From a virus, in the IMG/VR virus record IMGVR_UViG_3300009285_000496, positions 1 to 40,896 of that record: a DNA stretch of 40,896 nucleotides; one strand, given 5' to 3'. The notes under the pieces were generated by a model. The model saw only the letters and a list, made by a program, of their open reading frames with translations. It did no database searches and was not told the DNA's origin. Shown in pieces: positions 1-40,896 of this stretch. Position 1 is the first letter of the stretch. Every line of letters begins with the position of its first letter. The translations under genes were made by a program, and so were the position numbers.

Positions 1-1
1 G

Positions 2-232
2 TGTGGAATTACAAAGGTTGAATGCCCTGCATTTACTGTTTCAGTAAAAACAAATCCTCCTTCTGTAGATGTGATTGACGAGAATCAAATTCCCACTGAA
101 TTTATGAGGACTCCAGAGCCTAAGCCACCAGTAGCAGCTCCTGATAAACGTGCGATTCTTGAGTCATTGAAAAAAGGCGAGGAAGTAGCTGGTTGCATGA
201 TTAAACGATCTGTTAAATTAGAGATTAAATAA
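2..232 (+). CDS. Gp157-family phage protein, C-terminal part (partial at window start)
   Basis: The frame is open from base 2 and stops at 230-232, giving about 76 residues. It reads CGITKVECPAFTVSVK, then NPPSVDVIDE, IPTEFMR and a final KRAILESLKKGEEV, which is the C-terminal signature of the Siphovirus Gp157 family. The N-terminal part of the same family is at 40640-40896 and breaks off in a compatible phase, so the two are probably one gene cut by the window edge. Joined end to end it would be about 162 residues, with perhaps a handful fewer than I expect between WLL and CGITK. Gp157 proteins are of uncertain function, often beside annealing proteins as here (Rad52). The family assignment is good; the exact junction is inference. 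Confidence 0.85.
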   Translation, partial: CGITKVECPAFTVSVKTNPPSVDVIDENQIPTEFMRTPEPKPPVAAPDKRAILESLKKGEEVAGCMIKRSVKLEIK

Positions 233-254
233 ATTTCAGAAAGAAGGTTAAACA

Positions 255-530
255 ATGGAATACGACAATAAAAACAGAGGTCAAATCTGGAAAAACGACA
301 AAAAGGAAACAGAGAAGCATCCAGACTTCACTGGGTCGCTTAACGTGGATGGTGTCGAGTATTGGGTGTCAGGATGGAAACGAAAGGAAGGGCAGAGTGA
401 TAAAGCGCCAGCATTGTCATTTACAGTAAAACCAAAAGAAGAGAAGCAATCAGCAAAGCCAGCCTACCAACCAGGAGTAAAGAATCCAAACTTCACTGAT
501 GAAAACTTCGACAACGATTTACCTTGGTAG
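255..530 (+). CDS. Small protein with SSB-like acidic tail
   Basis: This 91-residue protein lies just after the Gp157 gene with an AAGAAGG-like ribosome site. It has a compact basic N-terminal half (NRGQIWKNDKK, then FTGSLNVDGVEYWVSGWKRK) resembling a small beta-barrel, a lysine/proline-rich linker, and the ending NFDNDLPW. That tail is close to the acidic C-terminal peptide of single-stranded DNA-binding proteins (DDDIPF-like) that recruits repair proteins. With Rad52 and Gp157 immediately upstream, a single-strand-binding or recombination accessory role is plausible. This is inference from the tail and context; the fold was not verified and it is shorter than a standard SSB. Confidence 0.7.
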   Translation: MEYDNKNRGQIWKNDKKETEKHPDFTGSLNVDGVEYWVSGWKRKEGQSDKAPALSFTVKPKEEKQSAKPAYQPGVKNPNFTDENFDNDLPW

Positions 531-626
531 ATAAATTTTTGATGTTTTCTGCGATAGTGGCTTTATTTGGCGCACTTCCTGCAAGTTTATTTTGTGGGTT
601 TCTTAGATATGGATGTGGAGGGTAGA

Positions 627-1103
627 ATGGAAACGCAATGCACTACAGTTGCTCAATGTCATAAAGAGCTTACCAGGGTGATGGAGCAGTTTGGCATACA
701 GGATCAGCTCTCGGCTATACGGAGCAGGTATGTGACCTATGAAGGATGGAAGTGGGAAGGCAACTGCTTTCCTGTATTCGATCATCCCGAACGCTGGAAA
801 TTTGCCATTACTGAAATAAATGGCAGGCCTGTATTTTACGGTGATAAGATATACGACGCCATTGGCGAGCAGCATACCGTACCGTATACAAACAGTGGCC
901 TCACAATGAGATTTGACAAGCACAACGAGTGGTCATGTATCCCGCCAAAGCCCAATACCGTCATGGTTGAGATGAAGCGTGAAGATGCTGAATACTGGCT
1001 TTTGATCGGAAAGATTGCGACGTACCGGAAGCACGACGACTACGCGGCGTGCAGCCGCAGATTTTACGCATCGGTTGAAAAAGCGCTGGAGGATGCGGAA
1101 TGA
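627..1103 (+). CDS. Hypothetical phage protein
   Basis: I do not recognise this protein (158 residues from ATG 627). GGAGG at 617-621 lies five bases ahead of that ATG, which is why I prefer it to the TTG at 567. It is rich in aromatic residues and charged patches (YEGWKWEGN, ERWKFAITEINGRPVFYGDKIYD), with no membrane segment. The central GDKIYDAIG and the later NTVMVEMKREDAEYWL resemble small accessory proteins of early phage operons. It overlaps the next gene by four bases (ATGA), so the two are probably translationally coupled. Confidence 0.7.
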   Translation: METQCTTVAQCHKELTRVMEQFGIQDQLSAIRSRYVTYEGWKWEGNCFPVFDHPERWKFAITEINGRPVFYGDKIYDAIGEQHTVPYTNSGLTMRFDKHNEWSCIPPKPNTVMVEMKREDAEYWLLIGKIATYRKHDDYAACSRRFYASVEKALEDAE

Positions 1104-1528
1104 CCCATGAATGCGTAACGCATCACCATGCCTGCAACTGCCGCGAAGCGGAGCATCAGTTCCAGATCGAGAGCAAGAACCGTATTATTGCAGAGCTGGA
1201 AGAGAGACTGGCAGCCGCGCAGAAAGCTCATCAGAGAGCCGTGGACGCATGCTACGAAGCAGAGTCGGCAATAGTTACTCAGGTTGGCGCAGATTACAAC
1301 GACGTGTTACATGGGGCTGTTACTGCGTGCAGAAACGCTATCGCAAATCGAGAAAATTATACTGCCGCGCTCGCCAAAGAACGCAAAGCCGGAAGGGATG
1401 AATATCAGAACGAGTTGAGCAATCAAACCCCATGTTGTTGGATAACAGTAGGTGGGACTATATGGAATACCAAAGTATTGAAAGACGACACACCATTGAT
1501 TGTTCGTCCGCAACCACCGGAAGCATAG
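1100..1528 (+). CDS. Hypothetical coiled-coil protein
   Basis: This 142-residue protein starts on an ATGA overlap with the preceding gene. The N-terminus is rich in Cys and His (ECVTHHHACNCRE), possibly a small metal site. A predicted coiled coil follows (IIAELEERLAAAQKAHQRAV), then an Ala/Asn/Lys-rich helical stretch and a beta-like C-terminus (CCWITVGGTIWNTK). Proteins of this architecture occur among early phage accessory genes, but I cannot name a family. Its operon position after the recombination genes suggests early expression. Confidence 0.65.
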   Translation: MTHECVTHHHACNCREAEHQFQIESKNRIIAELEERLAAAQKAHQRAVDACYEAESAIVTQVGADYNDVLHGAVTACRNAIANRENYTAALAKERKAGRDEYQNELSNQTPCCWITVGGTIWNTKVLKDDTPLIVRPQPPEA

Positions 1529-1589
1529 CTATGCTCGCTTGGTTATATGAGCTTTGGCTTAAACGTAAATTCAAACGCAAGGGGATTAG

Positions 1590-2024
1590 ATGAGTATCGC
1601 CAGTCAGTGCCGGGATAGATTGAAAGAGATAAAAGAATCAGGGGTTACCAAGTTCACTTGCTACGATCTGCTAAGCAAGTTTGCCAACAAAAAAGAACTG
1701 TCGGCTATTCATTCGTTTATAAGCGATAAAGTTATCACCGGCGAAATCGCCCCAATAATGGACGGCAGAGAACCAAAGAAAGTGAAGCCGGTGAAAGTTC
1801 CATCATGGATTACGTCAAAGGTAATGGTTAGGATTTACGAATTCAAAAGCTACGGTGTGCCGGACAAATCCAAAAGGAAACCGGTGGCTAAAAGGTCAAC
1901 AAAAGCAAATAGAAGCGGGATTGAAATCAGCACCACCCAAAAAGTATGGGGAGATGTATGGCCTGAGATGTTTATAAATCCGCACCCATCGAACCTAGAG
2001 CCTTACGTTTACAACCAAGGGTGA
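1590..2024 (+). CDS. Hypothetical basic protein
   Basis: This protein has 144 residues and is preceded by AAGGGGATTAG. The first 60 residues (CRDRLKEIKESGVTKFTCYDLLSKFANKKELSAIHSFI) could form a small helical, HTH-like domain. The middle is very basic (KSKRKPVAKRSTKANR), and the C-terminus contains VWGDVWPEMFINPHPS. A DNA-binding role is possible, but I see no diagnostic motif. It is the last sizeable gene before the convergent late cluster. Confidence 0.65.
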   Translation: MSIASQCRDRLKEIKESGVTKFTCYDLLSKFANKKELSAIHSFISDKVITGEIAPIMDGREPKKVKPVKVPSWITSKVMVRIYEFKSYGVPDKSKRKPVAKRSTKANRSGIEISTTQKVWGDVWPEMFINPHPSNLEPYVYNQG

Positions 2025-2029
2025 TTGAT

Positions 2030-2197
2030 ATGGATAACTACAAACTAGATTGCACTTGTGAAGGATGTGCTTGCGAGGAGGCTATTCAGAAAGCCGCTCG
2101 CATCAAGGTAATGGCTTTCATCCTTGTTGCGGCAACTATCATTGGTGTTATTTGCGGGATACTGAGTGCTGCAATCCTGCTCATGCTTCCTTCTTGA
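2030..2197 (+). CDS. Small single-pass membrane protein
   Basis: This 55-residue protein opens five bases after the preceding stop. The N-terminal 24 residues carry four cysteines (CTCEGCAC) in a hydrophilic stretch, followed by a strongly hydrophobic helix from about residue 27 to the end. That pattern is one transmembrane segment with a Cys-rich head. It ends one base before the stop of the convergent Rz gene on the other strand, so the two operons meet tail to tail with no room for a dedicated terminator. Function is unknown. Confidence 0.6.
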   Translation: MDNYKLDCTCEGCACEEAIQKAARIKVMAFILVAATIIGVICGILSAAILLMLPS

Positions 2198-2198
2198 T

Positions 2199-2639
2199 TC
2201 ACTTGAGGTAGTCAATCAGGCTTTTGCATTGCAAAGTCTGCCTCATTGCTTCTGCGTAGAAGTCAGCGTCGCAAGTTCCTGTGAAAGTGGCAAGTCTGAC
2301 AACAGCTCCTCCGGAATTGGCTTCGGTGCAGGGCACTGAATCGCTGCAACATCCTGCCACTTGCACGGTTCCGTCCCTTGGCACAGCTTGAGTGTTTCGC
2401 AGCCGCTCAAGAGCATTATCAAGATTCCTGCGAGCATCAGCATACTTACTTCGCGCAGTGTCAAGATCGGCCTTGTATTTCCGTTCGATGAACTCTTTTT
2501 CACTGATTGCCTTCTGTAATTGGCCATGAACCACTCCTTTGTATTCGTCGAATTCGGATTGAATATTTTTTGCGTATAAATACAATCCAGCGCAAGTAAT
2601 CGCCATTACCAAAAGCGCGATGTTTTTAATGTCGTTCAT
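2199..2639 (-). CDS. Rz: Rz-like inner-membrane spanin
   Basis: This protein has 146 residues. An N-terminal signal-anchor (residues about 6-24, ALLVMAITCAGLYLYA) is followed by a charged helical ectodomain with coiled-coil character (FDEYKGVVHGQLQKAISEKE, then KYADARRNLDNALERLR), the layout of i-spanins. The C-terminal part has several cysteines. Together with the embedded lipoprotein gene it should span the periplasm and fuse the inner and outer membranes at lysis. The ATG overlaps the holin stop (ATGA), placing it at the end of the lysis cassette. Confidence 0.85.
   Translation of the reverse strand: MNDIKNIALLVMAITCAGLYLYAKNIQSEFDEYKGVVHGQLQKAISEKEFIERKYKADLDTARSKYADARRNLDNALERLRNTQAVPRDGTVQVAGCCSDSVPCTEANSGGAVVRLATFTGTCDADFYAEAMRQTLQCKSLIDYLK
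2243..2443 (-). CDS. Rz1: Rz1-like outer-membrane spanin lipoprotein, nested in Rz
   Basis: This ORF sits entirely inside Rz in another frame, the classic embedded Rz/Rz1 arrangement. From ATG 2443 (or ATG 2437) it encodes 66 residues. A short hydrophobic signal ends in the lipobox LLSGC with Cys15 as the lipidation site, and a proline-containing periplasmic stretch follows (CPAPKPIPEELL). The same frame extends upstream to an ATG at 2527, but that start would place a charged stretch ahead of the signal. Function as the o-spanin partner is strongly supported by position and lipobox. Confidence 0.85.
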   Translation of the reverse strand: MLMLAGILIMLLSGCETLKLCQGTEPCKWQDVAAIQCPAPKPIPEELLSDLPLSQELATLTSTQKQ

Positions 2640-2839
2640 TTGTCCTTAAGGGGCTGTGTTGTGATAACCCGAAGGAAGGCGTTACCGACTGTTAGTGCTA
2701 CCGTAATGTACGCATATACGTTTCCATCAATGTGCGGCTGTAACAGGCTAAAAACACCCTCTAATGAAGCCAGAGATGCTATTGCAGCATTAAACATCAA
2801 TGTCCGGCTTCTGGTTATTCTTATAATCCATGTGCTCAT
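2636..2839 (-). CDS. Putative holin
   Basis: This protein has 67 residues from ATG 2839, which follows GGAGGA by seven bases; an upstream ATG at 2854 is a weaker choice. Two hydrophobic segments (about residues 14-28 and 44-59, the second reading VYAYITVALTVGNAFLRVI) and a charged C-terminus (PLKDK) fit a class II holin. It overlaps the end of the endolysin gene upstream and the start of Rz downstream by four bases each, the usual compact lysis operon. It would make the inner-membrane lesions that release the endolysin. Confidence 0.75.
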   Translation of the reverse strand: MSTWIIRITRSRTLMFNAAIASLASLEGVFSLLQPHIDGNVYAYITVALTVGNAFLRVITTQPLKDK

Positions 2840-3243
2840 GTTGGCTTCCTCCATTCAGGGGCTTGAAAATGGGCCTGCTCGCGTAATTTACCTGACCATC
2901 TACCTGACCATGTAAGCCCAGCTTCTTCGCCGCAAGAACCAACAATCCTCCACGAGGGGTGTTTGTCGTCCCACATCGGTTTACCACCGATCATTGGAAC
3001 ACAGTCGTAAGCATGCGCCTTCCCGTTGGGATCAGGGTTGTGGGCTGAATGTCCCGCTCTTGCATTGGTCACGATATGCCCCTTGGCAGTTCGTCCAATC
3101 GCGTATAGATCGTTCTGCTCGGCATTGCTTCGTAGTGTGCAGTAGATCAGCAGCTCTACACCATTCTGTTTGCAGAGCTGCTTGTGTACTGTGGCCATTT
3201 GCTGCATGCTCTTTGTGAGGTCTTCCAGGCTTCTGCTCGACAA
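2836..3243 (-). CDS. M15-type peptidase endolysin
   Basis: This 135-residue protein is a predicted L-alanyl-D-glutamate (M15/VanY-like) peptidase that cuts peptidoglycan stem peptides. Zinc-site features are visible: S66-A-H68, D80 in KAHAYDC, and H125 in EQAHFQ, spaced as in the family. The N-terminal helix (LEDLTKSMQQMATVHKQLC) and YCTLRSNAEQNDLYAIGR are also typical. The start is a TTG preceded by GAGGAG seven bases away; no ATG fits better, the next being internal at Met13. It has no signal peptide, so export depends on the adjacent holin. Confidence 0.9.
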   Translation of the reverse strand: MSSRSLEDLTKSMQQMATVHKQLCKQNGVELLIYCTLRSNAEQNDLYAIGRTAKGHIVTNARAGHSAHNPDPNGKAHAYDCVPMIGGKPMWDDKHPSWRIVGSCGEEAGLTWSGRWSGKLREQAHFQAPEWRKPT

Positions 3244-3285
3244 TTAGTAACTCCTCAAATAGTCTTACGCTAAGTTGTTCAAACG

Positions 3286-3408
3286 TCACTTTTTCTTCTT
3301 CTCCGATAGTTTCTTGTTGATAGCCTTGCCTTTATCGAGAATCTGTTTGTTCTTGGCGTCGCCAATGTTCTTTTTCATCTGCTCTACAACTTTCATTTTC
3401 TTTTCCAT
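3286..3408 (-). CDS. Lysine-rich 40-residue peptide
   Basis: This is a 40-residue protein, almost wholly charged and helical (MEKKMKVVEQMKKN, then GKAINKKLSEKKKK). A GAGGACTC ribosome site precedes its ATG, which overlaps the end of the upstream membrane-protein gene by 16 bases. It lies between that gene and the endolysin in the lysis cluster. There is no homology I can name; it could be a small regulator or chaperone of lysis. Confidence 0.55.
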   Translation of the reverse strand: MEKKMKVVEQMKKNIGDAKNKQILDKGKAINKKLSEKKKK

Positions 3409-3671
3409 TTTGAGTCCTCAATTTTTTCGATTCGATACGAGATGTTTCTAATCTTCTCCGAAATCAACTCTTTGTCGCGTTCTGCGTCTTTCTGAGAATA
3501 CTTATCTGCCGTTAGAGAGGCTACTTGATAGGATAGGTCATCAAGTTTGGCCGACATTGTAGCAGCCCACCAAATAGCACCTGCGGTCTGTAAGAATATT
3601 GCAAACAACATAGCGAGCGGTATTTCTTTCCCTACATGCCAACTTTCTTGCCTACGGTTTTCGGTTTCCAT
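3393..3671 (-). CDS. Single-pass membrane protein of the lysis region
   Basis: This protein has 92 residues. A charged N-terminus with HVGKEIP is followed by one hydrophobic segment (LAMLFAIFLQTAGAIWWAA), then a charged coiled-coil C-terminal half (DKYSQKDAERDKELISEKIR). The topology resembles small phage membrane proteins annotated as putative holin or holin-associated protein. With another holin-like gene two genes downstream, this may be a second holin or an antiholin-type partner. That role is inference from topology and position. Confidence 0.65.
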   Translation of the reverse strand: METENRRQESWHVGKEIPLAMLFAIFLQTAGAIWWAATMSAKLDDLSYQVASLTADKYSQKDAERDKELISEKIRNISYRIEKIEDSKWKRK

Positions 3672-3679
3672 CTAAACCC

Positions 3680-3958
3680 CTATGGTGTAACGTCTATCTC
3701 GGCGATAGCTTGGTCTGTGATTACATTCACATTTGCTCTAGCGTTTGAAATTGCTGTATATAAAGCGCCGCCACTTCCAACTGCACAGCCAAAATCTACA
3801 GAAGTATCCAAAGCGGCTGGGATAGACCCGCCAGACGATATTGAGTCAGCTAGAGCTTTAGCACGATCAAAATTCTCTTTGGCTAATCTGACATGGTTTA
3901 TTCCATCAGCTACCAGTTTGCCGCCTAGTGTTGTTGCGTTATATGAGATTCTTGCCAT
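3680..3958 (-). CDS. Small virion-associated protein, unknown
   Basis: This 92-residue protein is rich in Ala, Asp and Ser, with MARISYNATTLGGKLVADGINHVRLAKENFDRAKALADSI-type N-terminal helices (quoted in parts) and a GSGGALYTAISNARANVNVIT segment. Its start overlaps the stop of the upstream glycine-rich adhesin (TAATG), suggesting coupled translation. The placement among fibre genes suggests a virion or fibre-chaperone role. No domain is recognised. Confidence 0.65.
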   Translation of the reverse strand: MARISYNATTLGGKLVADGINHVRLAKENFDRAKALADSISSGGSIPAALDTSVDFGCAVGSGGALYTAISNARANVNVITDQAIAEIDVTP

Positions 3959-4605
3959 TATGCGTACTCCCAGACGTAAATGATTCCGCTTCCTCCGGAG
4001 CCTCCAGCACCACCAGTTACGGTGCCAGCACCACCCCCGCCGCCTCCAGCCCCGCTATTTGCTGGTGCGGCTGTACCAGCACCTCCATTGCCGCTTGCTC
4101 CATTGCCGCCATTGCCAGCGCCATTACCTTCACCACCACCGCCGCCGCCGTGAGTGGTTATATACGCAATGCCACCCGATCCACCACCAGAGCCACCAGC
4201 ACTGCCGTTGCTGCAATAAGCACCATCAATAACCCCGCCGCTTCCACCTCCGCCGCCTACACCCTTACTCCCGGAAGATCCAAGTCCACCTGCCATTCCG
4301 GTCCGGCCACCACTTGCTACTGACAAAGAGCCAAATGACGATGCTACCCCAGCTGATCCAACTACGACAGCATAAGACGGTTGAATATCGCTACTGTATC
4401 CCCAATCCTCGCCTCCTTTATTACCTCCAGCGCCGCCAGTTACGGTGCTAGGATTACCACCACCAGCACCACCATTACCACCACCACCGACGCACCTAAC
4501 AATAATTCTTGTGGTGTTTGGGTCTGGCGTCCAATTAGCATTGGATTTTGTGATAATAGTGAATTTACTGAACGCATGAAGTGGGGCCATTGGTATTCCG
4601 TACAT
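3958..4605 (-). CDS. Glycine-rich tail adhesin / fibre tip
   Basis: This protein has 215 residues. A short N-terminal beta region (FSKFTIITKSNANWTPDP) leads into NTTRIIVRCVGGGG and then many Gly-rich runs (GGGGGSGG, SGGGSGGIAYITTHGGGGGG), finishing GGSGGSGIIYVWEY. This is the glycine-rich domain seen at tips of phage fibres and adhesins, where poly-glycine-II helices pack into a sandwich and loops between them bind the host receptor. The loops, such as ISTTHG-like and VIDGAYCSNGSA segments, would be the specificity-determining parts. It is a good candidate for a host-range determinant. Confidence 0.8.
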   Translation of the reverse strand: MYGIPMAPLHAFSKFTIITKSNANWTPDPNTTRIIVRCVGGGGNGGAGGGNPSTVTGGAGGNKGGEDWGYSSDIQPSYAVVVGSAGVASSFGSLSVASGGRTGMAGGLGSSGSKGVGGGGGSGGVIDGAYCSNGSAGGSGGGSGGIAYITTHGGGGGGEGNGAGNGGNGASGNGGAGTAAPANSGAGGGGGGAGTVTGGAGGSGGSGIIYVWEYA

Positions 4606-4606
4606 A

Positions 4607-4780
4607 CTAGTAGTCTCCTATAAATTTATTGCTTTTGCTATTGTTTTTACTTGCCCATTGTTTGATATATTCAATTGTGAATGCCTTGCATTTATTCAAA
4701 TGTCCGTCTGCCATTTCTTTATGCTTATGAAATTCACATAGATATTTAACTTGCTTGCATATCTTGCATATCTTGTACAT
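4607..4780 (-). CDS. Small zinc-ribbon-like protein
   Basis: This 57-residue protein begins CKICKQVKYLCEFHKH and continues with DGHLNKCKAF. This matches a recurrent small phage family in which a CxxC pair and a second CxxC pair flank a DGH motif. Here the last expected cysteine is replaced by Phe34, so the metal site may be incomplete. Its ATG overlaps the preceding stop by one base (TGATG), and it ends one base before the adhesin ATG region. Such genes are often near HNH-type genes; here it is wedged between fibre genes. Confidence 0.65.
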   Translation of the reverse strand: MYKICKICKQVKYLCEFHKHKEMADGHLNKCKAFTIEYIKQWASKNNSKSNKFIGDY

Positions 4781-5196
4781 CAATAGTCACCGGCATCTGG
4801 GCAACTAACGGCATGACCATCAGTAACAGCAGTTCCTATTGTGTAGTTGATCTTGTAACCAGGCTTTAACACGCAGTTTACTGGTACGTCTACTGGAACA
4901 GATTGTGCAACTTGGCTTAATGTGTTGGCTGCGATTGTGGCTTCGGCAAGCAGTACGTTGTTGGCTGCGGTGGTATTGGTTGATCCGTTATTCAAAAAGA
5001 ATCGCATTACTGTGGCAACATTTGTACCTCTGTGCTCAACGCGGATTCTGTTTACCCTTGCTCCGTTTGCTCCCGCTGTGAAGCAAGTTTCCACTGTGCC
5101 GGTACCATCTAGCGCTGTATTGGCTGCTAGGATATTGTTGGCATTCCAGTTTGTTGCTGGAGCGATTGGACTAATTGGGTTTGTATTTGCGGCCAT
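4780..5196 (-). CDS. Beta-rich virion protein, unknown
   Basis: This protein has 138 residues and is rich in Ala, Asn, Thr and Val without hydrophobic segments (NNILAANTALDGTGTVETCF, RIRVEHRGTNVATVMRFFLN). It ends SCPDAGDY. Composition and strand-like alternation suggest a beta-sandwich structural protein, and proteins with this opening (MAANTNPI...) are frequent beside phage fibre genes. It is preceded by GGAGTAAGTC. Its role could be a fibre subunit or decoration; I cannot decide. Confidence 0.65.
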   Translation of the reverse strand: MAANTNPISPIAPATNWNANNILAANTALDGTGTVETCFTAGANGARVNRIRVEHRGTNVATVMRFFLNNGSTNTTAANNVLLAEATIAANTLSQVAQSVPVDVPVNCVLKPGYKINYTIGTAVTDGHAVSCPDAGDY

Positions 5197-5207
5197 GACT
5201 TACTCCT

Positions 5208-5984
5208 TTAAAACGATGCAAAAAATTGTTTAACAAAGAATGGAACTGTAGGCGGAATGATTATGTTTGCATGCATGATTCCATCATTTCCAATATAAGC
5301 AGCCTCTACTGGAATGGTTGATCCGTTTGGTGTAACGCTAATCGACCATCTGCCAGGTGATGAAGTGTCTGAAATAGTCCCACTGGTATCAGCAGAAAAT
5401 GATTCTCTTCCAAACAGTTTATAGTTACTTCCAGCCCATCCAGCAGCGTAGACTGAAAATACGTTTTGCCCTGCCGACATGTCTGTATGGGAAGTGGTGT
5501 TAGAATTAGACCTTGCCCCTACAATCAGAGGCTCTAAAGTTGTTGAGTGCCTATGAAGGATGGTTTGGGCGTAGTTTGTTCCGTCTATATCGCTTACTTT
5601 GAAGGTTGAGTTGTAAGTAACACCTCCGATATTTACACCAGTTCCTTCTGTTCCTTGATCACCGACAGATAACCCTTCTGTAGTAGTTGCTCCTGTCAGA
5701 GCAAGGTCATTAAAAGACTGCCCAGCATAATCTACTGGATACCCGGTTACTTGGGTATTATCAGATTGAAGCAGGTTTATCTTGAATACCCCGCTTGTCC
5801 AAAAACTTCCTTCACCCTTCGAATCGAGTATCAAAGGCCATGCGTTAGGTGTTCCACCTGTGTAATCGGTGTAAGAGTTTTTAGGGGTGGTTGTTCCAGC
5901 TTCATATATGTAAACCTTGCCGCCACTGGCAAGCGTTCCGTCATTGTTGTAGAACCTGTGTCTTACTAGCTCAAGTGTTGCCAT
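5208..5984 (-). CDS. Tail fibre / tailspike protein with head-binding-type N-terminus
   Basis: This protein has 258 residues. The N-terminal 70 residues (HRFYNNDGTLASGGKVYIYE, then AGTTTPKNSYTDYTGG and PLILDSKGEGSFW) are a conserved particle-attachment module found at the start of many podovirus tail fibres and spikes. The rest is beta-rich with Thr/Ser/Gly (GTEGTGVNIGGVTYNSTF) and ends VPFFVKQFFASF. It is short for a spike, so the receptor part may be supplied by the neighbouring glycine-rich protein. The order gp4/gp10-like, ejection proteins, fibre agrees with P22-like virions. Confidence 0.8.
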   Translation of the reverse strand: MATLELVRHRFYNNDGTLASGGKVYIYEAGTTTPKNSYTDYTGGTPNAWPLILDSKGEGSFWTSGVFKINLLQSDNTQVTGYPVDYAGQSFNDLALTGATTTEGLSVGDQGTEGTGVNIGGVTYNSTFKVSDIDGTNYAQTILHRHSTTLEPLIVGARSNSNTTSHTDMSAGQNVFSVYAAGWAGSNYKLFGRESFSADTSGTISDTSSPGRWSISVTPNGSTIPVEAAYIGNDGIMHANIIIPPTVPFFVKQFFASF

Positions 5985-5993
5985 GATTACTCC

Positions 5994-6227
5994 TTAGGGC
6001 TTGTTTGTGCCCAAATCTGTCTGCGATAAAACACCACTATCACTTACCTTTATCTGCCAATAATGTCCATTTGGAGACTTCAAAACAACTCCGTTTGAAG
6101 ATTCATCTATCACCAGATTATTACTTGTTTCAATGTTAGTCAAGGCATTGTATATATTAGAAAACCATCGCTTCATTGTATCACTATTGAAGTCGGTTTC
6201 CCTTGGGTTAAAAGGCGAAAGTTTCAT
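5994..6227 (-). CDS. Small virion protein, unknown
   Basis: This 77-residue protein overlaps the end of the large ejection-protein gene by four bases (ATGA) and precedes the fibre gene by nine bases. The N-terminal half is helical (SDTMKRWFSNIYNALTNIE) and the C-terminal half beta-like (NGVVLKSPNGHYWQIKVSDSG). It may be a fibre adaptor or needle component because of its position between ejection protein and fibre. No family is recognised. Confidence 0.65.
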   Translation of the reverse strand: MKLSPFNPRETDFNSDTMKRWFSNIYNALTNIETSNNLVIDESSNGVVLKSPNGHYWQIKVSDSGVLSQTDLGTNKP

Positions 6228-8677
6228 TGCGCCATCTCCGCAAGCCTGCCTTTTTTCATCTCGTTACGCTGGCTTTCCTGCGCGCCGAGTACGGGAGCAA
6301 CCCTTGCCGATCCTTCGTTTATCTTCTTGGCCGCTGCCAGAATAACAGCTCTTTCTTTTGGCTTTGCAGCCTTTATGAGATTAATAAACTCAACCTTGTT
6401 CTCTGGGAGCATCAAACGTGCGAACTCTTTATCTACGGCATAAGCACCTTTTCCTTGCGCTCTACGCAACACAGCATTTGAAATGGCAACTACTCTATCA
6501 ATCAAACCTGGAGCCATAGGGATTGATTCTTGCTCACTGATGATTCTATTGAACTCTTTACTACCTATTGCTGCCAACTCATTATCGCGCTCTAAGCCTT
6601 TTAGTTCTTTTGTTACTTTTTCTATAGCAGCCTTTTGCCTGCCTGTCATATTCGCAGTTATGTCGCCACCTTCTGCCTTGATCTTGGCAAGGTAAGTTAG
6701 TGGCGCTTCTGAATCATCAGCAGCCTTTAGTGCGTATTTAAGCGATTCTATTCCTTCGGCCTGATTTACTCTCTTTGCTAATTTTGAATGAACGCCAAGC
6801 CACTTACCCCACCCGCCTGCGGTTGCCTCGTTGAGTGATTTATCCATAGATTTCTGCAAGTCAGAGATAATCCCTGCTGTCAGATTCTTATCAAAGTTCT
6901 TTTCTTCGCCTGCAAACTTCTCAACCGTATTGCCCATTTCCTTCCTGATCATGTGCATGTTTTCAGGTTTTATGGTTCCGGTTGCTTCATCAGTCCATTT
7001 TGCAATATTGTCAGAAATCTCTTTCATTGATTTTTGAACAACAATTGATGCCTGTTTTCCAGGGGTTGAAAGAACACCCTTGATACTTGCCTCGACATGT
7101 TTTGGAGTCAATCTTGATAATCCATGCTGCTGAATACTATCGAGTTGATACTTTGCAAAATCTCTCTCTTTCAATCTCTGGCGCGCAATATCTGCAAAAT
7201 CAGCAGATGCTTCATAGTTTTTCACGCCTTGGTCTATATTGCGGGCAATCTTCTGCTGTCCAGTCCATAACTTTCCAACTGGCCTTTCCGCAGTTTTCCA
7301 TGCTTGGTTAGATTGATTTCCAAATTCAGCATACAACCTTCCTGCATTCTGTATTGCACCCTTATTCCCTGTATAAATTACATTACCAGCGGCATCTGTT
7401 AATGGATTTCCTGCTTTATCGAGTATTGGTACACCTTCTCGCAAGAAGTATCTATTTGCTAATGTTTGCCCCGCTTTCTCAACATCATTTATGCTCTTGT
7501 ATTGCTCTTTTAGCATTGGAATTGATGTTTTTTCAACTTTCTCCTTCGCGGCCTTAACGCCGGGATTAACCTTTTCTAATAACGCCTGTCTTTCTGCTAC
7601 TGAAAGGTCTGCAATATCACCGAATTCCTGTGGAAGTTTCCCACGGGCAAATTTTTCACCAGCAGCTATCTGCGGCACAGATGCTTCTCTTGATGCTTGA
7701 GCAAAGGTTTGGCTTGAAGGTGCTTCACGGACGAGTTTTTCTACTTTGGAAAGGTTCTTCTCTCCAACCATCTCAAGGCCAACTCTTGCAGCAGAGCGTC
7801 TTTTCCCTTCTATTCCGCCGAGTAGTTCATCCAAAGCGTTAGCCGTGTATTTGCCACCAGCAGCCAACTTACTTAACACATAACCACCAACTCCGATAGC
7901 AGGTGGAAGCAATCCACCAACAATAGCTCCAGTACCGGCTTCTCTTGGGTCTATCAATGCGCCAGTAGCGCCACCTACAGTAGCTCCAGCAGCCATTCTA
8001 GTAGGTAGCGCACCTTTACCTATTCCAGCAGTCTTTAAAGCCTCCAAAACAAGCCTTCCTTGGTTTGTGTTAGCCAGCAAAGGAACTGCTGCGCCACCTT
8101 TCTCCAATAGAGCTCCAGTTCCAGCAGTTCCAGCTATCTCTGCTGCAACCTTTCCTGTTTTATAAGCCGGAGATTCTGGATTTGCACCTGTATATTCAAC
8201 AAGACCAGCGTCAATAGCTTCTCGCGTTGATTTGTCTTCATCCATTATCCTGTCAAAACCATACTCTTTATCGCCAATCATTAAAGATTCTAGTTTATGG
8301 AATGGGTATCTAATTACTTTACCAGCAGTTGTTAATGTGGTACCTATTGATCCAGCACCTCTAACTGCACCAGCGGATAGGTCTCTTTGTTGCTCGGCAG
8401 CAGATACAGCTGTTCCAACTATTTTCTTAACAAGATCATTCCTACCTATTTTTTGCAGGAAGGCTATACGAGGATCATCACTTAGCTGATCTACTTGCTC
8501 AGGTTTTTGTTCAACTTGTTTTGCCTCAGCACTAACCTGACGATCAAGGCTTATAACCTTTCTTCCTTGAAAGTCACTTGCAGCCCTTTGTTCAATTTGG
8601 TCAGGCGTAACATCATCAGGCACATTGTTATATGTGTGCGGTGTTCCGTCTGCAAATGTAACTGTTATATTAGCCAT
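6224..8677 (-). CDS. Large internal virion / DNA ejection protein
   Basis: This protein has 817 residues. The N-terminal 40 residues (ITVTFADGTPHTYNNVPDDV, then TPDQIEQRA) match the short domain that opens many podovirus internal proteins. A long Ala/Gly/Lys-rich helical body follows, with a small-residue hydrophobic region around residues 175-270 (AAEIAGTAGTGALLEKGG, GATVGGATGALIDP, GAIVGGLLPPAIGVGG). That region could insert into membranes during genome delivery, as in P22 gp16-type proteins. The position downstream of two other candidate ejection proteins supports a role in the trans-envelope DNA channel. The exact P22 counterpart is not certain. Confidence 0.75.
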   Translation of the reverse strand: MANITVTFADGTPHTYNNVPDDVTPDQIEQRAASDFQGRKVISLDRQVSAEAKQVEQKPEQVDQLSDDPRIAFLQKIGRNDLVKKIVGTAVSAAEQQRDLSAGAVRGAGSIGTTLTTAGKVIRYPFHKLESLMIGDKEYGFDRIMDEDKSTREAIDAGLVEYTGANPESPAYKTGKVAAEIAGTAGTGALLEKGGAAVPLLANTNQGRLVLEALKTAGIGKGALPTRMAAGATVGGATGALIDPREAGTGAIVGGLLPPAIGVGGYVLSKLAAGGKYTANALDELLGGIEGKRRSAARVGLEMVGEKNLSKVEKLVREAPSSQTFAQASREASVPQIAAGEKFARGKLPQEFGDIADLSVAERQALLEKVNPGVKAAKEKVEKTSIPMLKEQYKSINDVEKAGQTLANRYFLREGVPILDKAGNPLTDAAGNVIYTGNKGAIQNAGRLYAEFGNQSNQAWKTAERPVGKLWTGQQKIARNIDQGVKNYEASADFADIARQRLKERDFAKYQLDSIQQHGLSRLTPKHVEASIKGVLSTPGKQASIVVQKSMKEISDNIAKWTDEATGTIKPENMHMIRKEMGNTVEKFAGEEKNFDKNLTAGIISDLQKSMDKSLNEATAGGWGKWLGVHSKLAKRVNQAEGIESLKYALKAADDSEAPLTYLAKIKAEGGDITANMTGRQKAAIEKVTKELKGLERDNELAAIGSKEFNRIISEQESIPMAPGLIDRVVAISNAVLRRAQGKGAYAVDKEFARLMLPENKVEFINLIKAAKPKERAVILAAAKKINEGSARVAPVLGAQESQRNEMKKGRLAEMAQ

Positions 8678-8680
8678 TAT

Positions 8681-9910
8681 TTACCACCCAGATGCAGTTG
8701 CGCCTGATTGTGTTTTGATAATTTTCTTACTAGTTTGTGGCGTGTCTTTTGGATATTGCTCGCCAGCTCTATTTCTTGCTCTTTCAACACCTTGCTTGAT
8801 AATTTCCTTAAATTCATTGGCGGCTTCTATATAAGCATCTTCGGTGCCAGCGCTTCTCATGCGTGACATAGCATCGGTTGCTTTTTTGCCCTCGATCTCA
8901 GTGATTTGCCCGCCACCTTTAAGTGTTTCATACGCTTGTAAAAATTGCTTCCCAAGCAATTGCTCTTCTCTAATCTTGAAGTCTTTAGCAGCGGTTCCTG
9001 GTACATATTGAACGCCAACTAAAGAACTTGTTCCAACAGCTTGCTTAAATCCAGGATGCGCTATTAAATCGTCAACTAATTTAAGTGTATTTTCAGCTTC
9101 TTGTATATTTGCAGGTAGGGAAATCTTTGCTTTCGCCTGATCTTTGCCTGTTACTTTTGCGCCAGCAATAGCACCTTGAGTTTCTGGTGTATAAATTGGA
9201 TTCTTCCATCCACCTTTAACCTGCGAGATGCCACCACCACCCTTACTGAATGCCCCCCATGTTGTCTCGCCTGTTACTGGGTCAGTAATTGGTACGGCTT
9301 GGAACCCAGAATTTGAACCAGTATCATTCCTTCCAACTATTTGTTGTCCGTTCACATCAAGAGGAATTGTTTTGCCTGATTTCGTCAGCCCGTAATAAGC
9401 GCCTTTCGTATCTTGAACTGTTTTAAACACTTCATCTTGTGGGTTCTTTGCTTTTGTTCTGCTTTCAAGCCATTTATCATAACTTCCAGAATTAGCCTGT
9501 GCGTGTTCAGCACGCTTCTCCATAGGCATGTTGGCATAAAAACCATAGTTCTGATTGATCACATCAGAAGGCACTCCACGACGATAGGCATCCTGTGCCA
9601 TTGCGTCTATTTCTTCATTTGTCACAGCACCTCTTGCTACAGCCTCTTGGTGCTCTTTCATTACTTTTTGATACCTATCCTCATCTTCGAACTTTCGTCT
9701 CTTCTCAAGTGCTTCCTGCTCTGCTGGATAGCCTTCTTCTGCACGTTTACCGGCTGCTATTTGTTGGTCTGTTAATTGGCCTTGTTTGTCGAGTTGAGCG
9801 AGACGATTGCGCCTCTCGACTCCGCTTGCATAAGCCTCACCAATACCCGCCAAACCTTGTTGCAGGCCTTTGGTATCAAGTAAACCGTAGATTGATGCGT
9901 CAATAGCCAT
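8681..9910 (-). CDS. Internal virion / DNA ejection protein
   Basis: This protein has 409 residues. Its N-terminus (SIYGLLDTKGLQQGLAGIGE, AYASGVERRN) and long polar helices (EKRRKFEDEDRYQKVMKEHQ) are typical of the second ejection protein of podoviruses (gp20-like). A middle beta segment (GFQAVPITDPVTGETTWGAF) separates it from a C-terminal helical domain. Its ATG directly follows the preceding stop. Role inferred from order among gp7/gp20/gp16-like genes. Confidence 0.7.
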   Translation of the reverse strand: MAIDASIYGLLDTKGLQQGLAGIGEAYASGVERRNRLAQLDKQGQLTDQQIAAGKRAEEGYPAEQEALEKRRKFEDEDRYQKVMKEHQEAVARGAVTNEEIDAMAQDAYRRGVPSDVINQNYGFYANMPMEKRAEHAQANSGSYDKWLESRTKAKNPQDEVFKTVQDTKGAYYGLTKSGKTIPLDVNGQQIVGRNDTGSNSGFQAVPITDPVTGETTWGAFSKGGGGISQVKGGWKNPIYTPETQGAIAGAKVTGKDQAKAKISLPANIQEAENTLKLVDDLIAHPGFKQAVGTSSLVGVQYVPGTAAKDFKIREEQLLGKQFLQAYETLKGGGQITEIEGKKATDAMSRMRSAGTEDAYIEAANEFKEIIKQGVERARNRAGEQYPKDTPQTSKKIIKTQSGATASGW

Positions 9911-10756
9911 TTACGCCTCCAGCATCGAGTAATTGACGGCGTAGTAATCGCCAATGTTTATAACTGCTTCCGGCATTACTTCCATTACTTCGTCAGCCAT
10001 TACTCCGGTAGAGTATTTGCCCCAATCAGCCAAGTGAGCTTGTTCAACTGGGAAATCATCAGGCATGTCTTTATACTTCCATGAGTAGAGTCCAATTCCA
10101 GTCTTGTGCGTTCCAATATTCTTTATGTCTGTTTTAAGTCTACGGTCAGATAATACATTCGTTCCAGCCTGAATCACGCCAAGTATTCCAGACTGACGTG
10201 CATTAGCTCCGGCCATTCCTGCCGCACCCTGAGCATTGGCATTCTGTGTCCATAAGTTACTCAGGTTAGCGGCGTTCTGATTGCCCATTTGTGCTTGGCT
10301 AGTAGCTGTACCCTGCCCCATATTAGCCAGTCCTGAAAGCCTGTTTAACCTGTTCTCGTATTCGTTAGAAGCGTAGTCTTGATTGTATTGAGATGCGGCG
10401 GTCATTGACTTACCTGAACCCATGCCGCCTCTGGATGCCATTCCAGCGTCCAATCCTCGTTGTCCTTGAGACAGCCTGAACAAGTAACCTGGGGATGACT
10501 TAAGACTCTCCATAGCTGCTGTTGAATCACCGTTAAGGCCCAGTGCTGTTTGATACTCATCAAGACCAGTCCTGCCAGCGGCAAGCCATGGGGCCATATC
10601 CTCGCGGCCTAGATCATACTGTCTGCGAGTTTCTGCTGTGGCTTTATCTGTAGCTTGACCTTGAAGGTAAGCTGCATTTGCCGCCGCATCGCTTCCGGTT
10701 TTTCCGGTAAGGTCGCTAAACATTCCACCTGTTGCGCTATCTATGACACTTCCCAT
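9911..10756 (-). CDS. Ejection protein with S74-like C-terminal chaperone domain
   Basis: This protein has 281 residues. Residues about 1-200 are Ala/Gly/Gln-rich helical repeats (QGQATDKATAETRRQYDLGR, GMASRGGMGSGKSM), characteristic of P22 gp7-type DNA transfer proteins. The last 75 residues read SDRRLKTDIKNIG, then GIGLYSWKYKD and GVMADEVMEVMPEAV. This is the sequence pattern of the peptidase S74 intramolecular chaperone family, ending in AVNYSMLEA. In fibres that domain self-cleaves after trimerisation, but here it is attached to an ejection protein, and I cannot judge whether the cleaving Ser-Lys pair is intact. Confidence 0.75.
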   Translation of the reverse strand: MGSVIDSATGGMFSDLTGKTGSDAAANAAYLQGQATDKATAETRRQYDLGREDMAPWLAAGRTGLDEYQTALGLNGDSTAAMESLKSSPGYLFRLSQGQRGLDAGMASRGGMGSGKSMTAASQYNQDYASNEYENRLNRLSGLANMGQGTATSQAQMGNQNAANLSNLWTQNANAQGAAGMAGANARQSGILGVIQAGTNVLSDRRLKTDIKNIGTHKTGIGLYSWKYKDMPDDFPVEQAHLADWGKYSTGVMADEVMEVMPEAVINIGDYYAVNYSMLEA

Positions 10757-11086
10757 TTAAATCTCCTTTGCAAAATACAGCGTTGTTCCGTTCATGTGCG
10801 AAAACTCAAATCCATCTGCTAAAACAGCTTTCATCGAAACGGTAACGCCATTTGCCAACACACTTACACTTCCGGTTAATCTTTTAGCCCCAGCTTCTTT
10901 TGCTATATCAGCCACTTGTTTTGATAGTTCTTTTGCAAGGCCTGATTTTCTGTACTCTTCTTCCACGAAAATATCACGAAGGTAAAACGTATCATCGTCT
11001 ACTTTTATGTAAGTGGCGAATCCGTGCCCACCTTCAATAATACTGAATCCTTCGCGTTCTTCAACATATTTTGCGTATAAACTCAT
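10757..11086 (-). CDS. GNAT-family acetyltransferase-like protein
   Basis: This 109-residue protein has the GNAT core order: a strand (FATYIKVDDDTFYLRDIFV), an acetyl-CoA loop EEEYRKSGLAKEL corresponding to the R/Q-x-x-G-x-G/A motif, and a terminal beta segment (GFEFSHMNGTTLYFAKEI). The loop has one deviation (RKSGLA) from the strict pattern. Small acetyltransferases in this position, between tail hub and ejection genes, recur in podoviruses; the substrate is unknown. It lies immediately before the gp7-like gene, with stop and start adjacent. Confidence 0.75.
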   Translation of the reverse strand: MSLYAKYVEEREGFSIIEGGHGFATYIKVDDDTFYLRDIFVEEEYRKSGLAKELSKQVADIAKEAGAKRLTGSVSVLANGVTVSMKAVLADGFEFSHMNGTTLYFAKEI

Positions 11087-11095
11087 GTGTTAATA

Positions 11096-12742
11096 CTACT
11101 CCAAGTATGCGTTTAACAACACTATTTTTGCATTGGAAGTACTGGATATTTCATAAATCCTTGCTGGGCCTTTGGTCATCCCAAGTCGATTCCAGACAAC
11201 TCGTTTAAAAAACTCACCTACAGCGCCAATTGCACGGTTGGAATAGCTTGACCATGTATGCCCTGAATCATTAGACCACCTAAGCATAACTTCTGGTTCT
11301 GCTCCTCCTATAACGCCAGTTCCAAACTCGGCTTCCAGCTCAAGCTTGTTGTGTGTAACTCGCTTCATATCAGAGCTTGGGGATTTAAAACTTCTCAATA
11401 CTTTCAAATAGTTAGTTCCGTTTGTGTAAGTGTTAACATCAAGGCTATAGAGATTACTTGTCAGGTTGTCGGTGACATACTGCTTACCGTTAAACTCAAA
11501 GTAATTATTAGGCTCCCACTTTCCGAATTCACCATCTATGAAGCTGGCTCTCTCATGCCACAAATTGGTGTTTCCATCGTAAACAAATGTCTTGTTTCCA
11601 GTTGGAAAAGTTAAAACGTAGAAGTGATGCCCTTCGATCTGGTATGTAAATGCTCTGGCATCATTAGTCCTTGTCATTGCCTTGATAGCAACTTCTGTTC
11701 CGTAGTCAGACACTCTTACTGGGGTAAATCCACTAAGCTTGTAGACTATTCCACTTCCTTCTTTTGACCTGCCTAGCCAAAAAACTGTGTTATCCATTGC
11801 CTTGATTGAAAAAGGCGCGTCACATCCCACCTCAAAAATACCAGACACGTTTCTTACAAATGGGCTTGGGATAGTTCCAGAATCATAAAATGCCTCGCCG
11901 GATGTTTCACAGAATACAATCAGCTCGTTGTGAGAAACAACCTGTCCAGTCACATAATCAGGGTTTGAATCAACCGTCTGAACATTTAAAGCGTCCCAAT
12001 ACCCACCGTCCAATATCTCAGAAACATAGAAGTTCTGTGTGTTAAGCTCGCAAGCTACAAATCTACCATTCATATAAGAAACGGTTTTGCAGCCTTCTGG
12101 GAAGCCATAACCTGCACTGGTGAGTGTGTGTATTCCAGATTGCGTTCCAGTGGTTTCTACGGCCACCCCATCTCTTGTATCAGACACCTGAAAGGTATCA
12201 GCAGTAAGCCCTGACGCTATTACATAGTATTGTGTATTTGTTAGCAATCCGGTAGGAAGAGTGCCTGTTGTTGAAAATATAACTCCGTCACCAGCAACAA
12301 ACCCATGCGCTATCTTTGTGAATACTCCAGCAATATCTAAAGTTACCGTAAAGGTGCCAGTTGATACTTTTATTTTAAGCAAGGTATTAGTGGCTAGGAT
12401 CATAATCCATCCATCTACACCATTCACCATAATTAACTCATTCCCATTATCTGAAAACGAGTAATTACCTGACGTTACAGTTCCAATAGATGTTGATGTG
12501 AGATCATTTTTTAACTCATACAGTGACTGGTATGAAACATAAAAAACCCTGTTATTGGCAGTTCTGTAAGTACCGTTTGCATTTCCTGATAATACGGCTT
12601 CTTGCTTCAATCCTTCTATCTTGTAAAAGGCTGTAATATCCTTGGCATCATTGATCACCGGATATAGATTGATACATTGATTGTCAGCGAGATTTAAACT
12701 GCGCTGAACATCTCTACCATTTACAAAACCAGGAACTTTCAT
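11096..12742 (-). CDS. P22 gp10-like packaged-DNA stabilisation / tail hub protein
   Basis: This protein has 548 residues. N-terminus KVPGFVNGRDVQRSLNLADN and QCINLYPVI, internal FCETSGEAFYDSG and VFWLGRSKEGSG, and C-terminus GPARIYEISSTSNAKIVLL match the P22 gp10 tail-hub family. These plug the portal after packaging and hold fibres. Residues about 130-215 hold an extra beta domain (FTVTLDIAGVFTKIAHGFVA, TGTLPTGLLTNTQYYVIAS) of the kind inserted in phage structural proteins, which lengthens it beyond P22 gp10. The neighbouring gp4-like gene supports the assignment. Confidence 0.85.
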   Translation of the reverse strand: MKVPGFVNGRDVQRSLNLADNQCINLYPVINDAKDITAFYKIEGLKQEAVLSGNANGTYRTANNRVFYVSYQSLYELKNDLTSTSIGTVTSGNYSFSDNGNELIMVNGVDGWIMILATNTLLKIKVSTGTFTVTLDIAGVFTKIAHGFVAGDGVIFSTTGTLPTGLLTNTQYYVIASGLTADTFQVSDTRDGVAVETTGTQSGIHTLTSAGYGFPEGCKTVSYMNGRFVACELNTQNFYVSEILDGGYWDALNVQTVDSNPDYVTGQVVSHNELIVFCETSGEAFYDSGTIPSPFVRNVSGIFEVGCDAPFSIKAMDNTVFWLGRSKEGSGIVYKLSGFTPVRVSDYGTEVAIKAMTRTNDARAFTYQIEGHHFYVLTFPTGNKTFVYDGNTNLWHERASFIDGEFGKWEPNNYFEFNGKQYVTDNLTSNLYSLDVNTYTNGTNYLKVLRSFKSPSSDMKRVTHNKLELEAEFGTGVIGGAEPEVMLRWSNDSGHTWSSYSNRAIGAVGEFFKRVVWNRLGMTKGPARIYEISSTSNAKIVLLNAYLE

Positions 12743-12744
12743 GG

Positions 12745-13437
12745 TTACATGCCATAGTCAGTTTCATAACTTCCGCTGCCAGTAAAATCATCTACGGCAA
12801 CCGGTGAATTGCCAACTCTTTGTGAGTTTAGCGCTCGGATACGTTTTTCAGCAAGATCGGCCTCCATCATGAATCTTTGTTCTTTTTGTGGAGGAATGGC
12901 GAAATTGTCCATTAAATCGTAAGTTATAATGTCTTTCATCCATCTGAGCATGGATACTTCAACATCAGGCTGAACACCAGCGGCGGTATCATCGCCTATC
13001 TTTTCATAGACAATTTTCGCTGTTGTGTTTGTCGTCGGGACGGGCCAAAAGATAAAGTTTGCAGCACTCTGCACTGCGACTTCTGGATCGCCAGACTGCG
13101 CTTTATCTGAAATCTCGTTATACTCTTGAGGGCCAATGATGCGTATAGGATAGTCTTCTGAGTTGATGGTTACCTGCATGGAAACGGGATAAAGCAGGTC
13201 AGTCAACCCATGCGCTGCTGTAGCGGTGTTGGCTGTGATGATAAACGTAGAAGCTACTGGGGAAACTTTTCTCCAGAATGTACCAAGTCGGTGCATTTCC
13301 TTGATACGCAAATCAATTGCTTCATAAGCTAAACTCGCATCTTCTGCGGTTGGGGTTTCGTTGAACGCAATTACACCGAGCTTGCGAAGAGCAAGATTGG
13401 CTAGCTGCTCTCTTGTTCTGGTAAATGCGACTGTCAT
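12745..13437 (-). CDS. P22 gp4-like tail accessory factor (head completion)
   Basis: This protein has 230 residues. TRTREQLANLALRKLGVIA, the EAIDLRIKEMHRLGTFWRK helix and the later WMKDIITYDLMDNFAIPP are characteristic of the P22 gp4 family. These bind the portal ring and start tail assembly after DNA packaging. The gene directly precedes the gp10-like gene, as in P22. P22 gp4 is also reported to have a cell-wall hydrolase activity; I cannot judge that here. Confidence 0.85.
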   Translation of the reverse strand: MTVAFTRTREQLANLALRKLGVIAFNETPTAEDASLAYEAIDLRIKEMHRLGTFWRKVSPVASTFIITANTATAAHGLTDLLYPVSMQVTINSEDYPIRIIGPQEYNEISDKAQSGDPEVAVQSAANFIFWPVPTTNTTAKIVYEKIGDDTAAGVQPDVEVSMLRWMKDIITYDLMDNFAIPPQKEQRFMMEADLAEKRIRALNSQRVGNSPVAVDDFTGSGSYETDYGM

Positions 13438-13439
13438 TA

Positions 13440-13685
13440 TTAAGCCCCCTGAACTGTCCTGACAAACTCCTCAAAAGACATTGGCGATTCACCTTCTTCC
13501 TGCGCTCTGATTGCGTATTCTCTATACGCATTTCTGTATTGACTGGCATCCATTGCAGAAGGAAGCATTCCTTCACCTTCCTGTGGTTGGAATCTACCGG
13601 AATTGTTTGCCGCCATCATTGTTGGCTGGCCTTGTGATGCGGCCAGATCGGAAAGTCGTGTATTGCTTGGTTCCTGATTAAACAT
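13440..13685 (-). CDS. Small virion protein, unknown
   Basis: This protein has 81 residues from ATG 13685, chosen because AAGGGGC lies six bases upstream inside the end of the preceding gene and the ATG comes one base after that gene's stop. It is polar, with PSNTRLSDLAASQGQP, RFQPQEGEGML, and a C-terminal EEGESPMSFEEFVRTVQ helix. It may be a head or neck accessory protein because it lies between decoration-type genes and gp4. No family recognised. Confidence 0.65.
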   Translation of the reverse strand: MFNQEPSNTRLSDLAASQGQPTMMAANNSGRFQPQEGEGMLPSAMDASQYRNAYREYAIRAQEEGESPMSFEEFVRTVQGA

Positions 13686-13686
13686 A

Positions 13687-13929
13687 TCAACGCCCCTTAA
13701 ATGGTGGTCTGCCACGACGCTTCACTTCAACTTCTTTTGTTTCTACCACAACCCGCTCGATAGGCTGAGTCACCTCTTCTACCTGAACCTTTGGTTCAAA
13801 TATTTCGAAATCTGGATGAGACCGCAACATACGATCTGTGGCCTCATCTTTTATTGACACAGGATTACCGTTTGCAAAAATATAGCCACGATATTGAATG
13901 TACTTATCTTTATAGACGAACTGTGTCAT
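13687..13929 (-). CDS. Small protein with AT-hook-like tail
   Basis: This protein has 80 residues. The N-terminal half (FVYKDKYIQYRGYIFANGNP, SIKDEATDRML) forms a small folded unit. A Val/Glu-rich linker leads to KRRGRPPFKGR, which matches the AT-hook core (RGRP) that binds the minor groove of DNA. Such a tail in a head-region protein could touch packaged DNA. Homology to any named head protein is unclear; the AT-hook call is a motif match only. Confidence 0.65.
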   Translation of the reverse strand: MTQFVYKDKYIQYRGYIFANGNPVSIKDEATDRMLRSHPDFEIFEPKVQVEEVTQPIERVVVETKEVEVKRRGRPPFKGR

Positions 13930-13938
13930 TTTTACCTC

Positions 13939-14361
13939 TTAAGGATTAACGTAATAGACCATCAAATCAATCGTTCCAGCTGCGAAAGTGGCAGCAGCGG
14001 CCACCCACAACAGGTCAATTGTATCTTCGTCAGTCATTGTCAAAGGTCGTGCTGTTACCGCTGTAGGACGTGCTACACCACCAGATTGAGCAACTGTAGA
14101 TGTAGAAATCCAGTAAGCAGTAGATCCACCGTAACCAATCGAGAACGTCATCAGTGGAGTGCCGTTTGTGTCCATATCAGTAGCAACCACCATCAAATCT
14201 AGGATGATTGCGCCTTTTGGAACTTTCAGAAGCTGAACTACGTCTGCGGCTGTCGGGTTGGCAGTTACGCTCAAAGTTACTGGTTTGCATACTACGTTGT
14301 AACCCATGCCTTCTACTACCGAAACGCCTGTTGCTGCCGTGCTATAAGTTGTTGTTGCCAT
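13939..14361 (-). CDS. Probable head decoration / minor capsid protein
   Basis: This 140-residue protein is Ala/Thr/Val-rich without charged clusters (VVCKPVTLSVTANPTAADVV, LLKVPKGAIILDLMVVATD). It lies immediately downstream of the coat gene, after a stable UUCG-looped hairpin. This position, size and beta-rich composition suit a capsid decoration protein. The ending (TIDLLWVAAAATFAAGTIDLM, split) is strongly hydrophobic but not a clean membrane helix. Confidence 0.7.
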   Translation of the reverse strand: MATTTYSTAATGVSVVEGMGYNVVCKPVTLSVTANPTAADVVQLLKVPKGAIILDLMVVATDMDTNGTPLMTFSIGYGGSTAYWISTSTVAQSGGVARPTAVTARPLTMTDEDTIDLLWVAAAATFAAGTIDLMVYYVNP

Positions 14362-14376
14362 GTTTATTCTCCTTTA

Positions 14377-14392
14377 AGCCCCCGAAGGGGCT
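14377..14392 (-). promoter_or_regulatory. Intercistronic hairpin after the coat gene
   Basis: The minus transcript reads AGCCCC-TTCG-GGGGCT, a six-bp stem closed by the very stable UUCG tetraloop, between the coat stop and the decoration-protein ATG. No U run follows, so it is a poor terminator. It probably protects the upstream coat message from 3' decay or tunes downstream expression. Confidence 0.7.
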
Positions 14393-14397
14393 ATTTA

Positions 14398-15489
14398 TTA
14401 GTCAGCCAATGCAGCGAAGAAGCCGGTAGCAATACCGTGATCCTTTGGAGTGGTGGTGTCGCCAGGGGCAGTACCAAAGCGCAACTTCTCAATCCCGCGA
14501 ATCTCTTGAACGCCTACACCGTGCAAGAACTCGTAGTCGTCTGTATCGGTTGTAGACTTGGTACGCTGTGCCCATGCTGCGCCAACTGCTTGAGCGCCGC
14601 ACAGATAAACAGGTTCAACGTCAATTCCACCAGCGCCAACACCTGTAATCGCAGAAATTTCTGGAATTTCACGCAGAATCATACCGTCCCAAACCAGAGA
14701 GTCACCAGTAAACAGAGGATTATCTTCACCACGAACACGAGCATCGCGGTTAGCGAGTGTCAGCACGTTAGTAGTTGGGTTATCTTCTGTCAGGTTGCGC
14801 CATGAACGAGGGCCAACAAACACAACAAACCATTCCTGATCCATCTCTTTAACATATACAGGCTTGATTTTTGGAGATGCTGCTTGTGCCATACGCTTCA
14901 ACAAAGACAGAGTCAGTGGTGAGCACTTATCAGCAGTGTTGTCGATGGTTAGTAATGCGGTTGCATGGGTTGCGTTGAAGTTCGATGTTGCAGCACCAAA
15001 CAGTACACGGTCTTGGTTATTGGCAGTCCATGTGTTCTTCTGTGCAGCCGAAGCGGTACTGTAAGCAATGCCATCAATCTGACCCAAAGCTGTAGTAATG
15101 GAGTCACGCAGTTTCTTTTGTGCCCATTCACGCAGTTGGGTTTTAGAGGCGTTGCGCAGGTCAATTACTGACTTCTGAACATCCCAATCATCAACAGCTA
15201 CAGCATGACGCAGAACGTCAACGTACACACGATGAGAACGAGAACCAAGGCGCTCTTCGTTACCTTTGAGGGTAGAGTTACCTGTTACGCCGTTGCCGAC
15301 GAGTTCATTTACCAGAGCAAAGGTGATCGAATCGCCTTTTTTCTTGGTCAGGTCTTCTTGAAGTTGAATAATAGATGCTTCATCGGTGCCCATGTAGCGC
15401 TTGAAACGAGACGAGCGCACATAATCACGGAAGAAATTGTCATCCCACTGCTGGGGTGTTAAGCCTGTTGCGGCGAAGGTTTGTGCCAT
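14398..15489 (-). CDS. Major capsid protein, N4 gp56-like family
   Basis: This protein has 363 residues. It opens QTFAATGLTPQQWDDNFFRD and continues YVRSSRFKRYMG, then ASIIQLQEDLTKKKGDSITF, the hallmark opening of the N4 gp56-type coat family. Later GNEERLGSRSHRVYVDVLRH and AVAVDDWDVQKS fit the same family, as do KEMDQEWFVVFVGPRSWRNL and FLHGVGVQEIRGIEKLRFG. It forms the HK97-like shell. The upstream gene is a scaffold, giving the usual scaffold-coat pair, and 15490-15710 carries the leader. Confidence 0.9.
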   Translation of the reverse strand: MAQTFAATGLTPQQWDDNFFRDYVRSSRFKRYMGTDEASIIQLQEDLTKKKGDSITFALVNELVGNGVTGNSTLKGNEERLGSRSHRVYVDVLRHAVAVDDWDVQKSVIDLRNASKTQLREWAQKKLRDSITTALGQIDGIAYSTASAAQKNTWTANNQDRVLFGAATSNFNATHATALLTIDNTADKCSPLTLSLLKRMAQAASPKIKPVYVKEMDQEWFVVFVGPRSWRNLTEDNPTTNVLTLANRDARVRGEDNPLFTGDSLVWDGMILREIPEISAITGVGAGGIDVEPVYLCGAQAVGAAWAQRTKSTTDTDDYEFLHGVGVQEIRGIEKLRFGTAPGDTTTPKDHGIATGFFAALAD

Positions 15490-15710
15490 TTTTAATACTC
15501 CTAAAGTTAAATGAAAGGTTTTAAGTATCGACCATAAGTTGTCGTCACAATTAAAACGCCCATGTTAACCCTCGGCGGCAGGCACTTCTTTTACTTGAAT
15601 TCGTTCGCCCTTAAAGGCGGCAGTAGTCTGATATTCACGAGGCACAATCTCATATCAGACAAACAAAAACTTGTGCTATGTCGTTAATTTACATGCTACT
15701 TTAATAAATG
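15490..15710 (-). promoter_or_regulatory. Scaffold-coat intergenic leader with two inverted repeats
   Basis: No gene is seen here. GTCTGATAT at 15626-15634 and ATATCAGAC at 15652-15660 are perfect nine-base inverted repeats around a 17-base loop. A weaker CGCC/GGCG pair lies just before it (about 15606-15619). The position suggests a regulatory leader or partial terminator that separates coat expression from scaffold expression. No convincing -35/-10 pair was found by eye. Confidence 0.5.
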
Positions 15711-16445
15711 TCAACCTTTAAGAATGTCGTTGAATGAACTTGGCCCATTCCATATCTGGCTATTACTTCCAGTGCTTCGTGCGCCAGAAAGAGATGTTGG
15801 CAATGATTCGAGTTCTTTTTTCTTTGATTCTGCCTTTTCGGCAAACTCTGCCTCAATCTTAAGACGAAGTTCTTTTTCCTTAGCTGCAAGCATTGAATCA
15901 AGATTTCCTGCATTGTTTAAGTCTTGGTAGTTTTTCCCTAGCTTATAGGCAAATTCCGCAGGATTTGGCGAATTCAACCATTGTTCACGAAGTCCAGGGG
16001 TTTGCTGTAAGACCTCTGCAAAAACATCTATCTTCTCATCAAAGTCAGAATATTTTGTCCGCGCAATGTCTTCAACAGTATTCAGGCGTGTTTCGCGCAT
16101 CATGCCTTGAACTTCGGTTTTGAACTGCAAAAGTTTTTCTTCTGGGTCTTCCCAGAATTGCTTTGGCTCTTCTACTGGGCGACTGGCTTCCATTTCAGCA
16201 ATACGGCGCTCAAGGTCTTGGCGCTTCCTTCGCTCATCCTTTGCAGAAGCAAGTAATGCCCGTTCTTTGTCGGTCATTTTTTGCTGCTCTTGCTTTTGTT
16301 CTTGCTTTACTTCTGGCTTAACTTCTTGTTTCTCAACAGGCTTTTCTTCTACAACTTCATTTTTCTGTTCTACAGGCTTATCAATTGCCTGCTCTTCAAC
16401 AGCTTGGATTTCATCAGACAAAACATTATCAAGACTTTCAGACAT
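15711..16445 (-). CDS. Capsid scaffolding protein
   Basis: This 244-residue protein is highly charged and helical: an acidic Glu/Val/Lys-rich N-terminus (VVEEKPVEKQEVKPEVK), EQKQEQQKMTDKERALLAS, and a C-terminal LRLKIEAEFAEKAESKKKEL coiled coil. It ends with a basic/polar tail (SSFNDILKG). Composition and position directly before the N4-type coat gene are those of an internal scaffolding protein that guides shell assembly and then leaves. Confidence 0.8.
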   Translation of the reverse strand: MSESLDNVLSDEIQAVEEQAIDKPVEQKNEVVEEKPVEKQEVKPEVKQEQKQEQQKMTDKERALLASAKDERRKRQDLERRIAEMEASRPVEEPKQFWEDPEEKLLQFKTEVQGMMRETRLNTVEDIARTKYSDFDEKIDVFAEVLQQTPGLREQWLNSPNPAEFAYKLGKNYQDLNNAGNLDSMLAAKEKELRLKIEAEFAEKAESKKKELESLPTSLSGARSTGSNSQIWNGPSSFNDILKG

Positions 16446-16463
16446 TTAAATCTCCTATTTTCG

Positions 16464-16506
16464 CCCGATGCACGGCGGCTGCTTGGCACAATCCCTTGCC
16501 ATCGGG
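16464..16506 (-). promoter_or_regulatory. Intergenic hairpin before the scaffold gene
   Basis: CCCGATG (16464-16470) and CATCGGG (16500-16506) are perfect inverted repeats with a 29-base loop. They fill the gap between the unknown 16507-16878 gene and the scaffold gene. On the minus transcript the second arm is followed by CGAAAAT, not a strong terminator. Likely RNA processing or partial attenuation. Confidence 0.45.
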
Positions 16507-16878
16507 TCAAACATTTGCTGCTATCAATATTACTAAAAGTGATTCTTCCTCTCTACTCCTAAACTCTTTCTGCATCAAGTATTTGATTTCTCTATCTATT
16601 TCAACAAGCGACATTTCAATCACTTGTGTATCCTGATCAAAGATCCTTGATAACTGACTACTTGCTTCTTGCGCTACCTCTTGCTGAATCTCAAGACGTT
16701 CTTCGATTACTGTTTTATTCTTGCGGTGAAGTATTCCAGTTGGCTTATAGGCTACAGGATTATCACCTTTCCCGCCATGATAAGCCACTTCTGACTCAAC
16801 AACCTCATTGTCTAGCGCAGAGAATAGAGCGCCAGAAAATAATTTACCATTGAATAAACTACCGTTAAGCAGCGCCAT
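16507..16878 (-). CDS. Small phage protein, unknown, next to the appendage module
   Basis: This protein has 123 residues. It opens ALLNGSLFNGKLFSGALF, a short repetitive Gly/Leu/Phe stretch, followed by a charged helical part (NKTVIEERLEIQQEVAQE, SLVEIDREIKYLMQKEFRSR). The repeated NGxLF pattern is typical of small proteins next to phage fibre or head genes. Its first codons overlap the end of the GC-rich gene upstream by 14 bases, and its base composition returns to AT-rich, which marks the edge of the module. Function unknown. Confidence 0.6.
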   Translation of the reverse strand: MALLNGSLFNGKLFSGALFSALDNEVVESEVAYHGGKGDNPVAYKPTGILHRKNKTVIEERLEIQQEVAQEASSQLSRIFDQDTQVIEMSLVEIDREIKYLMQKEFRSREEESLLVILIAANV

Positions 16879-18154
16879 TTGTCACAGGCGTACCGTTACC
16901 GGCAGCGTCCGTCGGAGTAAGCGTTATGCGTGTGGTTATGCCGTCTACACCTGCGTAAACCTCTGTATCAGTGCCAAGACCTGAGCGCTTACCGGCCAGC
17001 GCTGCGAGCATAATGCGCATCATCTCTTCCGCAGTTAGCCCTTCAAGCGCTCGCTGCCATACGGCATTACCGGCCATTTCCGGATTCTGCAAAGCTTCCG
17101 TGCTGACCGTCATGGCTGAGTTGTTGATGATGTTGGCAATGCCGCGCACGTAGACTGTGCCTGCGGTGCAGCTTGCATCCAGCGTGATGGTCGCGCCGGA
17201 GGCAATGTCCAGGCAGATCGTGTTGGCCGGGTCGGTGCTGTTGGTGATCTTGATCGGGCCTGCGAAATTACGGAAGGCCACGTGGCGCGCCGTGCCGGAC
17301 AGGTCAAGAACAGGCAAATCGACAGTGCCTAGCCCGACACAGCCGGATTTACAGTCCACAAAATAAATATTCTGCGTCCCCGTCGTACTCAGCGCGCCTG
17401 AGATCATGCAGCCCTCAAGAAATCCTTCAAGGCCCGCCACATTTGAAACGTAGCAGTGCTTAAGGTAGGCGTATCCATCCAGCGTGCCGGTCAGGATCAT
17501 GTCCTCGAACTGTGTGCCGGTGACTACAGCCCCGGCATTGACCGTGACTTGTGTTGCAATCGCATTCTCGCCGCGCAGCACATAGCCTGAGAGATCATCA
17601 CCTGTATCGAGTGTCAGGCTGTCGTGAATGACGAACACCTCGAAGCCGCGCACGCTGGCAATGAGTTTTGCGTCCGTGATGTTGTTGCTCGGGGCTGCGT
17701 GTGTGCCGGCTGGATAAGCAGTGCCGCCAACGCCGTGGGCAATATCCACAGCCACCTCTTTGCCGAACGCGCCATCCTCGGCTGCCCTGATGTTGACCAG
17801 ACCAGCGGAATTGTTGGGCACCACGGATACGCTGTTGACGTTCTTCTTCGAGTGGATGTTGTTGTTCGACCCGACGATGTTGACCTGGTAGGTGCCATTC
17901 TCGAAGGTGATGGTGTACGGCGACAGAATCTCAATCGTGCGGGCATAGGCCAGCCCGTCAATCACCACTTCGGTGTTGTGGCGGAACGGGTACGGCATAG
18001 GCTGCCCGGCTTCGCTGTCCGCCCAGTCTGCCAGCCACATGCGGAACGTATTGCTGTTCAGCTCCCTGATTTCTGTCGGGGATGACTGAATGAGCGTCAA
18101 ATCCGCCTTGGGGACGGTGATGACATATGTGCTGCAATTAACAGAGATCGTCAT
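16865..18154 (-). CDS. Beta-helix structural protein (appendage module, third large gene)
   Basis: This protein has 429 residues from ATG 18154, one base after the stop of the preceding gene, rather than an upstream start. A conserved N-terminus (TYVITVPKADLTLIQSSPTE, IRELNSNTFRMWLADWADSE) is followed by beta strands. From about residue 180 there are repeated short strands with turns (GYVLRGENAIATQVTVNAG, GYAYLKHCYVSNVAGLEG, ISGALSTTGTQNIYFVDC) typical of a right-handed parallel beta-helix. A helical C-terminus (LEGLTAEEMMRIMLAALAG) follows. It is probably a virion appendage or fibre; I know the N-terminal pattern only from phage proteins of unknown role. It is distinctly more GC-rich than the flanking portal and scaffold genes. 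Confidence 0.65.
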   Translation of the reverse strand: MTISVNCSTYVITVPKADLTLIQSSPTEIRELNSNTFRMWLADWADSEAGQPMPYPFRHNTEVVIDGLAYARTIEILSPYTITFENGTYQVNIVGSNNNIHSKKNVNSVSVVPNNSAGLVNIRAAEDGAFGKEVAVDIAHGVGGTAYPAGTHAAPSNNITDAKLIASVRGFEVFVIHDSLTLDTGDDLSGYVLRGENAIATQVTVNAGAVVTGTQFEDMILTGTLDGYAYLKHCYVSNVAGLEGFLEGCMISGALSTTGTQNIYFVDCKSGCVGLGTVDLPVLDLSGTARHVAFRNFAGPIKITNSTDPANTICLDIASGATITLDASCTAGTVYVRGIANIINNSAMTVSTEALQNPEMAGNAVWQRALEGLTAEEMMRIMLAALAGKRSGLGTDTEVYAGVDGITTRITLTPTDAAGNGTPVTNGAA

Positions 18155-18155
18155 T

Positions 18156-20030
18156 TTAATCGTCCGATACAAGCACGGCTGATGGGGTTGCGCCAGTCGA
18201 GCTGCTGATGGTGCCACTCATCGCGCCCTGCTTGTAGTAGGGGGCTGATGAAGACTTGCGCGCCCATCCGACATAAGGCTGTGCGCTTGAGAATACGCGG
18301 CTCATGGTTACCTGCCCGTTCACATTGGTGAGATCGTGCAATACAACATAGGTGCTCTTAATGGTTCCGGTCGGACTGCTTCCCGGCGTGCTGGCCATCG
18401 TGTAGCTGTAGCTGTCGTTGTTAATCTTGGTGGTCGAAAAAATGCCGTTGTTGGCATCCAGACTTGCCCCGCTGATCGTCACTTTGTCATTGGTCGCCAT
18501 GCCGTGGGCGGTGTGCGTCACGGTCGCGGTTGTGCCGCTGTTGACAATGGTCACTGTCGCGTCATACGGCATCGGGCCGCCTGCTGCCGCACGGATAAAC
18601 ACACGGGCGGACTGGATCGGCGCGCCGGTAGCGTCCGACACGGTTGCAGTGACACTCACCGCGCCAGATATGACATTCACTGTCGCGCCAGCAGTGCGTA
18701 TGCTTGGCGTTGTACCTCCGGATATGCTGATGTTTATGATGCCGCTGGCAATATTGACGAAGATCGCCTCGTTACCGGTAGAGCCGTCGCTGGCCGCGTA
18801 ACCAGTCCATGTGATGTTTGTCAGCGTTATGTCGGAAACTGTGCCAGTGATCTCCAGCCCATGGCCTGTACCATCGCTGGTGAATGTTGCGTTGCTGATG
18901 AGTGCAGCATTTGCCGGTGATGATGCAGTTACTCCGATAGAGCCAGACGGCTGGTCAAACTTACAGCCAGTGAACGTTCCCCCACCAACAGTCACCAGCC
19001 CACAACGACGGAATGTCGTGTTGAGCACCGTGCTGGCCGACTGGAAGGTGAACGCATCCATGTCCGTGAAGGTGCAGTTGTCGAAGTTGATGTCGGCGTT
19101 GTCTGTCACCAGCAGCCTGCCCTTCGATACCGTGCCGAGGGCGCTGATTGAAATGCCCGTCCAGTCAACACGACTGGTCGCGTTTTGCACTTCAAAAGTA
19201 TTGAAGTTGGCCGTAACAAATGGGGTGGCCTGAATGTTGATGGTCTTGTTCGAGTCGCGGAAGTCCACTGCTGTCGCCGCAGACCCCATCTGGAATAGAC
19301 CCTGCATCTTGTAAGATGAACCGCCATCCGGCTGCATCAAACCAAGGCGGTTCCATCCGTTGGTGCCGTCGTTGTAGTCGTTGAACGTGCCAGCACCGGT
19401 GAATGTCGCATAGCCGTTGGCCAGATCGCCGCCCGTGCAAAGTAGGTAGCAGCGACCAAAGCGAATAGCGCCCAGCGCCGCCGGGTTGCCCTTGGCTACC
19501 GCGTTGTCCACGTTGTACGCCACGCCGAAATACTGGTTTGTTCCGGATGGGGTGCCTTGCGTCGCACTTGCCGTTACTGTTGGGTTGATGGGGTTGCACT
19601 TCCACCCGCCATATGGGTGGGTATCGTCGCCGTCTACATAAAACCTGTAGTAGTTAGCCAAACTGCTGCCGACAAGTGCTTGAATGCCGCCACTAGCCTG
19701 CGCTGACACAGAGTTTGGGCAGGTGAACATCTGCCAGAACAAAAACGCCCCGTCAGTAGGTAGTGAAGCTGCGTTGGTCGTTCCCGCGCCTAATCCACCA
19801 ATACCGGTAGCGTTGAATGATTTATCCGCTGTTGCTACACCGAGAATAAAATAGTCTGTGTCCTGCGTCGGCAAGCCGCCAGCTGTTGAGCCGGTAGGTT
19901 CGCCGTGTGTGAGCGTACCAAGGCAGCCTGTCGTAGTCAGGGCGCTCGTCGAGTCCTGACGGTAAATAGTGCCCTTGGTGGTATCGGCCGTAACCGTTGC
20001 GAGGTCTGTGGCGTAGGCTGCTGCGGTCAT
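18156..20030 (-). CDS. Beta-helix structural protein with Ig-like C-terminus (appendage module)
   Basis: This protein has 624 residues. An N-terminal beta domain (TIYRQDSTSALTTTGCLGTL, AFLFWQMFTCPNSVSAQAS, IRFGRCYLLCTGGDLANGYA) leads into a beta-helix-like middle (NADINFDNCTFTDMDAFTF, STVLNTTFRRCGLVTVGGG, GHGLEITGTVSDITLTNITW). C-terminal Ig-like strands follow (AVSVTATVSDATGAPIQSAR) with an inserted HGMATNDKVTISGAS unit. No secretion signal. Neighbours on both sides share its composition, so all four genes from 16865 to 22139 act as one unit, likely building a large surface appendage. Function is inferred from fold only. Confidence 0.65.
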   Translation of the reverse strand: MTAAAYATDLATVTADTTKGTIYRQDSTSALTTTGCLGTLTHGEPTGSTAGGLPTQDTDYFILGVATADKSFNATGIGGLGAGTTNAASLPTDGAFLFWQMFTCPNSVSAQASGGIQALVGSSLANYYRFYVDGDDTHPYGGWKCNPINPTVTASATQGTPSGTNQYFGVAYNVDNAVAKGNPAALGAIRFGRCYLLCTGGDLANGYATFTGAGTFNDYNDGTNGWNRLGLMQPDGGSSYKMQGLFQMGSAATAVDFRDSNKTINIQATPFVTANFNTFEVQNATSRVDWTGISISALGTVSKGRLLVTDNADINFDNCTFTDMDAFTFQSASTVLNTTFRRCGLVTVGGGTFTGCKFDQPSGSIGVTASSPANAALISNATFTSDGTGHGLEITGTVSDITLTNITWTGYAASDGSTGNEAIFVNIASGIINISISGGTTPSIRTAGATVNVISGAVSVTATVSDATGAPIQSARVFIRAAAGGPMPYDATVTIVNSGTTATVTHTAHGMATNDKVTISGASLDANNGIFSTTKINNDSYSYTMASTPGSSPTGTIKSTYVVLHDLTNVNGQVTMSRVFSSAQPYVGWARKSSSAPYYKQGAMSGTISSSTGATPSAVLVSDD

Positions 20031-20410
20031 GCCAGTATCTCCGCCGCCCTGATTGATGTGATCAACCCCACTGCCGCCAAGTAGTTGACCCCTGCAATGG
20101 TTGTTGCGCTGTCGAGCCGCACAAGCTCTGTGCTCTCCAGTAGGTACATGAAATCACCCACAATCTGATTGGTGCTTGACTGTATCGCGATGCGCTCAGC
20201 CGATGTAAATCGGTTCAGGAATTCAAGCGTGGTCAACGTCCTCACGGCACGGATGAACGCATCCGCCGCATCGTCCCACACATGGGTGTTCAGGTCTGGT
20301 ATATCCCCATCCATCTCATGGACAGACCAGCCGGTCAGCCCAAGCGAATATGGATTGCTTGTTGTGACCAGCGTCGCGCCATCCTTTGTGAGTACGTAGT
20401 AATTAGGCAT
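20027..20410 (-). CDS. Small appendage-module protein, possible fibre chaperone
   Basis: This 127-residue protein overlaps its neighbours on both sides by four to eight bases. It has an N-terminal beta stretch (NYYVLTKDGATLVTTSNPYS), VWDDAADAFIRAV, and a helical C-terminal half (TTLEFLNRFTSAERIAIQS, YLLESTELVRLDSATTIAG). The LEFLNRFTSAERIAI helix recurs in small phage proteins beside fibre genes. It may be an assembly chaperone or joining subunit; inference from position. Confidence 0.6.
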   Translation of the reverse strand: MPNYYVLTKDGATLVTTSNPYSLGLTGWSVHEMDGDIPDLNTHVWDDAADAFIRAVRTLTTLEFLNRFTSAERIAIQSSTNQIVGDFMYLLESTELVRLDSATTIAGVNYLAAVGLITSIRAAEILA

Positions 20411-22139
20411 CGCTGACAGGGCTTACTGTAGCCGAGCCGCCAGTGCTGCCGAGCGATCCGGTCGTTTTTGCGGGCTTGATCGAGTCCGTGTACAGCGGGC
20501 CAGTTCCACCGAAGCGCGCCTCAACGTACAGTGTCTGGTTGGCCGACTGAACCGTGTTGTAGCTGATGCTGGTGCCGGTTGCCACTGCGTCGATGTAGCT
20601 GATAAAAATGTTCGCTCCAACTACGGCATTATTCGTGCTGAAATCGTGCGCCGTGATGGTGAAGGTCTTGGTGCCGGTATTGACGGCAGAGTACGGGTGG
20701 CGGGTGTACTCGCCATTTGCACGCAGGATGCGGATCGTGCCTGATGTTGGTGTGTTGGCCGGGATCGCCTCGTCAACCACGACACTCGTTACCGCCACGC
20801 CATTCAGCAGGTTGGTGTTCGACAGCTGGGTGTACAGGATGCCGCCAGCGCCGTCCTCTGGCGCGACCAGCACGCGGTAGCCAGATAGCACGCCATTGAC
20901 CGTGAACTGCACGTTGTTCGGCGGCTGGCGGGTGGTGCCATCCAGCGCGGTGATCTTGTCGTTCACAGACAAGTCGGCGTACTCAAGCGAGAAGCCATAG
21001 GCGCCCACAATTGAGCTGCCGGTCGATTGCCCGCAGAATGGAGTGGACAGGGGCTTCTCGACACCGGCTGCAGCAGTGGTGGCCGATACTGCGCCCTGTG
21101 TAACCGTCATCGCGCTGCCAGGAGCTACGCCGGTCAGCAGCTGGATATACAGAATGTTGTCGGTCGTGTCGTTGGCAAGAATCTGGCCGGTACCAGCAGT
21201 CGCGCCAGACCCCCACGAAAGTGGAGTCGCGTCGCCCTCGACGAAAGCGCCGCCTGTCGGGGTGCCGATGTCCACCAGATGGGTGATGCCACGGAAGCGC
21301 TCACCGGGGATGCCGTACAGCGTGCCAGTTTCGCCATTGCGCGACAGGTACTTCATCCTCTCGTAGAACTGGTTGATGGTGTAAGTAGACTTGTCCCACT
21401 CAGAATAGTATTCCTCGTTGGTGGTGTCCTGGTTCACGTCGATCAGGTTGTAACCAGATGTGACGTTCGTGATACCAGTCCAAGTGGCGACCGTGCCGGA
21501 TGCTGTGATGTTGTTCAGGTCGTCGGCATAGGTCAGCGGCACCACGTTCACACCGCGACCTGTGGCCGGGATACGGAATTCGGAGAAGGTCTTGCCCCAT
21601 TCGCGTGTGGTGAACAGCAGCGTGCCGTTGTCGATATAGGCGCCTGCGCTCTTCACCTTGACCATGAAGCGCATGGCCACACCGTTTGCAGGGTCTGGAT
21701 TGATACCAGCGAAGCTCTCGCCGTCCGGGGTGTTGTTCCAGAATTTAGTGGCCAGCACGGCGTTGTTCTGGATGACGTTCACGATCACACCCCGGTTTGC
21801 TACCACCGAGATGCCGTCGTAAATAACCTCGGTGCCGCCTGAACCCTGAATAATCGAGCCGCCGTAAATATACTCGCTGGCCTTTGTGGTGTATGTGTCA
21901 TCGAGTGCAAAGCCGTTCAGCAACTGGATGATGGTATCGAACTTTTTATCAGCCGGAACCAGTGTAGCGATGTCCATGTAGTCATCGCCGGAGATCGTGG
22001 CGTCATCCGCCAAGTCCTGCATCCAGCGGTACAGCTCCAGTACGGTGACGTAGTTGGCTGTTGCAGTGCCGTGCGCGCCGCCGATGTAGCGGATGCTCTT
22101 GTCTGATCTGATCTGCCATTTTGATGAGTCGAGCGCCAT
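20403..22139 (-). CDS. Large beta-rich structural protein (appendage module, first gene)
   Basis: This protein has 578 residues. It opens ALDSSKWQIRSDKSIRYIGG and continues YVTVLELYRWMQDLADDATI, then TIIQLLNGFALDDTYTTKAS, an N-terminal pattern I associate with a phage virion protein family of unknown role. The rest is beta-rich, with Ig-like modules (GGAFVEGDATPLSWGSGATA, QFTVNGVLSGYRVLVAPED) and a C-terminal SISYNTVQSANQTLYVEARF strand set. It is the first gene downstream of the portal in transcription order, an unusual place since portal and scaffold are normally adjacent. It is probably attached to the portal or vertex. Confidence 0.65.
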   Translation of the reverse strand: MALDSSKWQIRSDKSIRYIGGAHGTATANYVTVLELYRWMQDLADDATISGDDYMDIATLVPADKKFDTIIQLLNGFALDDTYTTKASEYIYGGSIIQGSGGTEVIYDGISVVANRGVIVNVIQNNAVLATKFWNNTPDGESFAGINPDPANGVAMRFMVKVKSAGAYIDNGTLLFTTREWGKTFSEFRIPATGRGVNVVPLTYADDLNNITASGTVATWTGITNVTSGYNLIDVNQDTTNEEYYSEWDKSTYTINQFYERMKYLSRNGETGTLYGIPGERFRGITHLVDIGTPTGGAFVEGDATPLSWGSGATAGTGQILANDTTDNILYIQLLTGVAPGSAMTVTQGAVSATTAAAGVEKPLSTPFCGQSTGSSIVGAYGFSLEYADLSVNDKITALDGTTRQPPNNVQFTVNGVLSGYRVLVAPEDGAGGILYTQLSNTNLLNGVAVTSVVVDEAIPANTPTSGTIRILRANGEYTRHPYSAVNTGTKTFTITAHDFSTNNAVVGANIFISYIDAVATGTSISYNTVQSANQTLYVEARFGGTGPLYTDSIKPAKTTGSLGSTGGSATVSPVSDA

Positions 22140-22141
22140 GA

Positions 22142-22225
22142 TTATTCCTTTATTTTATATTCAGTCGTTGCAATTTCTGTTGCTGTCGCGCAACATGTTA
22201 ATGTTGCGTCAACGTAGTAGCCCAT
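22142..22225 (-). CDS. Possible 27-residue peptide between portal and appendage genes
   Basis: From ATG 22225 the minus strand reads MGYYVDATLTCCATATEIA and stops TAA at 22144-22142, three bases before the ATG of the next gene. A weak ribosome site (GTGGGAT) precedes it. The CGCAACAT hairpin lies inside it, so it may be a leader peptide instead. Low confidence because so short an open frame can occur by chance. Confidence 0.3.
   Translation of the reverse strand: MGYYVDATLTCCATATEIATTEYKIKE
22189..22208 (-). promoter_or_regulatory. Hairpin downstream of the portal gene
   Basis: CGCAACAT and ATGTTGCG are a perfect eight-base inverted repeat with a GTTA loop, 25 bases after the portal stop. 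On the minus transcript it has no U-run, so it is more likely a processing or partial termination signal at the junction with the GC-rich appendage module. It is also a potential site for module exchange. Confidence 0.5.
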
Positions 22226-22233
22226 ATATCCCA

Positions 22234-24501
22234 CTAGTTCACTGTAGCGCCCATTAACTGACCGTCTTTCTTAATCAGATTAATAGTCTTTTTCTGGTTA
22301 AGTCCTTCAACGATCTGCTGAACTGCACCCATGAAATTTTCGTGCATTTGCATTACAGAGTTATTGTCTACTTCGCCTTCTTGCATATCTTCTCTCATGT
22401 CACTTGCAGAATTCTCATTCTCTTGGTTCTGTATCATGCCTTGAATCTTGATTTCATGTTGAGCAATTAGGTTTTGAACCTTATTGATTGCTGAATCAAG
22501 GTCATTGTCCACATTGGCTTCAAGTTTCATTCGCTCAAGCTCAATCTTAGAAAGCGCAGACTCTCTTTCTAGCTCAAGATTAGCTTGTAGTTTAGCTCTT
22601 TCGAGTTCAAGTTCCTGAGCTTGAATTTCCGCTTTCATCTGGAATTCTGCTTGTACTTCTTCGCGTCTTGCCTCAAGTTTAGCCTGAATCTCTTGTGCTG
22701 AAAGCTGGAGTTTAGCTTGTGACTCTTGAACTCCAGATTTAAGCATTTGATTCTCTTGTTGGAGTTTTTGGCCTTCCTGCTGCATCATCTTGATCTGATC
22801 TTGCATCTGGGTCATTTGTTGCTGAACTTTTGGCGGAACTTGTCCGCCTTGTTCGCTCATCAATTTGATAATCTCATCTTTGTTTGAGATAGGAGAAGCT
22901 TTGATAACAGCAATCGGAGGCATTGGAAAACCGGACTTGACCATTTCACTGATAGTCGAGAAGTCTTCAAGCTGGGTAGTAAGTGAATCAGGGGCGTCTG
23001 AGATGATAATATCAACATCAAGCCCGGCAATGTCGTTTTCAGTAGAAACGACTTCTTTCATCATTGGATCTAATTGGATTTGTTGCTGAATCTGTTGCAA
23101 GACTTCAGGAGGAGCACCTTGTTCGGTGGCTTGTTTAAGTAGCATTTCACCCTTGGTGACGGGTTTGTTCAAACCGACATATTTCAGGTTGATTTCGTCG
23201 TCAGTGAGGCGTATCCACTTCTCTGCTGTCCAGTATTGGCGGATTCTGTTCCAAATCTTACGATAGACTCGAATATCCAAGTGTTTCAACACGTCAAACA
23301 TTGGGGCTAGTTCGGTTTGAGAAGCGGCGGCTCTGTTTCTTAGAGCTACGCCGGACATGTTCCTTTGCTCTTTACCTGCTGCTGCTGAATTATAAGAAAC
23401 CGCATCGATTTCATTCTTTGCCTCGGCCAAAAGTTCAAACTGACCGTTCGCCATGTCTCCGGTCTGAAGGACTTCGAATTCCATTCCAGGGATGGTTTCG
23501 ATCAATCCGTCAGGTCGTGCTAGTTCAGCACGGGTCTTGTTAATATCCTCTACAGCTCCCTTTTCAATTCTTACTTGTCGAACCGAAAGAAGGTGAAGCG
23601 CCTTGCTCCCCCTCTTGTTGATTTCGTCTTGAATATCAAGAAGTTGGAAAGCTGCTCCGTATCTGTCATTCTCGCGAGTCACGAACAAAGAGCCGAATTC
23701 ATAAGGCCATTCGGTTTCACCATCTTCGTTCTTGTATGGAGAAACCATAGGCTCTACACAGTACCCACCCATGGTAAAGCAGGCATACTTCACTTGGCCG
23801 CCTTCGTGCCAGTACAATTCGACGATCTTCACTCGTTTACGGCTGTTATCCATCCAGCGAGGTTTGTCTTCGTAGGTATCCGATCCATCTTGCATGTTAT
23901 CCAGAATGTCTTTTGCGTTTGGATACAGAGAGATAGCATCGGAATAGTCCATCCAGACTACTTGACCCAAGTATTTCGCATCGGAAAAGTCTTTCCTGCG
24001 CGAATGTGGGTCGTAAATTAACCTGTCCCACTGAATATGGTTAACCTTGATAACTGGATCACCTCCTTTCGCCTCAACGATTACTTCAACACCACAAGAA
24101 CCTTCAATTAAAAGGTTTTCCCAAGCATCTGAACGTGTATTTTGGTAGAAATTGTCTTGAAGGACGTAACGTATTCCTTCGGAGGCTACATTAGCGGCTT
24201 TTTCGTGAACTGGAGTGCGTGCAAGAGACTTGGCGGTGGTTCTATTAGACCTCTCCATACCGAGAAGCCCGTCAATCTTTGGTTTTATTCTGTTTCGTAC
24301 CGTAGCGGCCTGTTTTTGGGCTGCAAGTTTCTTTTTGGCTTCTGCTGACCATTGATTAGAATCGTAGTAATCGCGGCATTTCTCGGATACTTTTCGACTG
24401 TCAACTGTAGAATCTTCGGAGTCGGTGACCCACTGGAGTAGTTTTGAATGTGTAGAATCCGTCTTCACATCTTCTATTGGGGATTTCGATTTTTTAGCCA
24501 T
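22234..24501 (-). CDS. Portal protein, P22-type
   Basis: This protein has 755 residues from ATG 24501, two bases after the terminase stop; an upstream in-frame ATG would overlap that gene. The clip/stem core is recognisable (RNRIKPKIDGLLGMERSNR, ENLLIEGSCGVEVIVEAKGG, AAAGKEQRNMSGVALRNRAA). From about residue 560 to 690 a long Gln/Glu-rich coiled coil (QQEGQKLQQENQMLKSGV, AQELELERAKLQANLELERE) forms the barrel seen in P22 portals. It makes the dodecameric DNA entry channel and works with the adjacent terminase. Confidence 0.9.
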   Translation of the reverse strand: MAKKSKSPIEDVKTDSTHSKLLQWVTDSEDSTVDSRKVSEKCRDYYDSNQWSAEAKKKLAAQKQAATVRNRIKPKIDGLLGMERSNRTTAKSLARTPVHEKAANVASEGIRYVLQDNFYQNTRSDAWENLLIEGSCGVEVIVEAKGGDPVIKVNHIQWDRLIYDPHSRRKDFSDAKYLGQVVWMDYSDAISLYPNAKDILDNMQDGSDTYEDKPRWMDNSRKRVKIVELYWHEGGQVKYACFTMGGYCVEPMVSPYKNEDGETEWPYEFGSLFVTRENDRYGAAFQLLDIQDEINKRGSKALHLLSVRQVRIEKGAVEDINKTRAELARPDGLIETIPGMEFEVLQTGDMANGQFELLAEAKNEIDAVSYNSAAAGKEQRNMSGVALRNRAAASQTELAPMFDVLKHLDIRVYRKIWNRIRQYWTAEKWIRLTDDEINLKYVGLNKPVTKGEMLLKQATEQGAPPEVLQQIQQQIQLDPMMKEVVSTENDIAGLDVDIIISDAPDSLTTQLEDFSTISEMVKSGFPMPPIAVIKASPISNKDEIIKLMSEQGGQVPPKVQQQMTQMQDQIKMMQQEGQKLQQENQMLKSGVQESQAKLQLSAQEIQAKLEARREEVQAEFQMKAEIQAQELELERAKLQANLELERESALSKIELERMKLEANVDNDLDSAINKVQNLIAQHEIKIQGMIQNQENENSASDMREDMQEGEVDNNSVMQMHENFMGAVQQIVEGLNQKKTINLIKKDGQLMGATVN

Positions 24502-24503
24502 AA

Positions 24504-26036
24504 TCACACCAGTTTCCAGTCGTCGCTTGAAACATCTTCCTTTATCCTCAACCATTTGTCAACGACAACATCTTTTTTAGTCGGTCTGCCAGCGGAAGTG
24601 ATTAAATCCATCCCTCGACCAAAAATACTCATCACGTCAACCGCATCATCATGTTTCCCGTTGGGGAACTTCAACATCTGATTCTCGATTTCTCCACACC
24701 AAGATGTGTTTTTTGGGAAAAACACTAATCTTTGCGCCATCCTACCCTGAATTGACCTCGCTCTTGTTGGTTTGTCTGAAATAGAACTTAACCACTCAAT
24801 TGTTTGGTAGTCGTTACGCTCTCTCATTCGTTTTGTAAGGAATGGTTCAACTGAACGCCTTATCACACCACCCTCGCCGAACCATTTTAGAGGTTTCCAC
24901 CTCTTAACTAGGTCGAGTTTCTTGTCTATCCAAATATCAGGGGTTGTTTGGCCTCTCCACCAGTCTACGACGTAGATATTCGATTCAGAATCCATTCCGA
25001 ATACACCATGTTCTGTGTAATCCCCCCCTCCATCGGTTACTGCGTAGTCAGATGCTCCATAATAGAACAGATTTTCAGGAAGTTTTTCGTATCGGACAAA
25101 CCAGTCTTTTCTAAAGAAATCACCGTCCTCTGGCGAGGGTTTTTGTTGGTAAAGGCTAGTCCAAGTCCTCCGGTTAAGCATAAAAGGCGCAAAATGCTCT
25201 TTTGAGAACCATTCAGGCCAGAGAACATCTCCTACCTTACGCTTCAAAGGATCATCTTCTCTGTCCGCTATCGCGGGAAGGCAGATAACATGCCATTTCC
25301 TTGAATCCTTACCAATAAAGTCTCCTGATTCCCCATCCCACCCGTCTGGTAGAATCCTGCCAGCGAGGTCGTCTTGGTGCCACCTTGTCATGATCATCAC
25401 TTGTGGGGCACCTGGAACCAAACGCGAACAAAAATCGTCCTGATAGGCATCCCAGCACTTATTCCTGATCGTATCGGACTCTGCTTGTTCGCGACCTTGA
25501 AGCGGGTCGTCAATAATCCCCAAATGAGCACGATTACCCGTAAGACCAGATAGGATACCGCCAGCCATAAAAGTAGAACCGCTAGTCAAAGACCAGTTAT
25601 CAACTGCCTGTTGATCAGCAGAAAGCCCCAATCCCATTAAATTAGACCATTTCTTATCCCTGATTAACTGTCTAGCCCGTCTTCCCTGAGTACAGGCGAT
25701 TTCAGAAGCATAAGAAGCGAGAATAACCGTCCTTCTGGCTTTCCTTGCCATGAACCAAGGAACAAACACAACATCACAGTAAACACTTTTTGCCGAGCCT
25801 GGTGGCATAAACACCATCAAGTTCTTGATCTTGCCTTCCTCCAACTCCTGAAGCTTGGTCAAAAGGAACAAATGATGAGCCGCCAACTTTCCAATCCTCA
25901 TCGTACCTACAGCGTCACTATCCGAATCATTCACCGGAGCCGTGGGAATATCTATCATGCAAGCATAGTCAACCAAAGACCTTTTGGCCAATTCAGCCCT
26001 AGCAGCAAGAATATCAGCAGAAGTTAATTTACTCAT
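24504..26036 (-). CDS. terL: Terminase large subunit (TerL)
   Basis: This protein has 510 residues. The ATPase domain has Walker A MPPGSAKS (77-84) and Walker B LGIIDD (172-177). The nuclease domain has acidic residues in GASDYAVTDGGGDY (Asp330, Asp335, Asp339) and a C-terminal GKHDDAVDV. Arg-rich MTRWHQDDLAGRI fits the coupling region. It drives DNA packaging through the adjacent portal and cuts the concatemer. The family suggests headful-style packaging, which agrees with a circularly permuted genome, but the exact type was not determined. Confidence 0.95.
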   Translation of the reverse strand: MSKLTSADILAARAELAKRSLVDYACMIDIPTAPVNDSDSDAVGTMRIGKLAAHHLFLLTKLQELEEGKIKNLMVFMPPGSAKSVYCDVVFVPWFMARKARRTVILASYASEIACTQGRRARQLIRDKKWSNLMGLGLSADQQAVDNWSLTSGSTFMAGGILSGLTGNRAHLGIIDDPLQGREQAESDTIRNKCWDAYQDDFCSRLVPGAPQVMIMTRWHQDDLAGRILPDGWDGESGDFIGKDSRKWHVICLPAIADREDDPLKRKVGDVLWPEWFSKEHFAPFMLNRRTWTSLYQQKPSPEDGDFFRKDWFVRYEKLPENLFYYGASDYAVTDGGGDYTEHGVFGMDSESNIYVVDWWRGQTTPDIWIDKKLDLVKRWKPLKWFGEGGVIRRSVEPFLTKRMRERNDYQTIEWLSSISDKPTRARSIQGRMAQRLVFFPKNTSWCGEIENQMLKFPNGKHDDAVDVMSIFGRGMDLITSAGRPTKKDVVVDKWLRIKEDVSSDDWKLV

Positions 26037-26482
26037 TTGTTAAGCATACCCTCTATGTGTATCACACGTGATAAGCAAAACTTATCACACAACAATCATC
26101 CATAAGCAAAACTTATTGTTTACCCAAGTCTGATTGTGTTACTGTTTTATCGTCACTTAGTGATTCGTTTCATCGACGAGCAACCTTAATTGAGATGCCT
26201 TGGACTAAACCACACTGACCCAAGGGAGGACGCTGGCGCAGTTACTTCACAAAGCAAGCCACCACGACTCGTTAAACTGCTATCCCTGGTGGATATTTAC
26301 TCGTCCGCAATCTGAACAACAGGTGAATGCAGACAACCAGCTATCTCACCCCCCAGATAGCATAAGGGGGGTTCTTTCACATTCATGTGCCGCTCTTGAC
26401 TCTAGACTTAAACAATCCTGAATTCTGAAACAAGATATTTTCAAAATAGAAATAGCCAATCAAGTGGTAGGTGTATTTACAA
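26037..26482. promoter_or_regulatory. Terminase intergenic region with operator-like repeats
   Basis: There is no convincing gene in these 446 bases. It holds GTGATAAG-CAAAA-CTTATCAC (26069-26089), an eight-bp perfect inverted repeat, and a second shorter copy ATAAG-CAAAA-CTTAT (26103-26117). A related CTTATCAC lies in the TerS promoter region (about 27068-27075). GCTATCT/AGATAGC (26340-26346, 26355-26361) overlaps ACCCCCC/GGGGGGT (26348-26354, 26366-26372), so only one pair can form. A regulatory or packaging-initiation (pac-like) role is possible but unproven. Confidence 0.5.
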
Positions 26483-27025
26483 TCACTCCCCCCCCTCTTC
26501 CTCCTGCGACACTCCCCCCCTAGGTACGACCTCAGCATCAACCACGTTATCATCGCGCTGCACAGTGATGGCTGCAACTGCCCTGAGTTGCTCGTCGGTG
26601 AGGGTGGATAGATTGATGGTGAGCGGTGAGGTTTGGCCTGCTACCTGTATGGCCTGAGGCTTATATCTTGGGTCGCGCAACTGCGCATACCAGCTTACAG
26701 ATTTGAACACCTGGGCAGCACGCGCTAAACGCAATTGCTGAACCTTGGTGGCCGCCTCTAACTCTCTAACGTCGTCAAAATCAGCCCTGTTTGGTATCGT
26801 GATTTCCGCGATATCCTGCATGGCGTCATTAACAATCGCATCCGTGTGGGCCTGTCTGACCTTGACGTAATCATCACCTATGTGCATCAACCAGTACTGC
26901 AGGGTACGGTAGCTAATCCCATTGCTCTCGGCTATGTCCTGGAGCTTGTGGCCTTGGTCGATGCGCTCCAGGGCGGTCTTGAGGATTTCTTGGCGACGTG
27001 AAGGGAGGATTGATCTGTTGCCCAT
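26483..27025 (-). CDS. terS: Terminase small subunit (TerS)
   Basis: This protein has 180 residues. An N-terminal helix-turn-helix (RIDQGHKLQDIAESNGISY, RTLQYWL) typical of phage TerS binds the packaging site. Helical oligomerisation follows (ATKVQQLRLARAAQVFKSV) and a short C-terminal TSPLTINLSTLTDEQLRAVA segment. The last residues come from two G runs on the coding strand (seven and eight Gs), prone to slippage, so the tail length may vary. It works with TerL downstream and lies at the start of the late cluster. Confidence 0.85.
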   Translation of the reverse strand: MGNRSILPSRRQEILKTALERIDQGHKLQDIAESNGISYRTLQYWLMHIGDDYVKVRQAHTDAIVNDAMQDIAEITIPNRADFDDVRELEAATKVQQLRLARAAQVFKSVSWYAQLRDPRYKPQAIQVAGQTSPLTINLSTLTDEQLRAVAAITVQRDDNVVDAEVVPRGGVSQEEEGGE

Positions 27026-27054
27026 GATTAACCTAGGTAGTTGATTTGATTATT

Positions 27055-27083
27055 AGCATATCAATACTTATCACAAATTGCAA
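27055..27083 (-). promoter_or_regulatory. Probable promoter of the terminase operon
   Basis: Reading leftward, TTGCAA (27083-27078) is the -35 and TATGCT (27060-27055) the -10, with a 17-base spacer. The start lies about 30 bases before the TerS ATG. A CTTATCAC motif within the spacer (GTGATAAG on the transcript strand) repeats a motif in the 26.07 kb inverted repeats, making a shared regulator plausible. Confidence 0.6.
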
Positions 27084-27113
27084 TGCGATTTAAAAATACT
27101 ATCAGGATATGTA

Positions 27114-27141
27114 TTGACACTCAATTTACCGGTGATATTAT
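27114..27141 (+). promoter_or_regulatory. Strong sigma70-type promoter for the small-gene/RadC operon
   Basis: TTGACA at 27114-27119 and TATTAT at 27136-27141 with a 16-base spacer, about 40 bases before the first ATG (27183), which is served by GAGGAG. It diverges from the terminase promoter, with the two -35 regions about 30 bases apart. Confidence 0.8.
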
Positions 27142-27182
27142 GAGGCCGTAGTATAAATTAACTTATAACCGAGGAGCTGAAA

Positions 27183-27344
27183 ATGACAAAGTTCGAAAAA
27201 TGCAGGACCGTAATCTACGTATCCGAGTCTATTAACGGTGCTGAGTACGCAGGAGTACTGCGCAACGACGGATCAGTAACGTATGTGAGGGACGGTAAAA
27301 CGATTTACGGGCACAGGGATGCATTGTTTGTCCGATATATTTAG
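27183..27344 (+). CDS. Small protein, unknown
   Basis: This 53-residue protein is the first gene after the strong promoter, served by a GAGGAG site. It is beta-rich (TVIYVSESINGAEYAGVLRN, VTYVRDGKTIYGHRD) without membrane segments. Its stop is nine bases before the next ATG. No family is recognised; small early proteins of this kind often interfere with host processes, which is speculation. Confidence 0.65.
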   Translation: MTKFEKCRTVIYVSESINGAEYAGVLRNDGSVTYVRDGKTIYGHRDALFVRYI

Positions 27345-27353
27345 GAGGCAATC

Positions 27354-27506
27354 ATGAAACCCGTAACCATCTTAACACCGCACGGTCTGCTGCGTGGTCT
27401 GTATAACGTCAAAGCCGGCTTGGTATCGTATGTTTGGGCAGGTGTAGCTGAGTATGTGCCAGCATCAGCAATAATACCGGCTATTTTGAGCAAGCAGGCG
27501 TTTTAA
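27354..27506 (+). CDS. Small protein, unknown
   Basis: This 50-residue protein has a GGAGG site five bases before its ATG. It is rich in hydrophobic residues (LRGLYNVKAGLVSYVWAGV, YVPASAIIPAILSK) but lacks a clean transmembrane helix. It belongs to the 27.1-28.6 kb operon. Function unknown. Confidence 0.6.
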   Translation: MKPVTILTPHGLLRGLYNVKAGLVSYVWAGVAEYVPASAIIPAILSKQAF

Positions 27507-27526
27507 ACTAACCGAGGAGAAATTAA

Positions 27527-27787
27527 ATGACAACTTACGTCGCATATGACAATCCCATGGGCGCACTTAGCCGGCGCTATGCAGTTTATCGCGCTGGGGA
27601 AGTAGTTGATAGACTATCCACGAAACAGGCCGCGTTGCGCCGGGCGATACAGTTCTGCGAAAAAAACCTGCCAGAGCGGCTGGCCATGTGCCCAGCGACC
27701 TGGCCTAACGTAGTAGCCCGCGCTGTTGCCGACCAGCAATCGGCCGAGCAATTAAAAGCTGAACTAACCAAGGAGCAACAAAAATGA
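27527..27787 (+). CDS. Small protein upstream of RadC
   Basis: This 86-residue protein is preceded by GAGGAG. N-terminal strands ([20 protein letters not shown]) are followed by a helical Arg/Ala-rich middle ([20 protein letters not shown]) and a charged C-terminus. It overlaps the RadC gene by four bases (ATGA). I cannot name a family. Confidence 0.65.
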
Positions 27788-28275
27788 AAGTTAAAACTGA
27801 AGAATCCCCAGTCTACAACCCAAAACACGAAGGGTTTTCCGATGATAAAATCATCGGCATGGCTCTGGTAGTACTGCAATCCCGCCTCAAAAACCATGGG
27901 CCGGTCTTGAGTTCGCCTGATACAGTAAAAAACTACCTCCGGTTGACGCTGGCCGCGCATGAGCATGAGGTGTTCACCGTTCTGTTTTTGGATGCACAGC
28001 ACCAGATGATAGAAGTAGAGGAGATGTTCCGTGGCACGCTTACTCAAGCAAGCGTTTATCCGCGTGAAGTGGTCAAACGCGTCCTGTATCACAATGCTGC
28101 CGCCGTCATCCTTGCGCACAACCATCCATCGGGCGTAGCCGAGCCTAGCAGCGCAGATAAATCGCTCACAGACAACCTAAAACAGGCGCTGGCGCTGGTG
28201 GATGTACGGGTACTCGATCATTTCATCGTGGCAGGCTCTGACTGTTTGTCATTTTCAGAGGGGGGGTTGATATGA
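27784..28275 (+). CDS. radC: RadC-like JAB/JAMM domain protein
   Basis: This protein has 163 residues. The metal-binding motif HNHPSG lies at 112-117 ([15 protein letters not shown]), with Asp125 completing the HxH...D set; EHEVF near residue 61 may supply the conserved acid. The earlier [19 protein letters not shown] and C-terminal [20 protein letters not shown] match the RadC family, which is common on mobile elements and phages and whose role (repair or DNA processing) is unsettled. It is a short RadC consisting of the JAB domain without the N-terminal helix-hairpin-helix part. Confidence 0.9.
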
Positions 28276-28430
28276 AAACAGCCGTCTATTTAGCGATTAT
28301 TTTCGGCCTGTATCTGGTAGCCGGAACTATGGACTATCAAGACCAGATCAACTCAGCACAGATCGTGGACTGTGATACTGACTATGACTGCATGATTAAA
28401 AACCCACAAATAGAGGAGTTTTTGCCATGA
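28272..28430 (+). CDS. Small secreted or membrane-anchored protein
   Basis: This 52-residue protein starts on an ATGA overlap with RadC. It begins [20 protein letters not shown], a hydrophobic signal or anchor, followed by an acidic part with two cysteines ([12 protein letters not shown]). Likely a small membrane protein. Function unknown. Confidence 0.6.
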
Positions 28431-28576
28431 CATACCATAAATGCGGCGCTTGTGTTTTTTTTAAATCAATCGGCAGGGCAATCAGGCATCACAAATGGCT
28501 GAGCATCAGGCCGGCATCTACAATCCGTGGCTGTAGCTATCCGGCAGTGTTACGGCATTTTGGCGATAGATACTAG
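28427..28576 (+). CDS. Small Cys-containing protein
   Basis: This 49-residue protein overlaps the preceding gene by four bases (ATGA). It has KCGACVFF near the N-terminus and GCSYP near the C-terminus with basic residues between, a spacing seen in small zinc-binding phage proteins. Its 3' end overlaps the end of the convergent NinG gene by 27 bases. Function unknown. Confidence 0.55.
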   Translation: MTYHKCGACVFFKSIGRAIRHHKWLSIRPASTIRGCSYPAVLRHFGDRY

Positions 28577-29101
28577 CTTTGCCTTATAGACGCGCTTGAT
28601 ATCTATCAGGTCATTTATAGAGTAGTGGCGCGGCTCATGCTTGCCCTCTAGCCAGTCAACCATTTCAACACCCATGCGTTTAACCAGGTTGATCCGGTAT
28701 TCCGTGATATTTCCATGTTTGTGGTTATTGCACGGGGAGCATTGTTTCCATACGTTCAACTCGTTAAACCTCAATTCCGGCGCGGCTGCTGTTGTCCTGT
28801 AATGCCCGGCATGCCACTGCCCTTGATGATGCCTGCCACATGATACACATGGCAAATCCCTATCTCTATACCTGATCCATGCGTTAAACACGGCCTGAGC
28901 TTCTTTTATCCAGTCTGCACGGGTTTTTATTTTTTCTTTCTGGGCTCTAATCTCGCGGTTAACTATAGCCCTGCGGCTTGATTCGAGCTTGATACGCTGC
29001 TTTTCGGCTAGACCTTGAGCACACTCTATACAGCAGACAATTTGCGTGGCCTTTAGTGGCTCAAATGGGGTTTTACAGTATCGGCAGCGTTTCGGTTTCA
29101 T
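28550..29101 (-). CDS. ninG: NinG/Rap-like recombination protein
   Basis: This protein has 183 residues. An N-terminal zinc-type unit (RCRYCKTPFEP, ATQIVCCIECAQG) is followed by a helical linker, CVSCGRHHQGQWHAGHYRTT (Cys85, Cys88, His97, His100) and KQCSPCNNHKHGN (Cys121, Cys124). This is the HNH-like signature of the lambda NinG family, a Holliday-junction or D-loop nuclease used in phage recombination. It is the last gene of the leftward early operon and ends against the RadC operon. Confidence 0.9.
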   Translation of the reverse strand: MKPKRCRYCKTPFEPLKATQIVCCIECAQGLAEKQRIKLESSRRAIVNREIRAQKEKIKTRADWIKEAQAVFNAWIRYRDRDLPCVSCGRHHQGQWHAGHYRTTAAAPELRFNELNVWKQCSPCNNHKHGNITEYRINLVKRMGVEMVDWLEGKHEPRHYSINDLIDIKRVYKAKLVSIAKMP

Positions 29102-29367
29102 CCGCGCGTAAAAATCAGGTTAATCAGCAGGTCGCTGATTTTATCCCCATAAGCGATGGTGTCGCCGTCCTCGGTAAGCAACCACCATTTCCCGTTCTGC
29201 TTGGCAAAAAACGCACCGCTCTCTAATTCCTCGGTTAGGATCCCATTCAATACTGGATACCTAGCTTCACCTTCGCGCAGTTTAATAATTTCCTCAATAG
29301 CCAGATCGATGATTTCAGGATCTGCACCGGTGTCTGATATGTTTCTGAGCTGTTCAACAATATCCAT
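29098..29367 (-). CDS. Small phage protein, unknown
   Basis: This protein has 89 residues from ATG 29367, with GGAG five bases upstream; a GTG at 29373 in frame is less likely. It begins helical (DIVEQLRNISDTGADPEIID, LAIEEIIKLRE) and continues with a beta C-terminal half (GKWWLLTEDGDTIAYGDKI). It overlaps NinG by four bases and follows the next small gene closely. Function unknown. Confidence 0.65.
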   Translation of the reverse strand: MDIVEQLRNISDTGADPEIIDLAIEEIIKLREGEARYPVLNGILTEELESGAFFAKQNGKWWLLTEDGDTIAYGDKISDLLINLIFTRG

Positions 29368-29369
29368 TG

Positions 29370-29525
29370 TCACTCCGGTTGTTTTTGGGATCCCAGCAAA
29401 ATCTTTAGGATTGATTTCGCCTCTTCAAGCCTTGTCAGGGCGATATAGGCTTTGTTGATTGGGGTCATAGCAGCAATCTCTTCTAGATATTTAATTCTTT
29501 CCTTAACTATATCTATGCTATTCAT
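29370..29525 (-). CDS. Small helical protein
   Basis: This protein has 51 residues. It reads NSIDIVKERIKYLEEIAAMT, ALTRLEEAKSILKILLGSQK: two amphipathic helices, possibly a coiled coil. It is the first gene of the leftward NinG operon. Its stop is two bases from the ATG of the next gene. Upstream lies a hairpin and a repeated ATATATGACTTT motif. Function unknown. Confidence 0.6.
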   Translation of the reverse strand: MNSIDIVKERIKYLEEIAAMTPINKAYIALTRLEEAKSILKILLGSQKQPE

Positions 29526-29612
29526 ATATGACTTTCAGTTCAAGGCGGTTCACTCACACAATACTCACCTAATCCTAAACTAATAGGATTAGTGATATAT
29601 GACTTTTCAGAC
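29522..29612. repeat. Direct and inverted repeats upstream of the small-gene/NinG operon
   Basis: AATCCTA-AACTAA-TAGGATT (29571-29590) is a perfect seven-bp hairpin. On either side is a near-copy pair, ATATATGACTTTCAG (about 29524-29538) and ATATATGACTTTTCAG (about 29594-29609), the second with one extra T. Position just before the leftward operon makes an operator or promoter control region likely. No clear -35/-10 was recognised. Confidence 0.5.
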
Positions 29613-29619
29613 GAAGGTC

Positions 29620-30000
29620 GGACAGGTCACAATAAAAGTCTAATGTATGCTTTTACTATTGGAATTACGCGCCACATGCGCCCAGCTACGGTTTCCAATC
29701 CACATTTAAGTGTCACTCATATCGTTTGTGCTTTAGCTATTCCCCGTTGCACTTTAAACATGTTACGGTGCGATTCCGCGTCTACCATGCCGAGGCGCAG
29801 CTCCATCTAATCTGGACTTGCCTAATATAGCGAGATTCGGTCTATATTTCTGCGTCAGCCAATAGAAAAAGCCCGTATAGGCATTTTGTATTGTAGTTAG
29901 CAGTACCGACACAGCTCGGCGGGCTTTCGCCCCTACAATACAAAACAACCATACGGGCTTGTTTTGCTGTGTTAGTGACTGCTAATCACTGATACCCGTA
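29620..30000. other. Non-coding stretch with structured RNA
   Basis: From the NinG-operon upstream region to 30000 (about 475 bases in all) I find no gene with a believable start and ribosome site. Reading frames here look like shadows. It carries the 29864-29990 alternately paired element and a smaller hairpin, AATATAG(29824-29830)/CTATATT(29842-29848). No tRNA cloverleaf is visible. Confidence 0.5.
29864..29990 (-). ncRNA. Candidate structured RNA with alternative long pairings and terminator-like end
   Basis: On the plus strand the order is A (29869-29896), B (29897-29915), a small GGGC/GCCC hairpin (29921-29932), A' (29933-29960), B' (29966-29985). A pairs with A' by 10+13 bp around a five-base mismatch, and B with B' by 8+7 bp. 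The A-B-A'-B' order means the pairings are either a pseudoknot or mutually exclusive. Transcribed leftward, the A:A' stem ends in CGGGCTTTTTCT, a terminator-like end, while B:B' forms earlier in the transcript. This is what an attenuator or regulatory RNA looks like. No family is recognised. Confidence 0.55.
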
Positions 30001-30195
30001 TTATATAGAACTATCGTTCTTGATTGCAACATATTTTTCACACTTTTTTGCATTTCCGTGTAAAAACCGCTTTTCGTAGAACTTGGATTTGTCTGCAGCG
30101 CAGTTTTTATACCCCAAGTCCTCCATGCCCTTATCACCACGTTCTGAATTGTGGGTGGGAAGTATTTTCCAGTTTACGCAGTTTTTGCAGGTCAT
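30001..30195 (-). CDS. Small Cys-rich protein
   Basis: This 64-residue protein begins TCKNCVNWKILP and later has NCAADKSKF, then NAKKCEKYV. The CxxC...C...C set with aromatic residues is typical of small zinc-binding phage proteins. It is the first gene after the R1-associated promoter (-10 at 30214-30219). Function unknown. Confidence 0.65.
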   Translation of the reverse strand: MTCKNCVNWKILPTHNSERGDKGMEDLGYKNCAADKSKFYEKRFLHGNAKKCEKYVAIKNDSSI

Positions 30196-30213
30196 AAAGT
30201 TTTCTAGATGCCG

Positions 30214-30242
30214 ATAATAGTAGTACTGAGAACAATTTGCAA
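30214..30242 (-). promoter_or_regulatory. Leftward promoter at the outer end of cassette array 1
   Basis: Reading leftward, TTGCAA (30242-30237) is the -35 and TATTAT (30219-30214) the -10, with an exact 17-base spacer. The -35 forms the last part of repeat R1. The promoter faces out of the array and would drive the Cys-rich gene and the NinG operon region. The mirror-image copy at 39807-39835 has the same spacing. Confidence 0.75.
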
Positions 30243-30282
30243 TTAAAAGTTTGATTTACTGATAGAGGCCTATTTTACGTTA
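30239..30282 (-). repeat. R1: 44-bp inverted-copy promoter/attI-like element, left copy
   Basis: The reverse complement runs TAACGTAAAATAGGCCTCTA and onward to CAAACTTTTAATTGC. It matches 39767-39810 in 40 of 44 positions, in opposite orientation. The outer end is the -35 of a promoter, and the inner end is GTTAGGC, an exact GTTRRRY core at 30279-30285. Similarity to the other copy stops at this core, as expected if a cassette was inserted between G and TT. The stop of the last cassette gene lies inside the repeat. Confidence 0.8.
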
Positions 30283-30452
30283 GGCAACTCTGGTAATTCC
30301 TGCCAATGTGTTACCTCTGATTCTCCATGAACAGTATCGATCCATGTCCCGCACCAATACGCTGCTATTGATACATAGTCACCATTAAACGTTAATACTG
30401 CATTATCATGCTCGGGTAATATTGGTAATTCAATCCATGTGTTATTTTTCAA
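30270..30452 (-). CDS. DUF551-like small protein (array 1 cassette)
   Basis: This 60-residue protein has the DUF551-type C-terminal THWQELPELP and an N-terminal TWIELPILPEHDNAVL, a repeated W-x-x-L-P element. Its start is TTG at 30452 with AAGGAG five bases upstream. It is the cassette closest to the R1 end, bounded by R1 and attC 30482-30540, and its last codons lie inside R1. DUF551 proteins are common phage genes of unknown function. Confidence 0.7.
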   Translation of the reverse strand: MKNNTWIELPILPEHDNAVLTFNGDYVSIAAYWCGTWIDTVHGESEVTHWQELPELPNVK

Positions 30453-30481
30453 AATAGCTCCTTATCCTCTTTTAAAGTTCA

Positions 30482-30540
30482 GCCTAACCCGTCGTTCAAG
30501 AGGGACGCGCTAAAGCGCGCCCCTTAACTTTACGTTATGT
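30482..30540 (+). repeat. attC site (array 1)
   Basis: A 59-bp site from GCCTAAC to GTTATGT. The inner boxes are GTTCAAGAGGG and CCCCTTAAC, which pair apart from extra bases on the left, including the C of GTTC. The core hairpin is ACGCGC/GCGCGC around TAAA. It separates the DUF551-like cassette from the RHH two-gene cassette. Confidence 0.85.
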
Positions 30541-30541
30541 T

Positions 30542-30733
30542 TCACTTCCGAGCCGCCCAGCGCCGCAGCAGTTCGCGCACCACGTCGGGCAGGTTCTCGC
30601 CGGTTCGCGTCGCCTTTTCTTCCGCCACTTCGAGCAATTCGGCCGGCATCCGCACACGCAAGACCGGCGAGGCGCCGCGCGCCCCGCTTAGGTTTGTCGG
30701 CCCCTTGCCGGGGCCTTGCTTCTTGTCGGTCAT
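30542..30733 (-). CDS. Ribbon-helix-helix protein (array 1 cassette)
   Basis: This 63-residue protein has an RHH core SPVLRVRMPAELLEVAEEKA followed by RTGENLPDVVRELLRRW, the strand-helix-helix pattern of CopG/Arc DNA-binding proteins. The N-terminal 18 residues are a basic, Gly-rich tail. Its ATG overlaps the end of the upstream gene by four bases (ATGA), and the stop abuts attC 30482-30540. It is more GC-rich than the phage. It may autoregulate through the repeated TAGCACxCAAAA elements near 31080-31130. It could be the antitoxin of a toxin-antitoxin pair with its partner; that is inference. Confidence 0.75.
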   Translation of the reverse strand: MTDKKQGPGKGPTNLSGARGASPVLRVRMPAELLEVAEEKATRTGENLPDVVRELLRRWAARK

Positions 30734-31032
30734 TGCAGGCTGCGCAGCGCATCGAGTTGCATTTCGGCGTCGCAGTGCCAGTGATACTCGGCTGCGCCGT
30801 TGTCACGGTAGTCGTTCTCGTGCGCGCGCTTGGCACGCTCCAGTGCGTCGCCGCTGAGGACCGCTCCGGCGCAGTGCGCAATCGCCTCACCAACCGTAGC
30901 GAATGAACCAATGTTGTCGCAGTCGCCTACGTAAATACGCCCGTCATCGCCCTTGGCAACGAACGGAGAGCAGAACCCATCGCCGTCGACCAGGTTGCGG
31001 TCCAGGCATTCACTTTTGTTCATCGTGGTCAT
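30730..31032 (-). CDS. Unknown protein, first gene of two-gene cassette
   Basis: This 100-residue protein has Cys at several positions (SECLDRNLVDGDGFCSPF) and helical stretches rich in Ala and charged residues (IAHCAGAVLSGDALERAKRA, WHCDAEMQLDALRS). GGAG lies six bases before the ATG. It overlaps the RHH gene downstream by four bases and has its own promoter. No fold is recognised; it could be a toxin-like or metabolic cassette protein. Confidence 0.6.
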   Translation of the reverse strand: MTTMNKSECLDRNLVDGDGFCSPFVAKGDDGRIYVGDCDNIGSFATVGEAIAHCAGAVLSGDALERAKRAHENDYRDNGAAEYHWHCDAEMQLDALRSLQ

Positions 31033-31078
31033 TTCGTTCTCCTGTCTGCGGTTCGCGCCTATCGCTCACCATGACTAC

Positions 31079-31106
31079 ATGGTAGCACACAAAATAAACG
31101 TGTCAA
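31079..31106 (-). promoter_or_regulatory. Promoter inside cassette (RHH pair)
   Basis: Leftward TTGACA (31106-31101) and TACCAT (31084-31079) with a 16-base spacer, about 50 bases before ATG 31032. Two near-copies of TAGCACxCAAAA (about 31083-31094 and 31117-31128) overlap and flank it and could be operators for the RHH protein. It is the clearest cassette-borne promoter in the two arrays. Confidence 0.7.
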
Positions 31107-31127
31107 GCGTTTTCTGTAGCACGCAAA

Positions 31128-31192
31128 ACATAACACGTCATTCCAGCGGACGCGGCGAAGAAGCCGCCGCGCCCCTGAATTTGGCGTTGGGC
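31128..31192 (+). repeat. attC site (array 1)
   Basis: A 65-bp site from ACATAAC to GTTGGGC (exact GTTRRRY). The inner boxes are ATTCCAGC and CCCCTGAAT, pairing with an extra C on the left; the central hairpin is CGCGGCG/CGCCGCG. The 31138-31407 gene reads into it, so its last 18 or so residues come from the attC. Confidence 0.8.
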
Positions 31193-31407
31193 ATTAGTCT
31201 TGCATCTGGATCAGCCGCCAGAATTGCGCGACACCGTGCAACTAATTCAGCCTTGGTTTCGGCATCGTGCGTTACCACGTCGCGCAGTTCGCGGATCGTC
31301 GCTGCAAGGATATCGGCTCTGTGCTTTTGTTGTTGGTATCCAATGTACGCTTCCCTTGCTGCTTGTTCACTACTTAGGTAGGTTATCCGCCATGCTTCGT
31401 AACTCAT
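31138..31407 (-). CDS. Helical protein with attC-encoded tail (array 1 cassette)
   Basis: This 89-residue protein has AAGGA upstream of its ATG and a helical body (SSEQAAREAYIGYQQQKHRA, TIRELRDVVTHDAETKAELV). The C-terminal PNAKFRGAAASSPRPLE is encoded by the attC site itself, so the cassette gene has no stop before the site. The body is charged and helix-rich; function unknown. It is co-directional with the phage genes, not with the attC polarity. Confidence 0.65.
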   Translation of the reverse strand: MSYEAWRITYLSSEQAAREAYIGYQQQKHRADILAATIRELRDVVTHDAETKAELVARCRAILAADPDARLMPNAKFRGAAASSPRPLE

Positions 31408-31421
31408 ATCATCCTTTCGCT

Positions 31422-31480
31422 GCCCAACCCTGCATTCAAGCGGGACGCGCTAAAGCGCGCCCCTTAATTTTACGTTAGGC
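31422..31480 (+). repeat. attC site (array 1)
   Basis: A 59-bp site from GCCCAAC to GTTAGGC. The inner boxes are ATTCAAGCGGG and CCCCTTAAT with one extra base on the left; the central ACGCGC/GCGCGC hairpin with a TAAA loop is the same as in the 30482 site, so these two sites are close relatives. Confidence 0.85.
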
Positions 31481-31663
31481 ATTGTTCTTTTTCATTACCT
31501 TGAAGTTGTCACTTGATCCAGCGATATATGAATCTGACATCACCTTGCGCATCGCCTCGCGCATGTCTGCCAACGTACTCGGCATCGTGTAGTACCTCAG
31601 CGCCGAGCCAGATGCTTTCAGCACCGAATCAAGTGCCTCATCTATTCTTTGTTCTGGTGTCAT
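31475..31663 (-). CDS. Small helical protein (array 1 cassette)
   Basis: This 62-residue protein starts at ATG 31663 with AAGGA upstream. N-terminal helix TPEQRIDEALDSVLKASGS, then STLADMREAMRKVMSDSYI. Its stop overlaps the GCCTAAC core at the R'' position (in gene orientation), a typical cassette end. Function unknown. Confidence 0.65.
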   Translation of the reverse strand: MTPEQRIDEALDSVLKASGSALRYYTMPSTLADMREAMRKVMSDSYIAGSSDNFKVMKKNNA

Positions 31664-31676
31664 TTCAATCCTTTCT

Positions 31677-31740
31677 GCCTAACCCATCGTTGCACGCGGA
31701 CTGGCGAAAAGCCGCCAGCCGGTGAACTCAGACGTTAGGT
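31677..31740 (+). repeat. attC site (array 1)
   Basis: A 64-bp site from GCCTAAC to GTTAGGT. The inner boxes are GTTGCACGCGG and CCGGTGAAC, with extra bases on the left; the central hairpin is CTGGCG/CGCCAG. It lies between the 31475-31663 gene and the truncated membrane gene on the other strand. Confidence 0.8.
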
Positions 31741-31748
31741 TTATATTT

Positions 31749-32237
31749 ATGACTGCATCTATCTCTCCAAATCAATTGGCTTCTATAGTGCATCGCATGA
31801 TTCACTTGATAACGTGGTTATGGGTTGCTGTTTTTCATATTGCGCTACTAGCCATTGCGCTATTTGCGCTGTATCTTCTCGACATAAAAGGTGCTGACAT
31901 ATACACGTATCTTTTATCTCTGGGCACCATTTTGGGTTTCCAAGCTGGATGGCAATTTCTTTCATTTTTTGGCGTTTCTGGGTTCGCATTAATCTCCGCT
32001 TACGCCATCTTTGTAAAAAAATACGCAGTAAAATTTTCAATTGATTACCTCTGGAAAAATATAAGTGATCATAAAGCGCAGCCCCTCAACTACACGTTAG
32101 ACCGCAATGCAAGCCGCAGACGCTGTTGCACGGCTTCGCAACCCTCGTATGTCAGCGGGGACTCGGATTCACGCAGCACTTCGCGGACTACATCTATGGC
32201 GTACTCAATCCCCGCGTTCCAACGGCCTTTAAGCTGA
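31749..32237 (+). pseudogene. Truncated membrane-protein cassette, only cassette gene on attC polarity
   Basis: From ATG 31749, just after GTTAGGT, the frame encodes two strong transmembrane segments (LITWLWVAVFHIALLAIALF and ALYLL; LGFQAGWQFLSFFGVSGFAL) and basic residues around FVKKYAVKF. At about 32070 it runs into the right half of an attC (32072-32102) and on into antisense sequence of the next gene. Its own stop and the left half of the attC appear deleted. It is the only cassette gene on the plus strand in array 1. No ribosome site is visible, so expression is doubtful. Confidence 0.55.
32072..32102 (+). repeat. Half attC site (array 1, left half deleted)
   Basis: Right half only: AGCGCAGCCCCTCAAC then TACACGTTAGAC ending at 32102. 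It matches the same half of the array 2 attC at 37960-38018 (reverse complement) closely. The matching left half, expected just before, is missing; the membrane gene runs directly into it. Confidence 0.75.
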
Positions 32238-32425
32238 TCCCGCAGCGCGGCTATTTCTTGTGCGTCGGCTTCGATTCTTTCTGCGGCTTGCAGGTAGATG
32301 TGTGCGTTTCCAGCTTCGACTCCACGATCAAACATCCATTTCCATGCAGCTTCGCGGTCTGCGTATTGCCAAGCATCGTAGCTTTTATATTCGTCCGCCG
32401 CTTCTTCTGCCGTTCGTATTTCCAT
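32090..32425 (-). CDS. Helical cassette protein ending in RSNV (array 1)
   Basis: This 111-residue protein is rich in Ala, Glu and Arg (RTAEEAADEYKSYDAWQYAD, AAERIEADAQEIAALRDQL, QRLRLALRSNV). GGAG lies upstream of ATG 32425. The last residues SNV* come from the attC half site, as in array 2 gene 38597-38905 (also ...LRSNV). Such attC-encoded ends mark it as a cassette protein. Coiled-coil likely; function unknown. Confidence 0.65.
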   Translation of the reverse strand: MEIRTAEEAADEYKSYDAWQYADREAAWKWMFDRGVEAGNAHIYLQAAERIEADAQEIAALRDQLKGRWNAGIEYAIDVVREVLRESESPLTYEGCEAVQQRLRLALRSNV

Positions 32426-32438
32426 ATCAATCTCCTTT

Positions 32439-32458
32439 ACCTAACCCGTTGGCGGATC
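32439..32458 (+). repeat. Half attC site (array 1, right half missing)
   Basis: ACCTAAC at 32439-32445 followed by CCGTTGGCGGA fits an attC left half. No right half follows; the sequence runs into the stop of phage gene 32466-32609. It marks the truncated inner boundary of array 1. Confidence 0.65.
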
Positions 32459-32465
32459 TGGCGCA

Positions 32466-32609
32466 CTACCTCGTAATGAAAGCAGCAAACAACAACAAAA
32501 CAAAAACCAAGATACCACCAGCAAAAAATCCCTCGTGGTTGCGCGACCACCACCAGCACAGATCATCCTGTAGTTCACATATTCTGATCATCAGGTTTCG
32601 TTTTTTCAT
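32466..32609 (-). CDS. Small membrane protein at array boundary
   Basis: This protein has 47 residues. It has a charged N-terminus (MKKRNLMIRICELQDDLC), a tryptophan cluster (CWWWSRN), then a transmembrane stretch (FAGGILVFVLLLFAAFI) near the end. It overlaps the upstream gene by four bases (ATGA), so it belongs to the phage early operon and not to the array. Function unknown. Confidence 0.65.
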   Translation of the reverse strand: MKKRNLMIRICELQDDLCWWWSRNHEGFFAGGILVFVLLLFAAFITR

Positions 32610-32758
32610 TTTTCCACCTTAACGATAATTGCAAAGTTATCTTTTGGCTCTGGCATATCTTCAAGCGCAAACATAATCGCTAGCACTGGGTTAGATTCGG
32701 TCACAATTTTCACATGCTCACCTTCTGCTAGGATCAATTTTACGTTGTAAGTTTGCAT
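32606..32758 (-). CDS. Small beta-rich phage protein
   Basis: This 50-residue protein starts at ATG 32758, one base after the upstream stop, with AAGGGAAA as ribosome site. It reads QTYNVKLILAEGEHVKIVTE, SNPVLAIMFALEDMPEPKD, then NFAIIVKVEK. It is a small folded unit of alternating strands; no family recognised. Confidence 0.65.
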   Translation of the reverse strand: MQTYNVKLILAEGEHVKIVTESNPVLAIMFALEDMPEPKDNFAIIVKVEK

Positions 32759-32759
32759 T

Positions 32760-33113
32760 TTAAATTTCCCTTTCATCTTCCAAAACGGTCGCCCTGCGGA
32801 TCGCAGCTGCTCTCCAATAGGTATTGGATCGGTCAACGAGGAAATCAGCTAGTGTGGTTGCCGAAACATCGTTGTCAGGATGTGATGCGCACGCATAGAG
32901 ATACGCCCCTAGCAGCATCGCGTCAGCAAAACAAAGCTCTGATATAGCCTCCTGCACATTCTCCGGCATGAAGGGGCTGTAATCGCCTGCAAACAGCTCG
33001 TTGGCTTTATTCTCGACCCACTCGGAGCGCTCTTCTGCAGCGACCTCTTTAGCCATGTAACGATCCATGTCTTCGGTGAATGCGATTCGTTCGCCGTTTG
33101 TAAAATTAGGCAC
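32760..33113 (-). CDS. Phage early protein, unknown
   Basis: This 117-residue protein starts at GTG 33113 with GGAGG five bases upstream; an ATG one base earlier is in another frame. It is helix-rich (ERIAFTEDMDRYMAKEVAAE, ENVQEAISELCFADAMLLGA) and ends with LVDRSNTYWRAAAIRRATVL. No domain is recognised. It is part of the leftward early operon that runs into array 1. Confidence 0.65.
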   Translation of the reverse strand: MPNFTNGERIAFTEDMDRYMAKEVAAEERSEWVENKANELFAGDYSPFMPENVQEAISELCFADAMLLGAYLYACASHPDNDVSATTLADFLVDRSNTYWRAAAIRRATVLEDEREI

Positions 33114-33127
33114 ATCTACCTCCTTGG

Positions 33128-33277
33128 TTAAATTGGCAGCAGGAAGGTGGCTGGGCGCAACTCCAGCAAACCTGTAGCGGACAGGGTTTTATGCTCAACA
33201 GTAACGCTATGGGAGGGGATTGCCGCTGCAACTTCACCATATATGCTACCGCAATTGCACGCGTTTCTAGCTTCCAA
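33128..33277 (-). CDS. Small Cys-containing protein with TTG start
   Basis: From TTG 33277 the minus strand encodes EARNACNCGSIYGEVAAAIP, SHSVTVEHKTLSATGLLELR, PATFLLPI (49 residues in all). AGGAAGG lies seven bases upstream. The stop is eight bases before the GGAGG of the next gene, so it fits the leftward operon. A 14-base perfect inverted repeat joins its ribosome site (33283-33296) to its own 3' end (33136-33149), which could close the ribosome site. The coding call rests on the start signal and composition and is moderate. Confidence 0.5.
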   Translation of the reverse strand: MEARNACNCGSIYGEVAAAIPSHSVTVEHKTLSATGLLELRPATFLLPI

Positions 33278-33296
33278 CGCCGCACCTTCCTGCTGC
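33136..33296 (-). repeat. Inverted repeat joining ribosome site and 3' end of the TTG gene
   Basis: GCAGCAGGAAGGTG (33136-33149, plus strand) and CACCTTCCTGCTGC (33283-33296) are perfect 14-base inverted repeats 133 bases apart. In the minus transcript the 5' arm contains the AGGAAGG ribosome site and the 3' arm the last codons of the gene. Confidence 0.65.
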
Positions 33297-33430
33297 AAAC
33301 TGTATCATCTTGTAACGCCAATAAGATGATTTAACTATAAATCAAGTGATAAATAAAAGCAAGCAAAATATTATCATTCGGTGAAATAATAATTATTGAT
33401 TCATTTATAGTAATTTGATAACATGCGGAC
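33278..33430. promoter_or_regulatory. Divergent early control region
   Basis: This AT-rich gap lies between the leftward and rightward early genes. ATCATCTT (about 33304-33311) and AAGATGAT (about 33322-33329) form an eight-bp inverted repeat. Further ATCAAGTGAT, TCATTCGGTGA and AATAATTATT palindromes lie upstream of the HTH gene, as expected for repressor or Cro operators. Candidate -35/-10 pairs are degenerate, so I do not mark exact promoters. Confidence 0.5.
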
Positions 33431-33628
33431 ATGTGGAAAATAAAACTAGACGAACTAAACAAACTCGGCATTACGCAGACGTACATCGCTGCGCAGATCG
33501 GTGTGAGTCAGGCATTTATTAGCCAGCTTGCGTCAGGCAAGGCCAAATCATTGGATTATGATGCCGGGGTTAGGTTTAACAGGCTCTATTTGAGGATCAT
33601 GAGAAAGAGTAAAAATGAAACGAATTGA
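33431..33628 (+). CDS. Cro-like helix-turn-helix protein
   Basis: This 65-residue protein has the HTH unit ITQTYIAAQIGVSQAFISQL, with ASGKAKSLDYDAGVRFNRL after it, typical of small Cro-like phage regulators. It is the first rightward gene of the early switch region, opposite the leftward operon. Probable role: repressor or Cro that binds the palindromes around 33304-33420. No matching CI-type gene is visible on the other strand. Confidence 0.75.
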   Translation: MWKIKLDELNKLGITQTYIAAQIGVSQAFISQLASGKAKSLDYDAGVRFNRLYLRIMRKSKNETN

Positions 33629-33710
33629 TCAGCTTATACAGCGCTACAAGATGGTGAAATGGCATCCTCCTATGTTAATTCCACTGATGTTAAAGAGACA
33701 GGCGTTCTAG
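33615..33710 (+). CDS. Possible 31-residue peptide overlapping the HTH gene
   Basis: An ATG at 33615 inside the end of the HTH gene opens a frame reading KRIDQLIQRYKMVKWHPPML, then IPLMLKRQAF. There is no clear ribosome site and it lacks a recognisable motif. Could be chance. Listed because it lies between the HTH gene and the structured leader. Confidence 0.3.
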   Translation: MKRIDQLIQRYKMVKWHPPMLIPLMLKRQAF

Positions 33711-34145
33711 AATTCCCCTCCCTGGAGAATTACAGCATCCCCCAGCGCTTTGGCGTAGTCTGATGGGGGTATAGCACTAAGAAGAAGCCACCTTGGCGCC
33801 TTTGTGATTGGAACTTACCGGTCGGGCGAATACTAGTTTTCAGGGTGGTTCCTTGTTGGTGTTAAAGGCGTATCGCCATGAGACGTTATGGCTACTCGGG
33901 CGGAGTATCCGGCTCCCGTCCTGAAATAAGTGTCGCAAGGGATTGTGCATAGTATCGAGCTATAGGGCACGAATTGCACACCAACTTCATATTGCAAGCT
34001 TTCCAGTAATACGTTATAGTTCTATCCAGAGGTGGTTTTTCACTTTCACGACCAGGTGAACATAGTAAAAAGCCTCCTTGGCCTAACGCCATCATTCTAA
34101 TACTGGTCTATTAGTTTGGTGGCGTTTTCTTTTGGAGGCTCAAAA
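33711..34145 (+). promoter_or_regulatory. Structured untranslated leader of the antirepressor gene
   Basis: There is no convincing plus-strand gene in these 435 bases. CCCCCA (33739-33744) pairs with TGGGGG (33764-33769). The motif AAGCC-x-CCTTGGC occurs at 33785 and again at 34070. AACGCCA (34085-34091) pairs with TGGCGTT (34120-34126) and is followed by TTCTTTT. AGCCTCC (34071-34077) pairs with GGAGGCT (34134-34140), which contains the Shine-Dalgarno of the antirepressor. A minus-strand frame at 33892-34095, MKLVCNSCPIARYYAQS downstream, is possible but unsupported. Confidence 0.6.
34085..34133 (+). terminator. Terminator-like hairpin ahead of antirepressor
   Basis: The stem is AACGCCA/TGGCGTT, with an inner CTAAT/ATTAG (34096-34100, 34109-34113) and a TTTTCTTTT run. 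It lies directly before the antirepressor ribosome site, so early transcripts from the HTH gene may end here unless antiterminated or refolded. Confidence 0.7.
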
Positions 34146-34829
34146 ATGCTTGAAATATCAAAATCAACATCCGCAACAATGTCCAGCCGTGAAATGGCAG
34201 AATTGACTGAAATTAGACATGACAGCGTAAAAAGAACTATTGAAACACTACTCTATAAGGGTATTCTTCAAGATACACAATTTGTGGATTATGAAATAAT
34301 CAATGGGTTAGGTATTAAAACTTACGGTAAAGAATATCTGATAAATAAACGTGACAGTTACATTATTGTTGCGCAACTATCCCCAGAGTTTACCGCTCGC
34401 CTAGTTGACCGATGGCAAGAGCTGGAATCAAAGCAACCATTAGCCTTGCCAAGCTATCAGGAAGCCCTCAGACAGCTCGCAGACCAGCTAGATATAACCA
34501 GCAAGCAAGCATTACAGATCGAAGCACAGAAGCCTGCCGTGGAGTTTGTGGAGCGTTATATCGAATCTAGTGGTAACAAAGGATTTAGAGGAGTATGCAA
34601 ACTCCTCAAGGCGAATGAATCACGATTTAAAGAGTTTTTGCTGGAAGGTAAAGTCATGTATCGACTGGATGGAAGATTGATGCCATATGGTAATCATCTT
34701 GATGCGGGACGTTTTGAGGTTAATGCTGGGATTGCTGATAATGAACACTCTTATACCGCTGCAAAATTTACGCCAAAGGGTATAAATTGGGTTGCTGGAT
34801 TGTGGGCTGTTCATAACTTGCAATCATAA
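34146..34829 (+). CDS. Phage antirepressor, Rha-type N-terminus with KilAC C-terminus
   Basis: This protein has 227 residues from ATG 34146, seven bases after GGAGG. N-terminal MSSREMAELTEIRHDSVKRT, IETLLYKGILQDTQFVDYEI and INKRDSYIIVAQLSPEFTAR match the pRha domain. C-terminal AQKPAVEFVERYIESSGNKG, FRGVCKLLKANESRFKEFLL and YGNHLDAGRFEVNAGIA match the KilAC antirepressor domain. Such proteins inactivate repressors to switch a prophage to lytic growth. It has a structured leader, so expression is probably controlled at transcription termination and at the ribosome site. Its stop is followed by the replication genes. Confidence 0.9.
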   Translation: MLEISKSTSATMSSREMAELTEIRHDSVKRTIETLLYKGILQDTQFVDYEIINGLGIKTYGKEYLINKRDSYIIVAQLSPEFTARLVDRWQELESKQPLALPSYQEALRQLADQLDITSKQALQIEAQKPAVEFVERYIESSGNKGFRGVCKLLKANESRFKEFLLEGKVMYRLDGRLMPYGNHLDAGRFEVNAGIADNEHSYTAAKFTPKGINWVAGLWAVHNLQS

Positions 34830-34836
34830 TAATCTC

Positions 34837-35508
34837 ATGTTTTATTACTCTTTCAACATTGGGGATTATGCCAGCCATACTAGGCATCTATCAATATACG
34901 AAGATATTGCATATAGGCGTTTGCTTGATTGGTATTATCTTAATGAAAAACCAATTCCAATAAATCCGCAAGAAGCTGCACGATTGATTAACATGAAGAA
35001 CAAGTATCCTGATGTTGAGGGTGTTCTTGAAGAGTTTTTTACAAAGACAGATCAAGGATGGATAAACAAACGCGCAGACAGTGAAATAGCTGTTTATAAA
35101 GGATTTAGTGATGCTGGCAAGCGTGGGGCGGCTAAGAGGTGGTCAAAGGGGGGTGATAGCCCCCCTATAGCCACCCCTATAGCAACCAGTAACCAAGAAC
35201 CATTAACCATTAACCAAGAACCAAGAACAACTAGCGCGTCATTCGTCTTGCCTGATTGGGTTGATAAAGAAAAATGGTATTTATGGATGAAGACCCGTAA
35301 GGGAAAAAAGATGATTCCTGAGCAAATGCAAGCCCAAGTCAATAAACTGACCAAGTGGAAGGGTGATGGATTGGATTATGCAAAAGCACTGTCTGATGCT
35401 GCTGATAATGGATGGCAGGGGTTGTTTGAACCGAAGGTAAACGGAAAAATTCCAAAGCAAGATAACTTTGATAAACGGGATTACGGGAAAGGGGTGACTG
35501 ACCTATGA
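34837..35508 (+). CDS. DUF1376/YdaU-like replication protein
   Basis: This protein has 223 residues from ATG 34837, seven bases after the antirepressor stop. Opening FYYSFNIGDYASHTRHLSIY, EDIAYRRLLDWYYLNEKPIP and DVEGVLEEFFTKTDQGWINK match DUF1376 phage proteins, which pair with a DnaC-like loader and act in replication initiation. A linker with short repeats of NQEPLTINQEP type follows, then PDWVDKEKWYLWMKTRKGKK. It overlaps the loader gene by four bases (ATGA). Weak ribosome site. Confidence 0.8.
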   Translation: MFYYSFNIGDYASHTRHLSIYEDIAYRRLLDWYYLNEKPIPINPQEAARLINMKNKYPDVEGVLEEFFTKTDQGWINKRADSEIAVYKGFSDAGKRGAAKRWSKGGDSPPIATPIATSNQEPLTINQEPRTTSASFVLPDWVDKEKWYLWMKTRKGKKMIPEQMQAQVNKLTKWKGDGLDYAKALSDAADNGWQGLFEPKVNGKIPKQDNFDKRDYGKGVTDL

Positions 35509-36347
35509 GCGACAATAATGAGAACTTTTATCATCACATTAAAGCATTGAAAGTTTCTGCAACCGGAACTTTCGAAGAAGCGATTTCACTTGCTGACATG
35601 TTGAAAACTGATAAAACTCCTAAAAAAGCAATTTGTGAAAACCATGGGGAATATGACAGCCGAAACATATTCCGGGATATGTGGACAAAATGCCCCGTAT
35701 GTAGTCACGAGCAAGAAGAGGAGAAGAGAAAGACTGAGGAAGAAAAAAACCGTCTAGCTAAAATTGATGAATATCAAAGGCTGATAGGAAAGGCTGGTAT
35801 CCCTGAGCGTTTTAAGGATCGCAAACTAAATACTTACATTACTGAGAATGAAGGCCAGAAACATGCTTTAGAATTCGCAAAACTATTTACATGCGAGTTT
35901 GATGATGTTTACAAGACAGGCCGAAGCGCAATCTTTTGTGGAAAGCCAGGAACTGGCAAAACACATCTTGCTGTAGGAATCGGGTTAGAGATTATCAACA
36001 AATACAGCGTTGGGTTTACTACTGTTCAGCGTGTAATGCGAAGGGTTAAGGACTCATGGCGCAAAGACGCTGAGGAATCAGAGACTGAAGTAATTAAGTT
36101 GTATACAACCGTTGATTTGTTAATTATTGACGAGATCGGTGTGCAGTTTGGTTCAGAGTTTGAAAAAAACGCCATGTTTGACATTCTAAACGAACGATAC
36201 GAAGACAGAAAGCCTACTATTTTACTATCAAACCTAACCCAGATTGAGGTTAAGGTTTTCCTAGGTGATCGAATTTATGATCGGCTGCGCGAAGATGGTG
36301 GTAAGTGTATAGCTTTCGATTGGGAAAGCAAAAGGGGTAAACAATGA
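35505..36347 (+). CDS. DnaC-like helicase loader ATPase
   Basis: This protein has 280 residues. A zinc-type motif (Cys44, Cys63, Cys66 in KAICENHGEYDSRN and TKCPVCSHEQ) precedes Walker A GKPGTGKTH (146-154) and Walker B LLIIDE (205-210). The Arg-containing LLSNLTQIEVKVFLGDRIYD follows. The family loads replicative helicase onto phage origins with a DUF1376-type partner, which is the gene just upstream. It overlaps the next gene by four bases. Confidence 0.9.
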   Translation: MSDNNENFYHHIKALKVSATGTFEEAISLADMLKTDKTPKKAICENHGEYDSRNIFRDMWTKCPVCSHEQEEEKRKTEEEKNRLAKIDEYQRLIGKAGIPERFKDRKLNTYITENEGQKHALEFAKLFTCEFDDVYKTGRSAIFCGKPGTGKTHLAVGIGLEIINKYSVGFTTVQRVMRRVKDSWRKDAEESETEVIKLYTTVDLLIIDEIGVQFGSEFEKNAMFDILNERYEDRKPTILLSNLTQIEVKVFLGDRIYDRLREDGGKCIAFDWESKRGKQ

Positions 36348-36547
36348 ACCACTTAGAAGACGCTTACCATTACGAAAATAAACGCTACATACTGGAAGGT
36401 AACCAGACCTGCGCCAGGCTACTAAGGAACTACGCTATACGCGAAGCATTTAAATCTGGAGTGCGACAAAAAGAGATAGCCAATAAACTCGGAATGTCAG
36501 AATCTACTGTGAAGCACATCATTGCAGAACAGAAAAAGCTTGTGTAA
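36344..36547 (+). CDS. Small helix-turn-helix protein
   Basis: This 67-residue protein has HTH VRQKEIANKLGMSESTVKHI followed by IAEQKKLV. An N-terminal helix (EDAYHYENKRYILEGNQTC) precedes it. It overlaps the loader gene by four bases (ATGA). Likely a small regulator in the replication operon; target unknown. Confidence 0.7.
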   Translation: MNHLEDAYHYENKRYILEGNQTCARLLRNYAIREAFKSGVRQKEIANKLGMSESTVKHIIAEQKKLV

Positions 36548-36573
36548 TTGTATAAACAAACTTATAATAACTC

Positions 36574-36963
36574 ATGACGACAATACGCATCACAGACAAA
36601 ACCATTTCGCATGCCGAGTGTATTTTGAGATTAACGCCGCGTGATGGGTCAATGGAAATTGTGATTAGACCTCACAAGAACACAAGGTCATCACAGCAAA
36701 ACAGATTGCTCTGGTCTATGTTGGGTGAGATAAGCGATCAGGTAAATTGGCACGGAAACAAACTTACCACTGAGAACTGGAAAGACGTTTTAACAGCTTC
36801 ACTTAAAAGGCAAACGGTTGTTCCTGGCATTGATGGTGGGTTTGTAGTCTGCGGAACATCAACCAGCAAAATGAGCACCAAAGATATGAACGAATTGATT
36901 GACCTGATGGACGCGTTTGGAACACAACAGGGTGTAAAATTTAGATCTGCACGTGAGGAGTGA
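36574..36963 (+). CDS. ninB: NinB-like recombination protein
   Basis: This protein has 129 residues. KTISHAECILRLTPRDGSME, IVIRPHKNTRSSQQNRLLWS and MLGEISDQVNWHGNKLTTEN match the NinB/Orf family, which assists RecA-dependent phage recombination by binding single-stranded DNA. Its C-terminal TSTSKMSTKDMNELIDLMDA fits too. It pairs functionally with NinG on the other operon. Confidence 0.88.
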   Translation: MTTIRITDKTISHAECILRLTPRDGSMEIVIRPHKNTRSSQQNRLLWSMLGEISDQVNWHGNKLTTENWKDVLTASLKRQTVVPGIDGGFVVCGTSTSKMSTKDMNELIDLMDAFGTQQGVKFRSAREE

Positions 36964-36965
36964 CT

Positions 36966-37262
36966 ATGCACATTGACTATTTCAGCGGAGAAGCCGCAGA
37001 CCTTAAGCGTGGCCATCGTAGCTCGGAGGATGTGCTGTTGGTTTTGGCAAAACATCCACGGGTAAGTACTTGGGATATGAGCGAGCTTCCGTGGTTGCGT
37101 GCCGCGATAGTTGATCTTGAGAAACGAGGATTGATTGTTGCGCAGGATGAGCCATATCCTTGGCACAGATACAAACTAACTAGTATTGGGCTGGCGGAGT
37201 CAGTGTTGAATGTTAGGGTTATAAGTCACGGTTTGCAACGAGCCTTACCGGGCGCGCGCTAG
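36966..37262 (+). CDS. Winged-helix-like small protein
   Basis: This protein has 98 residues from ATG 36966 with GAGGAG five bases upstream. Residues from DVLLVLAKHPRVSTWDMSEL to PWLRAAIVDLEKRGLIVAQD form a winged-helix-like unit followed by WHRYKLTSIGLAESVLNVR. It is the last phage gene before array 2. The ending HGLQRALPGAR is composition-shifted, so the original end may be nearer 37215. Bases 37263-37402 hold no gene. Confidence 0.6.
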   Translation: MHIDYFSGEAADLKRGHRSSEDVLLVLAKHPRVSTWDMSELPWLRAAIVDLEKRGLIVAQDEPYPWHRYKLTSIGLAESVLNVRVISHGLQRALPGAR

Positions 37263-37402
37263 ACGTGGTGAATCAGATACGGTGTTACCTGATGCGGATA
37301 CTGCCCGACCCGAAGTGAGCGGATTTGCTACCCGTAAACAGAGGGATGCACGCCGGACGACGAAGGTCATTCGGGGCAGCGAATCTGGCAGCGAGCCGTG
37401 AC

Positions 37403-37461
37403 CTATAACGTGTAGTTAAGCCGCAGCTTTTTTTGCGGTCGGCTTAAACGGAAAGTTAGGC
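37403..37461 (-). repeat. attC site (array 2, first)
   Basis: A 59-bp site from CTATAAC to GTTAGGC. Plus-strand inner boxes AGTTAAGCCG and CGGCTTAAACG pair with one extra base on the right, that is, on the left when read in attC polarity. The central hairpin is CCGCA/TGCGG around GCTTTTTT. It lies after the winged-helix gene. Confidence 0.85.
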
Positions 37462-37481
37462 ATTTTAACTGGAGAATAGAA

Positions 37482-37652
37482 ATGGACGATAAATTTTGCA
37501 CTGACTGCATTTACTGTCGTGGCGAAGAATGCAATGGACCGGGAGGTGCTCCAGAAGGGAAAGAGATATACGGCTATTCAAAAGCATGTGATTGCTACGA
37601 AGAAATTGAAGCACCTGAGATTGTTCCCTGGAACGTTGGACGCACTAAATAA
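37482..37652 (+). CDS. Small Cys-rich protein (array 2 cassette)
   Basis: This 56-residue protein has GGAG upstream of its ATG and seven cysteines would not be expected by chance: KFCTDCIYCRGEECNGP and SKACDCYEE give six. It is likely a metal-binding protein. The C-terminus (IVPWNVGRTK) comes before the next attC. Function unknown. Confidence 0.65.
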   Translation: MDDKFCTDCIYCRGEECNGPGGAPEGKEIYGYSKACDCYEEIEAPEIVPWNVGRTK

Positions 37653-37662
37653 ACTCGGTAAA

Positions 37663-37728
37663 GCCTAACGACCAAGCTAAGGGGCCAGGCGGCAGTTTGC
37701 CTGGCCCCGCTTGAACGGCGGGTTGTGC
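37663..37728 (-). repeat. attC site (array 2)
   Basis: A 66-bp site from GCCTAAC to GTTGTGC. Inner boxes AAGCTAAGGGG and CCCCGCTTGAACG pair imperfectly, with extra bases on the right-hand side. The central stem is GGCCAGGC/GCCTGGCC around GGCAGTTT. GTTGTGC departs from GTTRRRY at one position, as do several other sites here. Confidence 0.8.
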
Positions 37729-37753
37729 GTCAATTTTTAACAAGGAGAAAATT

Positions 37754-37972
37754 ATGGGTTGCGGAGCTGGAGGAACGAACCACATCAGAAAAGGTGAGTA
37801 TGGCGCAAAAGGAGCGCACCCACTGTGCGGAGAGGGGCAGCTTGGATATATGTGGTCGCCCGAAGAATTTAAGCGCATGGAGGAAGAAGGTCGCGCCTGT
37901 AGAGCCTGTCAGATCGCAATAGAGCGAGATGAACTTGCGGATCGACTGGAAACTCTGGCACATAACGTGTAG
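37754..37972 (+). CDS. Small cassette protein ending in HNV (array 2)
   Basis: This 72-residue protein has AAGGAGAAAATT before the ATG. N-terminal GCGAGGTNHIRKGEYGAKGA, HPLCGEGQLGYMWSPEEFKR, then a helix with CRACQIAIERDELADRL. The CRACQ and HPLCGEG spacings suggest a zinc site. The C-terminal HNV* is encoded by the start of the next attC. Confidence 0.65.
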   Translation: MGCGAGGTNHIRKGEYGAKGAHPLCGEGQLGYMWSPEEFKRMEEEGRACRACQIAIERDELADRLETLAHNV

Positions 37973-38018
37973 TTGAGGGGCTGCGCTTTATGCAGTCCGC
38001 TCGAACGTAGGGTTGTGC
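37960..38018 (-). repeat. attC site (array 2)
   Basis: A 59-bp site from ACATAAC to GTTGTGC. Inner boxes GTTGAGGGGC and GCTCGAACG pair with an extra base on the right. Central CTGCGC/GTCCGC arms around TTTATGCA. The half site in array 1 at 32072-32102 is almost the same sequence in the opposite orientation. Confidence 0.85.
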
Positions 38019-38043
38019 GACATTTTTCAACAAGGAGAAAAAC

Positions 38044-38223
38044 ATGGAAACACCAAAAGTTTTTATTGGAACATCGGATTCATGTGATTTTGAACAGAAT
38101 ACATGGACATTCACATTTAACGACCCGTTTCAGGTAAGCGCGGGTGAATATGCTATTTTGCGGAGACAGGATTACCAAAAGTTGCTTGCCGCTGCGCGTG
38201 CCGAAGATGCAAAACTACAATGA
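38044..38223 (+). CDS. Small cassette protein (array 2)
   Basis: This 59-residue protein begins METPKVFIGTSDSCDFEQNT, then WTFTFNDPFQVSAGEYAIL and a helix QKLLAAARAEDAKLQ. AAGGAG precedes the ATG by seven bases. The leader CATTTTTCAACAAGGAGAAA closely matches that of the preceding cassette. Function unknown. Confidence 0.6.
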   Translation: METPKVFIGTSDSCDFEQNTWTFTFNDPFQVSAGEYAILRRQDYQKLLAAARAEDAKLQ

Positions 38224-38224
38224 C

Positions 38225-38291
38225 GCACAACGTGGAACTAAAGGGCTGACGCGGCACTTCGCGGCAGTCCCGCTGGATTGTATGGTTGGGC
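38225..38291 (-). repeat. attC site (array 2)
   Basis: A 67-bp site from GCACAAC to GTTGGGC (exact GTTRRRY). Inner boxes AACTAAAGGGC and GCTGGATTG, central hairpin GCGGCACTTCGCGGC. The boxes pair with an extra base on the right. Confidence 0.8.
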
Positions 38292-38313
38292 AACGATTTT
38301 CAACGGAGATAAT

Positions 38314-38520
38314 ATGGCAATAGGATATTGCAGCGACTGTGAAAGTGAGTTTGGCCATCGGAGCCATTGCCGACGACTTGAGCAGACCACAACAACTATT
38401 GGTACTCCACCATGCGAACACGGTAACGGGTGGTATATCACTGTTAGATTTTGGTGGTTCAAAAAGCGGCTCTTTGTATGCAGTGATTGCGGAGAGCCAA
38501 TAGAGGTGCCCAACGTCTGA
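38314..38520 (+). CDS. Small zinc-binding-type protein (array 2 cassette)
   Basis: This 68-residue protein has CSDCESEFGHRSHC near the N-terminus and LFVCSDCGEPIEV at the C-terminus, two Cys pairs fitting a zinc ribbon. CGGAG precedes the ATG. It ends PNV* in the start of the next attC. Could act on DNA or RNA; no direct evidence. Confidence 0.65.
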   Translation: MAIGYCSDCESEFGHRSHCRRLEQTTTTIGTPPCEHGNGWYITVRFWWFKKRLFVCSDCGEPIEVPNV

Positions 38521-38569
38521 ATTCACCGGCGCGCGCTTTTGCGCGTCCGGGTTGAATGATGGGTTGTGC
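38508..38569 (-). repeat. attC site (array 2)
   Basis: A 62-bp site from GCCCAAC to GTTGTGC. Inner boxes TGAATTCACCGG and CCGGGTTGAATGA, central GCGCGC/GCGCGT stem around TTTT. Confidence 0.8.
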
Positions 38570-38596
38570 GTCAACCCTAATACGGAGATCAGAACT

Positions 38597-38905
38597 GTGA
38601 GAGTAGAAAACATAAAGGCGACAACATTCACCATCTTTGACGCGCCAAAGTTAGACCCTGTGACAGTGGTTTTGCAAGACATGGGCGGGCAAGGGCGCGT
38701 AATCATTGAATGCTTTGGGAGCGCGTGGTCGGGATATTGGGGCGCGATTGGCATAAACACCCTGAAAGAGTTTCTGATCGGATGCCACCCCGAATATATC
38801 GCCGGAAAGATGGAGCCATCAGACCGGCGACTGAAAAAGAGCGAGCAAGCGTACCTGCTGCGCGTGGTGGAAGCTGTGCATTCTGCATTGCGGTCTAACG
38901 TGTAG
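38597..38905 (+). CDS. Cassette protein ending in RSNV (array 2)
   Basis: This protein has 102 residues from GTG 38597, with GGAG nine bases upstream; no ATG fits better. The N-terminal part is beta-rich (ENIKATTFTIFDAPKLDP, VTVVLQDMGGQGRVIIECF) and followed by a helical C-terminal half (RLKKSEQAYLLRVVEAVHSA). Ends LRSNV* using the next attC, as does the array 1 gene 32090-32425. No family recognised. Confidence 0.65.
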   Translation: MRVENIKATTFTIFDAPKLDPVTVVLQDMGGQGRVIIECFGSAWSGYWGAIGINTLKEFLIGCHPEYIAGKMEPSDRRLKKSEQAYLLRVVEAVHSALRSNV

Positions 38906-38952
38906 TTGAGGGGCCGCGCTTCTCAGCGGTACGCTCGAACGGAAAGTTAGAC
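38893..38952 (-). repeat. attC site (array 2)
   Basis: A 60-bp site from GTCTAAC to GTTAGAC (both exact). Inner boxes GTTGAGGGGC and GCTCGAACG; central CCGC/GCGG arms. It resembles the 37960 site in both boxes. Confidence 0.85.
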
Positions 38953-38974
38953 GCATTTTACAATGGAGAACGGA

Positions 38975-39178
38975 ATGAGTGAAAAAGTTGTTTTCTTAGC
39001 GTTTAAAAATGAACATGTGCATGATGAGTATGTTTCATTTACCACCTGCTCGCATTGTAAAAATAAAACATTTACGATGCACCCCTCTAATGAGGATGGA
39101 GTATTTCCAATGCTTCGATGCGCTGCATGTGGGACAAATATCGGGAGAGTTGGGTGGGGCGATGATGTTGCGCTCTAA
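38975..39178 (+). CDS. Zinc-ribbon-like protein (array 2 cassette)
   Basis: This 67-residue protein has FTTCSHCKNKTFTMHP and MLRCAACGTNIGRVGWGD, two CxxC pairs in a zinc-ribbon arrangement. It starts at ATG 38975 with GGAG six bases upstream; an ATG at 38963 overlaps the ribosome site. Its stop overlaps the core of the next attC. Confidence 0.7.
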   Translation: MSEKVVFLAFKNEHVHDEYVSFTTCSHCKNKTFTMHPSNEDGVFPMLRCAACGTNIGRVGWGDDVAL

Positions 39179-39242
39179 CGACTGACATGAGGGGCGACGC
39201 GCGGCTTATTGCGCGGCGTCCCTCTCGATGGATGGGTTAGCC
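39173..39242 (-). repeat. attC site (array 2)
   Basis: A 70-bp site from CTCTAAC to GTTAGCC. Inner boxes CATGAGGGGCG and CCCTCTCGATGG; central GACGCGCGGC/GCGCGGCGTC arms. Longest complete site seen. Confidence 0.75.
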
Positions 39243-39280
39243 GGCTACCCACGAAGCCCGGCACCAAAGAGGACAAGAAC

Positions 39281-39457
39281 ATGAAATTCCATTACTACAT
39301 TACTAACCTACACGAAGGCGCTGTCGAAGGCACGAACGACGATCAGGTGGCGATCGACTTTGCGGGCAGCGAAGACTATTTCGTTGTTGATGCCGAGCGT
39401 GGCGACTGGCTTCAAGCGTCCGGCAATGCGCTTCCGGTTGAAGATGCAGCCGGCTAA
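39281..39457 (+). CDS. Small acidic protein (array 2 cassette)
   Basis: This 58-residue protein begins KFHYYITNLHEGAVEGTNDD, then QVAIDFAGSEDYFVVDAERG. It is acidic and beta-like, with GAGG upstream of ATG 39281. The stop TAA overlaps the next attC core. Function unknown. Confidence 0.6.
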   Translation: MKFHYYITNLHEGAVEGTNDDQVAIDFAGSEDYFVVDAERGDWLQASGNALPVEDAAG

Positions 39458-39507
39458 CGCAGAAATCAGGGGCGGCGAAGCCGTCCCGCTGGATTGACGG
39501 GTTATAC
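39452..39507 (-). repeat. attC site (array 2, last)
   Basis: A 56-bp site from GGCTAAC to GTTATAC. Inner boxes AATCAGGGGC and CCCGCTGGATTG, with a short central stem GGC/GCC. It precedes the last cassette gene, which runs into R2 without another attC between. Confidence 0.75.
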
Positions 39508-39531
39508 CACATCTTTACTACGGAGAGAAAC

Positions 39532-39774
39532 ATGGATTTTGGCGATTTTTGCGAAATAGAACAAAAGCGTTATGGCGTGCCAAACGAGTTTTATACCTAC
39601 AAAGTGATCGGAGCTGGACAAGCAAATTATTACATACCTGTCCCGGTTGGGTCAGAAAACGTGAAACGATTTGCTGATATGTGCGATGTCGTAAAGGTTA
39701 TTTGTTGCGGAGTTTGCGAAGAGAAAGTCGAAACATTCAGATTGCAGGATGTTCGCCCGAAGGGAATAACGTGA
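39532..39774 (+). CDS. Last cassette protein of array 2
   Basis: This 80-residue protein begins DFGDFCEIEQKRYGVPNEFY, continues YKVIGAGQANYYIPVPVGSE and has CGVCEEKVETFRLQD. CGGAG precedes ATG 39532. Its last codons (GGA ATA ACG TGA) lie inside R2, so the insertion point truncated or set its end. No full attC separates it from R2. Function unknown. Confidence 0.65.
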   Translation: MDFGDFCEIEQKRYGVPNEFYTYKVIGAGQANYYIPVPVGSENVKRFADMCDVVKVICCGVCEEKVETFRLQDVRPKGIT

Positions 39775-39810
39775 AATAGGCCTCTACCAATAAATTAAAC
39801 TTTTAATTGC
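39767..39810 (+). repeat. R2: 44-bp inverted-copy promoter/attI-like element, right copy
   Basis: TAACGTGAAATAGGCCTCTA and onward to TTAAACTTTTAATTGC, 40 of 44 identical to the reverse complement of R1. Differences are four transitions. The inner end TAAC, GTTA on the other strand, is the core at which the array joins. The outer end supplies the -35 of the promoter at 39807-39835. It contains a near-palindrome ATTAAACTTTTAAT. Confidence 0.85.
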
Positions 39811-39835
39811 TATCGGTCTGCGCATGGCATATAAT
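39807..39835 (+). promoter_or_regulatory. Rightward promoter of the Rad52/Gp157 operon
   Basis: TTGCTA (39807-39812), a 17-base spacer, TATAAT (39830-39835). The -35 overlaps the end of R2, exactly mirroring the promoter at 30214-30242. It would drive the recombination genes that continue across the window end to about 2200. Confidence 0.85.
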
Positions 39836-39864
39836 GCGTGTGTAGCAAAACTTAAAGACGCCAA

Positions 39865-40071
39865 ATGAAATCTAAACCGAGTGTCAAGATTACAATCGAA
39901 GCTGGCGGTAAAACGCACCGCCTTGCCCTAATCCCTCAACCATGGAAGGGTCGCTACTGGCTAAGGTATGCAGGGAAGGCATCTGAAAAGATGCCTGAAT
40001 GCACCATCACTAAGTTGATGGATGAATGCCGCAGGATAATTGTCAAATCGGAGAGTAAAGATGGATCGTGA
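39865..40071 (+). CDS. Small early protein, unknown
   Basis: This 68-residue protein is the first gene after the R2 promoter. N-terminal strands (PSVKITIEAGGKTHRLALIP, WKGRYWLRYAGKA) and a helical end (ITKLMDECRRIIVKSE). It overlaps the next small gene by eleven bases. Basic character may indicate nucleic acid contact; unproven. Confidence 0.65.
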   Translation: MKSKPSVKITIEAGGKTHRLALIPQPWKGRYWLRYAGKASEKMPECTITKLMDECRRIIVKSESKDGS

Positions 40072-40207
40072 CGATAATAGTCAGTGGAAGCAGGAACAGG
40101 ATGAATATGAGCAATGTCATCCTGGCGATTTTGATGAGTGGGTAGCCTCTATGGAGAAAACATATGGAACCGAACGAAATAAAAAACTCCCTACTTCGCC
40201 CTTTTGA
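40061..40207 (+). CDS. Small acidic protein upstream of Rad52
   Basis: This 48-residue protein has GGAG before its ATG and reads DRDDNSQWKQEQDEYEQCHP, GDFDEWVASMEKTYGTERN. Strongly acidic. It overlaps the Rad52 start by 44 bases in another frame; the overlap lowers confidence but start signal and composition are good. Confidence 0.6.
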   Translation: MDRDDNSQWKQEQDEYEQCHPGDFDEWVASMEKTYGTERNKKLPTSPF

Positions 40208-40643
40208 AGTAAACAAGATTAGCTGGCGCGTAGGGGCAACAACTGGCGATAAAACCAAGGGGATTGCGCTTGCTTACATAGATGCGCGTGATGTAATGAG
40301 CCGACTCGATGATGTTTTTGGGCTTGATTGGCAATGCAAATATTCCCATGCTGAAAATAAAACTATCTGCGAAATCGGTGTAAAGGTAGCAAATGAATGG
40401 ATATGGCGTGCCGGTGGTGCTGGTGATACTGACGTAGAAGCAGAAAAAGGGGCTATTTCAGACGCATTTAAGCGTGCTGCCGTGCTTTTTGGTGTTGGGA
40501 GATACCTGTACTCACTGCCTAACACTTGGCAGGCTATAAAGCCTCAAGGCAAGTCTTTTGTACTAGATGGTCACCCTGTTTTGCCAGCATGGGCAACGCC
40601 AGAAGGTTTTGATGCAATTATGGAGAAAAGGAAGCAAAAATGA
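40164..40643 (+). CDS. Rad52-family single-strand annealing protein
   Basis: This 159-residue protein has the Rad52/22 core: NKISWRVGATTGDKTKGIAL, YIDARDVMSRLDDVFGLDW, then the conserved AEKGAISDAFKRAAVLFGVG and GRYLYSLPNTW. GGAG lies seven bases before ATG 40164. It anneals complementary single strands in phage recombination and probably acts with the SSB-tail-like protein and Gp157. The gene overlaps the next by four bases. Confidence 0.92.
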   Translation: MEPNEIKNSLLRPFEVNKISWRVGATTGDKTKGIALAYIDARDVMSRLDDVFGLDWQCKYSHAENKTICEIGVKVANEWIWRAGGAGDTDVEAEKGAISDAFKRAAVLFGVGRYLYSLPNTWQAIKPQGKSFVLDGHPVLPAWATPEGFDAIMEKRKQK

Positions 40644-40896
40644 GCACTCTGTACGAATTAACCGGAAATCGTCTCGCACTCCAGCAGAAGCTGGAGATGA
40701 TGAATCTGGACGAAGAAACCATCACCGACACACTCGAAGGTGAGTCTAGTGAACTTGAGGCTAAAATCCAAGATTACGGCTTCGTTATCCAGAACAGAAA
40801 CTCTTTCGCGACTGCTATCAAGTCAGAAATTGAACGTTTGCAAACCCGTTTGAAATCAGAAGAAGCCCGCATTAAAAAGGTAGAAGATTGGCTTTT
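40640..40896 (+). CDS. Gp157-family phage protein, N-terminal part (partial at window end)
   Basis: The gene starts ATGA-coupled to Rad52 and encodes STLYELTGNRLALQQKLEMM, the EESSELEAKIQDYGFVIQNR-type helical core (read from the window as GESSELEAKIQDYGFVIQ), then KSEIERLQTRLKSEEARIKK. It breaks off after 85 codons plus two bases, matching the phase of the C-terminal part at 2-232. It is the N-terminal signature of Siphovirus Gp157. Position directly after Rad52 supports a recombination accessory role. Confidence 0.9.
   Translation, partial: MSTLYELTGNRLALQQKLEMMNLDEETITDTLEGESSELEAKIQDYGFVIQNRNSFATAIKSEIERLQTRLKSEEARIKKVEDWL

Follow-up and report, generated by a model that had tools for sequence, protein, structure and literature searches.

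CALINs, in which attC sites cluster with small genes and intI is missing, have been described in phage genomes, both virulent and other (Qi et al. 2023, PMC9892861). Five of the six phage attC sites tested in that study recombine with attI1 through IntI1. The array of PH101 was termed typical, and neither systematic inversion nor attI-like heads in virulent phages were reported. Integron parts (attI and cassettes) also occur in Shewanella prophage M16-3 and in V. anguillarum prophages, where they are described as host-type integron fragments with intI. In bacteria, Methylophilaceae (Methylotenera, Methylophilus, Methylovorus) have sedentary chromosomal integrons that carry intI, with the genes following attI on the canonical strand. 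The extrahelical G determines the strand choice of an attC site (PMC2727003), and it is experimentally established that replication controls the exposure of that strand (PMC5371416, PMC11023631). When the chromosomal integron of V. cholerae was inverted experimentally, its recombinogenic attC strand came to lie on the template of the lagging strand (PMC11023631).

This work describes two cassette arrays in a viral record of 40,896 nucleotides (IMG/VR IMGVR_UViG_3300009285_000496), the whole of which is referred to as the window. Like the phage CALINs, among which MW202573 was part of the cited study, the window holds attC clusters with small genes and without intI. With the Methylophilaceae integrons it shares the attC family, the attI core and short genes of unknown function, whereas their cassette proteins are not common to the phages compared here. 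It differs from the prophage fragments in that intI is absent and the cassettes are inverted and located within early operons. The V. cholerae experiment flipped an entire array, genes included, whereas in the phage each cassette is flipped internally, gene versus attC; a lagging-template position of the recombinogenic strand would be common to both. Phage CALINs were already known; the systematic inversion and the attI-like heads appear to be new.

attC sites and cassette genes in two arrays

The attC sites were searched on both strands with two strand-specific covariance models: R1, built from the 12 attC sites of the record itself, and R2, an independent model of 102 bacterial sites that comprises Methylophilaceae chromosomal attC only. 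Both recovered all 12 full sites, eight in array 1 and four in array 2. R2 did so with E-values from 8e-16 to 5.6e-4, which assigns them to the Methylophilaceae/Nitrosomonadales attC type. Up to E = 5, R1 gave zero extra sites on the 40.9-kb record, and its matches were never on the opposite strand; in arrays of Methylotenera, Methylophilus, Methylovorus and Methylobacillus it detected 137 sites (E down to 1e-15). The structure covaries, with 84% of cells paired versus 26-45% when the partners are slid by 1-3 columns, and its covariation score exceeds 500 of 500 shuffles. A search of Rfam at gathering thresholds returned zero matches, and crude stem-loop scanning was too noisy to use. The definition of a CALIN asks for a minimum of two attC sites in 3-4 kb, and by covariance model the arrays have eight and four full sites.

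Array 1 (37.4-39.8 kb, genes on the plus strand) contains eight full sites of 56-70 bp each, all with their canonical R''-to-R' strand on the minus strand, in agreement with the number and size given in the earlier note. These are A1 (37403..37461), the weakest under the bacterial model (E = 5.6e-4), A2 (37663..37728), A3 (37960..38018), A4 (38225..38291), A5 (38508..38569), A6 (38893..38952), A7 (39173..39242) and A8 (39452..39507), with A2 to A8 likewise matched by R1 and R2. No close relatives of A6 were found in IMG/VR. As noted before, the sites alternate with short plus-strand genes, all of which have ribosome sites of the GGAG/GAGG type. They encode a Cys-rich protein of 56 aa (37482..37652), a protein of 72 aa whose stop codon lies within A3 (37754..37972), proteins of 59 aa (38044..38223) and 58 aa (39281..39457), none of these four with a family found, and two zinc-ribbon-like proteins, of 68 aa (38314..38520; phage L287 has a 50% relative as a cassette) and 67 aa (38975..39178). 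The 102-aa product of 38597..38905 belongs to phrog_3451 (E = 2.7e-21), a family of unknown function, and the 80-aa product of the head cassette gene (39532..39774) to phrog_18349 (E = 7.6e-22), with a 71% relative in phage L271 that stands there without attC. Upstream of A1, a plus-strand gene of 98 aa (36966..37262) has a 77% relative between two attC sites in L291 and is probably the distal-most cassette gene of this array.

The array reported earlier is real, but a second array on the opposite strand (30239-32462, genes on minus) had been overlooked. Its four full sites, B5 (30482..30540), B4 (31128..31192), B3 (31422..31480) and B2 (31677..31740), lie on the plus strand and are matched by R1 and R2; one half site and one end remnant complete the array. 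The half site (32070..32102, plus) is a single arm that breaks near the hairpin tip, as judged by comparison with A3 (100% over 30 nt) and A6 (97% over 38 nt), after which identity ends. At the distal end an R-box remnant is left (32438..32462, plus; CCGCCAACGGGTTAGG on the minus strand). The minus-strand genes are the head cassette gene (30270..30452, 60 aa, TTG start), two that share a two-gene cassette (30542..30733, 63 aa; 30730..31032, 100 aa), and those at 31138..31407 (89 aa), 31475..31663 (62 aa) and 32090..32425 (111 aa). The 62-aa gene has a 77% relative in phage MW202573 (L273:34349-34528), an ordinary gene without attC. A membrane-protein-like frame (31749..32237, plus) runs against the operon and is the sole cassette in canonical orientation. 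Its end crosses the half site, and this broken attC indicates that parts of the array decay.

Box complementarity tracks the cassette rather than the site, as in bacterial arrays. It is perfect in 8 of 13 cassette-wise pairs versus 1 of 12 within sites, a result reached by 1.5e-5 of shuffles (P~1e-5), and the TTRRRY that opens a cassette is complementary to the RYYYAAC that closes it at a mean of 6.3 of 7 positions (5.3 in shuffles). As controls, bacterial arrays gave 56/61 and other phages 76/106. These boxes and the two covariance models uphold the earlier identification of these units as integron gene cassettes within the early region of a phage. In line with the suggestion of a swappable block, cassette content varies among phages and one entire cassette, 1.2 kb from crossover to crossover, is common to L203 and L291 (76%). 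Against the available host arrays, the phage cassette proteins gave one weak match among 101.

Orientation of the cassettes

All 12 attC sites in the window face against their genes. This is the inverse of a canonical cassette, where attC follows the gene and its recombinogenic strand is the antisense one. The gene-sense strand carries the extrahelical G at 11 of the 12 sites and has the more stable fold at all 12. The strand-specific models and the extrahelical base thus place the attC face opposite to the genes and reverse the cassette direction implied by the earlier note. Array 1 consequently reads leftwards from 39.8 kb, and new cassettes would enter at its promoter-distal end.

Because ORF length alone is too weak a guide where cassettes are short (of 10 window intervals, 3 fell on the other strand), gene-strand calls required ribosome-site support, and bacterial sequences went through the identical caller. 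Inversion holds for 65 of 67 SD-supported cassettes in other phage records and for all 25 arrays with a clear polarity call (about 25 records). Methylophilaceae integrons have the normal layout in 30 of 35 cases (Fisher P = 2e-18 versus the phage cassettes), and bacterial genes lie on the model strand in 100/108 in one count and 80/90 in another. Both MW202573, with six model matches in an array resembling that of the window, and H101/PH101 are inverted by the present models. By our reading of its sites, TJE1, a published phage, is canonical in polarity, which counts against the favored model set out below. Scans of IMG/VR yielded more than 20 further dense arrays, contrary to the earlier impression that such arrays are uncommon.

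attI-like heads and absence of an integrase

Both arrays start, at the downstream end of the genes, with a 44-nt attI-like sequence. The crossover is predicted between 39770 and 39769 in the head of array 1 (39767..39810, minus; CACG/TTATTC, the slash marking the crossover) and between 30279 and 30280 in that of array 2 (30239..30282, plus; TTACG/TTAGGC). The heads are 91% identical over 44 nt, and similarity ends at the crossover. The core GCCTATTTTACG/TTAGGC exactly matches the attI adjoining a Methylotenera intI, and the 18-nt core of the array 2 head, GCCTATTTTACGTTAGGC, is identical to a site ~170 nt from the intI of Methylotenera sp. E2. The two heads have the top two scores in the window by a host-attI matrix, that of array 1 ranking top of 38 ACGTTR positions; the core matches at 18/18 positions and the flanks differ from the host. 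Assignment of 39767-39810 as an attC site was rejected in favor of an attI-like head, and the 44-nt ends were no longer regarded as broken attC halves once their core matched host attI beside intI.

An exact search of viral contigs for the attI-like core plus flank and a blastn search of phages for the attI-like sequence both found zero copies. Other phage arrays have heads of their own: those of L203 and L292 share GGTGTACATYATACG/TT, and 2 Mb of viral sequence has this exact string nowhere else; a copy with two mismatches lies beside the L291 array. The L214 head is two mismatches from the host attI of L252/L254, which is another attI type; neither L211 nor L214 is captured by a single attI matrix without gaps. 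Across the entire record, a search for tyrosine recombinases (PF00589) gave zero matches, consistent with the earlier claim that no integrase is encoded. An integron integrase is absent near the arrays, as in a CALIN, and the intI of a complete integron is lacking; any recombinase must therefore be that of the host. The attC and attI types point to a host in Methylophilaceae or related Nitrosomonadales.

Competing explanations and possible cassette exchange among phages

We consider it likely that the record represents a P22-type podovirus with two cassette-capture platforms, one per divergent early operon, served in trans by a host IntI. Canonical arrays, headed at 37.4 kb and with an attC downstream of each gene as the earlier note implied, would accord with the symmetry of the R boxes and with genes that end at the RYYYAAC box as canonical cassettes do. 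The strand-specific matches of two models, the positions of the extrahelical base and the CGTT box, and the attI-like sequence at the other end make this reading highly improbable. The host-type attC sites and attI core would also fit a passenger CALIN, a piece of host chromosomal integron picked up as inert cargo. This, too, is improbable: host arrays have their genes on the other side, the phage cassette proteins are nearly without relatives in available host arrays (the single weak match), some genes are of phage type (phrog_3451, phrog_18349), the cassette genes share the orientation of the two divergent phage operons, and the inversion recurs across unrelated phages.

The hairpins may no longer serve IntI and instead act as repeat handles for homologous shuffling by the phage annealase with NinB/NinG, or as intergenic RNA elements. 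The phage does encode a Rad52/Erf-like annealase (40164-40643), NinB and NinG, and illegitimate or homologous joining would give both the 38 nt (97%) shared by A6 and B1 across the site and the break of the half site at the hairpin tip. This is nevertheless unlikely, as the cassette-wise boxes, the strictly kept extrahelical base and CGTTRRRY box, and the attI-like heads need IntI-type selection, and RNA function alone predicts neither attI heads nor cassette-wise boxes. A possible but still doubtful explanation is that IntI works on these arrays and the inversion has another cause in which replication is uninvolved, for instance transcription exposing the gene-sense strand, or attC sites joined to gene starts at cassette birth in phages. 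The recombinogenic strand of inverted cassettes is also the displaced non-template strand in early transcription, and cassette genes that are attC-free in other phages suggest birth inside phages; against this stands the experimentally established control of attC strand exposure by replication.

In the favored model of capture platforms, each platform would consist of an attI-like site and a series of gene cassettes, intI being absent. Host IntI, whose action at the phage sites we infer, would excise cassettes as circles and insert them at phage attI or attC during infection, while phage promoters would transcribe the cassettes from the far end toward attI. The inverted layout, the reverse of most chromosomal integrons, may have been selected because genes would run with the fork and the recombinogenic attC strand would lie on the lagging-strand template, favoring shuffling. 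We infer the direction of replication from the order of the genes and from the GC skew, whose turning point lies near 33 kb, between the two arrays; transcription alone could produce such a skew. Neither relatives by Rad52 (80 loci) nor those by terminase yielded a close sister phage without arrays. The terminase relatives examined (67% and less) lack attC but are too divergent to reveal the same genome with an empty site, and L217, L224, L220 and L229, which lack attC, are too divergent for such a comparison. The inversion would moreover separate the phage pool from the bacterial pool, as a cassette moved across would be antisense.

The recurrent reversed layout suggests that phages run their own cassette-exchange pool, borrowing the host recombinase. 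We hold it an evenly balanced proposition that phages of Methylophilaceae-like or related hosts keep a cassette economy of their own, with integrase-free attI platforms in early operons, inverted cassettes, a parasitized host IntI, a gain from lagging-template shuffling, mutual silencing versus the bacterial pool, and phage genes made into cassettes. The origin of cassettes, and why they nearly always face one way, are open questions in integron biology. A large class of phage cassettes with the opposite layout, on attI-like platforms that lack an integrase, separates two explanations of orientation, promoter use and replication strand exposure. Phage arrays also offer a place where ordinary phage genes may become cassettes, and a host integrase could act as a gene-exchange machine for phages.

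Two attC arrays in divergent operons

The record is that of a P22-like phage, encoding a portal (phrog_156), a head closure protein (phrog_578), a terminase, a DnaC-type loader, NinB, NinG and Rad52/Erf. Leftward genes (33.1 to 28.5 kb) include array 2 and NinG, and rightward genes, from 33.4 kb onwards, comprise replication genes, NinB, array 1 and Rad52; the GC skew has its turning point near 33 kb. A Cro-like helix-turn-helix frame (33431-33628) and a frame at 34146-34829, a relative (47%) of a gene near the array of phage locus L274, mark a divergent control region, yet an integrase is absent, and no tyrosine recombinase was found in the record. A non-coding-looking stretch of ~100 nt is 77-83% conserved in three phages (33850-33958 in the window, 3113-3216 in L274 and 26647-26741 in L273, phage MW202573) with differing adjoining genes; it had no match in an Rfam search and could be a regulatory element or a replication signal. 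At the left end (1-530) stands an ssb-like gene that adjoins Rad52 in loci L005 and L007, so the record, whose right end is 40640-40896, has probably been circularly permuted and opened between these two genes.

All eight attC-like sites that the earlier note had proposed, alternating with eight small genes at 37403-39770, are present. Each site of this array 1 (37403-39507) has R boxes, inner boxes, an extrahelical base and a central hairpin, and a ribosome site of the GGAG or GAGG type accompanies each of the eight cassette genes, which all lie on the + strand. Comparison of the region with the whole record gave two reverse-strand matches besides, which revealed a second array, overlooked in that note, on the - strand at 30239-32462. 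It contains four full sites, one half site (32070-32102) broken close to its hairpin tip and, at its distal end, the remnant of an R box. Cassette genes are co-directional with the operon in both operons, with one exception in array 2. This membrane-protein-like frame (31749-32237, +) is the only cassette running against its operon, and the attC flanking it is broken, as if the hairpin tip had been struck by an insertion or deletion. Cassettes A6 of array 1 (gene 38597-38905) and B1 of array 2 (gene 32090-32425) are 97% identical over the gene end and attC start (38884-38921 versus 32074-32111), the remainder of both genes being different.

The structure common to the twelve sites shows genuine covariation: 84% of cells are paired, versus 26-45% after shifting the partners by 1-3 columns, and the covariation score exceeds that of all 500 shuffles. 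Up to E = 5, R1, a covariance model made from the twelve sites, has no match in the record apart from these, and it gives none on the opposite strand. A stricter test was based on the idea of a cassette as a circle, in which the first box (TTRRRY) and the last box (RYYYAAC) of one cassette belong together. Opening and closing boxes, taken from neighbouring sites, match perfectly in 8/13 cassettes versus 1/12 for the two boxes of one site, a result reached by a fraction of 1.5e-5 of shuffles of the window sites. Perfect matches number 56/61 cassette-wise versus 17/61 site-wise in bacterial arrays, and 76/106 versus 22/106 in other phages.

Orientation of attC sites relative to genes

A canonical cassette recombines through its bottom strand, which runs antisense to the gene and is recognised by an extrahelical G in the R''-L'' arm; crossover takes place at the R' box that follows the attC (PMC2727003). 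In the window, this G lies on the gene-sense strand in 11/12 sites, the gene-sense strand gives the more stable fold in 12/12, and all matches of R1 and of R2, a second model made solely from 102 chromosomal Methylophilaceae sites, fall on the strand opposite that of the operon's genes, i.e. the attC faces opposite to its gene (inverted cassette). In bacterial arrays, genes lie on the model strand in 100/108 intervals judged by ORF length, in 80/90 with the caller used for the phages and in 30/35 with ribosome-site support.

Further arrays were sought using site patterns picked blind to gene strand and a Rad52 search, yielding many more IMG/VR records, several of which are phages by their genes (baseplate, tail, DNA polymerase, RecT, RecE, ejection protein). 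Among phage cassettes with ribosome-site support, 65 are inverted and 2 are not (Fisher P = 2e-18 versus bacteria, the cells being cassettes rather than independent events, with a few records sharing pieces); the array count is safer, and all 25 of the 25 phage arrays with a clear call are inverted. Qi et al. had already listed MW202573, a complete circular P22-like phage genome; its six model matches are on the - strand and its genes on the + strand, its array being inverted in the present analysis. In phage H101 the only site with a significant match is inverted, as are others when judged by eye. Tetrasphaera phage TJE1 is apparently canonical, so inversion does not hold for every phage. L215 alone among the arrays leans canonical; it has zero ribosome-site-supported calls and a record name pointing to an isolate genome, and may be host integron DNA bordering a prophage. 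Locus L274 (3.9 kb in all) is among the densest phage arrays met, with nine full attC in 2.5 kb and one cut by the locus end, and L291 has an attC (2455-2577) with a long variable tip holding a short open frame whose ATG follows a purine-rich stretch.

attI-like heads, attC type and cassette exchange

By correct polarity, array 1 begins at 39.77 kb and heads left, and array 2 begins at 30.28 kb and heads right. A shared 44-nt sequence (39767-39810 and 30239-30282, 91% identical) opens both arrays, the likeness stopping at the predicted crossover ACG|TT, and this attI-like head lies at the downstream end in both operons. Its core GCCTATTTTACGTTAGGC equals (18/18) a site of Methylotenera sp. E2 located ~170 nt from intI; near-identical core sites occur in others, and the host attI consensus is TAGGATGYCTAYTTTACG|TTAGGC. 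Scored with a matrix made from eleven host attI sites, the two heads take the top two places among 38 candidate positions in the window; among 211 candidates in other phages, the L203 head comes first. GGTGTACATYATACG|TT is located exactly at the heads of both L203 and L292, and nowhere else in 2 Mb of viral sequence save a copy with two mismatches next to the L291 array. L214 has a head that differs by two mismatches from the attI of host loci L252 and L254. L271 (5001-5607) has an attC-free relative of A9, the head cassette gene (39532-39774), and ~375 nt downstream a sequence resembling attI, with 2 mismatches in 18.

A search with the pattern of the window sites, using one genome per species, matched mostly Methylotenera, Methylophilus, other Methylophilaceae, Gallionella and Nitrosomonadales. 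R1 found 137 sites in 19 such bacterial loci (E down to 1e-15) and R2 recovered 12/12 window sites (E 8e-16 to 5.6e-4), which assigns the window attC to a Methylophilaceae/Nitrosomonadales type.

A 1.2-kb cassette (76%) is common to L203, where it adjoins the head, and L291, where it lies within the array; the likeness begins three bases before the crossover and stops in the next R box. L275 has a 220-nt cassette in common with L273 (89%) and a 288-nt one with L274 (84%). Gene 36966-37262 of the window recurs as a cassette in L291 (77%), and cassette A5 (gene 38314-38520) has a cassette counterpart in L287 (50%). The L292 array sits at the place of array 1, upstream of a relative (72%) of gene 39865, with different cassettes and a different attI-like head. 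The genes of A9 and B3 (31475-31663) are found without attC in L271 and MW202573, respectively, which suggests, without proving it, that ordinary phage genes may become cassettes. Only 1/101 phage cassette proteins has a relative, a weak one, in the compared bacterial loci.

Cassette mobility and replication

Clusters of attC without intI (CALINs) in phages, with IntI1 activity, were already published (PMC9892861); in the literature library searched, which holds few subscription journals and no bioRxiv preprints, neither systematic inversion nor attI-like heads are described for phage arrays that lack an integrase. Host IntI, the integron integrase, would act in trans, excising cassettes and inserting them at the heads and attC sites of the phage. 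Chromosomal integrons mostly have the recombinogenic strand on the leading-strand template, an arrangement that holds excision down, and moving it to the lagging template strongly raises excision (PMC5371416, PMC11023631). Should forks set out in both directions from a point between the arrays, a fork-directed gene would have its sense strand on the lagging template, and in inverted cassettes this strand would be the recombinogenic one. We infer that replication may account for the inverted layout; alternatively, the sense strand may be displaced by transcription instead. On the replication-based account, the inverted layout would allow co-directional transcription and high shuffling at once.
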